Shown: piece by piece, positions 1 through 64,000 of the stretch
Layout: the number at the start of each line of letters is the position of its first letter
Position numbering within the stretch: the first letter of the stretch is position 1
Assembly: GCF_014274465.1 (NCBI RefSeq)
Contig: NZ_CP060394.1
Location: 4,836,001 to 4,900,000, forward strand
Direction of reading: 5' to 3'
DNA from: Alloacidobacterium dinghuense
GTDB lineage: Bacteria; Acidobacteriota; Terriglobia; Terriglobales; Acidobacteriaceae
Length of the DNA stretch: 64,000 nt
Notes under the pieces: model-generated
The model's input: only the letters and a program-made list of their open reading frames with translations
What the model was told of the DNA's origin: nothing
Databases searched by the model: none
Translations under genes and position numbers: made by a program

Positions 1-126
1 GGCGGAGCCAAAATGGTGCGCAAGCTTCTTCACATATGCGAGGGCCTTCAGTGAGCTCTCAGAAAAGTCGGTTGCAAAAAGTATCTTTTCGACGGTGAGT
101 GCGATGGGCTGGCCAATGACTGGCAT
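1..126 (-). CDS. Universal stress protein (UspA family), N-terminal part only
   Basis: The first 42 codons of a minus-strand gene run off the left edge of the window. The translation opens MPVIGQPIALTVEKILFATD and continues FSESSLKALAYVKKLA, the first beta-strand and helix of the Usp fold (hydrophobic strand, then the ATD-FS-S motif). An AGGAGGG ribosome-binding site lies 5 bases before the ATG. Usp proteins are cytoplasmic, often ATP-binding, stress and starvation proteins. The gene diverges from the CRP/FNR regulator at 284 and shares its upstream region, including the palindrome at 201-220, so regulation by that protein is plausible (inference). ATP-binding residues lie outside the window. 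Confidence 0.85.
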   Translation of the reverse strand, partial: MPVIGQPIALTVEKILFATDFSESSLKALAYVKKLAHHFGSA

Positions 127-200
127 AACGCCCTCCTTTCTGATCCCGGACTTAGCATCGCTCAATCGCTTCGATCTTTCCGTGATTCCGGACACTACCA

Positions 201-220
201 GATGTGATCATGGTCACATC
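201..220. promoter_or_regulatory. CRP-type palindromic operator
   Basis: The core reads TGTGA-N6-TCACA at 203-218. The dyad extends to 20 bases (GATGTGATCATGGTCACATC) with a single mismatched pair. This is the consensus half-site layout of CRP. It lies 75 bases upstream of the uspA start and 64 bases upstream of the regulator start, so it could serve either promoter or autoregulation. Confidence 0.65.
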
Positions 221-283
221 CAGGCAATCGGCTCTTTTGATAAAAATGATTTGTTCTCCTCGCGTTTCGCGAAAGCGCATACT

Positions 284-1009
284 ATGCGTATCGTTATGCC
301 AGCGCCGACGATCCCATCGACTGACTCCTGCAAGGATTGCACCCTGCGCGGGGTGCGCATGTTCTGCAACCTGCACGACGATGCGCTGAATCATCTGGAT
401 CAGATGGGTGTCCAGGTCCGCTATCCTGCGCGGGTGAACATCTTTCAGCAGGGAGAGAAGGCGCGTGCGCTGCACGTTCTGTGCTTCGGACATGTAAAGC
501 TCTTCACCACTTCTCGCAGAGGCAAAAGCATGATTCTCAAAATCGCATGGCCCGGAGACGTGCTCGGCCTGAGCGCCGTGCTGAGCCAGGGCGACTATGA
601 GGTGACGGCGGAAACCCTCGAACCTTGTCAGGTGAAGACGTTGCGTCACGACGAATTCCTCGCCTTCATCGACAAATTCAGTGAGGCTGGACGGCATTCG
701 CTCGAAAGCATGGCGAGCGAGTATCAATCAGCATTTCGCGATGCGCGGCGACTTTCGCTTGCCGGCTCGGCCGCTTCTCGGCTTGCGAACGTGCTGCTCG
801 ACCTTGCGCGGAATGCTGTAGACGACAGGAAAGAGCTGCGTTTCAACATTGCGTTGACGCACGAAGAGCTTGGCAATCTTGCGGGGCTTTCCCGTGAGAC
901 GGTGACACGCCTGCTCGGAAAATTTCAGCGTGAAGGACTGCTCAGAATTAAAGGGGCCTCCATCACCATCGCTGACCAGAGCCGCTTCAGCCGTATAACT
1001 GAAGGCTGA
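284..1009 (+). CDS. CRP/FNR-family transcriptional regulator with FNR-like cysteine cluster
   Basis: A 241-aa protein with a cyclic-nucleotide-binding-type beta barrel (about 35-145), a dimer helix and a C-terminal winged helix-turn-helix (about 190-230). Near the N-terminus C16-x2-C19-x8-C28, plus C115 in the barrel, match the positions of FNR's four Fe-S ligands, so an oxygen- or NO-sensing cluster is possible. The recognition helix SRETVTR carries R204, E205 and R209, the CRP R-E-x3-R readout for TGTGA, and such a site lies upstream at 201-220. I chose the ATG at 284 because the frame extending upstream to 95 runs through the palindrome and overlaps uspA antisense; the ATG at 296 is an alternative. 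Sensing mode and targets are inferred. Confidence 0.85.
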   Translation: MRIVMPAPTIPSTDSCKDCTLRGVRMFCNLHDDALNHLDQMGVQVRYPARVNIFQQGEKARALHVLCFGHVKLFTTSRRGKSMILKIAWPGDVLGLSAVLSQGDYEVTAETLEPCQVKTLRHDEFLAFIDKFSEAGRHSLESMASEYQSAFRDARRLSLAGSAASRLANVLLDLARNAVDDRKELRFNIALTHEELGNLAGLSRETVTRLLGKFQREGLLRIKGASITIADQSRFSRITEG

Positions 1010-1080
1010 GCCCCGCCCGATATTCAAAGCCAACTCCACCTGCTGACGTTTAGAATGGCGAGCATACTCGCCGCTCAGAG

Positions 1081-1650
1081 ATGGACGTCTACCTCCACAT
1101 CAGAGTCCTGTTGAGCATGATCCTCGGCCTGGGGGTCGGCCACCTGCTACGCGGAGTCTCACGCATCGTTCAGCACCCCACAAAGATTAGGGTGTACTGG
1201 GTTCACCTCGTCTGGGTACTGTTCGTGTTCCTCTATCTGATCCATTTCTGGTGGTGGGAGTTCTACCTCCAGAAAATCCCGCAGTGGACCTTTCCTCTCT
1301 ATTTCTTCCTCGCTCTTTACGCCACGCTCCTCTTTCTGCTGTGCTCATTGTTTTTCCCCGATGAAATGAGCGAATACGACGGCTACCGCGATTACTACTA
1401 CTCGCGTAAGCGATGGATTTTCAGCCTGATGATTATTCTTTTCGCCGCCGACACACTGGACAACTTTATCAAGGGCAGCGATTATTTTGCGCGCCTTGGA
1501 GTCTTCTACGAGATTCGCATAGGCTCTTACATCCTGTTTTGTCTGCTGGCCATCTGGGCGAAAAGCCCGCGCTTCCATGCTTTTTTCGCTATCTTCGCCC
1601 TCATAACTGAGGTGTTGAATATCCTCAAACGTTACCTCACCATTCACTGA
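1081..1650 (+). CDS. Hypothetical polytopic membrane protein
   Basis: A 189-aa protein made almost entirely of hydrophobic segments (about 5-25, 38-58, 70-92, 110-130, 142-160 and 165-182), giving five or six membrane spans. Aromatic-rich patches such as HFWWWEFYLQ sit at predicted interfaces. Short charged loops contain the acidic-aromatic stretch DEMSEYDGYRDYYYSRKR. No catalytic motif was recognised. The gene stands alone between the regulator and a secreted NTF2-like protein, with no obvious operon partner. Function unknown. Confidence 0.75.
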   Translation: MDVYLHIRVLLSMILGLGVGHLLRGVSRIVQHPTKIRVYWVHLVWVLFVFLYLIHFWWWEFYLQKIPQWTFPLYFFLALYATLLFLLCSLFFPDEMSEYDGYRDYYYSRKRWIFSLMIILFAADTLDNFIKGSDYFARLGVFYEIRIGSYILFCLLAIWAKSPRFHAFFAIFALITEVLNILKRYLTIH

Positions 1651-1686
1651 TTCGGGTCTAAGATAGTCACGCGTAGAGGAGATCGT

Positions 1687-2154
1687 ATGTGGATCATCAT
1701 TCGAGCGGGAATAGGGTTTCTATGTTGTCTTTGGATGCTGCAGCCGATGCACGCCCAATCCACGCCCGCTCAATCGACGATGGATGAACAGTGCCAAGGA
1801 TCCACCGTCGACTCGCAGGGTCCGGAGACGGCAACTGCCGCCCGCGCATTTCTCGCCGAGTTGCAGGCCGCCGTCAAAGCGAACGACAAGGCCAAGATCG
1901 CGCGCATGGTTTCATACCCGATGAACTTCGTACAAGGTACTAAACGTGTGCACATACGAGACAAGCAGACCTTTCTCGCGCGCTACGACACCATCTTCAC
2001 CGAACATGTGCGTACTGCCATCCTCGCGCAATCCTCCCATTGTCTGTTCGGCAATGCCAATGGAGAAATGGTCGGCCATGGAGAAGTGTGGTTCACAGAA
2101 CTCGGAGATGGCTCGGTGAAAATCATTACCGTGAACACTTCTTCAGGAATGTAG
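1687..2154 (+). CDS. Secreted small protein, possibly NTF2/SnoaL-like
   Basis: A 155-aa protein with an N-terminal signal peptide (hydrophobic core at about 4-20, cleavage near MHAQS). A domain of about 100 residues follows. The pattern AARAFLAELQAAVKANDKAK, then strands containing VRTAILAQS and GEVWFTELGDGS, resembles small NTF2-like/DUF4440-type domains: a helix followed by a curved sheet. A GAGGAGA ribosome-binding site precedes the ATG. It ends 9 bases before the convergent pseudouridine synthase gene. No catalytic residues could be assigned, so the fold call is tentative. Confidence 0.6.
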   Translation: MWIIIRAGIGFLCCLWMLQPMHAQSTPAQSTMDEQCQGSTVDSQGPETATAARAFLAELQAAVKANDKAKIARMVSYPMNFVQGTKRVHIRDKQTFLARYDTIFTEHVRTAILAQSSHCLFGNANGEMVGHGEVWFTELGDGSVKIITVNTSSGM

Positions 2155-2163
2155 CCGCTACAG

Positions 2164-3162
2164 TTACGTTTTCGCTTCCAACTTCGCCAGAAAATGCCCA
2201 AGCTCTGCCGGCAGTGACGCAGACAACTCCAGCAATTTACCGGTACGCGGATGCGCAAATGCAAGCTCTGCCGCGTGAAGGAAATTGCGGTCGAGCGCAA
2301 TTGCGTCTTCACCTGATGAGGGTCGTTTATTCTTCGCCGGAACACCGATTTGCGCTGGCGCACCGTAGAGCGTGTCGCCAACCACGGGATGTCCAATGGA
2401 AGCCATGTGCACGCGAATCTGATGGGTGCGGCCTGTCTCAATGCGCACGCGCACCAGCGTGAAGGGACCGAACTTTGAATCGATACGCTTCACAGCTTCA
2501 TAGTGTGAAATCGCCATGCGACCGCCGGTAGCGCGGCGTGTGGTCATGCGCGTTCGCCGGATCGCGTCGCGGCTGATTGCTGCATTGATCGTTCCCGCAT
2601 CCTGCTTCAATGAGCCATGCACCAGCGCGATGTAGGTCTTGCGCATCTGACGGCGCGAGAACATCTCTGCCAGCTTCAGATGCGCCGCGTCGTTTCGTGC
2701 GATGATGATGAGCCCGCTCGTCTGCTTATCGAGCCGATGCACGATACCGGGACGCAGTTCGCCGCCGGTCGACGAAAGCTGCCGGTAATGATGCAGCAAG
2801 GCATTCACCAGCGTGCCGCGATTTCGCGCATCGTCTGTCGCGCCCGATCCGGCATGCACCATCATGCCCGCGGGTTTGTTCACGACGGAGAGATCGTCGT
2901 CCTCATATAGGATGTCCAGCGGAATCGCCTCGGCTACGGCTCGCAGCGGAGGCAGAACGGGCTCACCGTGCACCTCCACGACTTCACCACCGCGCAGTTT
3001 GAGCGAAGCCTTCCCCGGTTTGCCATCAACCACGACACTTCCCTGTGAGAGCAGCGTTTGCACGCGCGAGCGGCTCACACCTTCAAGCTGCGTTGCAAGC
3101 CACGCGTCCAGGCGTTTGCCCGTAGCTTCCGATGAAACAGAATAGGTGGCACTCTCCGGCAT
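2164..3162 (-). CDS. rluD: RluA/RluD-family rRNA pseudouridine synthase
   Basis: A 332-aa protein with the architecture of RluD: an S4 RNA-binding domain (about 17-75, GKRLDAWLATQLEGVSRSRV) followed by the catalytic domain. The signature HRLDKQTSG at 142-150 carries the catalytic Asp145, and the later motif ETGRTHQIRVHMASIGHPVVG is typical. RluD-type enzymes isomerise uridines in helix 69 of 23S rRNA and aid 50S maturation; the exact target here is inferred. Length matches the family. It converges on the NTF2-like gene and is followed on the same strand by none of its usual partners. Confidence 0.9.
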   Translation of the reverse strand: MPESATYSVSSEATGKRLDAWLATQLEGVSRSRVQTLLSQGSVVVDGKPGKASLKLRGGEVVEVHGEPVLPPLRAVAEAIPLDILYEDDDLSVVNKPAGMMVHAGSGATDDARNRGTLVNALLHHYRQLSSTGGELRPGIVHRLDKQTSGLIIIARNDAAHLKLAEMFSRRQMRKTYIALVHGSLKQDAGTINAAISRDAIRRTRMTTRRATGGRMAISHYEAVKRIDSKFGPFTLVRVRIETGRTHQIRVHMASIGHPVVGDTLYGAPAQIGVPAKNKRPSSGEDAIALDRNFLHAAELAFAHPRTGKLLELSASLPAELGHFLAKLEAKT

Positions 3163-3185
3163 GATCTGACTGATTTTACAGGCTG

Positions 3186-4196
3186 CTATGGCTGCGGCTT
3201 GCCCGGGCCATCCAGTCCCGGAGGCCAGAATGGATAGTTCGGCGCTGCAGGCGGCATGGGCGGCGCGTCGGTTGGCAACCAGTTTTCATGAATCAACCAG
3301 TTGCGCAGCAGCAGCGGCCAGGTTGCCAGCTCGGGAATTGATCCGCACAAGCCGCAGCCGTGATCCGCATAGTCGTAGATGTGAAGCTCTACCGGAATAT
3401 GGGCGCGTTCCAGAGCGCGATAAAGATCGAGACTGTTTTCGACCGGCACCGTAGGATCACCGGTTGTCGCGAAGAGGAAGGTCATCGGCGTCTGGGCGTT
3501 CACGCCGAGCTGGTTGGAAAACTTCTGCTGCATTTGCGCGTACGGCATTTCACCGAGCAGATTGTTCATTGAGCCGGTATGAGCAATCGGCGGCTGCATA
3601 CTGACCACCGGATACGAGAGGATCATGAAATTCGGCCGCGCATCCGTCTGGTCGATGGAGTCAGATTTTTCCGGCAGCGGCGGAGCATCGTTGCCATGCA
3701 CGCCCAGCGTCGAAGCAAGGTGCCCGCCCGCTGACGATCCCCACACGCCGATGCGGTTCGGGTCGATACCGTAATCGGCTGCGTGCGATCGCACATAGCG
3801 CATGCCGCGCATGCCGTCCTGAATCTCAACCGGATATTGATACGGTGCCACGCGGTAGTCGAGAACAAAGGCAGTTACACCCTGCGCATTCAACCAGCGC
3901 GCGTACTGGATTCCCTCGTGCCCCATCGATACGTGGGCATAACCACCGCCGGGAATTACCAGCACAGCGGTGGTCGTCGATTTGGTCTGCGGCGGGAACG
4001 CGTACAGGCGAGGCTTATCCGCCTCGGTATCGCCGCGCGCTCCGGGCGCGCCGTTTGGCCAAAGAGGAATGGCAGGGGGCAGGCTCTTGAGAATCTCCAA
4101 GGGCGAAGGTGCTGCTGTCTGTGCGGCCGCTGGAATGGATGACGCTGAAAAAAGGGAAGTAAGAAGCGCGAAAGAACAGAGGGAGAGAATCTTCAT
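3186..4196 (-). CDS. Secreted alpha/beta-hydrolase (acetyl-esterase-like)
   Basis: A 336-aa protein with a signal peptide (1-25, ending PAAAQ). The oxyanion-hole loop VIPGGGYAHV lies at about 80, the nucleophile elbow GSSAG at 153-157 (Ser155), an Asp candidate in FATTGDPTVPVENS and a His in YDYADHGCG. This is the BD-FAE / acetyl-xylan-esterase-like layout often found in plant-polysaccharide degraders, so deacetylation of xylan or a related ester is the best guess. A proline-rich tail (PPMPPAAPNYPFWPPG) closes the protein. It is transcribed divergently from the VWFA protein at 4292. Confidence 0.8.
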   Translation of the reverse strand: MKILSLCSFALLTSLFSASSIPAAAQTAAPSPLEILKSLPPAIPLWPNGAPGARGDTEADKPRLYAFPPQTKSTTTAVLVIPGGGYAHVSMGHEGIQYARWLNAQGVTAFVLDYRVAPYQYPVEIQDGMRGMRYVRSHAADYGIDPNRIGVWGSSAGGHLASTLGVHGNDAPPLPEKSDSIDQTDARPNFMILSYPVVSMQPPIAHTGSMNNLLGEMPYAQMQQKFSNQLGVNAQTPMTFLFATTGDPTVPVENSLDLYRALERAHIPVELHIYDYADHGCGLCGSIPELATWPLLLRNWLIHENWLPTDAPPMPPAAPNYPFWPPGLDGPGKPQP

Positions 4197-4291
4197 CCGC
4201 GCCAGTATACGTGGCTTGCCCAGTCACATGGGATTGCACGCCGTATCCCCTCGCTGTCTGATCTTGGTGACCCTTTCAGCTGCCATGTAGA

Positions 4292-5359
4292 ATGACGGCA
4301 GCCACAATGAAGACGGTCCTTGCCTCAAAGTTTCTCCTGCCTTGCGTGCTTGCAGCTGGTTTTCCTTTTTCTGTTGCGACTTTTTCCCGGGCGCAATCAC
4401 AGACGGCACCTGCCCCGACTCCGCCGCTTGCGCAGACGCAGCCTGCCATTCCCGCGAAATCGGCTGGGCAACAGCCGAACGGTCAGCCGCCAAATGGCCA
4501 GCAACCGGGCGATCAGCAATATACGATCACGGCGACAGCCAACGAAGTCGATCTCGTCTTCACGGTCACGGATAAGCACGGCCGCTTCATCAAGGACCTG
4601 CAGCAGCGCGATTTCGCCCTGCTTGACGATCAGAAAGCCCCAGCGCAGGTTTACAGCTTCACCCAGCAGACGAATCTGCCCCTGCGTGTCGGGATTGTGA
4701 TCGACACCAGCACTTCCATTCGGCAGCGCTTCTCGTTTGAGCAGCAGGCGGCAGCGGAATTTCTCTTCAAGAGCATCCAGCCGAGGTCGGATAAGGCCTT
4801 CGTGATGGGCTTCGATGTCACACCCGACTACAAGCAAGACTGGACCAACAATCTCGACCTGTTGAACACCGGCATCAACGCTCTGCGCTCGGGCGGCGGC
4901 ACCGCGCTCTTTGATGCAATCTACTCGGCATGCCGGGATAAGCTGCTCGACGCCTCTCGCGGACAGGAACCCGTACGTAAGGCTATCGTGCTCGTTTCCG
5001 ATGGCGACGACAACCAGAGCCACGCTTACCTGACCGATGCCATCAAGGAATGCCAGCGGGCTGAAACCATCGTCTACGCCATCAGCACCAACGTGAGCCC
5101 GAGCCGCGACCGCGGCGACGACACGCTCACGAAAATTGCAGAAGCCACCGGCGGCCGCGCATTCTTTCCCAAGCGCATGGAAGACATGTCACTGAATTTT
5201 GCGGACATCGAAGACGAATTGCGCAGCCAGTACGCGCTGGTTTACAAGCCTGCGGACTTCATCGCAAACGGAGCCTTTCGAACGATCTATCTTTTCTGTC
5301 TCGACCGGCGATACACGGTACGCGCGCGTCAGGGCTACTTTGCGCCAAAGTCGCAATAG
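4292..5359 (+). CDS. VWFA-related acidobacterial protein
   Basis: A 355-aa exported protein with a signal peptide (about 1-33) and a Gln/Pro-rich linker (about 36-70, with repeated NGQPPNGQ). A short beta domain follows (VDLVFTVTDKHGRFIKDL), then a von Willebrand A domain from about 120 to 330. The MIDAS motif DTSTS (in VIDTSTSIRQRF) is intact, unlike in the paralogue at 32595. This corresponds to the acidobacterial VWFA-related family (TIGR03436). These proteins are probably periplasmic or surface adhesion or scaffold proteins; their ligands are unknown. The start at 4292 could equally be the ATG at 4307, which gives a cleaner signal peptide (MKTVLASKF). Confidence 0.85.
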   Translation: MTAATMKTVLASKFLLPCVLAAGFPFSVATFSRAQSQTAPAPTPPLAQTQPAIPAKSAGQQPNGQPPNGQQPGDQQYTITATANEVDLVFTVTDKHGRFIKDLQQRDFALLDDQKAPAQVYSFTQQTNLPLRVGIVIDTSTSIRQRFSFEQQAAAEFLFKSIQPRSDKAFVMGFDVTPDYKQDWTNNLDLLNTGINALRSGGGTALFDAIYSACRDKLLDASRGQEPVRKAIVLVSDGDDNQSHAYLTDAIKECQRAETIVYAISTNVSPSRDRGDDTLTKIAEATGGRAFFPKRMEDMSLNFADIEDELRSQYALVYKPADFIANGAFRTIYLFCLDRRYTVRARQGYFAPKSQ

Positions 5360-5369
5360 CGACGATTAG

Positions 5370-7606
<2,237 letters not shown>

Positions 7607-7636
7607 AGCCCTGTGTTACGTTGGCTTTTCGAGCCT

Positions 7637-8698
7637 ATGGAACCCGTCACACACTTCCTGACCGGAGCCTGCCTCGCCCGCTCCGGTTTCAACCGCAAGG
7701 CAGCCTATGCAACGCTCGCCATGACACTGGCGGCCGAAGCCCCCGATCTCGATGTCTTCTGGGCCTTTCGCGGCCCGGTTGCCGGATTCGAGCATCATCG
7801 CGGCATCACGCACACTTTCATCGCCGCGCCTTTCATCGCCCTCATTACGGTGGCTGTTGTGTGGATGATCCACAAGATCCGTAAGAAGCCGCCGCAGGCT
7901 CCGGTGCGTTGGGGCCTGCTCTGGTGCTTTGCCCTGATTGCCCATCTCAGTCATCTGCTGCTTGATTTCACCAATAACTACGGTCTGCGTCCGTTCTTTC
8001 CGTTTAATCCGCGATGGTATTCGTGGGATATCGTCTTCATTTTCGAGCCGCTCATGTTCGCCGCGCTTTTGCTGGCGCTGGTTCTGCCGTGGTTCTTTGG
8101 TCTTGCCGACCGCGAGATCGGCGCGAAACGCGTTAAGTTTCGCGGACGAGGCTGGGCGATTGCCGCGTTCGTCTTTATTGCTTTGCTCTACACCGTGCGC
8201 AACGCGGAACACGCGCACGCGATCAACCTTGTCCGTAATTCCAGCGTTATCAATGCGCCTATCCTGCGCGTCTCCGCTGAGCCCGAGCCGATCAACCCAT
8301 TCCTCTGGCAGGCCATCATCGAAACCGCAGACTTCTACCAGCGCGCTGCCGTGCACACGCGCTCAGATCAGATTGAACTCGACCCATCTGAAGATGTGTT
8401 CTACAAGCCGCCCGTAACCATGGCCACCCTCGCGGCAAAGCGCTCCTTGCTGGGCCGCGTCTATCTCGACTGGGCACAGTGGCCGGTGGTTGAAGACAAA
8501 GGCGCGATGCCACCACCGGGCTACAATATCGATCCGCCCGACCCTAACTGGCACACGGTTCAGTTCCGCGATCTACGCTTTGATTATCCCGTCCTCACGC
8601 GGAAAGCGAGCGACTCGATCCTCTCCGGCTGGGTCTACGTCGGTCCGCAAAATGAAATCGAAGGCATGTTCATGAGCGGCAAGGAACAAAAGGATTAA
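7637..8698 (+). CDS. YdjM-like (PF04307) membrane-bound metal-dependent hydrolase
   Basis: A 353-aa protein. The N-terminal half has the LexA-binding/YdjM-type signature: MEPVTHFLTGACLAR with a His near the start, then EAPDLDVFW, then EHHRGITHTF with clustered histidines, then HLSHLLLDFTNNYG. Several membrane spans are visible (about 75-95, 105-125, 145-170, 180-195). The C-terminal 160 residues form a soluble domain. The family is annotated as inner-membrane metal-dependent hydrolases of unknown substrate. I chose ATG 7637 over the GTG at 7613 because homology begins there; no strong ribosome-binding site is visible for either. Confidence 0.8.
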   Translation: MEPVTHFLTGACLARSGFNRKAAYATLAMTLAAEAPDLDVFWAFRGPVAGFEHHRGITHTFIAAPFIALITVAVVWMIHKIRKKPPQAPVRWGLLWCFALIAHLSHLLLDFTNNYGLRPFFPFNPRWYSWDIVFIFEPLMFAALLLALVLPWFFGLADREIGAKRVKFRGRGWAIAAFVFIALLYTVRNAEHAHAINLVRNSSVINAPILRVSAEPEPINPFLWQAIIETADFYQRAAVHTRSDQIELDPSEDVFYKPPVTMATLAAKRSLLGRVYLDWAQWPVVEDKGAMPPPGYNIDPPDPNWHTVQFRDLRFDYPVLTRKASDSILSGWVYVGPQNEIEGMFMSGKEQKD

Positions 8699-9712
8699 TT
8701 ATCGAGATGCAGCAATCGCCAGCCCGTTCGTATCGACAATTCCCGGAATGGCTGTCGTCTGAAACGTCGAGAGGTCAATCTTCACCAGCCCGCCGTCGCG
8801 GGCCTTCGTCTCGGGATTGAAGAGCCCCGCCGGAATGCGAACATTCGAGACCCACGCATGCTTTCCGTCCGCATCGAGAGCAGCGAGCAACGGACTCCCC
8901 GTTTCAATCCGGTGTGCCACCGCGCCTGTTTTAGCATCGATGACCAGCACCACTCCATCCAGAACCGCTGGAGCAAGAATCCAGCGTCCATCCGGCGTTA
9001 CCGAAGGATAGAAAATCTGTCCCACATCAAGATGGCCGAATTTCGTCACGCCGGTGAGCCTGTCGGGTTCAAGCATCAGCAGCTCACTTTTTCCCGACAC
9101 GATGAGGTGGTGCCCATCAGCAGTCCACGCCAGCCCACGCGGAGATCCGGTCGCAATACATACCTTCATTTTCCCCGCCTCAGGATCGATACGGCAAACC
9201 TTTCCCTCGGTCGTGAATGCAAACAGCGCCGAGCCATCTGCATTGAAGATGAAGTTATGCACTCCGGGCGGTAGCGGAAAGGTCCGCAGCACGGCGCCAG
9301 ACGCTGCATCGAAGACAACCATACCGGCATTGCCTTCTTCCGCATTCGTGAAAAGCTCTTGAAATTTTGGAGGCCGCAGCTTCAACCCATGTGGGGCCGT
9401 GAATCCCGCAGGCAGTTTGAAGCGGGCGCGCACGACACGCCGCTCCAGATCGAGAACCGAAATCGTCGTCCCCGGAGTTCCCGCCTTGTGATTCGCTTCA
9501 AGCAAGCCGAAGTTCGAGACATACGCTGTCCGCCCGTCCGGAGTCAGTTCGATCTCATGCGGCTTCTCACCTACGGCGATTGCAGTCGGGTGTGACGGAT
9601 CCGCAGCCGGAAAAACCAGCACCTTGCCGGGGCCTTCCTGAACGACGGCAATCGTCTGCCCATGCAAGGTGAGGGTGAGTATCCCGGCGATCATGCTGTA
9701 GAAAATTCGCAC
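8699..9712 (-). CDS. Secreted YVTN/YncE-like beta-propeller protein
   Basis: A 337-aa protein with an N-terminal signal peptide (about 1-19, ending LHGQ). Repeated propeller blades of about 42 residues follow, recognisable by TPDGRTAYVSNFG, NADGSALFAFTTEGK, TADGHHLIVSGKSE, TPDGRWILAPAV and DADGKHAWVSNVR. Such proteins act in the periplasm as ligand-binding or lactonase-like propellers. No lactonase active site is evident here. It converges with the YdjM-like gene with no gap and diverges from the M23 peptidase at 9818. Confidence 0.75.
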   Translation of the reverse strand: MRIFYSMIAGILTLTLHGQTIAVVQEGPGKVLVFPAADPSHPTAIAVGEKPHEIELTPDGRTAYVSNFGLLEANHKAGTPGTTISVLDLERRVVRARFKLPAGFTAPHGLKLRPPKFQELFTNAEEGNAGMVVFDAASGAVLRTFPLPPGVHNFIFNADGSALFAFTTEGKVCRIDPEAGKMKVCIATGSPRGLAWTADGHHLIVSGKSELLMLEPDRLTGVTKFGHLDVGQIFYPSVTPDGRWILAPAVLDGVVLVIDAKTGAVAHRIETGSPLLAALDADGKHAWVSNVRIPAGLFNPETKARDGGLVKIDLSTFQTTAIPGIVDTNGLAIAASR

Positions 9713-9817
9713 CGCTGGTTTATACCACGCCCAGATTATCGAAACGGATGCATATAGTATGGTGCCAATTCCTTAAGGGTCCCGAACACACGCCTATCTC
9801 TGCTGTAGGAGAACCGA

Positions 9818-10996
9818 ATGCCGAAGATTCGCGCCCTCTTGTGCACCGCGCTGATGCTGACTGCAATTGCCTTTCACCTGAACGCCGGACACAGTGAAAC
9901 AACCCAGGACCTGATGCCCTTGTTGCTGACGGTGCATGATGCGCCGGTGCCATTCACCGGCTCCGACGGCCATGTTCACCTTGTGTATGAGCTGTGGATG
10001 GCGAACTTCTCGAGTGGTGAAGCAGATATCGAAAAGGTTGAGGTTTTGGGCGACGGCTTGGTACTCCAGACGCTTGACCGGAACGCGACTGCGAGCCGGT
10101 TGCAGCCTGCGGGCAAGCGCGAATCTGCCGGAGCCATTACCGGAGGTGCGCAATCGCTGCTCTTTCTTGATGTCATTTTGCCTGCCGGCGCTTCGATCCC
10201 GAAGCAGCTTACGCATCGAGTGCAAGCGCACTATGCGGCCGCGCCTCCGGGACATCAGGACTTCAGTGAAACCGGCGGCGCAACCACCGTGGACCGCCGA
10301 GAAGTTGCGCAGATCGGACCGCCACTCAGCGGAGACAGCTACATCTCGGCCGATTCCTGCTGCGACGCAACGCGGCATACGCGCGCTGCTCTACCCGTCA
10401 ACGGCAATGTTTATGTCGCGCAGCGCTATGCCGTCGACTGGGAGCAGCTCGACGCGAACAATCGCATCTACGCCGGCCCTCGTGAAGAGCTGAAAAGCTA
10501 CACCATCTTCGGCAAGCACGTCCTTGCGGTTGCAGATGCCGTTGTCGCTGTCGTCGTGAAAGGTCTTCCCGAGCAGGCACCCGGAAAGTATCCAACGGAC
10601 TTACCTCTCGATCAGGCCGACGGCAATGCGATCATTCTCGACCTGGGACAACACCGCTATGCGCTCTACGCGCATATGCAGTCAGAAAGCATTCACGTGA
10701 ATCGCGGCGACAAGGTCAAGCTGGGTCAGGTCATCGGGCTCGTCGGAGATTCAGGCAACTCGGTCGCGCCGCACCTGCATTTCCAGCTGATGGACGGCGA
10801 GCTATCGCTGGCATCCAACGGACTGCCCTACGAGATTAAGGACTTCAAGGTGACTGGACAGACTCCGGGCACGAAAGCCTTTGATGAGGCGGAGGAAAAC
10901 GGAACGCCACTCGCGATTACTCCTATCACGCCGCCGCACGAGGTCAAGAAAGCGTTGCCGCTCGATCAATTGATCATCTCCTTCGCGCAACATTAG
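9818..10996 (+). CDS. Secreted M23-family (LytM-like) metallopeptidase
   Basis: A 392-aa protein with a signal peptide (about 1-25). A beta-rich N-terminal domain (about 30-185) is followed by a peptidase domain containing AVDW, GNAIILDLGQHRYALYAHMQ, RGDKVKLGQVIGLVGDSGNS and APHLHFQL. The YAHM and HLHF histidines and the AVDW aspartate are in place. The first zinc-ligand His of the usual HxxxD is not: the corresponding stretch reads QRYAVD, so metal binding may differ. M23 proteins cut peptidoglycan cross-links or act as LytM regulators. An AGGAGA site precedes the ATG. Confidence 0.8.
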   Translation: MPKIRALLCTALMLTAIAFHLNAGHSETTQDLMPLLLTVHDAPVPFTGSDGHVHLVYELWMANFSSGEADIEKVEVLGDGLVLQTLDRNATASRLQPAGKRESAGAITGGAQSLLFLDVILPAGASIPKQLTHRVQAHYAAAPPGHQDFSETGGATTVDRREVAQIGPPLSGDSYISADSCCDATRHTRAALPVNGNVYVAQRYAVDWEQLDANNRIYAGPREELKSYTIFGKHVLAVADAVVAVVVKGLPEQAPGKYPTDLPLDQADGNAIILDLGQHRYALYAHMQSESIHVNRGDKVKLGQVIGLVGDSGNSVAPHLHFQLMDGELSLASNGLPYEIKDFKVTGQTPGTKAFDEAEENGTPLAITPITPPHEVKKALPLDQLIISFAQH

Positions 10997-11047
10997 TCAG
11001 TTGATCAAGCAACCATCTATCCGCTACGGTTGTTTCGGAGCTTTCTC

Positions 11048-11956
11048 TTGAAGATCCACCTCGTCGACGGCACCTACGAGTTGTTCCGCCACTATTTCGC
11101 CCTGCCTTCAGCGAAAGATGCCGCCCGTCGCGAAGTGGCCGCAGTGCGCGGCGTAGTCGCGTCAGTGCTGGGAATGATCAGTGACGGAACGACGCACATC
11201 GCGGTTGCCACTGATCATGTCGTAGAATCGTTCCGCAACGCACTATGGCCGGGATACAAAACCAGTGAGGGCGTACCAGCCGACCTGTTATCGCAATTTC
11301 CGCTGCTCGAAGAAGTGCTCGCCGCCGCCGGTGTCGTTGTATGGCCGATGGTGGAGTTTGAGGCCGACGATGCGCTGGCGGCCGGAGCAGCCCTTGCCGC
11401 GCAGGATGCGCGAGTCGAGCAGGTCATCATCTGCACTCCGGATAAGGACCTCGCCCAGTGTGTGAGCGGCACGCGCGTTGTGCAGCTGAACCGGCGGACC
11501 GGGGCTTTAAGCGATGAAACAGGTGTGATCCAGAAATTCGGGGTCACGCCCGCGTCCATTCCCGACTATCTTGCACTGGTCGGCGATTCGGCTGACGGCT
11601 ATCCCGGACTGCCGGGCTGGGGCGCAAAGTCATCCGCCGCGGTGCTCGCCAAATTCCTTCATCTTGAAGCCATCCCTGCCGACAGCAGCGAATGGAAGGT
11701 GAATGCGGCAAGCGCGAGCGTGCTGGCAGCCACGCTTGTCCGTGAACGCGAGCGCGCGCTGCTTTTTCGAACACTCGCTACCCTTCGCACCGACATTCCG
11801 CTCTTCAGCAACGTGGACGAACTGCGTTGGGCTGGGCCAACCGCCGGTTTTACAAAGATCGCGGAACGATTAGACGCAGTTGCCACCGAAAAGGGGAAGG
11901 CTCCGAAGCGTCGACCTCTGACTCCGCCAACTCTGAATTCCACGACTCGCGAATAG
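11048..11956 (+). CDS. 5'-3' exonuclease / flap-endonuclease-like protein
   Basis: A 302-aa protein resembling the N-terminal nuclease domain of DNA polymerase I. Metal-binding acidic residues appear in IHLVDGTYELFRHYFALP, EFEADDALA, TPDKDLAQCV and LVGDSADGYPGLPGWGAKSSA, the last being the helix-three-turn-helix. It likely trims RNA primers or flaps as a stand-alone enzyme. I chose the TTG at 11048 (MKIHLVDG) because a GGAG site lies 6-10 bases upstream; the TTG at 11030 would place that site inside the coding region. It follows the M23 gene on the same strand with about 50 bases between. Confidence 0.85.
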   Translation: MKIHLVDGTYELFRHYFALPSAKDAARREVAAVRGVVASVLGMISDGTTHIAVATDHVVESFRNALWPGYKTSEGVPADLLSQFPLLEEVLAAAGVVVWPMVEFEADDALAAGAALAAQDARVEQVIICTPDKDLAQCVSGTRVVQLNRRTGALSDETGVIQKFGVTPASIPDYLALVGDSADGYPGLPGWGAKSSAAVLAKFLHLEAIPADSSEWKVNAASASVLAATLVRERERALLFRTLATLRTDIPLFSNVDELRWAGPTAGFTKIAERLDAVATEKGKAPKRRPLTPPTLNSTTRE

Positions 11957-12192
11957 AGCGTACTTTCTTTCGGAATCGGGGGACGCCATGGCCGCGATAC
12001 AAATCTGCCGCACCAGGCCTGGTGAATCGGACGAGTGTGAGACTTTGTGTTGACGGGGGCATTGTGTGGTTTGACCGGGGTGAACTGAATTCTTCCTGAA
12101 GGCCAAATTTGCTGGAATCGCCTTGCAGTCGCTAGGAATCATGCTCAGGAACGTGAAATAATGAGACTCTTAAGACTTGCCGAGGTGAGAGA

Positions 12193-12738
12193 ATGTCCGC
12201 TTATCTACTGATTCTGTTTGCGATTCTGAGCCGCGTTGCCGTGGCCTCGCATCATAGCTGGCTCAACTTCACAGCCATCGGCGCATCGTTGCTCTTCTTC
12301 GGCGCTCGCCGTCCGTTGCGTCAGGCAATTCTGCCCGTCGTCGCGCTCGCTGCGCTTGATTACTACATGACGGTCTATGTCTACAGCTATCCGTTTGCGG
12401 CGCAGGACTATCTCATCACCTGGGGCTGGTATGCGGCGGTGATCGTCCTCGGCCATCTGCTGCTGCGCGAGCGCCGTTCCGCAGCGCGCGTCGCGACCTC
12501 AGTCGTTCTTTCCTCCACTTCGTTCTTCCTGGCCAGCAACTTCGCCGCCTGGACCGTGCTGCGCGGCTACTATCCCCACACCTTCAGCGGACTGATGACC
12601 GCCTACGCCGCCGGGTTGCCGTTCTACAGAAACGACCTGCTCTCCACCGGACTGGTTGCCGGATTAGCCTTTGGACTGCCGGCACTGGTCGAGCATTACC
12701 GCGCGCAGGCGGACATCTCCGCGCACAAAGCCGCGTAA
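12193..12738 (+). CDS. Multi-span membrane protein, DUF6580-like
   Basis: A 181-aa protein with four or five membrane segments. The N-terminus (AILSRVAVASHHSWLNFTAI) and the later RGYYPHTFSGLMTAYAAGLPFYRNDL stretch match a small family of DUF6580 / ECF-transporter-S-like proteins common in Acidobacteriota and Bacteroidota. Those are proposed substrate-binding membrane subunits, but no ligand is known and no energising ATPase gene is adjacent. A GAGGTGAGAG site precedes the ATG. Assignment rests on recalled family pattern. Confidence 0.65.
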   Translation: MSAYLLILFAILSRVAVASHHSWLNFTAIGASLLFFGARRPLRQAILPVVALAALDYYMTVYVYSYPFAAQDYLITWGWYAAVIVLGHLLLRERRSAARVATSVVLSSTSFFLASNFAAWTVLRGYYPHTFSGLMTAYAAGLPFYRNDLLSTGLVAGLAFGLPALVEHYRAQADISAHKAA

Positions 12739-12764
12739 ACCAGCTACGCAGGCAGCAACGAGTT

Positions 12765-13946
12765 TTATGAAATCTCGATCATCTCGGATCGGATTAGTCT
12801 GCACGTCACTCCGAGGAACAACAGTGACGCAGCCACGACGATAGCCGGCCCTATAGTGCGCGGCCCCCAGAAGCAAAACAGTGCAGCTACAGGAGACAGA
12901 AGAAACAGAGCCATTGGCTTGATCTGCGGAAACCAGCTGTGTACCGCCAGAATGGCAGGCATTGCCAGAATCCAATCGAGTGCATTAGTGTGGGGCGCAG
13001 TGAGCAGAGCACTAAAAATACAGAGCGGCATTGCCAGATCGAACGGCAGTCGATTGCAGATGTACCAGATGATCGACAAAACAAATAACCCCCCAAGTAC
13101 AACTGCGATCTCCGGATGCTCCGTCCAAAAGAAAGCCGCATAGAAATTCGGCATCAGCGTGGGGTGCCCGCTCATATTTTTCTGAGGAATGTTCAGCGCA
13201 CCCCAGTAGAGTGAAATCCAGCCCGGTTGGACTGCGAAGTTGATGGCCACCAACACTGCGGCTGAGAGTAAAAACCCTTTCAGTTCCTGACGATACTGTT
13301 TGCGGAAAAGCAACAGCGGTAAAAAGATCAGGAAATGAAACTTGCAAAGACATAGCCCGAGAGCAACGCCAGCCAGAAAATGACGATCGTTTCTCCAGCA
13401 GGCAAGGGAGATCAACGTAAACAGCAGAATGAGCGATGAGTCGTTTCCCATCACAATGCAACCCATCGCAGGCACGGACCAACTGAGCGCCAGAAGGTAG
13501 AACCGGCGATCGCTCCCTGATACCCACACGCATGCAATGAGGGTGAACCCCACAATCACTCGCCACAAAAGAAAAGCATGGCTATACGTGAGGTTCAGGA
13601 ATGGCTTCATCGCGTAAGCCCAGAACGGCTGCCGCATGAAGATAATGGTCGGGTCGTTGACTTCCGTGAATGCTTTTTGGAGCGTCAGATTGGTCGCAAT
13701 ATCGTAAATTTGCGGGGTGCCGATCAGTTTCGCCCCAACGAGAAAGCCTGTGAAGTCTGCCACATAGCCAAGAGACGGCAGAGGGTGAGCGAAAAGCAGC
13801 AATATACCCGGAATCGAAAGCAGGAAGCACCAGATGGGGGAGAAAGTGAACTTCCTCCTCATGTTGCCGGACGCTGGAATCTCCTCCACGCGTACCTCGA
13901 ACGAATCGGCTACCCATATATCCGATGAGCGACTAGCGGAGGCCAT
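12765..13946 (-). CDS. GT87-like membrane glycosyltransferase (DUF2029), downstream paralogue
   Basis: A 393-aa polytopic protein with about ten membrane spans. Family landmarks are the early DFTGFLVGAKLIGTPQIYD loop with its Asp, and LLFRKQYRQELKGF. GT87 proteins are mannosyl-type transferases using polyprenyl-phosphate sugars at the periplasmic face; the substrate here is unknown. The ATG at 13946 is preferred because GGAGGG lies 6 bases upstream. The gene overlaps the end of its upstream paralogue by 14 bases, so the two are translationally coupled. The pair is a clear tandem duplication, with near-colinear sequence throughout. Confidence 0.75.
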   Translation of the reverse strand: MASASRSSDIWVADSFEVRVEEIPASGNMRRKFTFSPIWCFLLSIPGILLLFAHPLPSLGYVADFTGFLVGAKLIGTPQIYDIATNLTLQKAFTEVNDPTIIFMRQPFWAYAMKPFLNLTYSHAFLLWRVIVGFTLIACVWVSGSDRRFYLLALSWSVPAMGCIVMGNDSSLILLFTLISLACWRNDRHFLAGVALGLCLCKFHFLIFLPLLLFRKQYRQELKGFLLSAAVLVAINFAVQPGWISLYWGALNIPQKNMSGHPTLMPNFYAAFFWTEHPEIAVVLGGLFVLSIIWYICNRLPFDLAMPLCIFSALLTAPHTNALDWILAMPAILAVHSWFPQIKPMALFLLSPVAALFCFWGPRTIGPAIVVAASLLFLGVTCRLIRSEMIEIS

Positions 13947-15117
13947 TCTCTTCCCTCCAGTCAATCGCCTCACTATAGTTGCTCACTAGATAAACCACTG
14001 CTCCCAAGAGGGATATGGACGCGGTCACGATGATGATCGGGCCGGTCGAGCGCGGGCCGAAATACGAAAGTATTCCCACAATCGGAGACAAAAGGAATAC
14101 GGCCAAAGGCCGTACCTGACGAAATCGACTGTTTACCGCCAGCAGTGCGGGTATAGCCAGAATGCCATCGAGATAGTTGGTGTGGGGCGAAGCAAGCAGT
14201 GCGCTGAAGACACAGAGCGGCATAGCCAGATCGAAGGGCAGGCGACGGCAGATTGGCCAAACAAGCGCAAGAACGAGCAGCGCTCCTACCGCGACTGCGA
14301 ATCTTGGGTACCCTGTCCAGAAAAAGGCGGAATAAAAATTCGGCATCAGCGCAGAGTTTGCATTGATATTTTTCTCGAGGTGCAGCGCGGCCCAGTAGAG
14401 CTTGACCCAATCAGGCTGGACTGCGAAGTTTGCGGCCATTAACGCCGCTACCGAAAGTGAGAATCCTATCAGTTCCTGACGGTGTTTCTTCCGCAAGACC
14501 AGCAGGGGAAGAAAGATCAGGAAGTGAAACTTGACGATACACAGCCCGAGAGATGCGCCAGCCAGAATTTTTCGGTTCTTTCTCCAGCAGACCAGCGAGA
14601 TGAGCATGAAAAGCAGGATCAGCGGAGCGTCATTGCCCGTCTCAATGCAGCCTGCCGCGGGTATCGACCAAGCTAGCACAAGCAAAAAGAACGAGCGGAA
14701 GCGCCCTGAAAGAAACCCGCATGCAAGGAGAACCACCCCCATCATGGTTCTCCACAAAAGCAACGCATGACCATAAGAGAGGGCCAAGAAAGGCTTCATT
14801 ACAAAGGCCCAGAACGGCATTCTCATGTAGATGACGCCGTCGTTCGTCTTTCCTATGAGGGCATTTTGAAAAGCAAGATTTGTTGCGACATCGTAAAGGC
14901 GTGCCGTTCCAAGCAGCTTCGCCCCAACCAGAAACCCCGTAAAGTCCGAGACATGGTCGCCTGCAGCCCGCACAAACAGCAGCATGAACACAACGCCAGG
15001 AATCGCCAACAGGAAGCACCAGATTGCGGGCGAACCCGTCTTCCTGTCCACCTTGGTACACGCCGCGTCTTCTTTTGTGCACACCTCAAGCGGGTTTGCG
15101 GCCAGAATGGGACACAT
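13933..15117 (-). CDS. GT87-like membrane glycosyltransferase (DUF2029), upstream paralogue
   Basis: A 394-aa polytopic protein, homologous along its length to the gene just downstream: DFTGFLVGAKLLGTARLYDV, then NALIGKTNDGVIYMRMPFWA, then LVLRKKHRQELIGF. About ten membrane spans are visible. The start could be the TTG at 15135 or the ATG at 15117; neither has a convincing ribosome-binding site. Both genes probably act in cell-envelope glycan or glycolipid assembly (inference from the family). Two related integral enzymes in one transcript suggests sequential sugar additions or recent divergence. Confidence 0.75.
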   Translation of the reverse strand: MCPILAANPLEVCTKEDAACTKVDRKTGSPAIWCFLLAIPGVVFMLLFVRAAGDHVSDFTGFLVGAKLLGTARLYDVATNLAFQNALIGKTNDGVIYMRMPFWAFVMKPFLALSYGHALLLWRTMMGVVLLACGFLSGRFRSFFLLVLAWSIPAAGCIETGNDAPLILLFMLISLVCWRKNRKILAGASLGLCIVKFHFLIFLPLLVLRKKHRQELIGFSLSVAALMAANFAVQPDWVKLYWAALHLEKNINANSALMPNFYSAFFWTGYPRFAVAVGALLVLALVWPICRRLPFDLAMPLCVFSALLASPHTNYLDGILAIPALLAVNSRFRQVRPLAVFLLSPIVGILSYFGPRSTGPIIIVTASISLLGAVVYLVSNYSEAIDWREENGLR

Positions 15118-15166
15118 GCCACTGGGGTGGAGCAATTAGCCCGCCAATCAGCGCTCCAGAGTGACG

Positions 15167-15802
15167 CTAGTTTTCGAACTCGCCCGCCCTGCGTTTGCCC
15201 ATCCCTTTGCGAATCGCGATCAGCAACAGGATCCCGAGAATCACTCCGATCCCGGTCAGCATGGCGGCAAGGTGTTTTCTTGCCAGATCATGAACGACGG
15301 TAACAATCTGTGGGCCGTAATAGAGCACCAGCAGGCCCTCCGCTGTAAAGCGGACCAGGCGGCCCAGAAATACCGCGACCAGAAAGTTGCGAACCTTCAT
15401 CTCAAAGACGCCCGCGCCGAAGACAAAGAGCTTCCAGGGCGTCGGCGGTGGCAGCATCGAAGGCACAAACAGTGCGAAGAACTCCTGCCGCTCGAAGCGG
15501 TCGCGCAGCTGCTCGTAGCGGGCCCGATTCACGCGCTTAAGAAGAAAGAGTTCGCCCCCGGCGCGCCCCAGGTAGAAAGGCAATAGCCCTCCAATCGATG
15601 ACCCGATGGCCGCCATCAGGCAATAGAGGAAGAAGTGTCGCCGATCCGCCCAGACATAGCCGGAAATGATCAGGTCCATCGGCACAGGGACGGTGCTCGA
15701 ATCGAGCATGGAAATGGCGCCCGCGCCCCAGAAACCAAGGGGTTTAAGGATGGCAACCAGCCACGCGCTGAACTTAAGAAAAAGGGTGGTGAGGTGTTTC
15801 AA
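15167..15802 (-). CDS. DedA/VTT-domain membrane protein
   Basis: A 211-aa protein of the VTT (SNARE-associated, DedA/YqaA) family. It has a first membrane segment with SSTVPVPMDLIISGY, the reentrant loop region AAIGSSIGGLLPFYLGRAGG, the segment FVPSMLPPPTPWKLFVFGAG, and C-terminal spans ending in a basic tail (KGMGKRRAGEFEN). DedA proteins act as lipid scramblases or carriers, including undecaprenyl-phosphate recycling. The protein is short, like YqaA. It overlaps the MogA-like gene by 4 bases (ATGA), so the two are translationally coupled. Confidence 0.85.
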   Translation of the reverse strand: MKHLTTLFLKFSAWLVAILKPLGFWGAGAISMLDSSTVPVPMDLIISGYVWADRRHFFLYCLMAAIGSSIGGLLPFYLGRAGGELFLLKRVNRARYEQLRDRFERQEFFALFVPSMLPPPTPWKLFVFGAGVFEMKVRNFLVAVFLGRLVRFTAEGLLVLYYGPQIVTVVHDLARKHLAAMLTGIGVILGILLLIAIRKGMGKRRAGEFEN

Positions 15803-16317
15803 AATCGCGATGTACTTTCGTCAGACTGTTGTCCGGGCTCGGGATGCGGCGCCTCGTCACCCTTCAGCAACGTCAGGGCATGAGATAAGAGTGGCAGGAC
15901 CGCCGTGAGCGAAGTAACCGCTCCGCGCGGACTTCCGGGAAGATTCAGGATGAGCGACTTGCCCAGGGTTCCGCACAGGGCACGGCTCAGCGAGGCATGG
16001 ATCGTCTCCTCGCGACCGACGGCGCGCATCAGTTCCGGCACACCATCCAGCAGCCGGTCGCAGGCACTGCGGGTGGCTTCCGGCGTCACGTCGCGCAGCG
16101 CAATCCCAGTTCCTCCCGTCGTAACCACCAGGTCCGCCCGACTGGCACAGCTCCGCAACGCTGCCTCGATCGCTGGGCGTTCATCGGGAACCGTGACCTG
16201 TTCGACCACTTGAAACCCGCGGGAAGTGAGCACCTCGGCCACCGCCGGGCCGGATCCATCGACACGGCTGCCCTGGTAACAGGAATCGCTGACGGTGATA
16301 ACGGCGGCGTGAGGCAT
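15799..16317 (-). CDS. mog: Molybdopterin adenylyltransferase-like protein (MogA/MoaB family)
   Basis: A 172-aa protein with the MoCF-biosynthesis fold: an opening VITVSDSCYQGSRVDGSGP, the signature VVTTGGTGIALRDVTPEAT, and a late LILNLPGSPRGAVTSL. MogA adenylates molybdopterin before Mo insertion; single-domain MoaB proteins look similar, so MogA versus MoaB is unresolved. Other moa/moe genes are not in the window. It is the first gene of a two-gene unit with the DedA protein. Confidence 0.85.
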   Translation of the reverse strand: MPHAAVITVSDSCYQGSRVDGSGPAVAEVLTSRGFQVVEQVTVPDERPAIEAALRSCASRADLVVTTGGTGIALRDVTPEATRSACDRLLDGVPELMRAVGREETIHASLSRALCGTLGKSLILNLPGSPRGAVTSLTAVLPLLSHALTLLKGDEAPHPEPGQQSDESTSRF

Positions 16318-16478
16318 ACCTTTCGATTGTAATGGCCGGATACAAGTCCATCACCAGACAGAACTTTTTGCCGTGGGAAACGTCTCAAGAAAGTAGGTTT
16401 TTGCCGAGAGCCCGTAGTGTGTATGAGAGAATATTAGATATCCCTGAGCCAAAAGCAGCGGCCTGAAACCGTTTCATA

Positions 16479-17564
16479 ATGCCCATCACCGAAGTCCCAA
16501 CCGATCCTGCAGGCGCGCCTCCGGAGCCGCCGCGGAAATCAAGACGATCACGCTACGAAAACCTTGAACACCATGAGCTTCTCCAAGTCATGGATGACCT
16601 CCAGGACGAGCGTGGGCGGGCACGGCTGCGAGAGTTTTTCTGGATATCGATCATCGTCCACATGATCATCTTCTGGTTCCTGCTCTATGGGCCGAAGTAT
16701 GTATGGCACCGCAACATCCGCGTCGTGGATCCTTCAGAGATCCTGAAGCAGCGCGAAAAAGAGCTGACCTACCTTGATCTGCCCGATGCCCTGAAGAAGA
16801 TCAAACCGAAGCAGTCCGACGTTATTTCCGATCAGAATCGCACCGCGGAATCAAAGAAGCCGACGCTCGACAAGAAGACGCTGCAGCAGCTACAGGCCAT
16901 GAGGCGCGCCGGGCCGCCAGCGCCGTCACCTGTACCAGCACCGCAGATGGGGCAGACACCGCAGCCCGCACCGCAACAGCAGGCGCAGTCCACGCCTCCA
17001 CCGCCTCAGCCCATGCCGCAACAGCGGCCTTCGCAGCCTCTGCAGAACGACGACCAGGCAAAGCTTGAGGCTCCGAAGCCAGCCACGCGCCCGGACTTCA
17101 GCACCGCAACAACCGCCGGCCAGGCGATCCAGCAGGCTGCCCGCAACGCCATGCGCCCCGGGCAGACTGGCGGAGGCGGCGACATGGGAGCGAATGCCCC
17201 GTCCCAGCATCCCGGCGACAGTGGCGCTGTCGACATTCTCAGCGACACCATGGGTGTCGACTTCGGCCCATATATTCGGCGCATCATCTATGACACGGAA
17301 CGCTCCTGGTGGCCCATCATCCCCGAGTCGGCCCAGCCACCGCTGCTCAAGCAGGGCAAGGTCGGCATCCGCTTCCGCATTCTTCCCGACGGCAGCGTGA
17401 AGCAAATGATTCTTGAGTTCCCGTCCGGCGACGTTGCACTTGACCACGCTGCGTGGGGAGGCATCACGGGTGCTTCGCCGTATCCTCCGTTGCCAAAGGA
17501 ATTCAAAGGCCCGTTCCTCGAATTGCGCTTCTACTTCCTCTACAACATCCGGCCGGATGAATAA
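16479..17564 (+). CDS. TonB-like envelope-spanning protein with Pro/Gln-rich linker
   Basis: A 361-aa protein. A cytoplasmic basic N-terminus (about 1-50) is followed by a single membrane anchor (52-71), a charged region and a long Pro/Gln-rich stretch (about 145-200) suited to spanning the periplasm. The TonB C-terminal domain (about 255-355) contains GKVGIRFRILPDGSVKQ and the final AAWGGITGASPYPPLPKEF. TonB transmits proton-motive force to outer-membrane receptors such as the one at 29202. No exbB/exbD is adjacent. The stop codon overlaps the ATG of a 44-aa ORF. Confidence 0.85.
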   Translation: MPITEVPTDPAGAPPEPPRKSRRSRYENLEHHELLQVMDDLQDERGRARLREFFWISIIVHMIIFWFLLYGPKYVWHRNIRVVDPSEILKQREKELTYLDLPDALKKIKPKQSDVISDQNRTAESKKPTLDKKTLQQLQAMRRAGPPAPSPVPAPQMGQTPQPAPQQQAQSTPPPPQPMPQQRPSQPLQNDDQAKLEAPKPATRPDFSTATTAGQAIQQAARNAMRPGQTGGGGDMGANAPSQHPGDSGAVDILSDTMGVDFGPYIRRIIYDTERSWWPIIPESAQPPLLKQGKVGIRFRILPDGSVKQMILEFPSGDVALDHAAWGGITGASPYPPLPKEFKGPFLELRFYFLYNIRPDE

Positions 17565-17691
17565 CGCTTACGAATACCGCAAGCGCCAGCTCATCGGGCT
17601 GCTTCTGATTGCCGTTGTCATTGTTGGAATCGCACTCCTGCGCGCGCCGGCAGGGACAGTCTTTCCTCGTGGATGGTGGCACGTTTGGTAG
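17557..17691 (+). CDS. Small single-span membrane protein (44 aa)
   Basis: The ATG overlaps the last codons of the TonB-like gene. The product opens MNNAYEYRKRQLIGLLLIAV and ends with an aromatic GWWHVW tail. It has a basic N-terminus followed by a hydrophobic segment of about 15 residues (12-26), so an N-in single-pass membrane peptide is predicted. Its stop lies inside the start of miaA (17673), so tonB-like, this ORF and miaA form an overlapping chain. It could be a genuine coupled micro-protein or only a translational relay; no homologue was recognised. Confidence 0.5.
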   Translation: MNNAYEYRKRQLIGLLLIAVVIVGIALLRAPAGTVFPRGWWHVW

Positions 17692-18653
17692 AGACTGCAC
17701 GGCCCGATCCGCTGCTGATCGTTCTCGCAGGACCCACAGCCAGCGGTAAGACCTCTCTTTCCCTGCATCTTGCCGAGTGCTACCACGGTGAGATCGTGAG
17801 CTGTGACTCCGTCGCCGTTTATCGCGATATGGAGATCGGCACCGCCAAGCCCGACAAGGCCGACCGAGAGCGCATCCCTCACCATCTCATCGATGTCGTC
17901 GATCCCACCGAGCCCTACACGGCAGGCGACTACAGCCGCGCAGGCCGCACAGCCTTGAGCGAGATTGCCGCCCGTGGCCGTACCCCCATCGTTACCGGGG
18001 GTACGGGGCTTTATCTAAAGGCCCTCATCGACGGCCTCTTTGCCGGACCGCAGCGCTCCGAATCGCTACGCGAACGCCTGAAACTGAGCGACAAGAAGCG
18101 CGGCCGAGGCTGGCTCTACCAGATCCTGATGCGCCTCGACCCGCAGTCCGCCCAGCGCATCCACCCGAACGATAAGCCCAAGCTCATCCGCGCGCTGGAA
18201 GTTTGCATCGCCGCGCGACAACCTATGTCACACGCATGGGAGCAGGGCCGCGAAGCGCTGAAGGGCTTCCGCATCCTGCGCATCGGCCTTGAACCCGACC
18301 GCGACTATCTCTACGAGCGCATCAATAAGCGCGCCGCCGCCATGTTTCGCAATGGACTGGTTGAAGAGACGCGCATGCTGCTGGAGAAATACGGCGAAGC
18401 GCGGCCCTTCGATTCGCTGGGATACAAACAGGCCCGCGCGCTGCTTGAGAGAAAATACCGTGAAATGGACGCTATCTCACTCGCTCAGCAGGGCCACCGT
18501 AACTACGCAAAGCGCCAGCTCACCTGGTTTCGCCGCGAGCGCGATATGTACTGGCTGCACGGCTTCGGCGATGAGCCGCGCATCCGCAGGAAAGCGGTGG
18601 AACTGATCGAGCGGCGATTGAGCGAGTCAGAAGGCCAGCAAGCCAGCGAGTGA
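17673..18653 (+). CDS. miaA: tRNA dimethylallyltransferase
   Basis: A 326-aa protein with the P-loop GPTASGKT at 20-27. It also has SCDSVAVYRDMEIGTAKPDK (usually DSMQVYRG...GTAKP), HHLIDVVDP, VTGGTGLYLKALIDGL and LGYKQARALLERKY. It transfers a dimethylallyl group to N6 of A37 in tRNAs reading codons that begin with U; the tRNA-Ser(UGA) in this window is an expected substrate. The substitution of Met-Gln by Val-Ala in the DSMQ motif is mildly unusual. The start overlaps the preceding small ORF. Length is normal. Confidence 0.93.
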   Translation: MVARLVETARPDPLLIVLAGPTASGKTSLSLHLAECYHGEIVSCDSVAVYRDMEIGTAKPDKADRERIPHHLIDVVDPTEPYTAGDYSRAGRTALSEIAARGRTPIVTGGTGLYLKALIDGLFAGPQRSESLRERLKLSDKKRGRGWLYQILMRLDPQSAQRIHPNDKPKLIRALEVCIAARQPMSHAWEQGREALKGFRILRIGLEPDRDYLYERINKRAAAMFRNGLVEETRMLLEKYGEARPFDSLGYKQARALLERKYREMDAISLAQQGHRNYAKRQLTWFRRERDMYWLHGFGDEPRIRRKAVELIERRLSESEGQQASE

Positions 18654-18676
18654 GTGTGAGCTTTTCACACCCGCGC

Positions 18677-19078
18677 TCAGCCATGCCTCTCCCAGAAATC
18701 GGCGGGCGTAACAATGGGATACCGCTCTGCCAGAGCGAGTAGGTCCTTATCGCCGGTAATCAGGTACTGGGCTTGTGACGCTCGGAGAAGCGCCAATATC
18801 GGTTGATCGGCAGAGTCGCGCAGTTCAGGATCCGGTTGAGTGTCCGGTTCGATCACGTCAGCCAGAAACAGGAATGTATCTACAAGGTCTCGTATTTCAT
18901 CTGAGCTCATGCGAATTCGAGACAACCGCGGTAACACCCGGGCGACCTCGTCAAGAATGTATCGCGACAGAACTACATCAATGGCCCCCTGCCGCCATGC
19001 GGCGACAATGCGCCCCGGGGTGCTTCCCGGATAAGCCAGTCCTGACACGAGAACATTTGTGTCGAGCACAACTCGCAT
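18677..19078 (-). CDS. PIN-domain toxin of a type II toxin-antitoxin pair
   Basis: A 133-aa PIN-domain ribonuclease. The acidic active-site residues are visible in MRVVLDTNVLVSGL (Asp6), the mid-protein ILDEVARVLPR, and LRDSADQPILALL with ITGDKDLLAL near the C-terminus. It resembles the TIGR00305 PIN-toxin subgroup more than classical VapC. The ATG at 19078 shares one base with the antitoxin stop (TGATG), which indicates tight coupling. An in-frame TTG at 19081 is less likely. It presumably cleaves RNA when free of the antitoxin (family knowledge); the target is unknown. Confidence 0.85.
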   Translation of the reverse strand: MRVVLDTNVLVSGLAYPGSTPGRIVAAWRQGAIDVVLSRYILDEVARVLPRLSRIRMSSDEIRDLVDTFLFLADVIEPDTQPDPELRDSADQPILALLRASQAQYLITGDKDLLALAERYPIVTPADFWERHG

Positions 19079-19347
19079 CAACGCTTCCGCTGTCTTGCGA
19101 CGGCAGTATCAATCTCTGCCAACCCTTCTTCTTGAGGCGCATCTGCATACGCTGCGGCGATGCGCTCGCTCAACTGATCGAAGCGATCACGCATGCGGCG
19201 AATTCGCGCAAACAATTCAGCGTCAACCAGAGCAGCGACCGGCTTGCCATCTTTGTTGATGATGATGCTGTCATTGCGATACTGCACCTGGTTAATCATC
19301 TCGCCGAGGTTCTGGCGAAAATTGACTGCACTGACTTCAGTAATCAT
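19078..19347 (-). CDS. Phd/YefM-family antitoxin
   Basis: An 89-aa protein that opens like Phd/YefM antitoxins (MITEVSAVNFRQNLGEMINQ, then IIINKDGKPVAALVDAELF), which form the DNA-binding N-terminal fold. A charged C-terminal helix (MRDRFDQLSERIAAAYADA) should bind and block the PIN toxin encoded just downstream. An AAGGGAG ribosome-binding site and a perfect palindrome (19360-19377) sit directly upstream, consistent with autorepression of the pair. Confidence 0.85.
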   Translation of the reverse strand: MITEVSAVNFRQNLGEMINQVQYRNDSIIINKDGKPVAALVDAELFARIRRMRDRFDQLSERIAAAYADAPQEEGLAEIDTAVARQRKR

Positions 19348-19359
19348 GGTCTCCCTTGG

Positions 19360-19377
19360 TCATATCGATTGATATGA
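19360..19377. promoter_or_regulatory. Operator-like inverted repeat of the toxin-antitoxin pair
   Basis: TCATATC-GATT-GATATGA: a perfect 7-bp inverted repeat with a 4-bp spacer. It begins 13 bases upstream of the antitoxin ATG, just behind its ribosome-binding site. Phd/YefM proteins bind such short AT-rich palindromes to repress their own operon, so this is the likely operator. Confidence 0.65.
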
Positions 19378-19418
19378 TCATTGTGGCATAATTTCTTGAT
19401 TTATTCTCATTAAAGATC

Positions 19419-20531
19419 ATGTCGCAAGAAGGAATTCCACAACTGGACGGCTACAGCGAAGACGCGCTTGACCGGGCATTTGCCGAACTGGAAAAAGAAG
19501 TTGACGCAAGTGCATTAGAGGCAACGAAGCGTGGTACCTCGGACGCGGTAGAAGAATTTCGCCTGCTTTGGCTTGGCCGAAAACAAGGACGACTTAAGCA
19601 AGTAAGTGAGGCATGGCTAAAATCAGCACCCGTTGAAGCCAGGAAGTCGATTGGTCTTCGATTCAATGCCTTGAAGCCGCGCATTGAGTCGTGGCTAGTT
19701 TGGGAAGGTTGGACCAGTACACAACCTACGCTCGATGCCGAAGCCATCGACGTCACCCTCCCCGGTACGCATCGCGCCCTTGGGGCCGAGCACCCGCTAA
19801 TCAAGACCATGCACGAAATGGTCGCGGTCTTCCAGCGCATGGGTTACTCCGTCGGCGTCGGGCCTGAAGTTGAAACGGATTACTACAACTTCGAGTCACT
19901 CAACTTTCCGCCCGGCCATCCCGCGCGCGACACGCAGGACACTTTGGTCGTTGCGAATCAGGACCGCAAACCTCTGCGCGACCGCCTGCTCATGCGCACG
20001 CACACGTCTCCGGTGCAGATCCGCACCATGGAACAGCAGCCGCCGCCCGTGCGCATCGTCATACGCGGCAAGGTTCACCGCAACGACGCAGCCGACGCTA
20101 CGCACTCACCCATCTTCCACCAGATCGAGGGCCTCTGCGTCGATACCAACATCACTTTCTCTGACCTCAAGGGCACGCTCGACCACGCCATGAAGGAATT
20201 CTTCGGCTCCAGCGTCAAAACGCGCTTCTTCCCGTCGTTCTTCCCCTTCACCGAGCCCAGCGCCGACGTGCAGATCAGCTGCCCCTTCTGCGGCGGCAAG
20301 GGCTGCCGTAAGTGCAAATACTCGGGCTGGATCGAGTTGCTTGGCTGTGGCATGGTCGACCCCGCGGTCTTCGGATTCGTGCAGGGCAAGCAGCCAGCCT
20401 ACGACCCGAAAAAGATCAGCGGCTTCGCGTTCGGCATGGGCGTCGACCGCATCGCCATGATGAAGTACGGCATCAGCGACATCAGCTTGTTGTATTCGGG
20501 GGACGCGCGCTTCCTGGAGCAGTTCGCATGA
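19419..20531 (+). CDS. pheS: Phenylalanyl-tRNA synthetase alpha subunit
   Basis: A 370-aa protein with an N-terminal coiled-coil arm (about 10-90) and the class II catalytic core. Landmarks are the motif region GYSVGVGPEVETDYYNFESL, GHPARDTQDT, motif 2 LMRTHTSPVQIR, RGKVHRNDAADATHSPIFHQ, and motif 3 GFAFGMGVDRIAMMKYG. A Cys-rich insert (CPFCGGKGCRKCKYSGW) resembles a zinc-knuckle loop. The gene overlaps pheT by 4 bases (ATGA). The tight overlap matches the need for an alpha2-beta2 enzyme. Confidence 0.96.
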   Translation: MSQEGIPQLDGYSEDALDRAFAELEKEVDASALEATKRGTSDAVEEFRLLWLGRKQGRLKQVSEAWLKSAPVEARKSIGLRFNALKPRIESWLVWEGWTSTQPTLDAEAIDVTLPGTHRALGAEHPLIKTMHEMVAVFQRMGYSVGVGPEVETDYYNFESLNFPPGHPARDTQDTLVVANQDRKPLRDRLLMRTHTSPVQIRTMEQQPPPVRIVIRGKVHRNDAADATHSPIFHQIEGLCVDTNITFSDLKGTLDHAMKEFFGSSVKTRFFPSFFPFTEPSADVQISCPFCGGKGCRKCKYSGWIELLGCGMVDPAVFGFVQGKQPAYDPKKISGFAFGMGVDRIAMMKYGISDISLLYSGDARFLEQFA

Positions 20532-22720
20532 AGATACTAAGTTCTTGGTTACGCTCCTACCTATCGCCGATTCCCGTGCATGATGTTGAGCTTGCTAATG
20601 CATTAACACTTCGCGGAATTGCTGTTGAAGGAAAATATTTCATTAAGGGATACGATGAAGACCCGAATGAAGTAATCCATAACTCGCTCTTCGAGATGGA
20701 CATCACGACCAATCGCGTTGATGCCATGAACCACTATGGCATCGCACGCGAGGCCGCGACCATCTATGGTCTGAAGCTGCTCGACCTCAACCCAAAGCTC
20801 CCTCACGGGAAACCAGCAGCGAGGCCCTATCCGATCCGGATCGAAGAACCAACTCTCTGCGGACGCTTCACCGCTCGCGTCCTGCGCAACGTCACTATCA
20901 CGCAATCAACGGGCATCGTAGCCGAGCGTTTCCGTTTGCTAGAACAGAAGCTCATCTCGAACGCCGTCGACGCAACGAACTTCGTAACGCTGGCCATGGG
21001 CCACCCAACGCACGCCTTCGATCTCGACAAGTTGGAGGGAGCCATCATCATCCGCCGCGCGCGCAAGGGCGAAAAACTTAAAACACTCGACGGCATCGAG
21101 CGCATCCTCGACCCCGATGATCTCGTCGTAGCTGACGAGAAGAAGGCTCTCGCCATCGCCGGAGTGATGGGCGGCTGGGACACGATGATCACGCCCGAGA
21201 CGAAGAACATCCTCGTCGAGGCGGCATGGTTCGATCCCGCCACCGTGCGCCGCAGCTCCAAGCGCCATCTCCTGCACACCGACGCCTCGCACCGCTTCGA
21301 GCGCGGAGCCGACTTCAACGCGCCACCCGTCGCTTCAGCACTGGTCAGCAGCATCATTCTCGAAGCCGGCGGCGAAGTCGAAGGCGATCTCGTTGACGTC
21401 ATGATCCCTGAAGCCGAGCAGCGTACGGCGAAGCGCCCAGCCATCACCTTCGCCGTCAGCGAGGCGAAAAGGATTCTCGGCGCTACCGAAGACCCCGAAG
21501 GCATCACGCCTGCCATCGCAGAGACCGTCCTCACCGGACTCGGCTGCAAACTCAGCAAGAACGGAACACAGCCTGCACCAACGACAGCGCACGACCTCGA
21601 CCCATCGCGCGCTGTCTCTGTCCCGAGCACAGGCAGCGCCGAATACGAAGTCACGCTCCCGAGCTGGCGTCTCGACCTCGAACGCGAAATCGACCTCATC
21701 GAAGAGATCGCGCGCGTCTACGGCTACAACCACTTCCAGAACACGCTGCCCGCCTTCGCCGGGTCAGTCGTAGAACTGCAGTGGGCGGAAAAAGAATCGA
21801 CCATCCGCAGGGGCCTGCTGGGACTGGGCTGGTCAGAGGCCGTCTCCAGCACCTTCTGTTCTGCAACCGACGCGGTTACATTTGCGCCGCAGCCGAACTC
21901 CGCCGTCCCGCTCGGCAATCCGTTGAGCGAAGAGGCCGGCATGTTGCGCCCCTCGCTCGCCGGGGGAATGCTAGGCATGCTCGCCCTCAACCTGAATCGC
22001 GACATGGAAGACGTCATGCTCTTTGAACTCGGAACTGTCTTTCACGGAACAACCGACCGCGTCGAAGAAAAGCCATCGCTTGCCATCGGAGCCACCGGCA
22101 AACTGCCGCTCACGAGCCCGCACCAGCCATCGCACGAGCTCGACTTCTACGACGTCAAGGGAGCCATCGAAACCCTGCTCGGTAAATTTTCCTCAAAGTC
22201 CCTCTACTTCGACCGCTTCCCATCGGACTCCGGACTGATGCCCGCATGGCTGCATCCAGGCCGTTCAGCGCGCGCCGTCCTCGACGGAGCTACGGTCGGC
22301 TACTTCGGCCAGCTACACCCCGCCGAGGCGCAGCGGCGCAAGCTGAAGCAAGTCATCTTCATCGGCGAAATCTACCTCGACCGCCTCTACAAGCAAAACC
22401 TGCGCCAGCCCGTCGTGCGCGAGCTGTCGCGCTTCCAGGCCGTGCGCCGCGACTTCTCCTTCATCCTCGCTGCGAACACGCCCTGGGCGCGAATCTCCGA
22501 AACACTCGCCGCCCTCGGCATTCCCGAGCTGCAGCGTTTTGAAGCGGCAGAAATCCTCGGCGAAAAAGACTCGAAACTCGTTCCCGCCGGCCACATCTCG
22601 CTACTGCTGCGCACCGTCTTCCAGGCGCAGGACCGCACGCTCCAGGAAGACGAGCTGCAAAACTACACACAGCGAATCATCGCCGCCGTTGAAGCTCTGG
22701 GCGGAAAATTGCGCAGCTAG
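20528..22720 (+). CDS. pheT: Phenylalanyl-tRNA synthetase beta subunit, short form
   Basis: A 730-aa protein starting at the ATG that overlaps the pheS stop; the open frame further upstream is the pheS shadow. In order: N-terminal MKILSSWLRSYLSPIPVHDV, B3/B4 editing domain (about 130-330), B5 domain (ITFAVSEAKRILG), inactive catalytic-like core (VTLPSWRLDLEREIDLIEEI) and C-terminal anticodon-binding (FDX-ACB) domain. Usual bacterial PheT is about 800 aa. Here residue 35 passes straight into NEVIHNSLFEMDITTNRVDA, so the EMAP-II-like tRNA-binding insertion is absent. Function should be retained. Confidence 0.93.
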   Translation: MKILSSWLRSYLSPIPVHDVELANALTLRGIAVEGKYFIKGYDEDPNEVIHNSLFEMDITTNRVDAMNHYGIAREAATIYGLKLLDLNPKLPHGKPAARPYPIRIEEPTLCGRFTARVLRNVTITQSTGIVAERFRLLEQKLISNAVDATNFVTLAMGHPTHAFDLDKLEGAIIIRRARKGEKLKTLDGIERILDPDDLVVADEKKALAIAGVMGGWDTMITPETKNILVEAAWFDPATVRRSSKRHLLHTDASHRFERGADFNAPPVASALVSSIILEAGGEVEGDLVDVMIPEAEQRTAKRPAITFAVSEAKRILGATEDPEGITPAIAETVLTGLGCKLSKNGTQPAPTTAHDLDPSRAVSVPSTGSAEYEVTLPSWRLDLEREIDLIEEIARVYGYNHFQNTLPAFAGSVVELQWAEKESTIRRGLLGLGWSEAVSSTFCSATDAVTFAPQPNSAVPLGNPLSEEAGMLRPSLAGGMLGMLALNLNRDMEDVMLFELGTVFHGTTDRVEEKPSLAIGATGKLPLTSPHQPSHELDFYDVKGAIETLLGKFSSKSLYFDRFPSDSGLMPAWLHPGRSARAVLDGATVGYFGQLHPAEAQRRKLKQVIFIGEIYLDRLYKQNLRQPVVRELSRFQAVRRDFSFILAANTPWARISETLAALGIPELQRFEAAEILGEKDSKLVPAGHISLLLRTVFQAQDRTLQEDELQNYTQRIIAAVEALGGKLRS

Positions 22721-22734
22721 CGCTGCAAATGGCG

Positions 22735-22760
22735 CCCACCTTTCACAAACGAAAGGTGGG
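22735..22760. repeat. Intergenic hairpin after pheT
   Basis: CCCACCTTTC-ACAAAC-GAAAGGTGGG is a perfect 10-bp stem with a 6-base loop, 14 bases after the pheT stop. No T-tract follows (ATGGCC), so it is a weak terminator at best. Its flanks (GGCG before, GGGA after) match the dispersed hairpin family seen at 34336 and 37330. Confidence 0.6.
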
Positions 22761-22911
22761 ATGGCCGATAAACGGTCACCGAATCGTACTCGAAGTAACA
22801 AACTGGTTGCGTCTGCACACATTCCGGGGCTTTCCGTGATTTTCCTCTGTGCGAAACCAGCTATACTGCGCGAAGAACGCTCGAATTTCCCCCGAAACAT
22901 GAGGTACCACA

Positions 22912-23193
22912 ATGTCCACCGTTGCCCTGAAAGATGCCGAACTTCCGATTTCTGCCGACGACTTCAACGCGCTCGAACAGCGCGTCCTGCGCACAGTCGA
23001 GTTGCTCAAGCAGGAACGCGAAGCGCGCGCCATGGCCGAACAGAACGCCAACACCCTGCAGCAGCTTCTTGATGAGCAATCCGCGCAGCTGACCAAGGTA
23101 CAGGAGCAGGTCAAAGCTTTTGAGCAGGAGCGCGAAACAGTTCGCCAGCGCGTCGAGCGCCTGCTGAATCAATTAGAAGAGATTTCTGCCTGA
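22912..23193 (+). CDS. Small coiled-coil protein, ZapB-like
   Basis: A 93-aa protein that is nearly all heptad-repeat helix from about 17 to 90 (LEQRVLRTVELLKQEREARA, then QLTKVQEQVKAFEQERETVR), with no Cys and a high Glu/Gln content. Position directly before zapA, after pheT, is where a ZapB-like or short coiled-coil partner of the division machinery is commonly found. A role at the Z-ring is inferred from context only. The 29-base gap to zapA suggests one transcript. Confidence 0.65.
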   Translation: MSTVALKDAELPISADDFNALEQRVLRTVELLKQEREARAMAEQNANTLQQLLDEQSAQLTKVQEQVKAFEQERETVRQRVERLLNQLEEISA

Positions 23194-23222
23194 GAAAATC
23201 GAATGAGGAGTGTGTGTAGTTC

Positions 23223-23585
23223 ATGAGCGATTCTCAGAACGGAAGCAACAGCACGGCGCAGTCCGCAACATCCGACGCGATGCAGTTCGTCACAGTTGAC
23301 ATCTACGATCAGACCTATCGCCTGCGCGGACAGGATCCAGCCTACATTCAGCACCTGGCCGAGATGGTCGATACAAAAATGCGCGCTGTCGCCGCTCAAG
23401 GCAAGTCCGTTGATTCACTGCGTGTCGCTGTGCTCGCCGCTCTCAATATCGCCGATGAGCTGTCCGCTCTCGAACAGCGTTATAACGCCCTGTCCGGACC
23501 GGCAAAGGAAAATCTGCGCAACCGCACCAGCAAGCTCACCGGCCTGCTCGACGCGGTGCTGAGCGAGCACCGGAAGATAGGTTGA
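23223..23585 (+). CDS. zapA: Cell division protein ZapA
   Basis: A 120-aa protein. After a polar N-terminal tail (1-20) comes the ZapA head VTVDIYDQTYRLRGQDPAYI, then the long helix HLAEMVDTKMRAVAAQG...VAVLAALNIADELSALEQRY that forms the dimer/tetramer coil. ZapA bundles FtsZ filaments. The order pheS-pheT-coiled coil-zapA, followed by a structured RNA, matches the conserved arrangement in several phyla where 6S RNA follows zapA. Confidence 0.9.
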   Translation: MSDSQNGSNSTAQSATSDAMQFVTVDIYDQTYRLRGQDPAYIQHLAEMVDTKMRAVAAQGKSVDSLRVAVLAALNIADELSALEQRYNALSGPAKENLRNRTSKLTGLLDAVLSEHRKIG

Positions 23586-23644
23586 CGCCAGCACCGCCGC
23601 CACTTGCAATCTGCGCCGTCACCCGCTAGCATCCAAAATAGAAA

Positions 23645-23830
23645 CCGGCCTGCAAAGCAGGTGGTCGCGATAATCGTCGGTTGAACCTACATTCATTGAA
23701 CAGGGAGCTCGACTCGACAAATCGGCTCGGTGCGCAGTGTCCGCCAGTCCGGAATGCCTAAAGAGCCGCGGAGAGTTCCCACCGTCTTAGGACGGGTTCA
23801 CCGACGCATCGCTCCACGGCCCCGTGGGTC
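23645..23830 (+). ncRNA. ssrS: Probable 6S RNA
   Basis: The 269-base gap after zapA has no gene but folds as one long rod. From outside in: GCGAT with ATCGC, GTCGGTTGAAC with GTTCACCGAC (one bulge), AGGGAGCTC with GAGAGTTCCC, CGGCTC with GAGCCG, and an apical TCCG-CCAGT-CGGA, with open internal loops between. A long hairpin with a central bubble directly after zapA is the hallmark of 6S RNA, which mimics an open promoter and sequesters sigma-70 RNA polymerase. A CCACGG-CC-CCGTGG stem then TTTTGCTTT at the 3' side may terminate it. The ends are approximate. Confidence 0.7.
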
Positions 23831-23854
23831 GGTTTTGCTTTCCCTGAAAGAATT

Positions 23855-24631
23855 TTGCACCCGCGCCTCTTCCAGTTCGGCCACATTGCCATCCCGACCT
23901 ACGGCGTGCTCGTCGCCATCGCACTCGTCGCCGCTCTGGCCATGGCCGTGCACACAGCCCGCCGGCTCGCCCTCGATCCCAATAAGATCTGGAATCTGAG
24001 CCTCATCGGCATCTTCACCGCGCTGCTCGGCTCGCGCCTCATTCTTGTGCTCGTCCACTTGAGTGATTTCCTGGCACACCCGTTCTGGATGCTCGGCCTC
24101 GTCACGATTCGCAGCCGCGGCATCGTCTACGGCGGCATACTGCTGGCAATTTGTGCCTGTATCGGATACATATTGTCGGTCGGCCTGCCGCTGCGGCGCA
24201 CACTCGACTGCCTCGCCCCGGCCGTCGCCCTCGGTCTGGCGATCAGCAGCCTGGGAGCCTTCGCCGCCGGATCAGACTACGGCACGCCAACCGACAAGCC
24301 CTGGGGCATCATCTATAAGCACGGACTCGCTGCACTCTGGTCCGGCACGCCGCTGGGCGTTCGCCTGCATCCGGTCCAGCCTTATGAAGCGCTGACGCTC
24401 TTCCTGTTACTCGCGCTGCTGCTCCTCTGGCTTTCGCGCCAAAGGCACGACGGCGACGTGGCCGGAACCTTCCTCTTCGCCTACGGAGTTGCCCTGTATT
24501 TTCTGGATTTCTATCGCGGCGACCGCAGCTTCGTCTTCCAGGGAGCCATCTCCCTAACGCAGATCCTGGCCGCCGCTCTCATGCTTGCAGGCGCAGCCCT
24601 CTGGATACGCCGAAAACCCTCCGCGCTCTGA
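23855..24631 (+). CDS. lgt: Lgt-like prolipoprotein diacylglyceryl transferase, divergent
   Basis: A 258-aa protein with seven membrane spans and the Lgt layout: IPTYGVLVAIALVAALAMAV, GIVYGGILLAI, GSDYGTPTDKPWG, HPVQPYEALTLFLL and FLDFYRGDR. However, the usual HGG motif reads YGG (residue 92), and the signature GRxGNFxNGE reads ISSLGAFAAG, so the conserved His, Arg and Asn are missing. It may be the housekeeping enzyme of a divergent lineage or a paralogue with changed function. The start is a TTG with GAAAGAA upstream, directly after the 6S-like RNA. Confidence 0.75.
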   Translation: MHPRLFQFGHIAIPTYGVLVAIALVAALAMAVHTARRLALDPNKIWNLSLIGIFTALLGSRLILVLVHLSDFLAHPFWMLGLVTIRSRGIVYGGILLAICACIGYILSVGLPLRRTLDCLAPAVALGLAISSLGAFAAGSDYGTPTDKPWGIIYKHGLAALWSGTPLGVRLHPVQPYEALTLFLLLALLLLWLSRQRHDGDVAGTFLFAYGVALYFLDFYRGDRSFVFQGAISLTQILAAALMLAGAALWIRRKPSAL

Positions 24632-24647
24632 TTGCATCCGCTAAAGC

Positions 24648-24797
24648 ATGATCCGTAAACTCAAATCCGGTGAATACCGCCTTTATTCGCGGAAGAAGGA
24701 CGCGTCCACAGGCAAGCGGCGTAACCTGGGCACCTTCCCGAGCATGGAAAAGGCCAAGCAGCACGAGCGCGAAGTGCAGTATTTCAAGAAGCACTAA
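24648..24797 (+). CDS. Small basic protein of 49 aa
   Basis: ATG at 24648, TAA at 24795-24797. The product opens MIRKLKSGEYRLYSRKKDAS, continues TGKRRNLGTFPSMEKAKQHE and ends REVQYFKKH. The pattern (GEYRLYSRK, TGKRRNLGTF, HEREVQYFK) is that of a conserved tiny protein I recall from Acidobacteriota and rhizobia. It resembles the Arm-type DNA-binding segment of tyrosine recombinases: three strands and a helix, very basic. It is therefore probably a nucleic-acid-binding micro-protein. A stable hairpin follows 28 bases later. Confidence 0.65.
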   Translation: MIRKLKSGEYRLYSRKKDASTGKRRNLGTFPSMEKAKQHEREVQYFKKH

Positions 24798-24824
24798 GCG
24801 CGAGTAAGTGCCCTGAAAGCGACA

Positions 24825-24855
24825 ACGCCCATAGACCAGTTATGTCTATGGGCGT
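24825..24855 (+). terminator. Hairpin after the 49-aa ORF
   Basis: ACGCCCATAGA-CCAGTTATG-TCTATGGGCGT: an 11-bp perfect stem and 9-base loop, 27 bases after the stop. No long T-run follows (CCGATTC), so termination would be Rho-assisted or the hairpin stabilises the 3' end. Confidence 0.5.
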
Positions 24856-25007
24856 CCGATTCAGTAGCCCTCCCCCAAGTGCTACTCAATGTCTGAACTG
24901 TATCGCGCCCGCCGGAACTGTTCCATCCCACCTTCGGATTTTTCCAGAAACTATGTCGTAATCGTTTGGAGGTTACTTGTGTACCCTGAAGATAATCTCT
25001 CTCTCCG

Positions 25008-25565
25008 ATGGCGCACATTAACAGCTTCGTCCGTATTCCACTACTCGCCGTACGCCAGCGCCTCCGCCCGCTGCCGCACATCGGCGTCCTCGACGAAGAC
25101 CGCATCCGCATGCGCGTCTGGCCCAACGATATCGATTTCAACTTCCACCTGAATAACTCGCGCTACCTCAGCTGCATGGACTACGGCCGCATCCACATGA
25201 TGGCCGCCAACGGCATCCTCAACCGCGCCATCAAGGATCGCTGGATCCCGCTCGTCGGCTCCGTCGACATCACCTACCGCCGATCGCTGGATCTCTGGGC
25301 AGCCTTCGAACTGCGCTCGCGCACTCTCTGCTGGGACGAGAAGTGGATCTATATGGAGCAGAGCTTCCACTCGAAGGACGGCCTCGCCGCTATCGCCTGG
25401 GTCAAAGGCCTCTTCCGGACAAAAGAAGGAAACATCCCGCCGCAGGCCATCGTTGACCTGGTGTCGCCCGGATGCACTTCGCCACCCGTGTCGGAATCAT
25501 TCTTTCAGTGGAACGAGATTACCAGGCAGCGATTGAAGGGTCCGGTCACCGTCGAAAAAGTCTAG
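25008..25565 (+). CDS. Hotdog-fold acyl-CoA thioesterase
   Basis: A 185-aa protein with the 4HBT signature RMRVWPNDIDFNFHLNNSRY: the Asp and HLNN residues sit at the start of the central helix. MMAANGILNRAIKDRWIPLV follows. This layout is like the THEM6/FadM-type thioesterases that hydrolyse medium- or long-chain acyl-CoA. Cytoplasmic; no signal peptide. The gene stands alone and converges with the UxaA-type dehydratase. Substrate unknown. Confidence 0.8.
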   Translation: MAHINSFVRIPLLAVRQRLRPLPHIGVLDEDRIRMRVWPNDIDFNFHLNNSRYLSCMDYGRIHMMAANGILNRAIKDRWIPLVGSVDITYRRSLDLWAAFELRSRTLCWDEKWIYMEQSFHSKDGLAAIAWVKGLFRTKEGNIPPQAIVDLVSPGCTSPPVSESFFQWNEITRQRLKGPVTVEKV

Positions 25566-25606
25566 GCGTTTGCCGCTTGTAGGCATCAGAACCCGGCTGG
25601 CGGCGA

Positions 25607-27181
25607 TTACATCACCGCGCCGACCTGCCAGGGCACGAACTCGTAATCGCCATAGTCATTCTGTTCGCTGCAGGTTCGTTCTCCTGAAGCGACCGCCAAC
25701 ACTTTGTCGAAGATCTGCTGGCCGATTTCCTCAATCGTCTTCTCTCCAGTCACAATTTCGCCGCAGTTCAGGTCCATATCTTCTGCCATGCGCTCATACA
25801 TTGGAGTGTTCGTGGCAAGCTTGATGCACGGGACCGGCTTGTAGCCCGTGGTCGATCCGCGTCCGGTCGTAAAGCACAGCATGTTGCAACCGCCCGCGAT
25901 CTGCCCGGTCACGGCCACCGGGTCATATCCCGGCGTGTCCATAAACACGAAGCCGCGTTTCGACACGCGCTCCGCATACTCATACACAGCTTCCAGTCTC
26001 GACATACCGCCCTTGGTGACAGCTCCCAGCGACTTCTCAAGAATCGTCGTTAACCCGCCGGCCTTGTTCCCGTGCGATGGATTGTTATCGAGATCGCCCT
26101 TGTTGCGCCGCACATAATCGCGCCACCATTCGATCCGGTCCAGCAGCTTCTGAGCCACTTCCGGCGTCGCCGCCCGCCGTGTCAGCAGATGCTCAGCACC
26201 ATAGATCTCCGGAGTCTCCGCGAGAACAGCCGTACCGCCATGCCGCACCAGAAGATCGGACGCATATCCCAGTGCAGGATTCGCCGATATGCCGGAGTAG
26301 CCATCCGACCCGCCGCACTCGAGCGCCAGCACCAGCTCCGATGCCGGCTGAACGCTGCGCCGCTGCGCATTCAGCGCAGGCAGCATCGTTCGCACCGCGT
26401 CGATGCCTGCTTCAATCGTCTTCCGCGTGCCTCCGGTCGCCTGGATCGTCATCGTCCGCAACGTCGGCCCCGCAACGAGCGATTGCGTCTCCACGATCGC
26501 CGGAATCTGATTCGTCTCGCACCCCAGGCCAATCATCAGCGCCGCTCCAACATTCGGATGGCGCGCAAACCCGGCCATTGTTCTCGTCAGAATCGCGTAG
26601 CCCTCGCCGCGCCCATCCATAGCACAGCCGCCGCCATGCGTAAACGCGGCCACGCCATCCACATTCGGAAACCCATCGAGTTCACCCGACGTGTTGAAAT
26701 GCCGGGCAATGGCATGGGAAACCGTCGCCGAGCAATTGACCGACGAGAGAATCGCAAGATAATTCCGCGTCCCGACTCGCCCATCACTGCGCTTGAATCC
26801 CAGAAACGTAGCGCGATCTGCCTCCGGAAAAAGCTCCGGAGCCACAGCATCGACGCAGAACTCATGCTGCAAGTGCAGATCGGTAATCGCAAGATTATGC
26901 GAATGCACATGCTCGCAAGCCTCAATGGCCCGCGTAGCATTGCCAATCACCTGACCATATTTAAGAATCGCCTCGCCCGCGGCAATCGCTCTGAGCGCGA
27001 TCTTATGCCCCATGGGAACAGGCGTCTTCGCCGCAATACCAAACTCCGAAAGAACCGCACCCGGGCTCAGCGAAACCCTAGCGACAGCGACGTTATCAGC
27101 CGCATGCAGCCGAATCAGCGAAGACTTTGTCGTAGATATCGTGTGTAGACCCGTCGGCAATGTGCCACCCAAACCACGCAA
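25607..27181 (-). CDS. UxaA-family altronate/galactarate-type dehydratase
   Basis: A 524-aa protein. An N-terminal SAF domain (about 20-100, ending with the His-rich ACEHVHSHNLAITDLH) precedes the large dehydratase domain. That domain contains GFKRSDGRVGTRNYLAILSS, THGGGCAMDGRG, GLGCETNQIPAI, ECGGSDGYSGISANPALG, MDTPGYDPVAVTGQIAGGCN and GRGSTTGYKPVPCIKLATN. UxaA/GarD enzymes are iron-dependent and dehydrate altronate or galactarate in pectin-derived uronate breakdown. Other uronate genes are not adjacent. The start is a TTG at 27181 with no clear ribosome-binding site and could lie slightly downstream. Confidence 0.88.
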   Translation of the reverse strand: MRGLGGTLPTGLHTISTTKSSLIRLHAADNVAVARVSLSPGAVLSEFGIAAKTPVPMGHKIALRAIAAGEAILKYGQVIGNATRAIEACEHVHSHNLAITDLHLQHEFCVDAVAPELFPEADRATFLGFKRSDGRVGTRNYLAILSSVNCSATVSHAIARHFNTSGELDGFPNVDGVAAFTHGGGCAMDGRGEGYAILTRTMAGFARHPNVGAALMIGLGCETNQIPAIVETQSLVAGPTLRTMTIQATGGTRKTIEAGIDAVRTMLPALNAQRRSVQPASELVLALECGGSDGYSGISANPALGYASDLLVRHGGTAVLAETPEIYGAEHLLTRRAATPEVAQKLLDRIEWWRDYVRRNKGDLDNNPSHGNKAGGLTTILEKSLGAVTKGGMSRLEAVYEYAERVSKRGFVFMDTPGYDPVAVTGQIAGGCNMLCFTTGRGSTTGYKPVPCIKLATNTPMYERMAEDMDLNCGEIVTGEKTIEEIGQQIFDKVLAVASGERTCSEQNDYGDYEFVPWQVGAVM

Positions 27182-27208
27182 TCAATACTTTACCCCACCC
27201 TAAGTTTT

Positions 27209-27402
27209 GTCATCCTGAGCGGAGCGCAAAGCGCGCAGTCGAAGGACCCGCACCGGAGGTGCGCCTTTTGCCTTGCGAAGCAAGGCCGCAGTTTGCATCG
27301 AACTGCACAAAAATGGGTGCATCATCCTTCGCGTAGCGCAGGGTGGGAAAGCAACTCCTTCACACATCGATATATTTGTCATCCTGAGCGAAGCGAAGGA
27401 TC
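27209..27402. repeat. Cluster of intergenic repeats and hairpins
   Basis: The 282-base gap upstream of the dehydratase carries two copies of GTCATCCTGAGCG (27209 and 27378), the second in the form GCGAAGCGAAGGATC. Between them lie three tight hairpins: CGCACC-gga-GGTGCG (27249-27263), GCCTTGC-gaa-GCAAGGC (27270-27286) and GCAGTT-7-AACTGC (27288-27306). A fourth, longer one (27315-27350) matches the GGGTGC...GGGTGGGAAA family. The GTCATCCTGAGC element is widespread in Acidobacteriota intergenic DNA as I recall. Nothing here codes. Confidence 0.6.
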
Positions 27403-27463
27403 TACAGTTCGGCGTCGATTGGCAAGAGATGAGAGCGGTAGCGCTCAGCACTGACGGCTGGAG

Positions 27464-27961
27464 CTATGGTGAATCGTCGTCGACGAGCTTGGCGGGCTTT
27501 TCTGAAATCAGATTGAGCTTTTCGCCGTCCCACACATACCACCGATCGGCCGAATTCTCTTCATTAAGGCTTCCGATGATATGCATGGCTCTGCTATCTC
27601 TGTGGTATATCAGCCGCTCGCCAATCTCGCGAACTTGAGACACGCTGGCAGGAAAGATATAGACCTTGCCCGTTATTGCATCAATGATGGCGAATTCGAG
27701 GCATGCTGATCCACAGCCCCACACCGCCACAGCGTAATGATCAGCAAAGACAGGACCCTGTGCTGCTCCCTCCCGAATCCGAGTTCTGAATCGGCGTGCC
27801 CCTGGGCTCGCTAACACCGGCTGCGCGGGTTTGCCGGAAAAAGTCGACGCTACAGAATATTGCGAAAAGAAATCTTCATCAGCTTGATGCGTTTGTTGCG
27901 CGATCGAATTTACAGTCGAGAGAATTGAAATGATTACTGTGCAGCTAAACGAATAGAACAC
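27464..27961 (-). CDS. Secreted hypothetical protein
   Basis: A 165-aa protein with a signal peptide (1-21, ending NSIAQQ). A conserved-looking domain follows: FSGKPAQPVLASPGARRFRT, then REGAAQGPVFADHYAVAVWG, then CGSACLEFAIIDAITGKVYI. The CG-x3-C pair could form a disulfide. The block resembles a small exported family seen in proteobacteria and acidobacteria without known function. It sits alone between the repeat cluster and obgE. Confidence 0.65.
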   Translation of the reverse strand: MFYSFSCTVIISILSTVNSIAQQTHQADEDFFSQYSVASTFSGKPAQPVLASPGARRFRTRIREGAAQGPVFADHYAVAVWGCGSACLEFAIIDAITGKVYIFPASVSQVREIGERLIYHRDSRAMHIIGSLNEENSADRWYVWDGEKLNLISEKPAKLVDDDSP

Positions 27962-27996
27962 CTACGAGCCCCGAGCCTAAGTGTATCGTGCCTAGT

Positions 27997-29043
<1,047 letters not shown>

Positions 29044-29108
29044 TTAGTCTATCGAATCGCGTAAGCTCGCATCACGATACCCAACATTGAACAGTAGGAC
29101 GGGCAGGA

Positions 29109-29130
29109 GCGCCGGACAAAATACCGGCGC
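29109..29130. other. Hairpin in the leader of the TonB-dependent receptor
   Basis: GCGCCGG-ACAAAATA-CCGGCGC, a perfect 7-bp GC stem with an 8-base loop, about 70 bases upstream of the receptor start and between it and obgE. It does not match a cobalamin or other riboswitch pattern I know. It may insulate the divergent genes or affect leader translation. Confidence 0.4.
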
Positions 29131-29201
29131 CCGGATAGCGGCCTGTGCCTGCGACCCCGGTGGCTTCGGGGGCTTTGCTGCGTTGCCTTGGAGATCAAGT
29201 G

Positions 29202-32200
29202 TTGAAGCTACGCATCGCGCTGCTGTGCGCATTGCTCCTCGTGTCCTGCTGCCGGACCGTTGCTCAATCGACCACTGGCGGAGCCATCGCCGGAACCATT
29301 CTCGACGCAGAAGGCCGAGCCATCCCGAACGCGCAAGTCGCGCTCCGCAACCCCGCCACCGGATTTGAGCGCAACGCAAAGACCAGCGAAGCAGGCGGCT
29401 TCTATTTTGAAGAACTCACGCCGGGAACCTACACGCTCATGGCCGGCGCAGACGGCTTCGCGCCGCTGGTCGAGCAATCCATCACCGTTGAAATAGGCCG
29501 CCTCACCCACATCGTCCCCCGGCTCGCCGTCGGTACGGCACAGGAAACGGTCAGCGTAAACGCCTCGCCACAGATCGATACGACATCCGCAGCCGTTACA
29601 CAGAACATCAACCAGACTGAAGTCGACGAGCTCCCCACCAACAGCCGCCGCTGGTCCAATTTCGCTCTGCTCGCGCCCGGCGTTACGCCCGACCAGAACG
29701 GTTACGGTCTGCTCAGCTTCCGCGGCATCAGCGTGCTGCTCAACAACAACACCATCGACGGGGCCGACAACAATCAGGCCTTCTTCTCAGAAGAACGAGG
29801 CCGCACCCGCATCGGCTACTCCACCACGCAGGCCGCCGTGCGCGAATTCCAGGTCAACACCTCCAACTACTCCGCCGAATACGGACGCGCCGCCGGAGGT
29901 GTCGTCAACACCGTCACCAAGAGCGGCGGCAACGAGGTCCACGGTCAGCTCTTTTTCTACGACCGCGACAACAACTGGGGCGCGACCAACCCATTCACCA
30001 CTCTAACCTCGCGCACCAGCACGGGCGACTTCGTCACCACACCCTTCAAGCCATCAGACGTTCGCAAACAATGGGGATTGAGCGCAGGCGGCCCCATCCG
30101 CAAAGACAAGCTCTTCTGGTTCCTCGCCTACGATCAATTCCGTCGCGACTTCCCCGCCGTCGCCACTGCGGAGACGCCCAGCAAATTCTTTGAAATGCAG
30201 AGCGCGCAGAACATTGCAACGCTCGCCGCCCGCATTCAGCAGACTCCGACGCAGGCGCTCATCAGCTACAACAATCTGCTCAACAACCTCAACAGCCTGC
30301 TGGGCAGCGTTCCGCGCAGCGGCGATCAGATCATCTTCTTCCCCAAGATCGATTGGCAGCTCAATGAGCGCAACCACCTGATCTTGCAGTACAACCACAT
30401 GCGCTGGTCGTCGCTCAACGGCGTGCAAACCGGAGCCTCCGAGAACTACGGAACGGCGAGTTTCGGCAACGATTACGTAAAAGAAGACTGGGGCATCGCG
30501 CGCTGGCAGTACTTCGTGACCGCCAACATGCTCAACGAAGCCCGTTACCAGTATGGACGCGACACCGAATCGGAATTCTCCGACGCGCCAGCGCCCTTCG
30601 AGCAGAGCCTGTCGAAAAACGTCTACGGCCACGCCCCGCAAATTTCCATCGCCTCAGGAAGCTATGGCTTCCGCTTCGGCAAGCCAGCCTTCCTTGATCG
30701 CCCTGCTTATCCCGATGAGCGCCGCCACCAGTTCGTCGACACCCTAACCTGGATCAAAGGCAACCACGCCATCAAATTCGGCTACGACCTCAATTACGTC
30801 ACCGACTACAGCGACAATCTCTACGATCAGAACGGCACCTACGACTACACCAATCCGCTCGACTTTGCCGCCGACTACTACTCACCCAACCATTGCTCCG
30901 GTACTACAACCGGAGTCGGCGACCTTCCCTGCTATTCCTACTTTGAGCAGGGCGTTGGCTTCACCACGTTCCAGTTCCAGACCGCCGACTACGCAGGCTT
31001 CATCTCCGATGAATGGAAGCTGCGCCACGGCCTGACGCTGTCCCTGGGCATGCGCTACGAGTACGAAGAGTTGCCCAACACCAACAAAAACCTGGTCAAT
31101 CCCGATATCCCACAGACTGCCACCCTCCCCCACGACCGCAACAACTTCGGCCCGCGTCTCGGCCTGGCGTGGGACATCTTCGGCAAAGGCTCGACCGTTC
31201 TCCGCATCGGGTACGGCATCTACTACGGACGCATTATCAACTCCACCATCTTCACCGCGCTCTCGTCCACGGGATCACCCAACGGCCAGCTCACCTACTT
31301 CTATCGCCCGACCGACAAGGGCACGCCGCCTTTCCCCTACGTCTTCAGCGCCAAGCCAACGCTGAGCGTCGCACCGAACGCCGTGTTCTTCGACCCGCGC
31401 TTCCAGAACCCGCAGATCCACCAGGCGGAAGTTTCCTTCGAACAGGCCCTCCCACGCAAGACAACGATCACCTTCACCTACATGGGCAGCGCCGGACGCG
31501 AACTCCCCAACTTCATTGACACCAACATCGACCTCACCGGCAATCAGCCCTTCAAAACCATTACCTACACCATCGACGACGCCACCGGAAAAGGCCCGCT
31601 CCACGGCGCCTACACCACCAACTTTTTCTCCCAGCGCATCAACCCCAACTACCAGCAGATCACCGACATTTTCAGCGAAACCAACTCCGCCTACCAGGCC
31701 GGAGTCGCCAGGCTCAGCCACCACTCCCGCGCCCTCGATCTCACCGGTTCCTACACCTACGCCCACGCCGCCGACTACAACCAGAACGAGAGCACCTTCG
31801 CCGATCTCAACGACGTCCTCGACCCGACAAATTTCAAGCTCGAATACGGCAACTCCAACTTCGACATCCGCCAGCGCGTCACCGCCAGCGCCGTCGCACG
31901 CGCTCCGTGGCGCGTCCACGGATTCTGGGGCTATCTCGTCAACGGTTATCTCGTCGCGCCTGTCGCCGAGCTGCGCACCGGCCTGCCTTTCACCATGCGC
32001 ACCACCGGTTCTGTTCCGTCGCTCGAATGCTCTTACGAGCAATTTCTCCTCGGCATCTGCCCGTCCACCAAAGTCAGCGGCTTAGGTGCAAGCATCAACG
32101 GATCCGGCGGCGCCAACCGCATCCCCGCCGTGGGCCGCAACACTTTCCGCTATCCGCGCGTGTACAACGTCGACGCCCGCCTCGCCAAGAACACCCAGAT

Positions 32201-32444
32201 AGGCGAGCGCTACAACCTTGAAGTTGTTAGCGAAATCTTCAACGTGCTCAATCACCAGAACGCCACCAACATCGACACCGTTGGCTACATCATCAATGGA
32301 GCCACCACTCCTGGCGGCAACGCCCGCCTCACCTTCCTCAGCGGAGCCAACGGTACCGCCCGCTTCGGCACAGTCACCAACGCCAACAGCACCACCCTGT
32401 ACCGGGAACGTCAACTCCAATTGGCCCTGCGCCTGCGCTTTTAA
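29202..32444 (+). CDS. Oar-like TonB-dependent outer-membrane receptor
   Basis: A protein of about 1080 aa. A signal peptide (MKLRIALLCALLLVSCC) is followed by a carboxypeptidase-regulatory/CNA-B-like domain (about 27-105; GTILDAEGRAIPNAQVALRN), a plug domain (about 110-230; LPTNSRRWSNFALLAPGV, GVVNTVTKSGGNEVHGQLFF) and a 22-strand-type barrel ending in phenylalanine (LALRLRF). The Oar/SusC-like group imports large oligomers such as plant polysaccharide fragments in Acidobacteriota. A GGAG site precedes two candidate starts, GTG 29199 and TTG 29202. No SusD partner is adjacent; energy could come from the TonB-like protein at 16479. Confidence 0.9.
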   Translation: MKLRIALLCALLLVSCCRTVAQSTTGGAIAGTILDAEGRAIPNAQVALRNPATGFERNAKTSEAGGFYFEELTPGTYTLMAGADGFAPLVEQSITVEIGRLTHIVPRLAVGTAQETVSVNASPQIDTTSAAVTQNINQTEVDELPTNSRRWSNFALLAPGVTPDQNGYGLLSFRGISVLLNNNTIDGADNNQAFFSEERGRTRIGYSTTQAAVREFQVNTSNYSAEYGRAAGGVVNTVTKSGGNEVHGQLFFYDRDNNWGATNPFTTLTSRTSTGDFVTTPFKPSDVRKQWGLSAGGPIRKDKLFWFLAYDQFRRDFPAVATAETPSKFFEMQSAQNIATLAARIQQTPTQALISYNNLLNNLNSLLGSVPRSGDQIIFFPKIDWQLNERNHLILQYNHMRWSSLNGVQTGASENYGTASFGNDYVKEDWGIARWQYFVTANMLNEARYQYGRDTESEFSDAPAPFEQSLSKNVYGHAPQISIASGSYGFRFGKPAFLDRPAYPDERRHQFVDTLTWIKGNHAIKFGYDLNYVTDYSDNLYDQNGTYDYTNPLDFAADYYSPNHCSGTTTGVGDLPCYSYFEQGVGFTTFQFQTADYAGFISDEWKLRHGLTLSLGMRYEYEELPNTNKNLVNPDIPQTATLPHDRNNFGPRLGLAWDIFGKGSTVLRIGYGIYYGRIINSTIFTALSSTGSPNGQLTYFYRPTDKGTPPFPYVFSAKPTLSVAPNAVFFDPRFQNPQIHQAEVSFEQALPRKTTITFTYMGSAGRELPNFIDTNIDLTGNQPFKTITYTIDDATGKGPLHGAYTTNFFSQRINPNYQQITDIFSETNSAYQAGVARLSHHSRALDLTGSYTYAHAADYNQNESTFADLNDVLDPTNFKLEYGNSNFDIRQRVTASAVARAPWRVHGFWGYLVNGYLVAPVAELRTGLPFTMRTTGSVPSLECSYEQFLLGICPSTKVSGLGASINGSGGANRIPAVGRNTFRYPRVYNVDARLAKNTQIGERYNLEVVSEIFNVLNHQNATNIDTVGYIINGATTPGGNARLTFLSGANGTARFGTVTNANSTTLYRERQLQLALRLRF

Positions 32445-32543
32445 CACCTCGAAAACCTGAGCACGCCGCTATCATTCCTGCCAGATGTGGCCCACACATT
32501 TCCCTGGCAGTCCGCTTCCAGTTCTAAGAGCGGAGACGTAAGC

Positions 32544-32573
32544 AAAATGCGGCAGCCTCGGCTGCCGCATTTT
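32544..32573. terminator. Bidirectional intrinsic terminator
   Basis: AAAATGCGGCAGCC-TC-GGCTGCCGCATTTT: a 14-bp perfect dyad, followed by CTTTT on the plus strand and flanked by A's that give T's on the minus strand. It lies exactly between the convergent receptor gene (ends 32444) and the second VWFA gene (ends 32595), so it ends both transcripts. Confidence 0.85.
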
Positions 32574-32594
32574 CTTTTCACAGAACTTCGCGAT

Positions 32595-34157
32595 TTATTG
32601 ATCTCGGTGGTGCAGGTAGTCCGAGGGCGCCCGTTCCTGCGCTGGCGGCAGTTGCGCGATATTGGCCGTTCCGATGTGTCCAGTGGCCTGATCTCGGACG
32701 ACGAGACGCAGTCGAGCACTGCTGAGTGAAACCGGAGCTTCGATATGAACGGTGATTTTCTTGGTGTCGCTGGATTTCAATTGCTCTTCACGGAGAAAAG
32801 CAGTGTACGAGCGGGTGACCGTGTGCAGAAGCTGGTCATTACTCGAAAAGTCAGCTGTGGCGACATCCATTTTCGCCTCCATCCGGCCCTTGGAAGCCGG
32901 TGTCCACGTAAAGGCGTCTGCGTTTACGGTAAAGCTTACTCTCGCGCGGGGGGGATCTCGAACAACCGTCACGATCGTGTTGAAGAAGGGAACGCCGCTG
33001 TAGAAGAGAGGGCTGTGGAGCGCTTCGCTGATTTGATCGTCTGCCTCCTTGCCATTTGCCGGAAACGAATCGGGCAACCCGTAATATCCGTCGCGCGTTC
33101 GCACTCGGAGATCGGGATGCTCCAGCAATACGACCTTGATTTTGCGGAAGCGACCGTCGAAGCGGCGATTCGACGGTGAATAGGAAACTGTGTAGCAGAT
33201 ATCGCCAGCGCCTATGCTGTCCGCTATTTCCTGGTCGACATCGTTGCGCCCGAAAAATATGCGGCCGCCCGTCTGCACAGCCAGGGCCTGTAGTGCAAAG
33301 TCTTCAAATCCGCCAACCTCTTTAACGGCGCGCAGAGACGCTTCATATTTTCCAAAGTCTTTTTCATCCGGAACAAAGTCACCCGCCATAACGCCACGCG
33401 GATCCACGGTGTAGACTGCGATGCGCGCCTTCAGGAGTTGGTCGGAGATCGAGCGAATGATGTCATAGATCTTGTCTGCGCTTGCTGGATCAACTTGGCT
33501 GGATGACAGCGCGGGAAAACCAGAGCTGATCCAGACGATATTTTTCCGCGTGCCAGATCCAGCCCTGGACGCTGCAATTTCACTGATGGCTTCCAGCGAA
33601 AACTTGATCCGATCGGTCATCGCATCGGCATTGTCTTGTTCCGATTGCCTGACGATCATAGCCGGCAAGCGCTCCAGGGCCGATTCAAGCAATGCTCCGC
33701 TTTGAGAGGGCCCGGCGAGAACCTTAAGCCCCGTATCTCTGAGGTACATGAGGGTGGTGGGCTGACTCAGCATGCCGCCGTTTCGTGCAAAAAGCTTCTT
33801 CAGGGAGCTGCGAGCGAATGAGAAATCGGAATAACGCGTATTCAGCTGGTCGATCAGCAGAATAGTCTCTGGAGCTTGTTGCGAACTGTTGATCGAGTTG
33901 ACCGATGTGCGTCCGAAAGATCGAATCGACTGCGGAACATTGTCTTCTTCAATGACGAAGTCATTCTTTGTTAGTCCGTCGATCGGGTGATTGTCTTTCT
34001 TCGTAACGATGACGTCCAGAACGACTTCGCGGGTCGTTGTCTGGATACGAGGGACGGGCTCGTTGTTTGACGGCGTCGACTCCTGAGTCTGACCACTGGA
34101 AGACGGCCAGCTAAGCATTCCTGCGACCACGAGAAGGAAGAAGAGAGTCGCGCGCAT
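32595..34157 (-). CDS. VWFA-related acidobacterial protein, second copy
   Basis: A 520-aa exported protein: signal peptide (1-22), the family's opening beta unit (TTREVVLDVIVTKKDNHPID, GLTKNDFVIEEDNVPQSI), and a VWA-like domain in which the MIDAS reads LIDQLNTRYSD, lacking the DxSxS of the paralogue at 4292. VWISSGFPAL and AVYTVDPRGV are later landmarks. A C-terminal beta domain (about 370-520) follows. Members of TIGR03436 commonly show this NT variant. Probably a surface or periplasmic adhesion protein. It converges with the TonB-dependent receptor. Confidence 0.85.
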   Translation of the reverse strand: MRATLFFLLVVAGMLSWPSSSGQTQESTPSNNEPVPRIQTTTREVVLDVIVTKKDNHPIDGLTKNDFVIEEDNVPQSIRSFGRTSVNSINSSQQAPETILLIDQLNTRYSDFSFARSSLKKLFARNGGMLSQPTTLMYLRDTGLKVLAGPSQSGALLESALERLPAMIVRQSEQDNADAMTDRIKFSLEAISEIAASRAGSGTRKNIVWISSGFPALSSSQVDPASADKIYDIIRSISDQLLKARIAVYTVDPRGVMAGDFVPDEKDFGKYEASLRAVKEVGGFEDFALQALAVQTGGRIFFGRNDVDQEIADSIGAGDICYTVSYSPSNRRFDGRFRKIKVVLLEHPDLRVRTRDGYYGLPDSFPANGKEADDQISEALHSPLFYSGVPFFNTIVTVVRDPPRARVSFTVNADAFTWTPASKGRMEAKMDVATADFSSNDQLLHTVTRSYTAFLREEQLKSSDTKKITVHIEAPVSLSSARLRLVVRDQATGHIGTANIAQLPPAQERAPSDYLHHRDQ

Positions 34158-34335
34158 CCGGCCACCGTGAGAAACAACCCCAGAGAAACAGCCCCGTGAC
34201 TAATGTATTGAATTAGCCAGAGAAAAGCGAAAAGTTTCGTCCGAGCAGTCGGATTCCATACGGAAATGCGTCCCCGCTGGCCAGCGTAGTTGCAAACTTC
34301 ACCCACGATCCAACCCGGGATCTAACTGCGGGTGC

Positions 34336-34358
34336 CCCACGTCTCAACGAGACGTGGG
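34336..34358. repeat. Hairpin of the GGTGCCCCA...GTGGGA family
   Basis: CCCACGTCTC-AAC-GAGACGTGGG: a 10-bp perfect stem with a 3-base loop, preceded by GGTGC and followed by ATCC. It lies in the gap upstream of the second VWFA gene and shares its frame (GGTGCCCCA...GTGGGA) with the copy at 37330. Confidence 0.6.
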
Positions 34359-34485
34359 ATCCATCTCTCACCGACTTCCGAGACCAATTGCCGCAACCAA
34401 AAGAGGCGCAAAGCGCCTCCTGGTAGAAGCCGGGACATCAGTTCCGGAAAAAAGTGTCGACAGATGAGACCTAAGAAAACCGCGA

Positions 34486-34683
34486 TCAACAAGCCTCTTC
34501 CAGACAATCCGCGACCATCGCCAGCACATCCTCTTCGAGAACCTCGCACGCCCGGTCCAGCGCGGAAGCGTGCGCCATCTTCTGCCGCATCGCCCGCGCG
34601 TGTTCCCAAGCGTTATCCCTGGGTGCTCGACACGCTTCTCTATAGAGATACAGACCACTTGCTCGAAATTCTTCCCGAAAAAG
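34486..34683 (-). pseudogene. Protein-like open frame without a start codon
   Basis: A 65-codon minus-strand stretch, closed by TGA at both ends, reads FREEFRASGLYLYREACRAP, then RDNAWEHARAMRQKMAHASA, then LDRACEVLEEDVLAMVADCL and EEAC. Acidic and leucine spacing look like a real alpha-helical protein. Overlapping frames on the same strand look random. The first in-frame ATG is codon 32 and there is no ATG, GTG or TTG before it. It is therefore either the remnant of a longer gene shifted upstream, or a small protein with an unusual start. Function unknown. Confidence 0.4.
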
Positions 34684-34758
34684 TCATCCGCAGTAGCGAA
34701 GCCATCATCGATGCCCAGTCTGCCACGCGTGCTTAGCCCCCGTGCTTAGACCCCGTAC

Positions 34759-35160
34759 TCAGGCCATAGTGTCGTGCCCAAAACACAGCGTGTAACCATT
34801 ACAGTCCCGAACATCGAAATCGCGGCAGCCATACAGCTGATCGCAGATCTCCCTGGCAATCTTGATGTCTTTGCCTTTGAACTCCTCATACAACGCATCG
34901 GCATTGCTCACCCAGATATATGCATCCCAGGCTGACGCTCCTGGATCAACTGCGCTATTCGGACGCATAAGGCCCGTCTTTTCCAGCTGGCTGAGCATGA
35001 TCGTGATGCCGCTGCGACGGACCATAGCAAAGCAAGGCGGTTCACCCCAGAAACGGTCGTAATGAAATCCCAGCTTGTCCCGATAAAAGTTCGCCGTCGC
35101 CACAACATCATCCACGATGAAATAAGGGGCGATGCCCCAGTGCAGTTCCGATTCCCTCAT
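34759..35160 (-). CDS. Glyoxalase/bleomycin-resistance (VOC) family protein
   Basis: A 133-aa protein with the paired beta-alpha-beta3 VOC fold: LHWGIAPYFIVDDVVATANF, YRDKLGFHYDRFWGEPPCFA, then DAYIWVSNADALYEEFKGKD and DVRDCNGYTLCFGHD. The usual metal-ligand positions (H in LHWG, later E/H) are only partly conserved, so a binding protein rather than a classic glyoxalase is possible. I chose ATG 35160 (MRESELHW) because AGGAGG lies 6 bases upstream; an in-frame GTG at 35166 falls inside that spacing. Confidence 0.8.
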   Translation of the reverse strand: MRESELHWGIAPYFIVDDVVATANFYRDKLGFHYDRFWGEPPCFAMVRRSGITIMLSQLEKTGLMRPNSAVDPGASAWDAYIWVSNADALYEEFKGKDIKIAREICDQLYGCRDFDVRDCNGYTLCFGHDTMA

Positions 35161-35306
35161 TCTCACCCTCCTTCGGCACCCCTATCACACGTCGTTCTGA
35201 GCGTAACCTGCGCGAAGAATCCATACGATCGCGATCAACCAAAGTTCCAATAGTCCTTTTTCCTTGCGGGCCGCCTCAATTGCCCACTCTAAACCAGCGG
35301 GATGAT

Positions 35307-36059
35307 TCAAGGCCGCTTGTCCCGAATCTTCCAGAGCGCCTGCCGCAGAATCCCCATCCACATCGCCGCATCCGCCGAGTCAAACTGCATCCGCCGCACC
35401 AACCGACGCAACGCCGCCGCATCGCCACTCGCCGGATGCCGCCTTGTGTACTCGCTCTTGTCCAGCAACTCGGCAAGCAAGATAGTCAGCCGATCCAGAT
35501 CACCCGCCATGGCATCCGCCACAGCAACAGAAGCAGGCAAATCCCCGCCCCGAATCAGCTCATACAAACAAACAGCCGCCGCCTGCCCCAGATTCATCGA
35601 CGGATGCCGTACACCCTCCCGTTCAAACATCGGAATCGTCATGGTCCAGTTGCAATAACTCAATTCGTCACGGCTCAACCCCGTCTTCTCCGAGCCGAAA
35701 ATCAGCGCGACCCGGCTCCTGTCATCCGAAGACAGATGCGCCCGCACGATCCCTCCACCTTCCGCCAGGGGATAGAGCGGATGCTCCTGCACCCGCTTCC
35801 CACCTGCCGTTGTTCCGATCACCAGAGTGCAATCCGCAATAGCATCTGCCAAGCGCGAAAACTCCCGCGCCCCAGCCAGAACCTCCGCAGCATCTACCGC
35901 AGACCGCGCCTCGGACAACGCAACTGGATACTCGCTCACCACCCGCAGCTCTTCAAACCCGAAGCCATACATCGCCCGCGCCACCGCCCCAATGTTATTT
36001 GGATTCCGTGCCCGCACCAGCACCACGCAGACCCGTTCAAGTTGTTCACCCGTCAGCAT
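35307..36059 (-). CDS. SpoU/TrmH-family RNA 2'-O-methyltransferase (TrmJ-like)
   Basis: A 250-aa protein with the trefoil-knot SPOUT motifs: motif 1 VLVRARNPNNIGAVARAMYG, motif 2 VALIFGSEKTGLSRDEL, motif 3 SMNLGQAAAVCLYELIR. This pattern is that of TrmJ, which methylates nucleotide 32 of tRNAs, though the exact target is inferred. The C-terminal extension (about 175-250) is the usual helical dimer arm. It starts 158 bases from the divergent Hsp15-like gene. Confidence 0.85.
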   Translation of the reverse strand: MLTGEQLERVCVVLVRARNPNNIGAVARAMYGFGFEELRVVSEYPVALSEARSAVDAAEVLAGAREFSRLADAIADCTLVIGTTAGGKRVQEHPLYPLAEGGGIVRAHLSSDDRSRVALIFGSEKTGLSRDELSYCNWTMTIPMFEREGVRHPSMNLGQAAAVCLYELIRGGDLPASVAVADAMAGDLDRLTILLAELLDKSEYTRRHPASGDAAALRRLVRRMQFDSADAAMWMGILRQALWKIRDKRP

Positions 36060-36112
36060 TCCCCGTTATTCTAGGCCGACCAATGCAACATGATGCTTAG
36101 GGTAGAAGAGCC

Positions 36113-36160
36113 GGGCTTCAGCCCTGCGTTAAAGCGGAATAGAAATGGGCCTTCAGGCCC
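36113..36160. repeat. Two short palindromes, GGGCTTCAGCCC and GGGCCTTCAGGCCC
   Basis: GGGCT-TC-AGCCC (36113-36124) and GGGCCT-TC-AGGCCC (36147-36160) lie 22 bases apart in the divergent gap. Both have the same TTCA centre and resemble the AGCCGGGCTTCAGCCC / AAATGGGCCTTCAGGCCC repeats I recall from acidobacterial intergenic DNA. Confidence 0.5.
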
Positions 36161-36217
36161 GGGCATCCTGAAACCCACGGATTTCGACAATGTTTTCGCG
36201 CGTACGAAAATAGCCTT

Positions 36218-36598
36218 ATGACCTCAGTAAGAATGGACAAGTGGCTTTGGGCAGCCCGCTTCTTCAAAACCCGGGCACTCGCCTCCCGCGCCTGCGATCT
36301 CGGCAGAATCCAGTCCAACGGCCAGCTCGCCAAGCCATCCCGCGACGTCCGCGTCGGCGACATGCTGCAGATTAAGAACGAAGGCGGCGACTTTCAGATC
36401 GAAGTCCTGCTTCTCAGCGAAATGCGCGGCCCGGCAGTCGTAGCCCAGACCCTCTACCGCGAAACCGAATCCAGCCAGGAAGCTCGCCGCAAGCTCGCCG
36501 AAGAGCGAAAAGTCCTCCAGCAATTCGAGACTCTACCCGAAGGCAGGCCCTCCAAACGCGACCGCCGCCTAATCAACCGCTTCCGCGGTAGAGGTTAG
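36218..36598 (+). CDS. hslR: S4-domain RNA-binding protein, Hsp15-like
   Basis: A 126-aa protein with the S4 fold at the N-terminus (VRMDKWLWAARFFKTRALAS, RACDLGRIQSNGQLAKPSRD) and a basic C-terminal tail (RPSKRDRRLINRFRGRG). This is the Hsp15/HslR pattern. HslR binds 50S subunits carrying a stalled nascent chain after heat shock. Position just before hsp20 and clpB fits a heat-shock cluster, although separate promoters seem likely. The start could also be Met at 36233. Confidence 0.85.
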   Translation: MTSVRMDKWLWAARFFKTRALASRACDLGRIQSNGQLAKPSRDVRVGDMLQIKNEGGDFQIEVLLLSEMRGPAVVAQTLYRETESSQEARRKLAEERKVLQQFETLPEGRPSKRDRRLINRFRGRG

Positions 36599-36658
36599 AC
36601 AGCAACAGCCTTGGGCGCGCACCGAGTCGCACACTAGTGCAGCTTATTGATAAATAGA

Positions 36659-36669
36659 TTCTTACATCT
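36659..36669 (+). promoter_or_regulatory. TTCTTACATCT motif upstream of hsp20, shared with clpB
   Basis: The 11-mer TTCTTACATCT occurs here in the AT-rich region before hsp20, and again at 37470-37480, 25 bases before the clpB start. Both downstream genes are heat-shock chaperones, so a common regulator or promoter element is possible. The distances to the start codons differ (128 versus 25 bases), which weakens the case. Confidence 0.3.
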
Positions 36670-36797
36670 TATTTTTTATTAATTGACAATAAGCCACTCA
36701 TATTTTCTGCAACTATTGTGCTATAGCCTGAATCAGATTGATTGTAAGGCCGAATAAACCCGGTTTCATATCTCTGAACTAGTAATTGGAGGAATCC

Positions 36798-37292
36798 ATG
36801 GCTATCACTCGTTGGGACCCATTTCGCGACGTACTCGTTCTGCAAAATCGTATGAACTCGCTCTTTCAGGGCTACACCCGCGGACAGAATGAAGCTGACG
36901 CGCTGACGACTGCCGCCTTCGCTCCCCCGGTCGACATCTATGAAGACGAGCACAAGGTCGCCCTCAAGCTCGAAGTCCCGGGCATGAGGCAGGAAGACTT
37001 CGACATACGTGTCGAGAACAACACGCTGACCGTCCGCGGCGAGCGCAAGTTCGAAAAAGAAGAGAAGGAAGAGAACTTCCACCGCATCGAGCGTCGCTAC
37101 GGCAGCTTCTACCGCGCCTTCACCGTACCGAACACGGTCAACACGGAGAACGTACAGGCCAGCTACGACGCCGGCGTCCTGAAGATCGAGCTGCAGAAGC
37201 GCGCAGAAGCCAAACCGAAGCAGATCAAGGTTTCGGTAGGCGGCACTAAGCCTATCGAAGCGCCGAAAGCTGAATCCAGGCCAGCCGCCTAA
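36798..37292 (+). CDS. Small heat-shock protein Hsp20 (alpha-crystallin family)
   Basis: A 164-aa protein. N-terminal MAITRWDPFRDVLVLQNRMN is followed by the alpha-crystallin domain (about 45-140; PPVDIYEDEHKVALKLEVPG, VENNTLTVRGERKFEKEEKE, FTVPNTVNTENVQASYDAGV) and a Pro/Ala/Lys tail. It forms oligomers that hold unfolding proteins for ClpB/DnaK refolding. ATG 36798 is chosen because GGAGG lies 6 bases upstream; the TTG at 36786 would put that site inside the gene. ClpB follows 213 bases downstream. Confidence 0.93.
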   Translation: MAITRWDPFRDVLVLQNRMNSLFQGYTRGQNEADALTTAAFAPPVDIYEDEHKVALKLEVPGMRQEDFDIRVENNTLTVRGERKFEKEEKEENFHRIERRYGSFYRAFTVPNTVNTENVQASYDAGVLKIELQKRAEAKPKQIKVSVGGTKPIEAPKAESRPAA

Positions 37293-37329
37293 AAGCGGCA
37301 AAACCGAATGAGGGCACAGCGCCGGGTGC

Positions 37330-37356
37330 CCCATCCTTTGCGAAGCAAAGGGTGGG
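37330..37356. repeat. Hairpin of the GGTGCCCCA...GTGGGA family, after hsp20
   Basis: CCCATCCTTTGC-GAA-GCAAAGGGTGGG: a 12-bp stem with one wobble pair, preceded by GGGTGC and followed by AAACG. It is 37 bases after the hsp20 stop and could also act as a processing or stability element between hsp20 and clpB. Confidence 0.6.
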
Positions 37357-37505
37357 AAACGAAGGGAAGAATCTTAGCGATATGAGCTGAATCAGATATG
37401 TAAAGTTCAGCGCATACCCCGAATGACGACCACTACGCGGAAGAAAGTCTAAAATGACTTTCTTCCGCTTTCTTACATCTAGAAGATCGAAAGCTGAGAT
37501 CAAAT

Positions 37506-40160
<2,655 letters not shown>

Positions 40161-40162
40161 CA

Positions 40163-40411
40163 GCAAAAGTTGAACCATTCAGAGAAAGTTGGCGACGTGG
40201 CGTGTCCAGCGGCTGCAGATACGGCGGCAGTTCTTCAACCGGGCAAACAGCCGCTCGACTTTCCAACGCGGGTGTAGCGGTGCAGTCGCCTTCCATCCTG
40301 AGTTCGCTTTCGCCTGCGGAGATTGGGCACAATCAATTGGACGCTGTGTTCTTGGCGCAGCCGTTCATCCAGCCGATCGCTATTCTCGGTAGCGGGTTGG
40401 TTTTCTCGTAA
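40163..40411 (-). pseudogene. IS5-type transposase remnant (C-terminal end)
   Basis: On the minus strand a frame reads ENSDRLDERLRQEHSVQLIV, then PNLRRRKRTQDGRRLHRYTR. The adjacent frame then gives [20 protein letters not shown] and TRHVANFL, a stop, and MVQLLL. IS5-family transposases end with [29 protein letters not shown]...HxxNFLxMVQL, so this is the last quarter of such a gene carrying a frameshift and a stop codon. No inverted terminal repeats were recognised. It begins right after the clpB stop and ends beside tRNA-Ser, marking a decayed mobile-element site. Confidence 0.75.
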
Positions 40412-40437
40412 TTTATTGATATATAACCAGTTAAACG

Positions 40438-40527
40438 TGGCGGAGGGAGAGGGATTCGAACCCCCGTTACCCTTTCGGGTAAAGCGGTTTTCAAGACCGC
40501 CTGTTTCAACCACTCACACATCCCTCC
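40438..40527 (-). tRNA. tRNA-Ser(UGA)
   Basis: The acceptor stem GGAGGGA pairs with TCCCTCC. The anticodon loop CTTGAAA gives UGA, reading UCA. The long variable arm TTACCC-GAAA-GGGTAA is typical of class II serine tRNA, and the T-loop TTCGAAT is normal. The discriminator is G, and CCA is encoded (40438-40440). It is flanked by a transposase remnant on its 3' side and a tyrosine-recombinase remnant 25 bases from its 5' end. Confidence 0.93.
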
Positions 40528-40552
40528 GCGAGTGGCAAGTGCTTGCTCTACT

Positions 40553-40770
40553 TCATTGTACGACGACTGGAGTTGGATCTTCGAGCGAAGCCGTTGCACA
40601 TTGGTTGCACACTAGATTTTCTAGCGCCACCATTGCTTGTCGACTTGGCTTGTCTATGCCACTCCGCTTGATATAGGCGTTCCGGGTCACCGAGACTTCA
40701 CTGTGTCGCAGGATGGCCTGGATGACGATATCGGGCACACCGAGTTCGTGCAGGTTAGTCGCCAGCCCCC
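40553..40770 (-). pseudogene. Tyrosine-recombinase C-terminal remnant
   Basis: The minus strand reads DCRRGLATNLHELGVPDIVI, then QAILRHSEVSVTRNAYIKRS, then GIDKPSRQAMVALENLVCNQ and CATASLEDPTPVVVQ before the stop. This is the end of a phage-type integrase: the HxxR-like region (here DCRR), the LRH motif and the catalytic Tyr in NAYIKR. Upstream of DCRRG the frame hits a TGA, so the N-terminal domains are lost. The ATG at 40738 is internal. Junction with the PglZ-like piece is near 40770. Confidence 0.7.
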
Positions 40771-42414
40771 TACGACAATCAAATCAACACCGCACTGGAA
40801 CGCCTCTTCAACGAGGAAGGGCAACGCATCGTCTTTTGGAACGATCCCGACCAAGAGTTCCAGAACACATTGCCGTTTATCCTGCTCGACGGCGTACGGT
40901 GTCCCTCGCTGTGCTCCGTAACTCCCTTCCTCCGTATCTGAATTGACCTTGTCACGTGGAATCAGTCGCACACGCGCGATCAGGTTGTTGGTATTCACAA
41001 TCAGCAGGTGCCGTTGGGGATCGAAGGCATAACCACTCCAGTTCATCCCTCCCAGATTGCCAGGAGCCGCCAGCGTTCCCCGTACGCTGGGTGGTGTGAA
41101 TATGCCCTGATTGAGAAGCTTTTGTATTGCCTGCCGACAGGCTTCGCGATCTGCTGGCGTTGGTCCCCATGCATCATCAACCGAAATGTGTTGAGGCGCG
41201 AGTGGGGGTGGAGCGACGGGAAATGGCTGCGTCGGAGAAGCTGTTTCGCCAGGCACATCACTCGGCGGTACAGCTCGCTCTTCAACGGGAAACACTGGCT
41301 CTCCTGTGTCCCTATTAAGCACATAGAGAAAACCGGTCTTGTTGCCCTGAATGACAACTGGAATCTCTTTGCCGTTATGCGGCAACATTGCCAGGAGAGG
41401 CGGTGGTGCCGTGTCATAGTCCCAGAGATCGTGATGCACCAACTGAAAGCCCCATGCCATCTGTCCTGATTTCGCGTGCAGCGCTACGACGGAATTCGCC
41501 CACTTGTCGTCCCCAGGACGGAGGCCCCCGTAATAGTCCGGGCTGGCACTCCCCGTTGGTATGAAGACCAAATCGCGATGCGTGTCCGCAGCGATAACCG
41601 ACCAGGCATTTGCCGCACCAGAAAGCCAGGACGATGTCGTATCCGGAGTGTTCTCGGCAATGGGATTCCAACTCCAGCGCAGGGCTCCCGTACGGGCATC
41701 GAAAGCTCGTACTACTCCTGAGGGCATGTCGGCTCGATTGTTGTCATCGATGGCCGACCCCACGATGACCATGTCATCGATCACTGCCGGAGGAGAGGTC
41801 ATGTGATACCAGCCCTGCATGTGCTCGCCGAGGTTCGGATGCTGATAGCCAGGAACGTTCCGTAGATTCACCTGCCCTGAAGACCCGAAGTCAATGCACG
41901 ACTGGCCTGTGGCCGCATCAATTGCGATCAAGCGAGCATCGAGCGTCGCTTCAAAAATGCGCCTCCTGCATTTGTCTTTTGATCCGCGTTGCGGATCGAG
42001 CCAGGTTGCAGCGCCTCGATTGATAAGGCCGTCGCCGTAATCGAGACTTTGGTCAATGTGGGGGTCATACGCCCAGAGTTGCTGTCCTGTCGCGGGATCA
42101 AGTGCAATCACGCGGTTGAACGGCGTAGTCAGGTAGAGCCTTCCATCGACAAAGATCGGGGTTGTTTCAAAACCGCTGCGCTTCCTTCCGTCATGCCCAT
42201 CGGAGACATCGCCGGTATGGAAAACCCACGCAACCCTGAGCTTTGCCACGTTCTCGCGATTGATCTGAGCAAGAGACGAATGGCGCATCCCTCCCGGATC
42301 ATTGCCATAATTCGGCCATTCGGATCCGGAGTTGGTCTGAGCATGTGCAAAGCAGGTGAGACTCACAAGCAATATCGCTTGGCAAAGCCAGTAGAGCCGT
42401 TCTCGAACCGTCAT
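40687..42414 (-). pseudogene. PQQ-type (quinoprotein) dehydrogenase, C-terminally truncated
   Basis: From the ATG at 42414 a signal peptide (MTVRERLYWLCQAILLVSLT) leads into an eight-bladed propeller of the quinoprotein glucose/alcohol dehydrogenase kind: WPNYGNDPGGMRHSSLAQIN, LDPATGQQLWAYDPHID, WYHMTSPPAVIDDMVIVGSA, GFQLVHHDLWDYDTAPPPLL and GNKTGFLYVLNRDTGEPVFP. Homology ends at YGAQRGTPYA (about 40897). The last roughly 70 residues are antisense to the PglZ-like and integrase fragments and are not native. The missing final blades and PQQ contacts suggest the product is inactive. The gene would have oxidised sugars or alcohols in the periplasm. Confidence 0.75.
40771..40896 (+). pseudogene. 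Fragment resembling the N-terminus of PglZ (BREX)
   Basis: The plus strand reads YDNQINTALERLFNEEGQRI, then VFWNDPDQEFQNTLPFILLD and GV. In BREX phage-defence PglZ proteins the first 45 residues follow the pattern INxALExLFxExxRIVFWxDPxxEFxxTLP, so this is likely a detached N-terminal piece of about 42 codons. There is no start codon in place, and homology stops at GV where the truncated PQQ gene begins on the other strand. No other brx genes are present. Identification is by recalled motif, not a search. Confidence 0.5.
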
Positions 42415-42572
42415 ATTCGAACTATTAGAACGAAAAATTCCGAAGGCAAGCAATGATTCGTGACAATCTGGTCCAAGTCCTTTGTACATAATAAGAGCGG
42501 TCCTCAGAACTCGCAGAAAAAATAATCGCGCGAAACTTCGCCAATCTGCACCTCAGGTGGGCAGATTAGAGT

Positions 42573-43249
42573 ATGAGGACATCAGCGCAATCGCTCCGGC
42601 CCCAGAGACAAAAAAGGTCGCTGCGTCTCGTGCTTCTTAGCGATACCCACGAGCTACATCGCGAGCTAGATGTTCCCAGTGGAGATATCCTGATCCACGC
42701 TGGCGACTTTAGTATGTTCAGCCGCAGTCTACGGGGAATTGAGGACTTCAATACCTGGTTGGGCGAATTGCCGCACCGCTTGACGATTGCCGTGCCCGGC
42801 AATCACGAGTTCTTTTTGGCAAGTGACCCATCACGACGTTCCCTGCTGAGTAATGCCACAGTTCTCATCAATCAGAGTGTTGAGGTTGACGGCCTGCGAA
42901 TCTGGGGATCACCAGTTACTCCGCTTGCCAATGCAGCCTTTGGCGTGAGTTCAGCCGAGGATCGCCGCGGCTCTACGCGCAGATTCCGGAACACACCGAC
43001 ATCCTTATCACGCATGGACCGCCGTATGGCGTCCTCGACTCTGCTCCTGGTTCAGGTATCCATTTCGGCTGCCGTGAGCTTTTCGACGCGGTAATGCATG
43101 TAAAGCCGAGATTGCACGTGTTCGGTCACATACATGGGGCATACGGGATTTTTCAGACAGACGATACGACACTTGTAAACGCAGCGCTGCTCGGAATGCA
43201 CGGGGACATTGATAGGACCCCAATAGTGCTCCAGATAAGCCAGAAATGA
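42573..43249 (+). pseudogene. Metallophosphatase split by a single-base frameshift
   Basis: The first frame (42573 to about 42970) carries LRLVLLSDTHELHRELDVPS, GDILIHAGDFSMF and VPGNHEFFLASDPSRRSL: the metal-binding DxH, GD and GNHE of calcineurin-like phosphoesterases. From about 42971 the third frame continues with LYAQIPEHTDILITHGPPYG and VFGHIHGAYGIFQTDDTTLV to a stop at 43247-43249. Restoring one C in the run CGCCGCGG near 42969 would join them (DRRRLYAQ). Either a recent pseudogene or a sequencing indel. The intact protein would be about 225 aa. Confidence 0.8.
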
Positions 43250-43294
43250 GTCGCAGGTCAAATTAAGAAGGCCCTTTACCAAAGAGAGCAAGAC

Positions 43295-43501
43295 ATGTTG
43301 AAGAAAACCTACATCCGCAACGGAAAAAACCAGATTATCGGCTCCGAAACCTCCGGTTTCGGGGACGACGACACCGTGGTCCGCGACCGTGACGGTAAGA
43401 TTCTCGGTCGCGCCAACAGTCGCTTTCATACAACACGCGATGCGCACGGGCGACTGGTCAGCATCAATTCCAACGACCCAGGGCTGCCGTTCGAAGAGTG
43501 A
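43295..43501 (+). CDS. Small hypothetical protein next to a serine recombinase
   Basis: A 68-aa protein made of short beta-turn units: MLKKTYIRNGKNQIIGSETS, GFGDDDTVVRDRDGKILGRA, then NSRFHTTRDAHGRLVSINSN. The repeated DG-K/R-I/L-V-x pattern is like tiny proteins I recall beside resolvases in acidobacterial mobile segments. It ends 11 bases before the recombinase ATG, on the same strand, so co-transcription is likely. No known function. Confidence 0.6.
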   Translation: MLKKTYIRNGKNQIIGSETSGFGDDDTVVRDRDGKILGRANSRFHTTRDAHGRLVSINSNDPGLPFEE

Positions 43502-43512
43502 GAGGATCGTTC

Positions 43513-44118
43513 ATGAAACGTGCGGCTCTATACATGCGAGTATCCACCGTCGATCAGAATCCTCAGAACCAAAGCATCGAGCTTCGAGAGTTTGCGAGGT
43601 TACGTGGGTACGAAATAGTTCAGGAGTATTGCGATCACGGCATAAGCGGCACAAAGGTCCGCCGCCCGGCGCTCGATCAGTTACTGAAAGATGCTCATCG
43701 CCGCAAATTCGACGCTGTCTTGGTCTGGTCCTGCGACCGGCTGGCGAGATCGACCAAGCATTTCCTGCAGGTCTTAGACGAGCTTAATGAGCTTGGTATT
43801 CAGTTCCTGTCTCAGCGCGAAGCGATCGATAGTGAAGGTCCGCTGGGAAGAGCGATCGTTGTAATCATCAGCGCTATAGCTGAGTTAGAGCGTTCCCTCA
43901 TCGTTGAACGTGTACGTGCTGGTATGCGCAGGGCAAAGCTTGAGGGCCGCCGCATTGGCCGCGCACCTCTAGATGTTGACCGTCATTCTCTCGTGCGTGA
44001 CCGACTTGCAGGTATGTCGCTCACACATACTGCACAGAAATATGGGGTCTCGCGGGCATCCGTCGTGCGCATGGTTCGCGAAGCGCAGACGAGCAACGAG
44101 GTCGTGAGCGCTAGGTGA
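43513..44118 (+). CDS. Serine recombinase / resolvase
   Basis: A 201-aa protein. The catalytic domain starts MKRAALYMRVSTVDQNPQNQ with the active Ser11, then YCDHGISGTKVRRPALDQLL, FDAVLVWSCDRLARSTKHFL and ISAIAELERSLIVERVRAGM. The C-terminal helix-turn-helix (GMSLTHTAQKYGVSRASVVR) binds the res site. Length fits a small resolvase/invertase. ATG 43513 has GAGAGGA upstream. The stop overlaps a GTG of the next frame. It may have mobilised this segment, but no res or inverted sites were recognised. Confidence 0.9.
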   Translation: MKRAALYMRVSTVDQNPQNQSIELREFARLRGYEIVQEYCDHGISGTKVRRPALDQLLKDAHRRKFDAVLVWSCDRLARSTKHFLQVLDELNELGIQFLSQREAIDSEGPLGRAIVVIISAIAELERSLIVERVRAGMRRAKLEGRRIGRAPLDVDRHSLVRDRLAGMSLTHTAQKYGVSRASVVRMVREAQTSNEVVSAR

Positions 44119-44177
44119 AGCTCAATCGAGTCGAGCGATTTCGAACTACGTTCTTGGTAGGCACCGAGGAGAGAAGC

Positions 44178-44585
44178 ATGGAGTTGAATCTGGACGATGT
44201 CGATATTGCAGTCGTGGTGAATGTCGAGATCCTACGACAGGTCCTGAAGAACCTGAGCACCAATGGTAAGAAGTGGTGGATAGCATGTGAGCCTGCCTAC
44301 GCCGTGGAAACAGGATTGACGATTGGTTATGGCGATCCAGGATGCGTGGACCGCCTTAATACCGTGTATTACAAAGTGCCGGTCCTCAACCAAGATCGAC
44401 CGCTCGGCGGACCAGACAAGCTGGTCGTTCTTCTGGACTCTAGTGTGGTTGTCGCCGAACAGCCCGGACTCTATCGCGAAGATGACTGCGTACTTCAGGA
44501 CGAGGTTGCCGACATAGAAGACTTCTTCATTCCCATTCTGCGAGCATTGGTTCCTGTGCTGGCCGCGCATGCCGGAGCGCAGTGA
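44178..44585 (+). CDS. Hypothetical protein downstream of the recombinase
   Basis: A 135-aa acidic protein beginning MELNLDDVDIAVVVNVEILR. The mid part is KKWWIACEPAYAVETGLTIG and the C-terminal part LVVLLDSSVVVAEQPGLYRE. No motif was recognised. I chose the ATG at 44178 because GAGGAGAG lies 4-11 bases upstream; a GTG at 44115 would overlap the recombinase stop and add 21 residues without a ribosome-binding site. It may belong with the recombinase and the 68-aa protein as a small cassette. Confidence 0.6.
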   Translation: MELNLDDVDIAVVVNVEILRQVLKNLSTNGKKWWIACEPAYAVETGLTIGYGDPGCVDRLNTVYYKVPVLNQDRPLGGPDKLVVLLDSSVVVAEQPGLYREDDCVLQDEVADIEDFFIPILRALVPVLAAHAGAQ

Positions 44586-44769
44586 CGGGAGCCCGATCCC
44601 GATGAGTCATCGGCACCTTTGCAAATATGCGGGTCATGATTGTGGACGACCCTGCGATGGTGTCACACAGCCATTACGCACACCGGCAAGGGCCTTGCTT
44701 GCGGCTGACGGGGTGTGCCCGTAGGATCGAGAACTTCTTCCTCGGTAGAAGACCCCTTTGATCGCCGTT

Positions 44770-45756
44770 CTAATGGGGTTTCTCTGCGATGCAGTAGATG
44801 ATTGCTTTCCAGGAATCAGTAAATGCGTGGAGGTTTATAGCTGCATTTTCGCAATACTCCGAAAAGAGTCCAATAATTCCCTGCTCTTTCCGATAGATCA
44901 GCCGCCAGTCCATGAACGCTTCCATATATCCAGAGTCAATAAGGCCATCCGCAAAGTTGGCTACTAGCAACACACCTTCGGCATTCAGCATGTCGCACAT
45001 TTTGCGAACGAGCGCTTTGGCAACAGGATCTTTCAAATAATCGAATAATCCCGCCGCGTAAATGAAATCAAACCCTCCGGTTCCGATCTTACCCGCGAGA
45101 AAGCCGCGAACTGATCCTCTGATCGGATTTACGACTGAGCCACAATAACGCCGATGGCATTCTTCGACGCTTTTCGAGTCCTGATCGACCGCTACCCACT
45201 CCTTGATTCGCCGCTCTTGAAAAGCTATTGACAGTTCTGCTTCCCGGAGGTGACCGGCTGCGATACTCAGAATTCGTGGCATTATTCCTCTCGCAGATAT
45301 GGCATCGACCGTTCTGGCGATAGTCAATCTGCGATTTCGTACTGCGTGTGGTGACCTACCTGATCCGGCGGTATAGCGGAACACAGAGCTACCCTCCCGG
45401 GAGCATGGAGGAACCAATACACCTGAATCGTAGATCATATCCAACATAACGGCGTCCCCCGCGTATCCACGTGGCTTGGCATAGCTACGGAACGTCAAAG
45501 GATCCTGGTGCAAAATTGATCTGATTGGGTGAGCGCGACAGAACGAAACCACGCCGCTCCATTCTGGCTCGGCAAGGGAAGACCTGATATCTCGCAGCGT
45601 GGTCACGAGGAAGTCCATTCCTTTGTAAGGGTCACCCGTGCAAATCTCACTATGAGCCCAGTCAAGCTGTTCGTTTATTTCTCTTATATCGATCTGCGGG
45701 CCCGTGGTCACTGGTGGCCATTTAGGTCCGATCACACCTTCGTATATGCACTGCAT
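44770..45756 (-). CDS. SAM-dependent methyltransferase, PhcB-like (3-hydroxypalmitate methyl ester type)
   Basis: A 328-aa protein. The N-terminal helical part contains FRSYAKPRGYAGDAVMLDMI, which I recall as a hallmark of proteins annotated as extracellular-factor 3-hydroxypalmitic acid methyl ester biosynthesis (PhcB-like). The C-terminal half is a Rossmann methyltransferase (MPRILSIAAGHLREAELSIA, then WVAVDQDSKSVEECHRRY, then FDFIYAAGLFDYLKDPVAKA). It might make a diffusible fatty-ester signal, but no PhcR/PhcS partners are adjacent. Orphan, in an accessory region. Confidence 0.65.
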   Translation of the reverse strand: MQCIYEGVIGPKWPPVTTGPQIDIREINEQLDWAHSEICTGDPYKGMDFLVTTLRDIRSSLAEPEWSGVVSFCRAHPIRSILHQDPLTFRSYAKPRGYAGDAVMLDMIYDSGVLVPPCSREGSSVFRYTAGSGRSPHAVRNRRLTIARTVDAISARGIMPRILSIAAGHLREAELSIAFQERRIKEWVAVDQDSKSVEECHRRYCGSVVNPIRGSVRGFLAGKIGTGGFDFIYAAGLFDYLKDPVAKALVRKMCDMLNAEGVLLVANFADGLIDSGYMEAFMDWRLIYRKEQGIIGLFSEYCENAAINLHAFTDSWKAIIYCIAEKPH

Positions 45757-45830
45757 GAGAGCACCTATGTTTGTTGCCGTTTAGTGGGAAATCAAGAATC
45801 CTTCGTGAACAGAGCCGACTGCGTTACAGT

Positions 45831-45889
45831 GGAGTTGCCTCTGCGCGGGTCCTCGTCAATGGGACCGAAGTCCGCGTTGAGGCAACTCC
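45831..45889. other. Long nested hairpin
   Basis: GGAGTTGCCTC (45831-45841) pairs exactly with GAGGCAACTCC (45879-45889). Inside, CGCGG pairs with CCGCG and GGTCC with GGACC. The fold spans 59 bases between the methyltransferase and the GloVer gene. There is no T-tract on either side, so it is not a simple terminator; it may be a mini-transposon (MITE-like) end or a structured RNA element. Confidence 0.5.
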
Positions 45890-45907
45890 TCTGATCGACG
45901 TTCACCT

Positions 45908-47311
45908 CTACCGTTCACGGTCGTCCAATATCAACTCATAGAGCGTGCCGCCGCTATTGTTGTAGCCGGCGGGGCTGCCGTTGCCGCCATAGATGGCGAT
46001 TCCGATGAGCTTGTTCCCGTCCAGCACGAGGCCGTCATCCGCGTTGGCACCGTCGGAGTTGGCTCCGGTGGTTGGATTGGTCGCGCTGAAGGTGTGCAGA
46101 ACCTCGTAACGGCCATCTTCTTTGAGGGCGAAAAGCACGCCATTGCCGTTTGCTCCCCCGGCTTCGGCGTTCGAGTACAAAGTTCCATGTGGCCCGAGCG
46201 CCAGCGGGCCATCCGGGCCTGCCCCGTCCCAATTCTGGCCTGCTGAGTTCACGGCGCTGAAGTCGTGCACAACCCCGACGACACCAGGGTTATCGAGGGA
46301 ATACCGGAACACGACACCGCTGCCATTTGTTCCTCCGAAATAGGCCGCGCCGTAAAATATGCCGGGCCTCGTCTCGACAAGCGGCTCGTAGCAGTCCGCG
46401 CCATCCATGTTCTGGCCGCTTGTGTCGGTCTGGCTGAACGTATAGAGCACCTGAAAGTCGGTCCCCCATGGCGTCATCCGGTAGAGGATTCCTGAGGGTA
46501 AAGGCCCGGGTGGCAGGGAGGTAGCCGGCCACACCGCGCAGCCGTAGAGGTACCCATCGAACCCCTGAGTCAGCGATGCTGCATGGCCCTCGTCGGCGGT
46601 GAACTGATGGATCACCGTAAACTTTCCCTTGTCGTCGATCGTCCACGCCACCCCGCAGCCATGCGTGAAGAGGCAGGTGTTCTCACCACCAGTCCGGGTG
46701 GTGCCATAAAGGTTGCCGTCGCTGCCGATAATGATGTTGCGCAGCGGCCAAACGCCGTCCTCGTTGTGTCCGTTCGCATCGAGGGCGCTGAATGTGTGCA
46801 GCACGTTGAATTTGCCAGTCGTGGTGATACTGAAGATAGTGCCGTTGCCGTTCGCTCCGCCCAAAATGGCCATGCCATAAAACACACCGTTGGGACCGGG
46901 GGTCAGTCCATTGCCCGGAGAGGCTCCGTCCTCGTTTTCTCCATTGGCATTCTTCGCGCTGAAGGTATGAAGGACTTTGTACTGATGCGTGTCCTGGTCG
47001 AACCGGTAGATGACGCCGTTTCCAAACTCGCCACCGACCGTTGTCATCCCGTAAATGTCGCCGTCCGGACCTATCGCCGGCGTGGTGTCCGGTTGAGACC
47101 CTAGAGGACTCGTGAAGGTTGTAGCAGCTGGAGCTTTGAATGAATTGAGCGTCGAAAACTTTACGTCGTCAGCGTGCGCGCTCACCACGTTCGTTCTGTT
47201 GGCCTCGTTGGCCTTTCCGACTGCAAGAGTTTGTGCACCGGCGCGAGCAGTTGTGAACAAGCAGACAACTACGCAGGCCGCGATGGATAAGCATGCGATT
47301 TGCTTCGTCAT
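45908..47311 (-). CDS. Extracellular GloVer-repeat protein
   Basis: A 467-aa protein with a signal peptide (about 1-26). Six tandem units of about 60-70 residues follow, each with a VLHTFSA/DANGxNxDGA segment and a GPNGVFYG / GGANGNGTIFS segment: YKVLHTFSAKNANGENEDGA, FNVLHTFSALDANGHNEDGV, FTVIHQFTADEGHAAS, FQVLYTFSQTDTSGQNMDGA, VGVVHDFSAVNSAGQNWDGA and YEVLHTFSATNPTTGANSDG. This is the Gloeobacter-Verrucomicrobia (GloVer, TIGR03803) repeat, a likely beta-propeller of unknown binding function. The start is preceded by AGGGAGCC. Confidence 0.8.
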   Translation of the reverse strand: MTKQIACLSIAACVVVCLFTTARAGAQTLAVGKANEANRTNVVSAHADDVKFSTLNSFKAPAATTFTSPLGSQPDTTPAIGPDGDIYGMTTVGGEFGNGVIYRFDQDTHQYKVLHTFSAKNANGENEDGASPGNGLTPGPNGVFYGMAILGGANGNGTIFSITTTGKFNVLHTFSALDANGHNEDGVWPLRNIIIGSDGNLYGTTRTGGENTCLFTHGCGVAWTIDDKGKFTVIHQFTADEGHAASLTQGFDGYLYGCAVWPATSLPPGPLPSGILYRMTPWGTDFQVLYTFSQTDTSGQNMDGADCYEPLVETRPGIFYGAAYFGGTNGSGVVFRYSLDNPGVVGVVHDFSAVNSAGQNWDGAGPDGPLALGPHGTLYSNAEAGGANGNGVLFALKEDGRYEVLHTFSATNPTTGANSDGANADDGLVLDGNKLIGIAIYGGNGSPAGYNNSGGTLYELILDDRER

Positions 47312-47679
47312 TTGGATGGCTCCCTTTCGTTGGTTCGAATGTGGAGGAATCGGGCCGCAAGAGAGCGAAGCGGAGGCTTATCCCGCCTGCGGCTCATGGA
47401 CTTAAGGCGTGCGACTCCCTGGCTGGAGAGGGAGAATGTCGCTAGGCGCGGAACACCTGTGGTGGCGACAAGATAGTCTTGGCGGCCCCGGATGATCTGG
47501 GCTACACTTGCGGCATTCCCCGTCCAGCAGGGTTCGCCGGACTGGGAGCCCACGCCTGGCGAAACGCTGAGACACCAGAGAAAACAACCAAGCGTGAGTT
47601 CTTCACAGCTCTGACGCGACTCTGAGTCAAGATCCGAGCAGTCGTCTTGAAAAAGTCCTGAAGTGTTTCTGAAGAAGTA
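47312..47679. promoter_or_regulatory. Divergent leader region between GloVer and CadC-like genes
   Basis: A 368-base gap between divergent genes, with no gene seen. It carries CTCCCT-8-AGGGAG (47415-47434) and GC-rich partial dyads around 47520-47570. I compared the minus-strand leader with c-di-GMP and other riboswitch cores and could not match one. Promoters for both genes must lie here; no -10/-35 pair stands out. Confidence 0.35.
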
Positions 47680-47682
47680 GTG

Positions 47683-50109
47683 ATGACGCCACCGATCGCA
47701 AGTAAGTCGTTGGTTTTCAGATTCGCGGATGTGACTGTGCGCGAGCGAGAGTTCGCGATCGTGAAATCGGGTCAGGTGCAGCAGGTGGAACCAAAGGCAT
47801 TCCGGTTACTGCTGATCATGATCCGAAACCCGAATAAGCTGATTGCCAAAGAAGAACTGTTGAACTCGGTTTGGGGCGAGACCGCAGTCACAGAGAATTC
47901 ACTTGCCCGTAACATTGCCCTACTGCGGCGATTATTGGGCGACGATCCGCGTGAGCCGCTGTTCATCGAAACGGTATCCGGAATCGGATATCGCTTCATT
48001 TGCCCGGTGGAGGTCACGGAAGATCCCATCGAGACTTTGCAAGGCACGCGCGGCGCGGAGACGGTCCCGCCGAACGGCAGCGATGCTGATACGGTCTCGG
48101 CCGCTCTTTTGGCGCAGGATTCCGTAGAGGCCGCCAAAGGGAGGACGGATGCCATCGCTACGCCCTCACGTTCGAGAGGAAAATGGGCTGTGGTCGCGGC
48201 GGCGGGCTTCATTTGTGTGTGCCTGGTCTTTTGGCAATACACCTCGCGCCAATCGCATTCGCTGACGGACAAGGACTCAATTGTCCTGGCTGAATTCGTG
48301 AACACCACCAGCGATGCCATATTTGACGGCACGTTGCGGCAGGGTCTTGCAGTGCAGCTTGGGCAATCACCCTTTCTAAACCTGGTCTCAGATCAGCGGA
48401 TCCAACATACACTGTCGCTTATGGGACAGCCGCCGGACGCACACCTCGCTTCCAACACAGCACGGCAGCTATGTCAGAGAATTGCCGCTGCGGCGGTGGT
48501 GGAGGGTTCGATCGCGAGCCTTGGATCGGAGTACGTGATCGGGCTGAGAGCGCTAAGCTGCCAGACGGGAGAGGTACTTGCTGAACAACAGGTGCAAGCG
48601 GCGCGGAAAGAAGATGTTCTAAAGGCGTTGAGCCGGGCCAGCGGACAGCTGCGGAAGAAGCTCGGCGAATCACTGAGCACGGTGGAGAGATTCGATACTC
48701 CTCTCGAGGAAGCCACGACATCGTCGCTCGATGCACTTTTGGCCTACACCATGGGGCGCAGGGAACTGAACTTGCACGATAACTGCCAAGCTGCGGTTCC
48801 GTTGTTCCAAAGGGCCATCGACCTGGACCCGAAGTTCGCGATGGCGCATCTCTCGCTGGGACTGAGCCAGATCAATCTCGGACAGACAGGTCTTGCAGCC
48901 AAAAGCATTCGGAGGGCGTTCGAGTTGCGTGAGCACGTCAGCGAATGGGAAAAATTCGCTATAGAGTCGCGGTATTACTTTGCCGTCATCGGTGATCTGC
49001 CCAAGGCCCGGCAGGTGTACCGGCTCTGGGCACAGATCTATCCACACGAGAGAATCCCTGTGGGAGTGCTCGGACAGGAAGTCGATCCAGAGCTCGGACG
49101 GTACGATGATGCGCTGGCAGATGCACGCGAGGCGCTCGCACGCAGTCAGCAGAATCCGGAAGACTATGAGGGCCTGGTGGTTGCTTATATGAATCTGGAT
49201 CAGCTCGAAAACGCTCGAGCAACCGCCGATGAGGCGAACGGGAAGAGACTTGAGGCGATGGATCTTCCCCAGCATCTTTACCACCTTGCATTTCTCAGGA
49301 AAGATTCCGGGAAAATGGCCCAGGAAGCGGCGTGGGCCGTGGGCAAACCAGGCGTGGAAGATGTGCTGTTGTCGTACGAAGCCGACACTTCCGCCTTCAG
49401 TGGACAAATCGAGAAGGCGCGGGAATTTTCCCAGCGCGCCATTGCTTCTGCCCGGCAGGCCGGTCAGAAGGAGACGGCTGCCGGATACCAGTCTGAATCG
49501 GCGATACGGGAGGGGTTATATGGAAATTTCGCCGAGGCGCGCAGTCAAGCGGAGGCTGCCCTTGCACTGTCAAGCGCCCGCGACGTGGAAGCGCGGGCAG
49601 CTTTCGCGCTGGCACTTGCCCGCAGGCCAGCAGAGCGTTTGGCCGAAGATCTTGCTCGGAGATTTCCGGAGGATACGATGGTCCAGTTCGTCTTTCTTCC
49701 CGTCATCCGTGCCCAGCTGGCGCTCAACCATCGCGATGCCGCGCATGCTATCAAGGAGCTGGATGCAAGTGCTCCATTCGAATTGGGCAACCCATCTCCT
49801 TATCAAACAATTCCATTCGCACTTTACCCATGCTATCTGCGAGGAATTGCATTCCTGGCGAGTAATCAGGGCAAGGAAGCGGCCGTAGAGTTTCAGAAGA
49901 TACTCGATCATCCAGGCATTGTGATCAGTGAACCGATCGGCGCCCTGGCGCACAAGAACCTCGCCCGTGCTTATACGCTTATGGGACAGATAGACAAAGC
50001 GCAGGCGAGCTACCGGGAATTCATGAATCTCTGGCACGAGGCTGACAACCGGAATCCGATCTTCCACGAAGCCAAGTTGGAGTACAGGCAGTTGGGTGCT
50101 GTGAAGTAG
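47683..50109 (+). CDS. CadC-like winged-helix regulator with membrane span and TPR domain
   Basis: An 808-aa protein. A PhoB/OmpR-type winged helix (about 12-110; QVEPKAFRLLLIMIRNPNKL, EELLNSVWGETAVTENSLAR, FIETVSGIGYRFICPV) is followed by a linker, one membrane span (about 168-186; KWAVVAAAGFICVCLVFW) and an extracytoplasmic region. That region contains a TolB-like segment (ILAEFVNTTSDAIFDGTLRQ style) and TPRs. This is the CadC-type one-component layout: cytoplasmic DNA binding, outside sensing. Such genes are multiplied in Acidobacteriota. Its target may be the adjacent GloVer gene (inference). A GTG at 47680 is an alternative start. Confidence 0.85.
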   Translation: MTPPIASKSLVFRFADVTVREREFAIVKSGQVQQVEPKAFRLLLIMIRNPNKLIAKEELLNSVWGETAVTENSLARNIALLRRLLGDDPREPLFIETVSGIGYRFICPVEVTEDPIETLQGTRGAETVPPNGSDADTVSAALLAQDSVEAAKGRTDAIATPSRSRGKWAVVAAAGFICVCLVFWQYTSRQSHSLTDKDSIVLAEFVNTTSDAIFDGTLRQGLAVQLGQSPFLNLVSDQRIQHTLSLMGQPPDAHLASNTARQLCQRIAAAAVVEGSIASLGSEYVIGLRALSCQTGEVLAEQQVQAARKEDVLKALSRASGQLRKKLGESLSTVERFDTPLEEATTSSLDALLAYTMGRRELNLHDNCQAAVPLFQRAIDLDPKFAMAHLSLGLSQINLGQTGLAAKSIRRAFELREHVSEWEKFAIESRYYFAVIGDLPKARQVYRLWAQIYPHERIPVGVLGQEVDPELGRYDDALADAREALARSQQNPEDYEGLVVAYMNLDQLENARATADEANGKRLEAMDLPQHLYHLAFLRKDSGKMAQEAAWAVGKPGVEDVLLSYEADTSAFSGQIEKAREFSQRAIASARQAGQKETAAGYQSESAIREGLYGNFAEARSQAEAALALSSARDVEARAAFALALARRPAERLAEDLARRFPEDTMVQFVFLPVIRAQLALNHRDAAHAIKELDASAPFELGNPSPYQTIPFALYPCYLRGIAFLASNQGKEAAVEFQKILDHPGIVISEPIGALAHKNLARAYTLMGQIDKAQASYREFMNLWHEADNRNPIFHEAKLEYRQLGAVK

Positions 50110-50479
50110 GCGCGATCGATGCCCCGTTGCTATGCCTGAAATGGGAAGTCACGAAATTTACACTCTCGCTCGTTCTCAGGAATAGCCTCAGTTAACGCGC
50201 AGGACAGTCGCAAATTGCTGGTCAAGCACGCCTTCAAGGCCCTTTGCACGATAGGTACTTTGAAAAGCGCTTCCGTTGACTGATGTCCGGGTAGTCGGTT
50301 ACTCGGAAGCTGGGCGGCACCAACGTTTAAGAAGACGTCCCTGTCTGGATCGCCGCATCAGCGCATCGAATGACACTAGGGGATTCTGAGAAGGAGTCCT
50401 CCCACCGACTGAAGGAGCTATAAAACAAAAAACATGGCCGTAGGTGGGGTGATACTATGCAGCGCGAAAGGAGACCCAC
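50110..50479. other. Intergenic stretch, no gene seen
   Basis: 370 bases between the CadC-like and the S9 peptidase genes. No open frame with protein-like composition, no clear hairpin and no repeat were recognised. The peptidase promoter probably lies in the last 100 bases. Confidence 0.5.
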
Positions 50480-52531
50480 GTGTCTCAGAAAGTCCTACTG
50501 CTAATGGTGCTGCTTGTTTCTCTCCTGATTTCCCCTCTCGCCAGCGCCGCTCAGGAGAACACCGATCGGCTCGATCCTATGGATGTCTTCCGCGTTCAAG
50601 TTGCATCTGATCCGCGAATCTCTCCCGACGGAAAGCGGGTTGTCTACATCCGCCAATCGGCGGACATATCCTCTGATCATCGGGTCTCCAACCTGTGGGT
50701 CGTCAATTTCGACGGCTCCGAACATCGGCCTCTGACTACCGGCACTTATAACGACTCTTCACCGCGCTGGTCGCCTGACGGCACCCGCGTCGCTTTTGTT
50801 TCAGACCGCGACGGTAAGTCCCAACTCTATGTCAGATGGATGGATTCCGGACAGACTGCCAAGCTCACCGACCTTGAAAATGGTCCTGAGGGCATTTCGT
50901 GGTCTCCGGATGGCAAGCAGATCACCTTCACGTCGCTCGTCTCCGCCACTCCCCCGAAGATTGCCACGCTTCCCTCTGCGCCAGAAGGTGCCAAGTGGGC
51001 GGATGCACCGAAGGTCTATGAGGATCTCATCTATCGCTTCAATGGTCCTGGATATCTCAAGCCAGGCTATTCGCAGGTTTTCGTTGTGGCTGCCGACGGT
51101 GGTGCACCGCGTCAATTAACCACTGGCAATTTCCCGCATGGGCCGGGTGCAGGGGAATTTGGCGGCTCTTATCCGACCTGGGCTCCCGATGGAAAATCGC
51201 TCATCTTTTCGATGAATGGCACGGCGAACTACGAGTACGAGCCTCTCCACACAGAGCTTTTCGAGATCCGCGTCGCAGACGGATCGCTCACGCAGCTTAC
51301 GCATCGTAACGGTCCCAATGACGAGCCGGAAATCTCCCTCGACGGCAAACTCATCGCCTACACAGGTTTCGATGATCGCTACCAGGGCCATCAGACCACC
51401 TATCTATATGTCGCTAACCGCGACGGCAGCAATCCTCACGCGGTGACTTCCAAACTCGACCGCGACGTGTCGGCTCCTCATTGGGCTGGGGACGGCAAAG
51501 GCATCTTCTTCATCTATACGGATCAGGGCGACACGAAACTCGCCTACCTGCCACTCGATGGTTCACCCAAGGTCCTTGCCGGACACCTCAACGCGGGCGG
51601 GGACTATAGCGTTGCCAAGAGTGGCTCCTTCACGATGCGATACGATGATCCGTCGGATCCCGGCGATGTAGGGGTTGGCTCTCTTGCCAATCCCAAACTC
51701 AACGTCCTGACTTCACTCAATCGGGAACTGTTCACAGCCAAGAAACTCGGCACCGTGGAAGAACTCTGGTACGACTCGTCTCTCGACCAACGGAAAATCG
51801 AAGGCTGGGTCATCAAGCCCTCGGATTTCGACCCTTCGAAGAAGTATCCCCTCATACTGCAAATTCACGGCGGTCCATTTTCCAACTATGGCGATCGTTT
51901 CGACCTCAACGCGCAAATCTGGGCGGCCAAGGGTTACGTGATTCTCTACACCAATCCACGCGGCAGCACCAGCTACGGCGAAGAGTTCGCCAATCTTATC
52001 CACCACGCCTATCCCGGCAACGATTTCCAGGACCTCGACTCGGGCGTCGATGCAATTCTCGCCAAGGGTTATATCGACAAAGACAACCTGTTCGTCACGG
52101 GCGGCTCGGGCGGAGGTGTACTTACCTGCTGGATGATCGACCACACGGACCGCTTTCGCGCTGCCGCGAGTCTCTATCCAGTGATCAACTGGTATAGCTG
52201 GGTCTTGACCTCCGATCTGCCTGCCTTTGGGGCAAAGTACTGGTTCGCAGGCAATCCTTGGGATAACACGGACGACTATATGAAGCGCTCGGTTATTTCT
52301 CTCGTGAAGAACGTGAAGACCCCGACCCTGTTAATGACCGGTGAAGACGACTTTCGCACTCCCATTTCCGAAGCCGAGCAATACTACGCTGCTCTTAAAC
52401 TACTCAAAGTTGAATCAGTTCTTGTCCGGTTTCCAGGCGAACCCCACGGTCTCAGTCGCCGCCCGAGCCACCAGGTCGCCAAGGTGGTTTATACCCTCAA
52501 CTGGTTCGACGCGCACCGTAAGAAACCCTGA
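50480..52531 (+). CDS. S9-family serine peptidase (acylaminoacyl-peptidase/DPP-IV-like)
   Basis: A 683-aa exported protein: signal peptide (1-23, ending ASAAQ), a WD/TolB-like propeller (about 30-390; repeats such as SPRWSPDGTRVAFVSDRDGK) and a C-terminal alpha/beta-hydrolase domain. The Ser is in TGGSGGG (Ser543), the Asp in GEDDFRTPISEAEQYY and the His in FPGEPHGLSRRPSH. It releases N-terminal residues or dipeptides from short peptides in the periplasm. The start is GTG with AAAGGAG 6 bases upstream. Monocistronic. Confidence 0.92.
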   Translation: MSQKVLLLMVLLVSLLISPLASAAQENTDRLDPMDVFRVQVASDPRISPDGKRVVYIRQSADISSDHRVSNLWVVNFDGSEHRPLTTGTYNDSSPRWSPDGTRVAFVSDRDGKSQLYVRWMDSGQTAKLTDLENGPEGISWSPDGKQITFTSLVSATPPKIATLPSAPEGAKWADAPKVYEDLIYRFNGPGYLKPGYSQVFVVAADGGAPRQLTTGNFPHGPGAGEFGGSYPTWAPDGKSLIFSMNGTANYEYEPLHTELFEIRVADGSLTQLTHRNGPNDEPEISLDGKLIAYTGFDDRYQGHQTTYLYVANRDGSNPHAVTSKLDRDVSAPHWAGDGKGIFFIYTDQGDTKLAYLPLDGSPKVLAGHLNAGGDYSVAKSGSFTMRYDDPSDPGDVGVGSLANPKLNVLTSLNRELFTAKKLGTVEELWYDSSLDQRKIEGWVIKPSDFDPSKKYPLILQIHGGPFSNYGDRFDLNAQIWAAKGYVILYTNPRGSTSYGEEFANLIHHAYPGNDFQDLDSGVDAILAKGYIDKDNLFVTGGSGGGVLTCWMIDHTDRFRAAASLYPVINWYSWVLTSDLPAFGAKYWFAGNPWDNTDDYMKRSVISLVKNVKTPTLLMTGEDDFRTPISEAEQYYAALKLLKVESVLVRFPGEPHGLSRRPSHQVAKVVYTLNWFDAHRKKP

Positions 52532-52735
52532 CGGGCCTTGGCGAGAACGAGGGTGACCAGCATCGATAACCGGGGTATGCCGGGTAACAAAGGGTGGGCC
52601 GTCCGAACACAAATAAATAAGGGCAGTCGAGCGTGCGTATAACTTGTGCGTCTAGCTGTTAAGGGGGCTTCTTAAATGCGAGGTTATGACCTTCCAGGCA
52701 TGGCGTCCAAGTTAATTGGCCCTGATTCAGCAGTC

Positions 52736-52954
52736 CTAGCGTTGACCATGCTTTTGCTTCAAGTCTCGAAACATCGAAAATGGTTCTTCGTTTTCCTGAA
52801 TGATGGGCACAAAAGGAATCATGTAATCCGGTATCGTAGCCTGCAACTCTAGCGGGCTAGACTTTGGGTTGGTGATATCGGCAATGATGAATCGGCTTAA
52901 GCCAGCAAGTGTTTTAAGGCGACGAGAAATTGTGCTGGCACCCTGAGTAGCTTG
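52736..52954 (-). pseudogene. Remnant resembling a TIR-associated C-terminal domain
   Basis: Between a TAA and a TAG the minus strand reads TISRRLKTLAGLSRFIIADI, then TNPKSSPLELQATIPDYMIP, then FVPIIQENEEPFSMFRDLKQ and KHGQR. The pattern TLAxLSRFIIADITxPxSxPxELQAxxPxxxxPxxP is one I recall from the C-terminal part of TIR-domain/pentapeptide-repeat-type proteins. There is no start codon and no upstream domain, so this is a 5'-truncated fragment of about 72 codons. It lies in the upstream region of the DUF3857 gene. Confidence 0.5.
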
Positions 52955-52970
52955 ATATTACCCTTCCGAC

Positions 52971-55900
52971 ATGCGCTCCATTGTTGTTTTGTTTGCTTTG
53001 GTTACTCTGGGCTCTTTTGTGTCAGGTTATCCGCAAGTGCACCAAGAGGCTCCCGCGAATTCATTTGGCAAAGAATCACTCGTTATAGAACACTCCGAAA
53101 CGACCATCCGGATGCATGCGGACGGAACAGGGGAGCAGGTTGTACATGCAATGCTGCGCATTCAGTCGCAGGGCGCAGCGCAGCAGTTCGGCGTGCTGTC
53201 ATTTAGCTATGCCTCGGCGTCTGAAACACCGCATATCACTCTAGTGTGCGTCCATAAGCCCGATGGAAGCACCGTGGATACACCACCAGACAGTGCCATC
53301 GAAATGTCGGCTGAGGTCACGCGAGAAGCTCCACTCTATAGCGACCTTAAGGAGAAGCATCTTCCCGTTCGTTCGCTTTCGGTGGGCGATATATTGGAGT
53401 ACGAGGTTCACACCTCGATTGACAAACCGGAGGCGCCGGGGCAGTTTTGGGGTGCCCATCATTTCACCGCTCCCGGGTCGGTAATTGTGCTCTCGGAGGT
53501 TCTCAACCTCGAGGTACCCAAGGACAAGTACGTCCAAGTTTGGAGCCCCAATCATAAGCCGACGATCGCGGAACGGGACACTGTTCGAACGTACAGTTGG
53601 AGTATGGCGCAACTCGTTCCCGCGCCCAAATCCTCACAGGAGGACGACTCAGCTAAGGCGCAGACCCCGAAAGACCCAGACGAAGATGCCGATGGACGCA
53701 AGCTGCCTTCAGTAGCCTGGACCACATTTCACACCTGGGCAGAAGTTGGTGAATGGTACCAATCCCTGGCCGCACAGCGAGCCCAGCCCACCGAAACTCT
53801 GAGATCGCGAGCGAACGAGATTGCGAAAGATGCAAAGACGCCTGACGAACAGATCCGCGCCATCTATGAGTTCGTAAGTTCCAGGTATCGGTATGTTGGT
53901 ATTGACTTTGGAGTCGGACGCTATCGACCCCACGAGGCCACGGAGGTGCTGGCGAACCAGTATGGCGACTGCAAGGACAAAGACACTCTTCTTGAGGCAC
54001 TGCTGCGATCAAAAGGGTTCACAACGGCACCTGCCCTGATCGGAGCCGGGATCGCCCTTGTCCCCGACGTGCCGTCTCCGGCTCTGTTCAACCATGTGAT
54101 CACTACCGTCGATCTTCCCGAGGGTCGCATCTGGCTGGACAGCACGCCAGGAGTAGCTCCTTATCGTTATCTCTCCGCCGTAATACGCGATCAGAAGGCT
54201 CTCGTTATTCCTAGGACTGGGCCCGCTGTGCTTGAATCGACGCCAGCAACTGCGCCGTATCCATTCACAGAGCGCTTTGAAGCAGTCGGAAACCTGGATG
54301 CGGTTGGCAAGGTCACATCGAAAATTTCAGCAACATACCATGACGACTCCGAGTTGTGGGTTCGCGGCATGGCGCGAAATATGGCTCCGGCAGAGTGGGA
54401 CAAGGCATCACAATATATCTCCTCCGCAACCGGATTCAGCGGCACTACCAGTGATTCGCAATTCAAGAACATCGACGATCCCATCTCCCCGATCGTTCTC
54501 ACGTACGACTATCAACGTCATCCGTTCGGGGACTGGGATAATCGCCGCATCGTTCCTTTGTTTCCAGCGCTGGAGTTTCCGTCATTGGATAGCAACACGA
54601 CGACTCCTACAGAGGACATCAATCTCGGTGCACCGAGGACAATGCTGGCGGTCACCCATATCAGTTTGCCGGAGGGCTATCGCACTGACCTCCCCGACCC
54701 TATTCACGTGAAAACCGACTTCGCAACCTTCGACAAAACCTATCGATTCGATGGGAAGGAAATCGTAGCCGAGCGAACAATCACCGTTCTCAAGGAGAAA
54801 GTCGCTAAATCAGACTGGAAAGCCTATCAACAATTCACCAAGGACATTAGTCTCGAAGGAGAACCCTGGATCCAATTAATCCAGCCGACAAAGAGCATCG
54901 CTATCCAGGCTGAAAAATCAGGGCCTAACGAAAAGGGTATTCCCACACCAATAACAAACGGTCAAAGCGTAACCATACACCTTAACTCAGACACAAAAGC
55001 TGAATCGACGAAGCCCACGGATGCTTCTGCCAATGCGTCGGCTGGAGAACTGATGCAGAAGGCATCAGAGCAATTGCGTTCAGGAGACTGGCCCGCTGCG
55101 AAGGCCACCCTTGATTTGGTGAAAACAAAGAACCCCGATCAGGAATACCTATGGGGCATGCTCGGCGTCATTGCCGAGATGCAGCGCAATTACGATGAAG
55201 CGAAGGTTGATTTCAAGAAGGAACTAGCCAAGCATCCCGAAAACGTCAATGCGGTTGGTGCCTTGGCCGGCGCTGAAAAGAGGGGAGGTGATTCCATTGC
55301 GGCCCAGCATACTCTTCAGACCTACCTAGACCAGCATCCTGAGGACTTGCGTCTTTCGCTTCTGCTCGCCTCCTACCAGTTGGGTTCCGAGAACTATGAT
55401 GCCGCTCTTAAAACGCTTCAATCTGCGGCGGAGCAACATCCCGACGACCGATCCGTGCGCCTTCAACTCAGTAACACGCTACTCCACTTAAATCGCGATG
55501 ATGAGGCCGCAGCTTCCGCGAAGAGCGTACTAGACGGCACCGATGACCCTGGATTGCTGAACGATGCTGCATACACCCTTGCTGAAACTGGCCACGACTT
55601 GGAGTATGCCGAACAGATGTCACGCAAGAGCGTCAACATGTTGGAAGAGAAGAGCGCAACTATAACCACTGCCGAGGCCAACAGCAAGACATTCGCGAGT
55701 GCAAATCTACTGATTGCTTCGTGGGATACGTTGGGCTGGATTCTCTTCCGAGAGGGAAAATTGCAAGAGGCAAAGCCGTATCTGACGGCAGCGTGGCGAG
55801 ACAGCCTGCGTGCAGAAGTGGGCGATCATGTGGGCCAACTTTATGAAGCGATGCACAATCCGAACGAAGCCTGTGCAGCTTACCGGCTTGCAGATGCGGC

Positions 55901-56294
55901 ATCGAACTCAACCACGCCATCTGAGGTGCGCAAACACATCCATGACGGCTTTACACGGCTGGAGGCTTCAGGAGCAAAACCCGGGCCGAAGAACGGAACA
56001 GATGAACTGCAAAAGTCGCGTACATATAAGCTACTTCACACGGGAAATTTGAGTGGATGGGGAACATTCCGCTTGGAAGTTGCCCAGGATGGAGTTATCG
56101 AATCACAGCAGATGTCCGGCGAGCAGAAGATCGCCCAAATAAGCGGCGAGATCAACAAGATGAAGTTTCCTGAACTGATTCCAACCGATTCCAAGGCACA
56201 CCTTTTGCGAAGCGCAGTCGTGAGTTGTTCACAAATCTCAGGCTGTGAAATGGTATTAGTACCAGACGGCGGGCTGCACACCGAGCAACAATAA
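52971..56294 (+). CDS. DUF3857 / transglutaminase-like / TPR protein
   Basis: A 1107-aa exported protein. After a signal peptide come a DUF3857 beta domain (about 30-235), a transglutaminase-like domain (about 255-450; AIYEFVSSRYRYVGIDFGVG, YGDCKDKDTLLEALLRSKGF with candidate Cys334, then FNHVITTVDLPEGRIWLDST supplying His and Asp), a second beta domain and a long TPR array (about 690-960). Families of this layout are probably periplasmic. The catalytic triad is complete in sequence, so amide hydrolysis or cross-linking is possible. The substrate is unknown. Confidence 0.85.
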   Translation: MRSIVVLFALVTLGSFVSGYPQVHQEAPANSFGKESLVIEHSETTIRMHADGTGEQVVHAMLRIQSQGAAQQFGVLSFSYASASETPHITLVCVHKPDGSTVDTPPDSAIEMSAEVTREAPLYSDLKEKHLPVRSLSVGDILEYEVHTSIDKPEAPGQFWGAHHFTAPGSVIVLSEVLNLEVPKDKYVQVWSPNHKPTIAERDTVRTYSWSMAQLVPAPKSSQEDDSAKAQTPKDPDEDADGRKLPSVAWTTFHTWAEVGEWYQSLAAQRAQPTETLRSRANEIAKDAKTPDEQIRAIYEFVSSRYRYVGIDFGVGRYRPHEATEVLANQYGDCKDKDTLLEALLRSKGFTTAPALIGAGIALVPDVPSPALFNHVITTVDLPEGRIWLDSTPGVAPYRYLSAVIRDQKALVIPRTGPAVLESTPATAPYPFTERFEAVGNLDAVGKVTSKISATYHDDSELWVRGMARNMAPAEWDKASQYISSATGFSGTTSDSQFKNIDDPISPIVLTYDYQRHPFGDWDNRRIVPLFPALEFPSLDSNTTTPTEDINLGAPRTMLAVTHISLPEGYRTDLPDPIHVKTDFATFDKTYRFDGKEIVAERTITVLKEKVAKSDWKAYQQFTKDISLEGEPWIQLIQPTKSIAIQAEKSGPNEKGIPTPITNGQSVTIHLNSDTKAESTKPTDASANASAGELMQKASEQLRSGDWPAAKATLDLVKTKNPDQEYLWGMLGVIAEMQRNYDEAKVDFKKELAKHPENVNAVGALAGAEKRGGDSIAAQHTLQTYLDQHPEDLRLSLLLASYQLGSENYDAALKTLQSAAEQHPDDRSVRLQLSNTLLHLNRDDEAAASAKSVLDGTDDPGLLNDAAYTLAETGHDLEYAEQMSRKSVNMLEEKSATITTAEANSKTFASANLLIASWDTLGWILFREGKLQEAKPYLTAAWRDSLRAEVGDHVGQLYEAMHNPNEACAAYRLADAASNSTTPSEVRKHIHDGFTRLEASGAKPGPKNGTDELQKSRTYKLLHTGNLSGWGTFRLEVAQDGVIESQQMSGEQKIAQISGEINKMKFPELIPTDSKAHLLRSAVVSCSQISGCEMVLVPDGGLHTEQQ

Positions 56295-56325
56295 TTGGGT
56301 CGTTTGATGTGGTCGTCTTCTTGGC

Positions 56326-56577
56326 TTACGGCTGATATCCCTCTTCCTGCCACTGGACGAACAGTGCTAGTTGGGCCGCTGTCCAATAGGGTCCGCCGGG
56401 CGGCATAGACGGCGGCTCACCACTGTGAGGCGAGACAGTGGCGAGCACACTATTAGCGTTATCAGGATTCGACATGTAGGCATAATCGTCCAATTCCACG
56501 CCGAACGACTTCATGTGCGAAATGTCGATGTCACGAAACAACGGCTTGATGTCGGCTGCGAATGAAACCTGTGGCAT
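56326..56577 (-). CDS. Small conserved-looking cytoplasmic protein (83 aa)
   Basis: An 83-aa protein beginning MPQVSFAADIKPLFRDIDIS, then HMKSFGVELDDYAYMSNPDN, then ANSVLATVSPHSGEPPSMPP and GGPYWTAAQLALFVQWQEEG. I recall proteins with the same SFAxDIKPLFRxIDIxHM...MPPGGPxWTxxQLALFxxW layout from several soil bacteria, of unknown role; the start of the motif resembles the edge of PSD1/cytochrome-like domains but has no CxxCH. ATG 56577 is selected since AGGAG lies 6 bases upstream; a longer frame to 56718 lacks a site. Confidence 0.7.
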   Translation of the reverse strand: MPQVSFAADIKPLFRDIDISHMKSFGVELDDYAYMSNPDNANSVLATVSPHSGEPPSMPPGGPYWTAAQLALFVQWQEEGYQP

Positions 56578-56765
56578 TACTTTCTCCTTGCAATTTCTGG
56601 CAATCATCTTAGAGGTAAATCCCTTCGTTAGACGATAGTGCGCTCGCCAACCGGAAGCACTGGTCAAGAAGGGGTGCGCCAGACGGCTCTCCAAGTGATT
56701 GATTTTGTGTGAGCGCAAGGGGAGCAGTAAGGGCAGTCAAAAACCTAAAGATTTCTGACCAAAAG

Positions 56766-56790
56766 CGATGCCGAACCTAATTCGGCATCG
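56766..56790 (-). terminator. Intrinsic terminator downstream of the secreted protein gene
   Basis: Read on the minus strand: CGATGCCGAA-TTAGG-TTCGGCATCG, a 10-bp perfect stem and 5-base loop, then CTTTTGG. It ends the transcript of the gene whose stop is at 56948. A second dyad (TGCGGCGTTC-7-GAACGCCGCA, 56801-56827) sits 10 bases before it and has no T-tract of its own. Confidence 0.7.
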
Positions 56791-56800
56791 ACCGGCAAAA

Positions 56801-56827
56801 TGCGGCGTTCGGAGATAGAACGCCGCA
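56801..56827. other. Second hairpin next to the terminator
   Basis: TGCGGCGTTC-GGAGATA-GAACGCCGCA: a perfect 10-bp stem with a 7-base loop, directly beside the terminator at 56766. The tandem of two strong hairpins may strengthen termination or form an RNA 3' end. Confidence 0.5.
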
Positions 56828-56947
56828 CCTTTATCCGACGATGTGAACGGCTATTGAGCATTGAATCGGCGACTTCATCAGAAAAGCAATTCTCCCCACC
56901 TCGTAGATGTGGCTAACCGTAGATGTGGCTAACTGCACGCCTTAGGT

Positions 56948-57361
56948 CTAGCGGCCACCGGAATGCGCTACTGGGCCGAGTTCGCGTTCGCTCTCCAGTG
57001 CTTTCTTGTCCAGTTTGCTCGTGATCATCGTCCCATACTGAATTGACTGCAGAAGATGTGTCTGGCCAACTAGATCGAATTTCAAAGCGATCTTATACTC
57101 CAGCGGACTGGGCGAGCCGGGACCGATAATGCTGGTGAAGCTCTGCGACGACTCCTTTGAAGCCAGCGTCACGAAACCGTCCCTGTTGTCGCGACGAATT
57201 GAGTAGTCACCAGCAGGAAAGGTCTTGCCAGCGACCTCGAAGCCAAAGGGAACCTTGATACCAGTTGTTTCCGCTATCGCAGGGCTTGCAGCTAAGGTGG
57301 CAACCATGATCACGGCGGGCGCTATAGCGATACGATGAAGTATGGATTGCATGGACTTCAA
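56948..57361 (-). CDS. Secreted hypothetical protein (acidobacterial family)
   Basis: A 137-aa protein with a signal peptide (about 1-30, ending SPAIAE). A beta-rich domain opens KVPFGFEVAGKTFPAGDYSI and continues RRDNRDGFVTLASKESSQSF. The pattern VPFxFxVxGKxxPAGxYxI is a frequent, function-unknown exported family in Acidobacteriota. An AAGGAG site lies 6-11 bases before the ATG. Ends at a tandem hairpin terminator. Confidence 0.75.
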   Translation of the reverse strand: MKSMQSILHRIAIAPAVIMVATLAASPAIAETTGIKVPFGFEVAGKTFPAGDYSIRRDNRDGFVTLASKESSQSFTSIIGPGSPSPLEYKIALKFDLVGQTHLLQSIQYGTMITSKLDKKALESERELGPVAHSGGR

Positions 57362-58109
57362 GCTCCTTTGGAAACTACATTACGGAAATTCAGATTGGAT
57401 GTCGTGAAGTTCCCGTCTAGAATCTGTCGAAATTAAGGCACTTCCAGCAGGGGCGCGGATCAGCGCTATCGAAAAGAAAAAATGGGCCAGAACAGAAGAA
57501 ATCGGCGAGCGGTGATCCCTCGTTGCTGAGATCGCCGATACGACTAAACAAACGCATAATGAACGCATCCGACCTCGGTTGACAAAACCAGTGCGTGGGA
57601 TGAAAGTCTTCTGCATGAAACGACGATCGTTTCTCTGGTCGTCTGCCGCGCTCGTGGGCGTGGGCACCCTCCGCTTGTTAAACCACGACTTGTATATATC
57701 GCTGGGCTCGCCGAGTCTATACATAGTATTGAGGGTCTCAACGATGCCTTGGTTGAAATCGACGCTCAGGATGGGGGAGGTGTAGACGAGCATTTTGCGC
57801 CTATTTGCGTGGGCGAAGACATGCGACGGCACTGTCTCGCGAATAGCAACCAAGAGACGCAGACAACCCCGGAGGCACCTGTGACATCGGCCTATGGCTC
57901 TCACGAAGGAAACAGGTATCCAGCATAAACGCACACCAAAATGGCGTGTTTACTCAGACCGACTAACGCAATATGGCATCCCACTATTTGGCGAGTGGTG
58001 TAAAGTCGGATGTCTTGACGTACGGCTTTCCGAGGGGGACGCATCGCCGGAGAGCAATGGGCAAGAGCTTCGCAACAATTTGACCCTTCTCATTTGCGTT
58101 GGAGTAGCC
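57362..58109. other. Intergenic stretch, no convincing gene
   Basis: About 750 bases. A long minus-strand frame (57380-57934) and a short plus frame (57579-57785) exist, but both have shadow-like composition and no ribosome-binding site; neither looks like a known protein. The GC content is lower than that of the surrounding genes. No hairpin or repeat was recognised. Confidence 0.4.
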
Positions 58110-58472
58110 GTGAATCAACAGATACTCTTCGTATCAAGGGATGAGCACGTCATCCTTACTCGATTTTGCTGCGAAACTCTCAGAGGCGCGGGATATCGCA
58201 CAACATGTGCGGAAAGCTTGGGACGTGCTGTCAGCCTAGCCCTTTCCTTGGAACCCGATCTGGTCATTCTGGAGCAATCGTACTCGGAACATGAGCGAGC
58301 CGCATTCATCGAATGCCTGCTTGAGAGTTATCCCGACATCTGTGTTCTATATCTCCAATATGGAGAGGCTCAGCCGTCTCTGCTTCTCAAAGCGTGCAAT
58401 GCTATCTTCTCGGGACAACATGGTTGCCGAAGCATTTATTCGATTCAGGAATTTGCTTCCAAATCTGCCTGA
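58110..58472 (+). CDS. Degenerate response-regulator receiver-like protein
   Basis: A 120-aa protein beginning VNQQILFVSRDEHVILTRFC, then CETLRGAGYRTTCAESLGRA, then VSLALSLEPDLVILEQSYSE. This follows the receiver fold (strand, helix, strand, EPDLVILEQS at the phospho-site strand end). However, the phospho-acceptor Asp is replaced (VILEQS), and the first acidic pair is SRDE. It is thus probably a phosphorylation-independent receiver. GTG 58110 is selected with GGAG 5 bases upstream; the frame continues open upstream to 57894. Confidence 0.6.
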   Translation: MNQQILFVSRDEHVILTRFCCETLRGAGYRTTCAESLGRAVSLALSLEPDLVILEQSYSEHERAAFIECLLESYPDICVLYLQYGEAQPSLLLKACNAIFSGQHGCRSIYSIQEFASKSA

Positions 58473-58637
58473 CTCAGTCGTCTAATAATGCGATTTTTGA
58501 TCTTCGGTGTTTTGCGGTTCCGGGCTTTGCTTTAGGGGTGATTAGGCAGAAGGCTGTCGCTGTCATCAGATAGTGCTCGTGGCAAATAAGGAGCGCCAGA
58601 TTTTGGGCAGAAGTCCTGCTGCAAGCAGAAATGGGGA

Positions 58638-59129
58638 TTGGTAATTCCAGTGGACAGAGAAAGAAAGCTACCCGAATTTATACAAAAACGGAGGGAATCA
58701 AGGAGACGCTTGGAAGTAACTTGGGGGGAGAGATGGAGTCGATCGCCAGCATCGGACTTCATTATCCAAACCCACGGCCACGAGTTTTGGAAACGCTTCC
58801 TTGATGAACTGAAGTGCATTATTAGTGCTCTGCACGAAATCGATTTCACAGGCTCGATCAGTACATTCGGCGAAGGTATCGCGCGGATTACGTTGGGCGA
58901 TGACAGGTTGGAGGGTGTGTCTACACGAACCGATCTGATCTTGGACGGTGAACGCATTCGCTGCAGTGTCTTGAATAACGGCATTTTTTACCTAAATTTT
59001 ATTGCTTTCTCCGATAACAAGCTATTCGTTCAGGATATTCAGAAAGATGTTGATCCGATGGATGCTTGGACGACTGCCGAGCAGGTGGTAGATCGTATGT
59101 TGAACATCATCGAATGGACCCGTGGTTAG
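58638..59129 (+). CDS. Hypothetical protein
   Basis: A 163-aa protein with mixed alpha/beta content (FWKRFLDELKCIISALHEID, then GSISTFGEGIARITLGDD, then LNFIAFSDNKLFVQDIQKDV). There is no signal peptide or membrane span and no known motif. The start is a TTG; a GTG at 58650 (VDRERKLPEF) is an equal candidate. It ends 29 bases before the end of the convergent TonB-domain gene. Codon use looks like coding DNA, but no homologue was recognised. Confidence 0.55.
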   Translation: MVIPVDRERKLPEFIQKRRESRRRLEVTWGERWSRSPASDFIIQTHGHEFWKRFLDELKCIISALHEIDFTGSISTFGEGIARITLGDDRLEGVSTRTDLILDGERIRCSVLNNGIFYLNFIAFSDNKLFVQDIQKDVDPMDAWTTAEQVVDRMLNIIEWTRG

Positions 59130-59158
59130 CGAGCCTGGAACGGCACGATTTGCAACGA

Positions 59159-60295
59159 TCATGTTCTCGGCTTGAACGTATAGGCGACCTCGGTCTCAAC
59201 TTCAGTCGGAACATTCCCAACAGTGAATGGAGTGTAAATCCACTTGTACACTGCCTCGGCGACCATTCCTTGATACATGCTTGATCCGCTTAACGGTCGG
59301 ACACTCTTAACATGTCCATCACTCCCTACGATGACGTCCGCAATGACTCGTCCGTCCCAGCCACTCGGATTGGCCAATGCCGCATATCCGGGCTCGACGC
59401 GCTTGATGATTCTTGCACTCATTATGCTGTAAGGAACCATCGGCCTCGGAGGCGGTGCGACAGCAGCAGTGGCTGGAGGATGAAAATCTGCGTCGTTGAC
59501 CACGGCGAGTTCCTCCAGCGTGTCAACGTGAATTTTCACGTAGAGTTTATCGAACATAGTGACCGAGACATCACGCGCAACGAAACGATGGTGGAAGATG
59601 ACTATTTCGTTCATCAGAGTGTCGCCGCTGAGTTCTGAATAAGTCCCACCCCAACCGCTGGTGTAGCGCAATATCGGCTTGTCGTGATCGAAGCAGAATG
59701 TCGGGGTAGTCGCTCCTGAGTTTGGGGTTTCAGACATCGTTGAGCGAAACGCTACACAGTGAAGATTTGCTCCGCCCATATTGCGGTCGTAGGCTTGTGG
59801 CGTTTCCTTCTGCAGGAAGTCATCGTTCGGGAGTGGATGAAATAGTTTTTTGACAATCAATCGCTCGGGACCCGAAGCCCATTGCATGTCGCCCGTCCTA
59901 AACAAACCCTTATCTGTCGTGTAATCAATTTGAGAAAAGGACTTGCTCGCAAAGCTCTGCTTGTATTTTCGGCTGTCGGCAAAGAAGACTTCGTAGACTC
60001 CGTCTTCCGACTTCTTTCCATCAGAAGCGAACACCTGATAGGTCGCCTTAAGATGCCAGGGCTGCGCATCGCCACCAACGATCCCATTCGTTTTACGTGC
60101 AAGTTTCATGAGTTCCACGGGGTCGCTCGGCATGGTAGGGGATGGCGACGGAGTGGGCGATACAGGGGTGGTCTGTGAAACCGCGACAGCATCGGCAACA
60201 AGTGGGACAAATAGACCGCTCAGAAAGACGAGGAAGCCCGATTTGAGAATGGTGTTTGACAAACGACCTATTGCATTTCGCTTCTGATAGGGCAT
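59159..60295 (-). CDS. Exported TonB C-terminal-domain protein
   Basis: A protein of about 378 aa. A signal or anchor segment (MPYQKRNAIGRLSNTILKSG, then FLVFLSGLFVPLVADA) is followed by a Ser/Pro linker, a beta domain (about 70-270; EVFFADSRKYKQSFASKSFS) and a C-terminal TonB domain (about 290-378; IIKRVEPGYAALANPSGWDG, VIADVIVGSDGHVKSVRPLS). The TonB half resembles the acidobacterial energy-transducer type, but the large middle domain is unusual. The ATG at 60295 is preferred over 60307. No ExbB/ExbD nearby. Confidence 0.8.
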   Translation of the reverse strand: MPYQKRNAIGRLSNTILKSGFLVFLSGLFVPLVADAVAVSQTTPVSPTPSPSPTMPSDPVELMKLARKTNGIVGGDAQPWHLKATYQVFASDGKKSEDGVYEVFFADSRKYKQSFASKSFSQIDYTTDKGLFRTGDMQWASGPERLIVKKLFHPLPNDDFLQKETPQAYDRNMGGANLHCVAFRSTMSETPNSGATTPTFCFDHDKPILRYTSGWGGTYSELSGDTLMNEIVIFHHRFVARDVSVTMFDKLYVKIHVDTLEELAVVNDADFHPPATAAVAPPPRPMVPYSIMSARIIKRVEPGYAALANPSGWDGRVIADVIVGSDGHVKSVRPLSGSSMYQGMVAEAVYKWIYTPFTVGNVPTEVETEVAYTFKPRT

Positions 60296-60307
60296 GACAT
60301 GACACAC

Positions 60308-60684
60308 CTTGAGGAGGGGTTCCCGGCGTGTGGCTCTACTGCCGCTCAGCGCGTGGATTATCCGCTCATTCGCATGTAAGAGGCAACGAATTTCGAGTAC
60401 TCCGCGATGTGACTAAAGCTTTTGGATAAGTACATAGGTCCATTGCCCCTTGGATTGCATGAGTTATCTTGACTCGCGCAGCCAGGTTGTTATGTCAGCT
60501 TACGTGGCTGAACCATCTGGAAAGCCTGAGTTGACTGGTAATCAAGTTCTCATGCTTCAAAGTGGTGTAAGCTCCTATCGCCTAGCTAGTTAAAGGAGCA
60601 TGGTTTTCAACCACTTTTCCTATTTGCTGAAGACCGCGCGAATCACAACGGCAAGACCAACGAAAACAGAAGAGAGGTATCCAC
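60308..60684. other. Divergent intergenic region, no gene seen
   Basis: 377 bases between divergent genes. It contains no protein-like frame and no strong hairpin. Promoters for the TonB-domain protein and for the broken secreted gene must lie here; a GAGAGG site precedes the GTG at 60685. Confidence 0.4.
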
Positions 60685-62125
60685 GTGATAATTTCCTCGT
60701 CCACTAGGCGGGAAGTCGTTTTTCTAATTCTCCTAACGGGCTGCCTTCTGTTGATTGCTTCCGAACAGCGAGCCCCCGCCCAGCAACAACCTTTTCCCTT
60801 CTTGCAACCGGATTTTTCGCAAAGACTTTATTCAACAGTACTGCTGCCGACTGGCGAAATTGATGGAGGAATCGCTTTCGCCCCGAACGACGATTTGTGG
60901 GTGGATTCCTGCAACGTGGGGGCGTTGTTCAAATTCTTAGCTTTACTACAACCGTGGTGGACGGCTCGCCAGTTCACCCCCAGGCGACTGGGAGTCCAAT
61001 AGCCAGTAATGTCGGTTGCGGTCTTACCAATCATCCAGATGGGACTCTCTATGCGAATGGCAACGGGGTCGTCAATGTCGATGCAACTACTGGGGCTCAG
61101 TTGCGGGCGGCGTTTGGTCCCCAAGGCAATGGCTTGGGAATCGCTGTTGATCCCAGACAGACAACCTTGTGTACGTGGGTGGCGCAGGAGGAAGCTGTTT
61201 CGGGAGTCCACCCTGTGTCATAGTAAGCGTCAATCCGGTAACTACAGCATCCAGTACTTTTGCTCAACTCGACCCGGCGGTGGCCACCTTCATCGACGGC
61301 ATATTTTTTGACCCTTCTGGCAACTTCCTCTTTATGGCGGTTCGTACGCCAGCGCCGACGCTCACTATCCTGAATAGGAGTGGTGCGGTCATACGGCAGA
61401 TTCCCATTCCCGGATTTCCTGACGGTGTGGCTTTTCACCTCGACCCTGATTTCGTCGTTACAAATAATAACGACGGAACAATATTCAGATTCGATTTTCC
61501 CGACAATGATTTCACAAAAACGCCAGTCCAGACTGTCCTAGCCAGCGGAGGCTTTCGTGGGGATCTTACGCAGGTAGGAGCGGACAGTTGTCTCTATGCG
61601 GCCCAAAACGGAACCCGATTCGCAGACGGCACTGTATCTGCGGCAAACAGCGTAGTTCGGATCTGTCCTAATTTTGTGCCACCGCCGGGCGTAAGCGTGC
61701 CTTTTGCCGAGTTTGAGATTCGAGATTTGGACATCCGACGCGCTTTTGATGGCGACGACGATCGCGATGACAGACGGGGCTTCACCCTCACCGGGGAGTT
61801 TAAGCAAGGTGCTAAGAGTACGGGAATAGATCCTGTCCATCAAGTTGTGACGTTGAACGTGGGTAATTTTCCAGCGCTCATTCCCGCTGGCTCGTTCCGT
61901 GAGGAAGGATTCCGCCACTTTGTCTTTCGGGGCAATATCGACGGTGTCTACCTGGACTTCCACATCACGGAACATCACGGCGATCGCGACGATAGGGATC
62001 ACAAGAATCCTGAATACTCATTCGCAGTAAAGGCCAGGGGCGTAGACTTGACTTCCCTGACCAGCCCAGTCGCTGTGAGTCTGAGCATCGGTCAAAACAC
62101 GGGTATGACCGAGGTCAGAAGATGA
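60685..62125 (+). pseudogene. Secreted NHL/propeller-like protein split by two frameshifts
   Basis: Frame 1 (60685 to about 60920) has a signal peptide and PTGEIDGGIAFAPNDDLWVD. Frame 2 (to about 61155) has VVQILSFTTTVVDGSPVHPQ and GLTNHPDGTLYANGNGVVNV. Frame 3 (to 62125) has NLVYVGGAGGSCFGSPPCVI, then GNFLFMAVRTPAPTLTILNR, then a C-terminal beta domain. Each join is restored by adding one base: a G in GGGGG near 60918 and a C in CCC near 61154. The intact protein, about 480 aa, would be an exported beta-propeller. Either decayed or a sequencing artefact. Confidence 0.75.
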
Positions 62126-62891
62126 GAACGAGATGATTCCTTCGCACTTCCCCGAAGTGGCAGCGAAGCGATTCTAAGCGGCTTTCTCGCCTGTCGGATC
62201 AAAGAGTTAGGAGGGCGTCCGCGATTCGCGCAAAGCAAAACGCTGCTCTGGACTACAATCGTAGCCATGACGATTCGTGGAGATTCGAAACGACTCACAA
62301 AGAAGTTGAACGAACGTAAAGCGGTTAAGTTGCGGGCGCTCGCTATGTGGTCAGGCTCCGGCGAACGTGTTCCCTACAGCCCCGAGTGGGCGGTTGAGCC
62401 TTCCGATAACAGCCACAACGCGACGAGCCCGGTGCCGAGCTTTGGGAGTCACAGCCCATTGGGATCAGGCGAGTGGATCGCTCCGTGGAATGCTCGCTGG
62501 AGCGTACCGACGAAGTGACGCAATCAATAGATGAGCGCATGGGAAGGTCTCTACCAAGGTTGATCTGGAAGGTGCCGTTTTGGGCGTGTTCTGCGTGTGC
62601 GTGGAAAAAGCGGCCATCAAAGCCTTCGACAGGTCGTATGCTCATGCCGGAAGCGCCGAACGAAATTGCCGGTGCGTTTCTGGATCACAGATGTGCCAGA
62701 TACCCGCGTGAGGCGCGTAAGAAAGAAGTGGTCCCAGTAGAAGTGCTCGTTGTGAATCCTGATAAAAAAATAGGGCGACTTTAGAGCCGCCCACATCTGC
62801 GTTTTTTTTGGTTTCACGAGCGTCCGTTTGTACGCTTGTTAGGTGCAGAATACATCAGGTTCTGCGAAACAGTGCTGTGACAAAAACTTTG
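62126..62891. other. Low-confidence intergenic stretch
   Basis: 766 bases. A plus frame at 62267-62518 (opening MTIRGDSKRLTKKLNERKAV) and one at 62473-62784 lack ribosome-binding sites and protein-like middle parts. A weak stem GGGCG...CGCCC (62772-62791), with TTTTTTTT 17 bases later, could be a poor terminator. Nothing here is supported as a gene. Confidence 0.35.
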
Positions 62892-63161
62892 CTACTTACA
62901 TTGTAGGCCATGCTCTTTGAGATGCTCACAGTAGGCACCCCACGCTGATTGCGCTTCCTGTAGCGACTGCACAAGCCAGCCCGACACCTCTCGCTGTCGT
63001 TCCTCATAGTTAGCGTCGCCCTTTTTCCGAAGCAAATAAAGAGCTGTGTCCATCGCTGTCACATGACGGCGCATAGCAATCGATGTCGCATTCAACCATG
63101 TTTCACAACCGGCGCAAATACGTATAGGAAGCATGCCTGAGAGGATATCGCGTGTGTCCAT
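62892..63161 (-). CDS. Small hypothetical protein (89 aa)
   Basis: An 89-aa helical protein (MDTRDILSGMLPIRICAGCE, then TWLNATSIAMRRHVTAMDTA, then LYLLRKKGDANYEERQREVS), with a CxxC pair (CAGC). Amphipathic helices dominate, with no signal peptide. It is plausible as a real small gene from its composition, but no family was recognised and the ribosome-binding site is weak. Confidence 0.45.
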   Translation of the reverse strand: MDTRDILSGMLPIRICAGCETWLNATSIAMRRHVTAMDTALYLLRKKGDANYEERQREVSGWLVQSLQEAQSAWGAYCEHLKEHGLQCK

Positions 63162-63531
63162 CCTTTTCGCCTCAGGATCAGCCTAAGTCTCTATCACATC
63201 GCGGAGCCATCCTGCTTTTGCCTTACGTCGATTTCGCTTTTGCAGCGATCCACTGTCGTCTTTACATTTTTGTCGCCAATGGGGCTCTCTTCACGGCAAA
63301 CTTCCGTATTGTCGGACACTCGTTCCAGGGAAGCGATTTCCCTTGGCAACTTCTTCCTATTGAACCGTCGATGATGCACTCGGCGTGATCTAAGTGCTTC
63401 ATCTTAGAAGAGATAAAAGATCCACCATCAAAACTTTGGACCGACGGGGAAGTCGCGACCGATTCTCGCGTTAAAGCGGTCTTTGATGTATTCTAGCGCG
63501 AGGTTTTGAAGCTTCGAGGAGAGGATTCCGG

Positions 63532-63870
63532 ATGACGCCCGATCGTTCTTTACAGTGTGATGTTGAGAGGCTGGCAGAGAAAGACCAGCACGGGAATCAA
63601 GTGACCATGGTCAGGTGTCATGGCAGCCTCGTTAGCGAGACGGCGAGTGAGATCGAAGATGTGGTCAAGCCGCTTATCGCTTCCGGTGGCCGCACCGTTG
63701 TCGACCTTGCTGATGTGAATTACATGGATAGCTTCGGCCTCGGAGCACTGGTTATTCTCAAGGTATCTGCAATCAAGCGAGGCTTATCCATCCTGGAATT
63801 CGCCAACATGACACCTCGCGTGCTCGAACTGCTGCGCCTCACCCATCTGACGCAGATGTTCACATCGTAG
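63532..63870 (+). CDS. STAS-domain anti-sigma factor antagonist
   Basis: A 112-aa protein with the SpoIIAA/RsbV fold: VTMVRCHGSLVSETASEIED, then VVDLADVNYMDSFGLGALVI, then FANMTPRVLELLRLTHLTQM. The phosphorylatable serine is kept in MDSFGLG (Ser67), although the usual following Ser is Phe. It would bind a partner anti-sigma kinase and release sigma or a stress regulator. No RsbW-like kinase is inside the window; it may lie beyond the right edge. A GAGGAGAGG site precedes the ATG. Confidence 0.85.
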   Translation: MTPDRSLQCDVERLAEKDQHGNQVTMVRCHGSLVSETASEIEDVVKPLIASGGRTVVDLADVNYMDSFGLGALVILKVSAIKRGLSILEFANMTPRVLELLRLTHLTQMFTS

Positions 63871-64000
63871 TAATGGATAACCTCTTCTTGCTTCTTGGCA
63901 GCGTTCTGACTGAGTGGTCGGCAATATGGAAGTCTCACCGCTCCGTATCTAACGTCTGTTAGTGCAGAAGTGTGGGTGCGGCTTGGTGTGGCTCAGTTGC
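63871..64000. other. Right-edge intergenic stretch
   Basis: The final 130 bases hold no recognisable gene start or repeat. A following gene, if any, begins outside the window. Confidence 0.4.

Follow-up and report, generated by a model that had tools for sequence, protein, structure and literature searches.

The window, a stretch of 64,000 nucleotides from the single 6.27-Mb contig that makes up the genome of Alloacidobacterium dinghuense, begins with two divergent genes and a palindrome between their starts:

1–126, minus strand: 5' part of the gene for a two-domain universal stress protein (USP), with its ATG at 126
203–218, plus strand: candidate operator, a perfect TGTGA-N6-TCACA, between the divergent USP and regulator starts
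280–285, plus strand: TACTAT, a -10-like element and possible promoter part
284–1009, plus strand: gene for a regulator of the Crp/Fnr superfamily, which translates to 241 aa
296, plus strand: ATG, an alternative start of the regulator that would give 237 aa

An earlier sequence-only reading of this DNA had taken the open reading frame at 284–1009 for a regulator, which its translation and Pfam domains bear out (HTH_Crp_2, E=4.7e-18; cNMP_binding, E=5.2e-16; Crp, E=2.1e-12). PF00027, PF13545 and PF00325 all exceed their cut-offs, giving the order of beta-roll and then Crp-type HTH by which the Crp/Fnr superfamily is recognised. The adjoining USP gene, also noted in that reading, is divergent, encodes two Usp domains (Pfam Usp, E=1.6e-51) and extends beyond the window, the longer ORF being L004:426-1412 on the minus strand. 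The true start of the regulator may be ATG 296 instead of ATG 284. The TACTAT element overlaps ATG 284 and is kept in a relative with 80% identity, which also has an ATG at the position of ATG 296; the use of ATG 296 in one comparison followed from a nearest-ATG rule, and carries no weight for that start. Around TACTAT lies an inverted repeat, CGCATACTATGCGTA at 276–290, which overlaps ATG 284 and is identical in the 80% relative. A promoter scan found no consensus sigma-70 promoter pair.

The 80% relative, the closest named one, comes from an Acidobacteriales MAG (L001); it is the same protein as that of locus L005 from the window's genus, and L001 is left out of the counts below for that reason. 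A Granulicella MAG encodes a homologue with 49% identity over the whole protein. Of the 200 genomes in the family, 158 have a match at E 1e-40 or better; among the three other genomes listed for the genus, one has a match at this level and two have none (G070, 99% complete, and another that is 59% complete). The scan of viral contigs gave one relative, and phages gave seven weak matches. The regulator reaches none of the cut-offs of the 15 NCBIfam families listed, including PRK11161 for FNR (85.9 bits against a cut-off of 228). When compared with solved chains, the family profile scores M. tuberculosis CRP and GlxR chains (4e-33 to 6e-32) ahead of FNR (1e-27), FNR comes marginally first for the single window protein, and on the tree the clade and FNR are not grouped together. 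Whole-sequence similarity is thus undecided between FNR and CRP, and the family may have inherited its FNR-like cysteines or arrived at them independently.

The regulator has five cysteines, with none after C115. MAFFT alignment to FNR and CRP of E. coli places these and one further residue as follows (all on the plus strand):

329–331: codon of C16, predicted metal ligand, aligned with FNR C20
338–340: codon of C19, predicted metal ligand, aligned with FNR C23
365–367: codon of C28, predicted metal ligand, three residues beyond the FNR C29 position
482–484: codon of C67, predicted fourth metal ligand, at the FNR R72 position and the end of predicted strand 63–67
626–628: codon of C115, aligned with FNR S119 and CRP C92, not conserved and no ligand in our reading
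635–637: codon of K118, at the position of the fourth FNR ligand, C122

The C-x2-C-x8-C arrangement, with eight residues between the second and third cysteines, is present in the translation as had been described. Of the four cysteines that had been assigned to FNR ligand sites, C16 and C19 do occupy the C20 and C23 positions, C28 is three residues off, and C115 lies three residues before the C122 position, so that the ligand set of enterobacterial FNR is incomplete here, with C29 shifted and C122 replaced by K118. Conservation separates C115 from the other cysteines: all 31 close homologues have Cys at each of the positions of C16, C19, C28 and C67, but 18 of the 31 have it at that of C115, where the 80% relative has Thr. 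Among 37 aligned members, hand-picked as carrying C16, C19 and C28 and 30–80% identical to the window protein, 13 columns do not vary (C16, C19, C28, C67, G69, K72, G91, G95, L159, H193, R204, E205 and R209), the invariance of the first three being partly a result of this selection. The spacing between the second and third cysteines was counted as 8 in 90 rows of a 108-row acidobacterial clade, 6 in eight, 7 in one and absent in nine; the eight rows scored as 6 end in CFC, and their printed motifs show x8 as well.

C67 closely follows the N-terminal triad of C16, C19 and C28. Homologue ORFs that are 190 aa or longer and lie completely within their locus (125 of 130, or 124 after removal of one duplicate) have both the triad and C67 in 100 cases, the triad only in one, C67 only in three and neither in 20. 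With 40 rows added, some of them chosen as late-starting and so likely to lack the triad, and five short matches left out, the counts over 164 homologues are 114, 2, 5 and 43, respectively (Fisher p=2e-31, uncorrected for phylogeny although the rows are related). These loci were hand-chosen among the matches listed and are nearly all acidobacterial, and the scoring of the triad relies on an N-terminal alignment that is uncertain and in which L104, spaced CxxCxxCxxC, is counted as having the triad. The two triad rows that lack C67 (L129 and L218) carry a cysteine at position 118, i.e. the position of FNR C122. All 116 triad rows therefore have either C67 or Cys118, never both and never neither. 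L129 is one of two Bacteroidota relatives from 585 plasmid records, the other (L130) having no triad. Within the 108-row clade, all 99 triad rows have C67. Five triad-less rows retain C67, and these we count against its being a ligand.

General decay of triad-less paralogues could give a similar picture, and to exclude it, the 15 columns conserved in at least 95% of 113 triad rows were compared in 18 triad-less relatives (the rows of this group and of the 108-row clade being named by hand). C67 is the column most often lost (kept in 5 of 18), the next lowest is kept in 8 of 18, and R204, E205 and R209 are kept in all 18; the same pattern is repeated with the 99 triad and nine triad-less rows of the clade. 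A tree built without the tested columns has 14 changes of the triad, 10 of C67 and 16 of their joint state, so that about eight changes coincide, against a rough expectation of 0.43 under random placement over 325 branches. The tree of the 108-row clade alone has five changes of the triad, four of C67 and six of the joint state. A conservative independent-pairs test with only four usable pairs (the starred branches) gives 2.6 in the same direction, 0 in the opposite and 1.4 without difference, which is not significant.

The version put forward in the sequence-only reading, an ordinary FNR-type cluster on C16, C19, C28 and C115 with only the Cys2–Cys3 spacing altered, can be judged against the same counts. 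All four cysteines are indeed in the protein, and C115 is found in more than half of the close homologues. However, it does not align with a ligand of FNR, the 80% relative has Thr in its place, the tree has 26 changes at this position, and in the 124 homologues it shows no association with the triad (55 with both, 46 with the triad only, 13 with C115 only and 10 with neither; p=1.0). We reject C115 as the fourth ligand and hold this version to be the least probable of those considered. The fourth ligand appears to have been misassigned, and the comparison of sequences points to C67.

The recognition helix is of the CRP type:

893–910, plus strand: R204-E-T-V-T-R209, in the context S-R204-E205-T-V-T-R209

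R204, E205 and R209 correspond to CRP R180, E181 and R185 and are kept in 108 of 108 clade rows, in agreement with the R-E-x3-R pattern first recognised in the single sequence. A test suggested along with that pattern, co-conservation of the cysteines with RExxxR, holds for C16, C19 and C28, which are combined with R204, E205 and R209 in all 99 triad rows of the clade. The refuting outcome named there, loss of the cysteine positions among close homologues, is seen for C115 and not for C16, C19 or C28. The upstream palindrome, TGTGATCATGGTCACA at 203–218, has the CRP-type TGTGA half-site noted there and is a perfect TGTGA-N6-TCACA; the 80% relative keeps the half-sites with a different spacer (TCATGG against TCTCAG). 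The genome contains five perfect sites, compared to none for a reversed control pattern. By the ORF lists, two of these read as intergenic, and the other three fall within an ORF or at its beginning. The other intergenic site (C1:3348927-3348942, locus L036) is just upstream of a xylulokinase-like ORF.

Across the family, the 300 bp upstream of the 108 clade genes contain a perfect TGTGA-N6-TCACA in 19 cases and a match of at least 9/10 in 31, where shuffled upstream regions give 0.05 and 0.45. The remaining controls, as perfect and at least 9/10 matches, are 0 and 0 for coding stretches, 0 and 1 for the reversed motif, and 0 and at most 1 for changed spacings; an FNR-type TTGAT-N4-ATCAA gives 0 and 1 upstream of the same genes. 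Unbiased enumeration of 5-mer palindromes also puts TGTGA-N6 first with 19, followed by GTGAT-N4 with 7. A site of at least 9/10 is absent from 77 of the 108 upstream regions, including 25 of the 31 closest, and self-regulation through such a site is therefore not universal. Enterobacterial FNR has a V-E-x-x-S-R helix and a TTGAT operator, whereas the family of the window regulator has RExxxR and TGTGA, the residues and operator of CRP. The mixture of FNR-type cysteines with a CRP-type reading head, proposed from this one gene, is thus real and family-wide, with its 99 of 99 triad rows and enriched CRP-type operator. On its own it is less unusual than was then held, because Fnr of Bacillus subtilis, an Fe-S sensor, is paired with a TGTGA-N6-TCACA-like operator.

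It is conceivable that the palindrome belongs to another regulator such as Rex and that the window protein does not act there. Rex of S. aureus binds TGTGAn6TCACA sites (PMC2883068). The spacers of 30 family sites differ from the Rex site TTGTGAAW4TTCACAA, with A as the first letter in 0 of 30 and T as the last in 0 of 30. The N-terminal domain of Rex (PF06971) has no match in this genome, although 7 of 14 control genomes do match, and the window regulator is the only full-length Crp/Fnr-type protein identified in the genome, where the five HTH_Crp_2 matches are the regulator itself, a 103-aa stub, one protein taken to be ROK-like and two matches that score under the cut-off. Given the spacer letters and the missing PF06971 match, Rex is disfavoured as the owner of the operator, and we consider ownership by another regulator improbable.

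RExxxR and TGTGA-N6-TCACA are hallmarks of CRP, a cNMP_binding domain is present, and the family profile ranks CRP chains above FNR, all of which would suit a CRP-like regulator that depends on cAMP and whose cysteines play no part in sensing. The cAMP pocket is missing, however: E72, R82, S83 and S128 of CRP are kept in none of the 108 rows, R123 in one and T127 in two, the window protein having L, Y, E, A and F at E72, R82, S83, T127 and S128. The NCBIfam CRP model gives 72.8, short of its cut-off of 266, and the presence of C67 in every triad row of the clade also speaks against idle cysteines. With the pocket residues replaced across the clade, cAMP sensing is disfavoured and appears very improbable.

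The neighbouring genes offer an indication of the signal. Nine loci carry a perfect site between the regulator and a divergent neighbour ORF, and seven of these neighbours could be assigned: USPs (L004, L005 and L109), cytochrome bd subunit I, CydA (L126), a POR_N protein, i.e. pyruvate:ferredoxin oxidoreductase (L076, with two sites), a multihaem cytochrome (L084) and a Fer4 protein (L123). The neighbour in L010 has no Pfam match, and that in L081 was outside the scan. USP clearly outnumbers every other family, accounting for 27 of 73 scanned neighbour ORFs (hand-chosen out of 205 found), and 23 of 44 loci have a USP relative no more than about 10 kb from the regulator. The cydAB genes are near the regulator in just two of 44, and the cydA locus of the present genome has no operator within two mismatches, so cydA is not claimed as a target in this genome. 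One batch of ten scanned neighbours included three without a match, and a nitronate monooxygenase match on the same strand (L121).

At 0.1 umol/l O2, Acidobacterium capsulatum upregulates several usp genes, two by 7- and 56-fold, together with pyruvate genes that include por, according to the accessible text of PMC11636273, which proposes a sensor histidine kinase (84-fold up) as the low-oxygen sensor; its main text, as available, mentions neither “Crp” nor “cytochrome bd”. Together, the neighbour genes and the A. capsulatum response suggest, rather than prove, that the signal is low oxygen.

A structure model built from a three-row alignment has a mean pLDDT of 61, with values under 40 for residues 1–30, too low for a judgement of the metal site. 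Its strands 63–67 and 117–121 are ones that we take to be adjacent in the cNMP jelly-roll, and C67 would then lie beside the place of FNR C122. The best Foldseek match of the model is a holo-FNR variant from A. fischeri, closely followed by CRP-type chains.

On this evidence, it seems moderately probable that C16, C19, C28 and C67 form a metal centre, probably Fe-S, that senses O2 or redox state, and that the protein acts through a CRP-type operator to regulate its own gene and the USP gene. The regulator would be a dimeric Crp/Fnr protein sensing through a centre that is most likely an Fe-S cluster, with C16, C19 and C28 on the N-terminal loop and with C67, where a beta-roll strand ends, predicted to replace FNR C122. 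The holo-dimer would read TGTGA-N6-TCACA via R204, E205 and R209, working like FNR with a CRP reading head, and from the operator at 203–218, between its own gene and the divergent USP gene, it probably controls both. As cytochrome bd, pyruvate:ferredoxin oxidoreductase, multihaem cytochrome or USP genes share this operator in some relatives, the output is probably a low-oxygen programme.

The same four cysteines may bind zinc, or form a thiol/disulfide switch, with no Fe-S cluster. CxxC pairs are common in zinc and Fe-S sites alike, and a zinc or thiol site would leave much the same conservation, since sequence cannot separate the two; the family profile is also nearer to CRP-type than to FNR chains. 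The positions of C16 and C19 at FNR C20 and C23 argue indirectly for a cluster instead, as do the two rows that pair the same triad with a cysteine at the FNR C122 position, the respiratory and USP neighbour genes, and the holo-FNR variant as best structural match. We regard a zinc or thiol site as rather unlikely, though considerably more probable than C115 ligation, cAMP sensing or a foreign operator.

If the Fe-S reading is extended to the family, the window regulator may belong to a large acidobacterial branch of Fe-S Crp/Fnr sensors, in which the fourth ligand has moved from the C122 strand to the neighbouring C67 strand and a CRP-type reading head serves a low-oxygen switch for USP, bd oxidase and pyruvate:ferredoxin oxidoreductase. 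This wider proposal is a tentative one, to which we give somewhat less credence than to the sensor itself. Such a branch is undescribed in the literature searched: a keyword search of open-licence literature, in which subscription papers are poorly represented, found no description of a C67-type site, which is weak evidence that none exists. RedB came into question as a relative, and the available main text of PMC9603854 contains neither “cysteine” nor “Fe-S”.

Judged from sequence comparison, the regulator is a Crp/Fnr protein that departs from the ligand set and operator of FNR, from the pocket of CRP and from the C-terminal ligands of Bacillus Fnr. With FNR of E. coli and A. fischeri it shares the Crp/Fnr fold, the CxxC at C20/C23 and, in E. 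coli, a USP gene next door (uspE), and it differs in having the third cysteine three residues later, K118 for C122, and C67 instead. The adjacency of fnr and uspE in E. coli K-12 (L039) indicates that the FNR–USP neighbourhood is not solely acidobacterial. CRP of E. coli and M. tuberculosis, the latter being the top chain for the family profile, is alike in the R180/E181/R185 triad and operator, and unlike in that the window family lacks the cAMP-pocket residues and has the N-terminal cysteine triad plus C67.

Fnr of B. subtilis and B. cereus resembles the window regulator in being a Crp/Fnr protein whose Fe-S ligands depart from the classical set and in having a TGTGA-N6-TCACA-type operator, and an Fe-S sensor on a CRP-type operator therefore has a precedent in B. 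subtilis; the new point is the predicted shift of the fourth ligand. The cluster of B. subtilis and B. cereus Fnr is held by three C-terminal cysteines and Asp141, as given in the accessible text of PMC3520743, whereas the window protein has no such C-terminal cysteines. FnrP of Paracoccus denitrificans has its [4Fe-4S] ligands at C14, C17, C25 and C113, i.e. a spacing of x7 (PMC4771820, text available in part), and shows that a longer Cys2–Cys3 spacing is tolerated in a [4Fe-4S] sensor; the window protein has x8, and its fourth ligand is predicted at C67 and not at a C122-type position. FNR of Acidithiobacillus ferrooxidans, in the part of PMC6659574 available, lacks Cys29 and still drives an FNR promoter. 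It is similar in its altered ligand set, and differs in keeping the C122-type cysteine, where the window protein has a shifted third cysteine and has lost the C122-type one.

A checklist based on the cysteines of E. coli FNR would call such proteins short of a fourth ligand, or pick the wrong one, as happened here. If C67 is a ligand, the family would combine FNR-type sensing with a fourth ligand placed on a different strand, and would offer a natural experiment in the coupling of cluster and dimer. It would also supply a named candidate regulator, with a defined operator, for the acidobacterial nanoxia response, in which usp and por are upregulated and for which PMC11636273, in the text available, favours a histidine kinase.

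Some shorter proteins with parts of the same architecture were also found. The 103-aa HTH_Crp_2 protein of this genome, which has no sensor domain (L042:1432-1743, at about 5.24 Mb of C1), adjoins an ORF that is ferritin-like by eye. Seven of the 73 scanned neighbours match PF00027, and separate ORFs with only a cNMP-binding domain lie beside the regulator in L008, L011, L014, L022 and others. Short ORFs of 165–190 aa carrying the sensor only are found beside a full-length regulator at L065:2323-2895 (plus strand), L062:1804-2376 (plus strand) and L072:1446-1937 (minus strand). They match the profile at about 5–160, with C-x2-C-x8-C and a C67-type cysteine and no HTH match, and are possible dominant-negative partners of the full-length protein.
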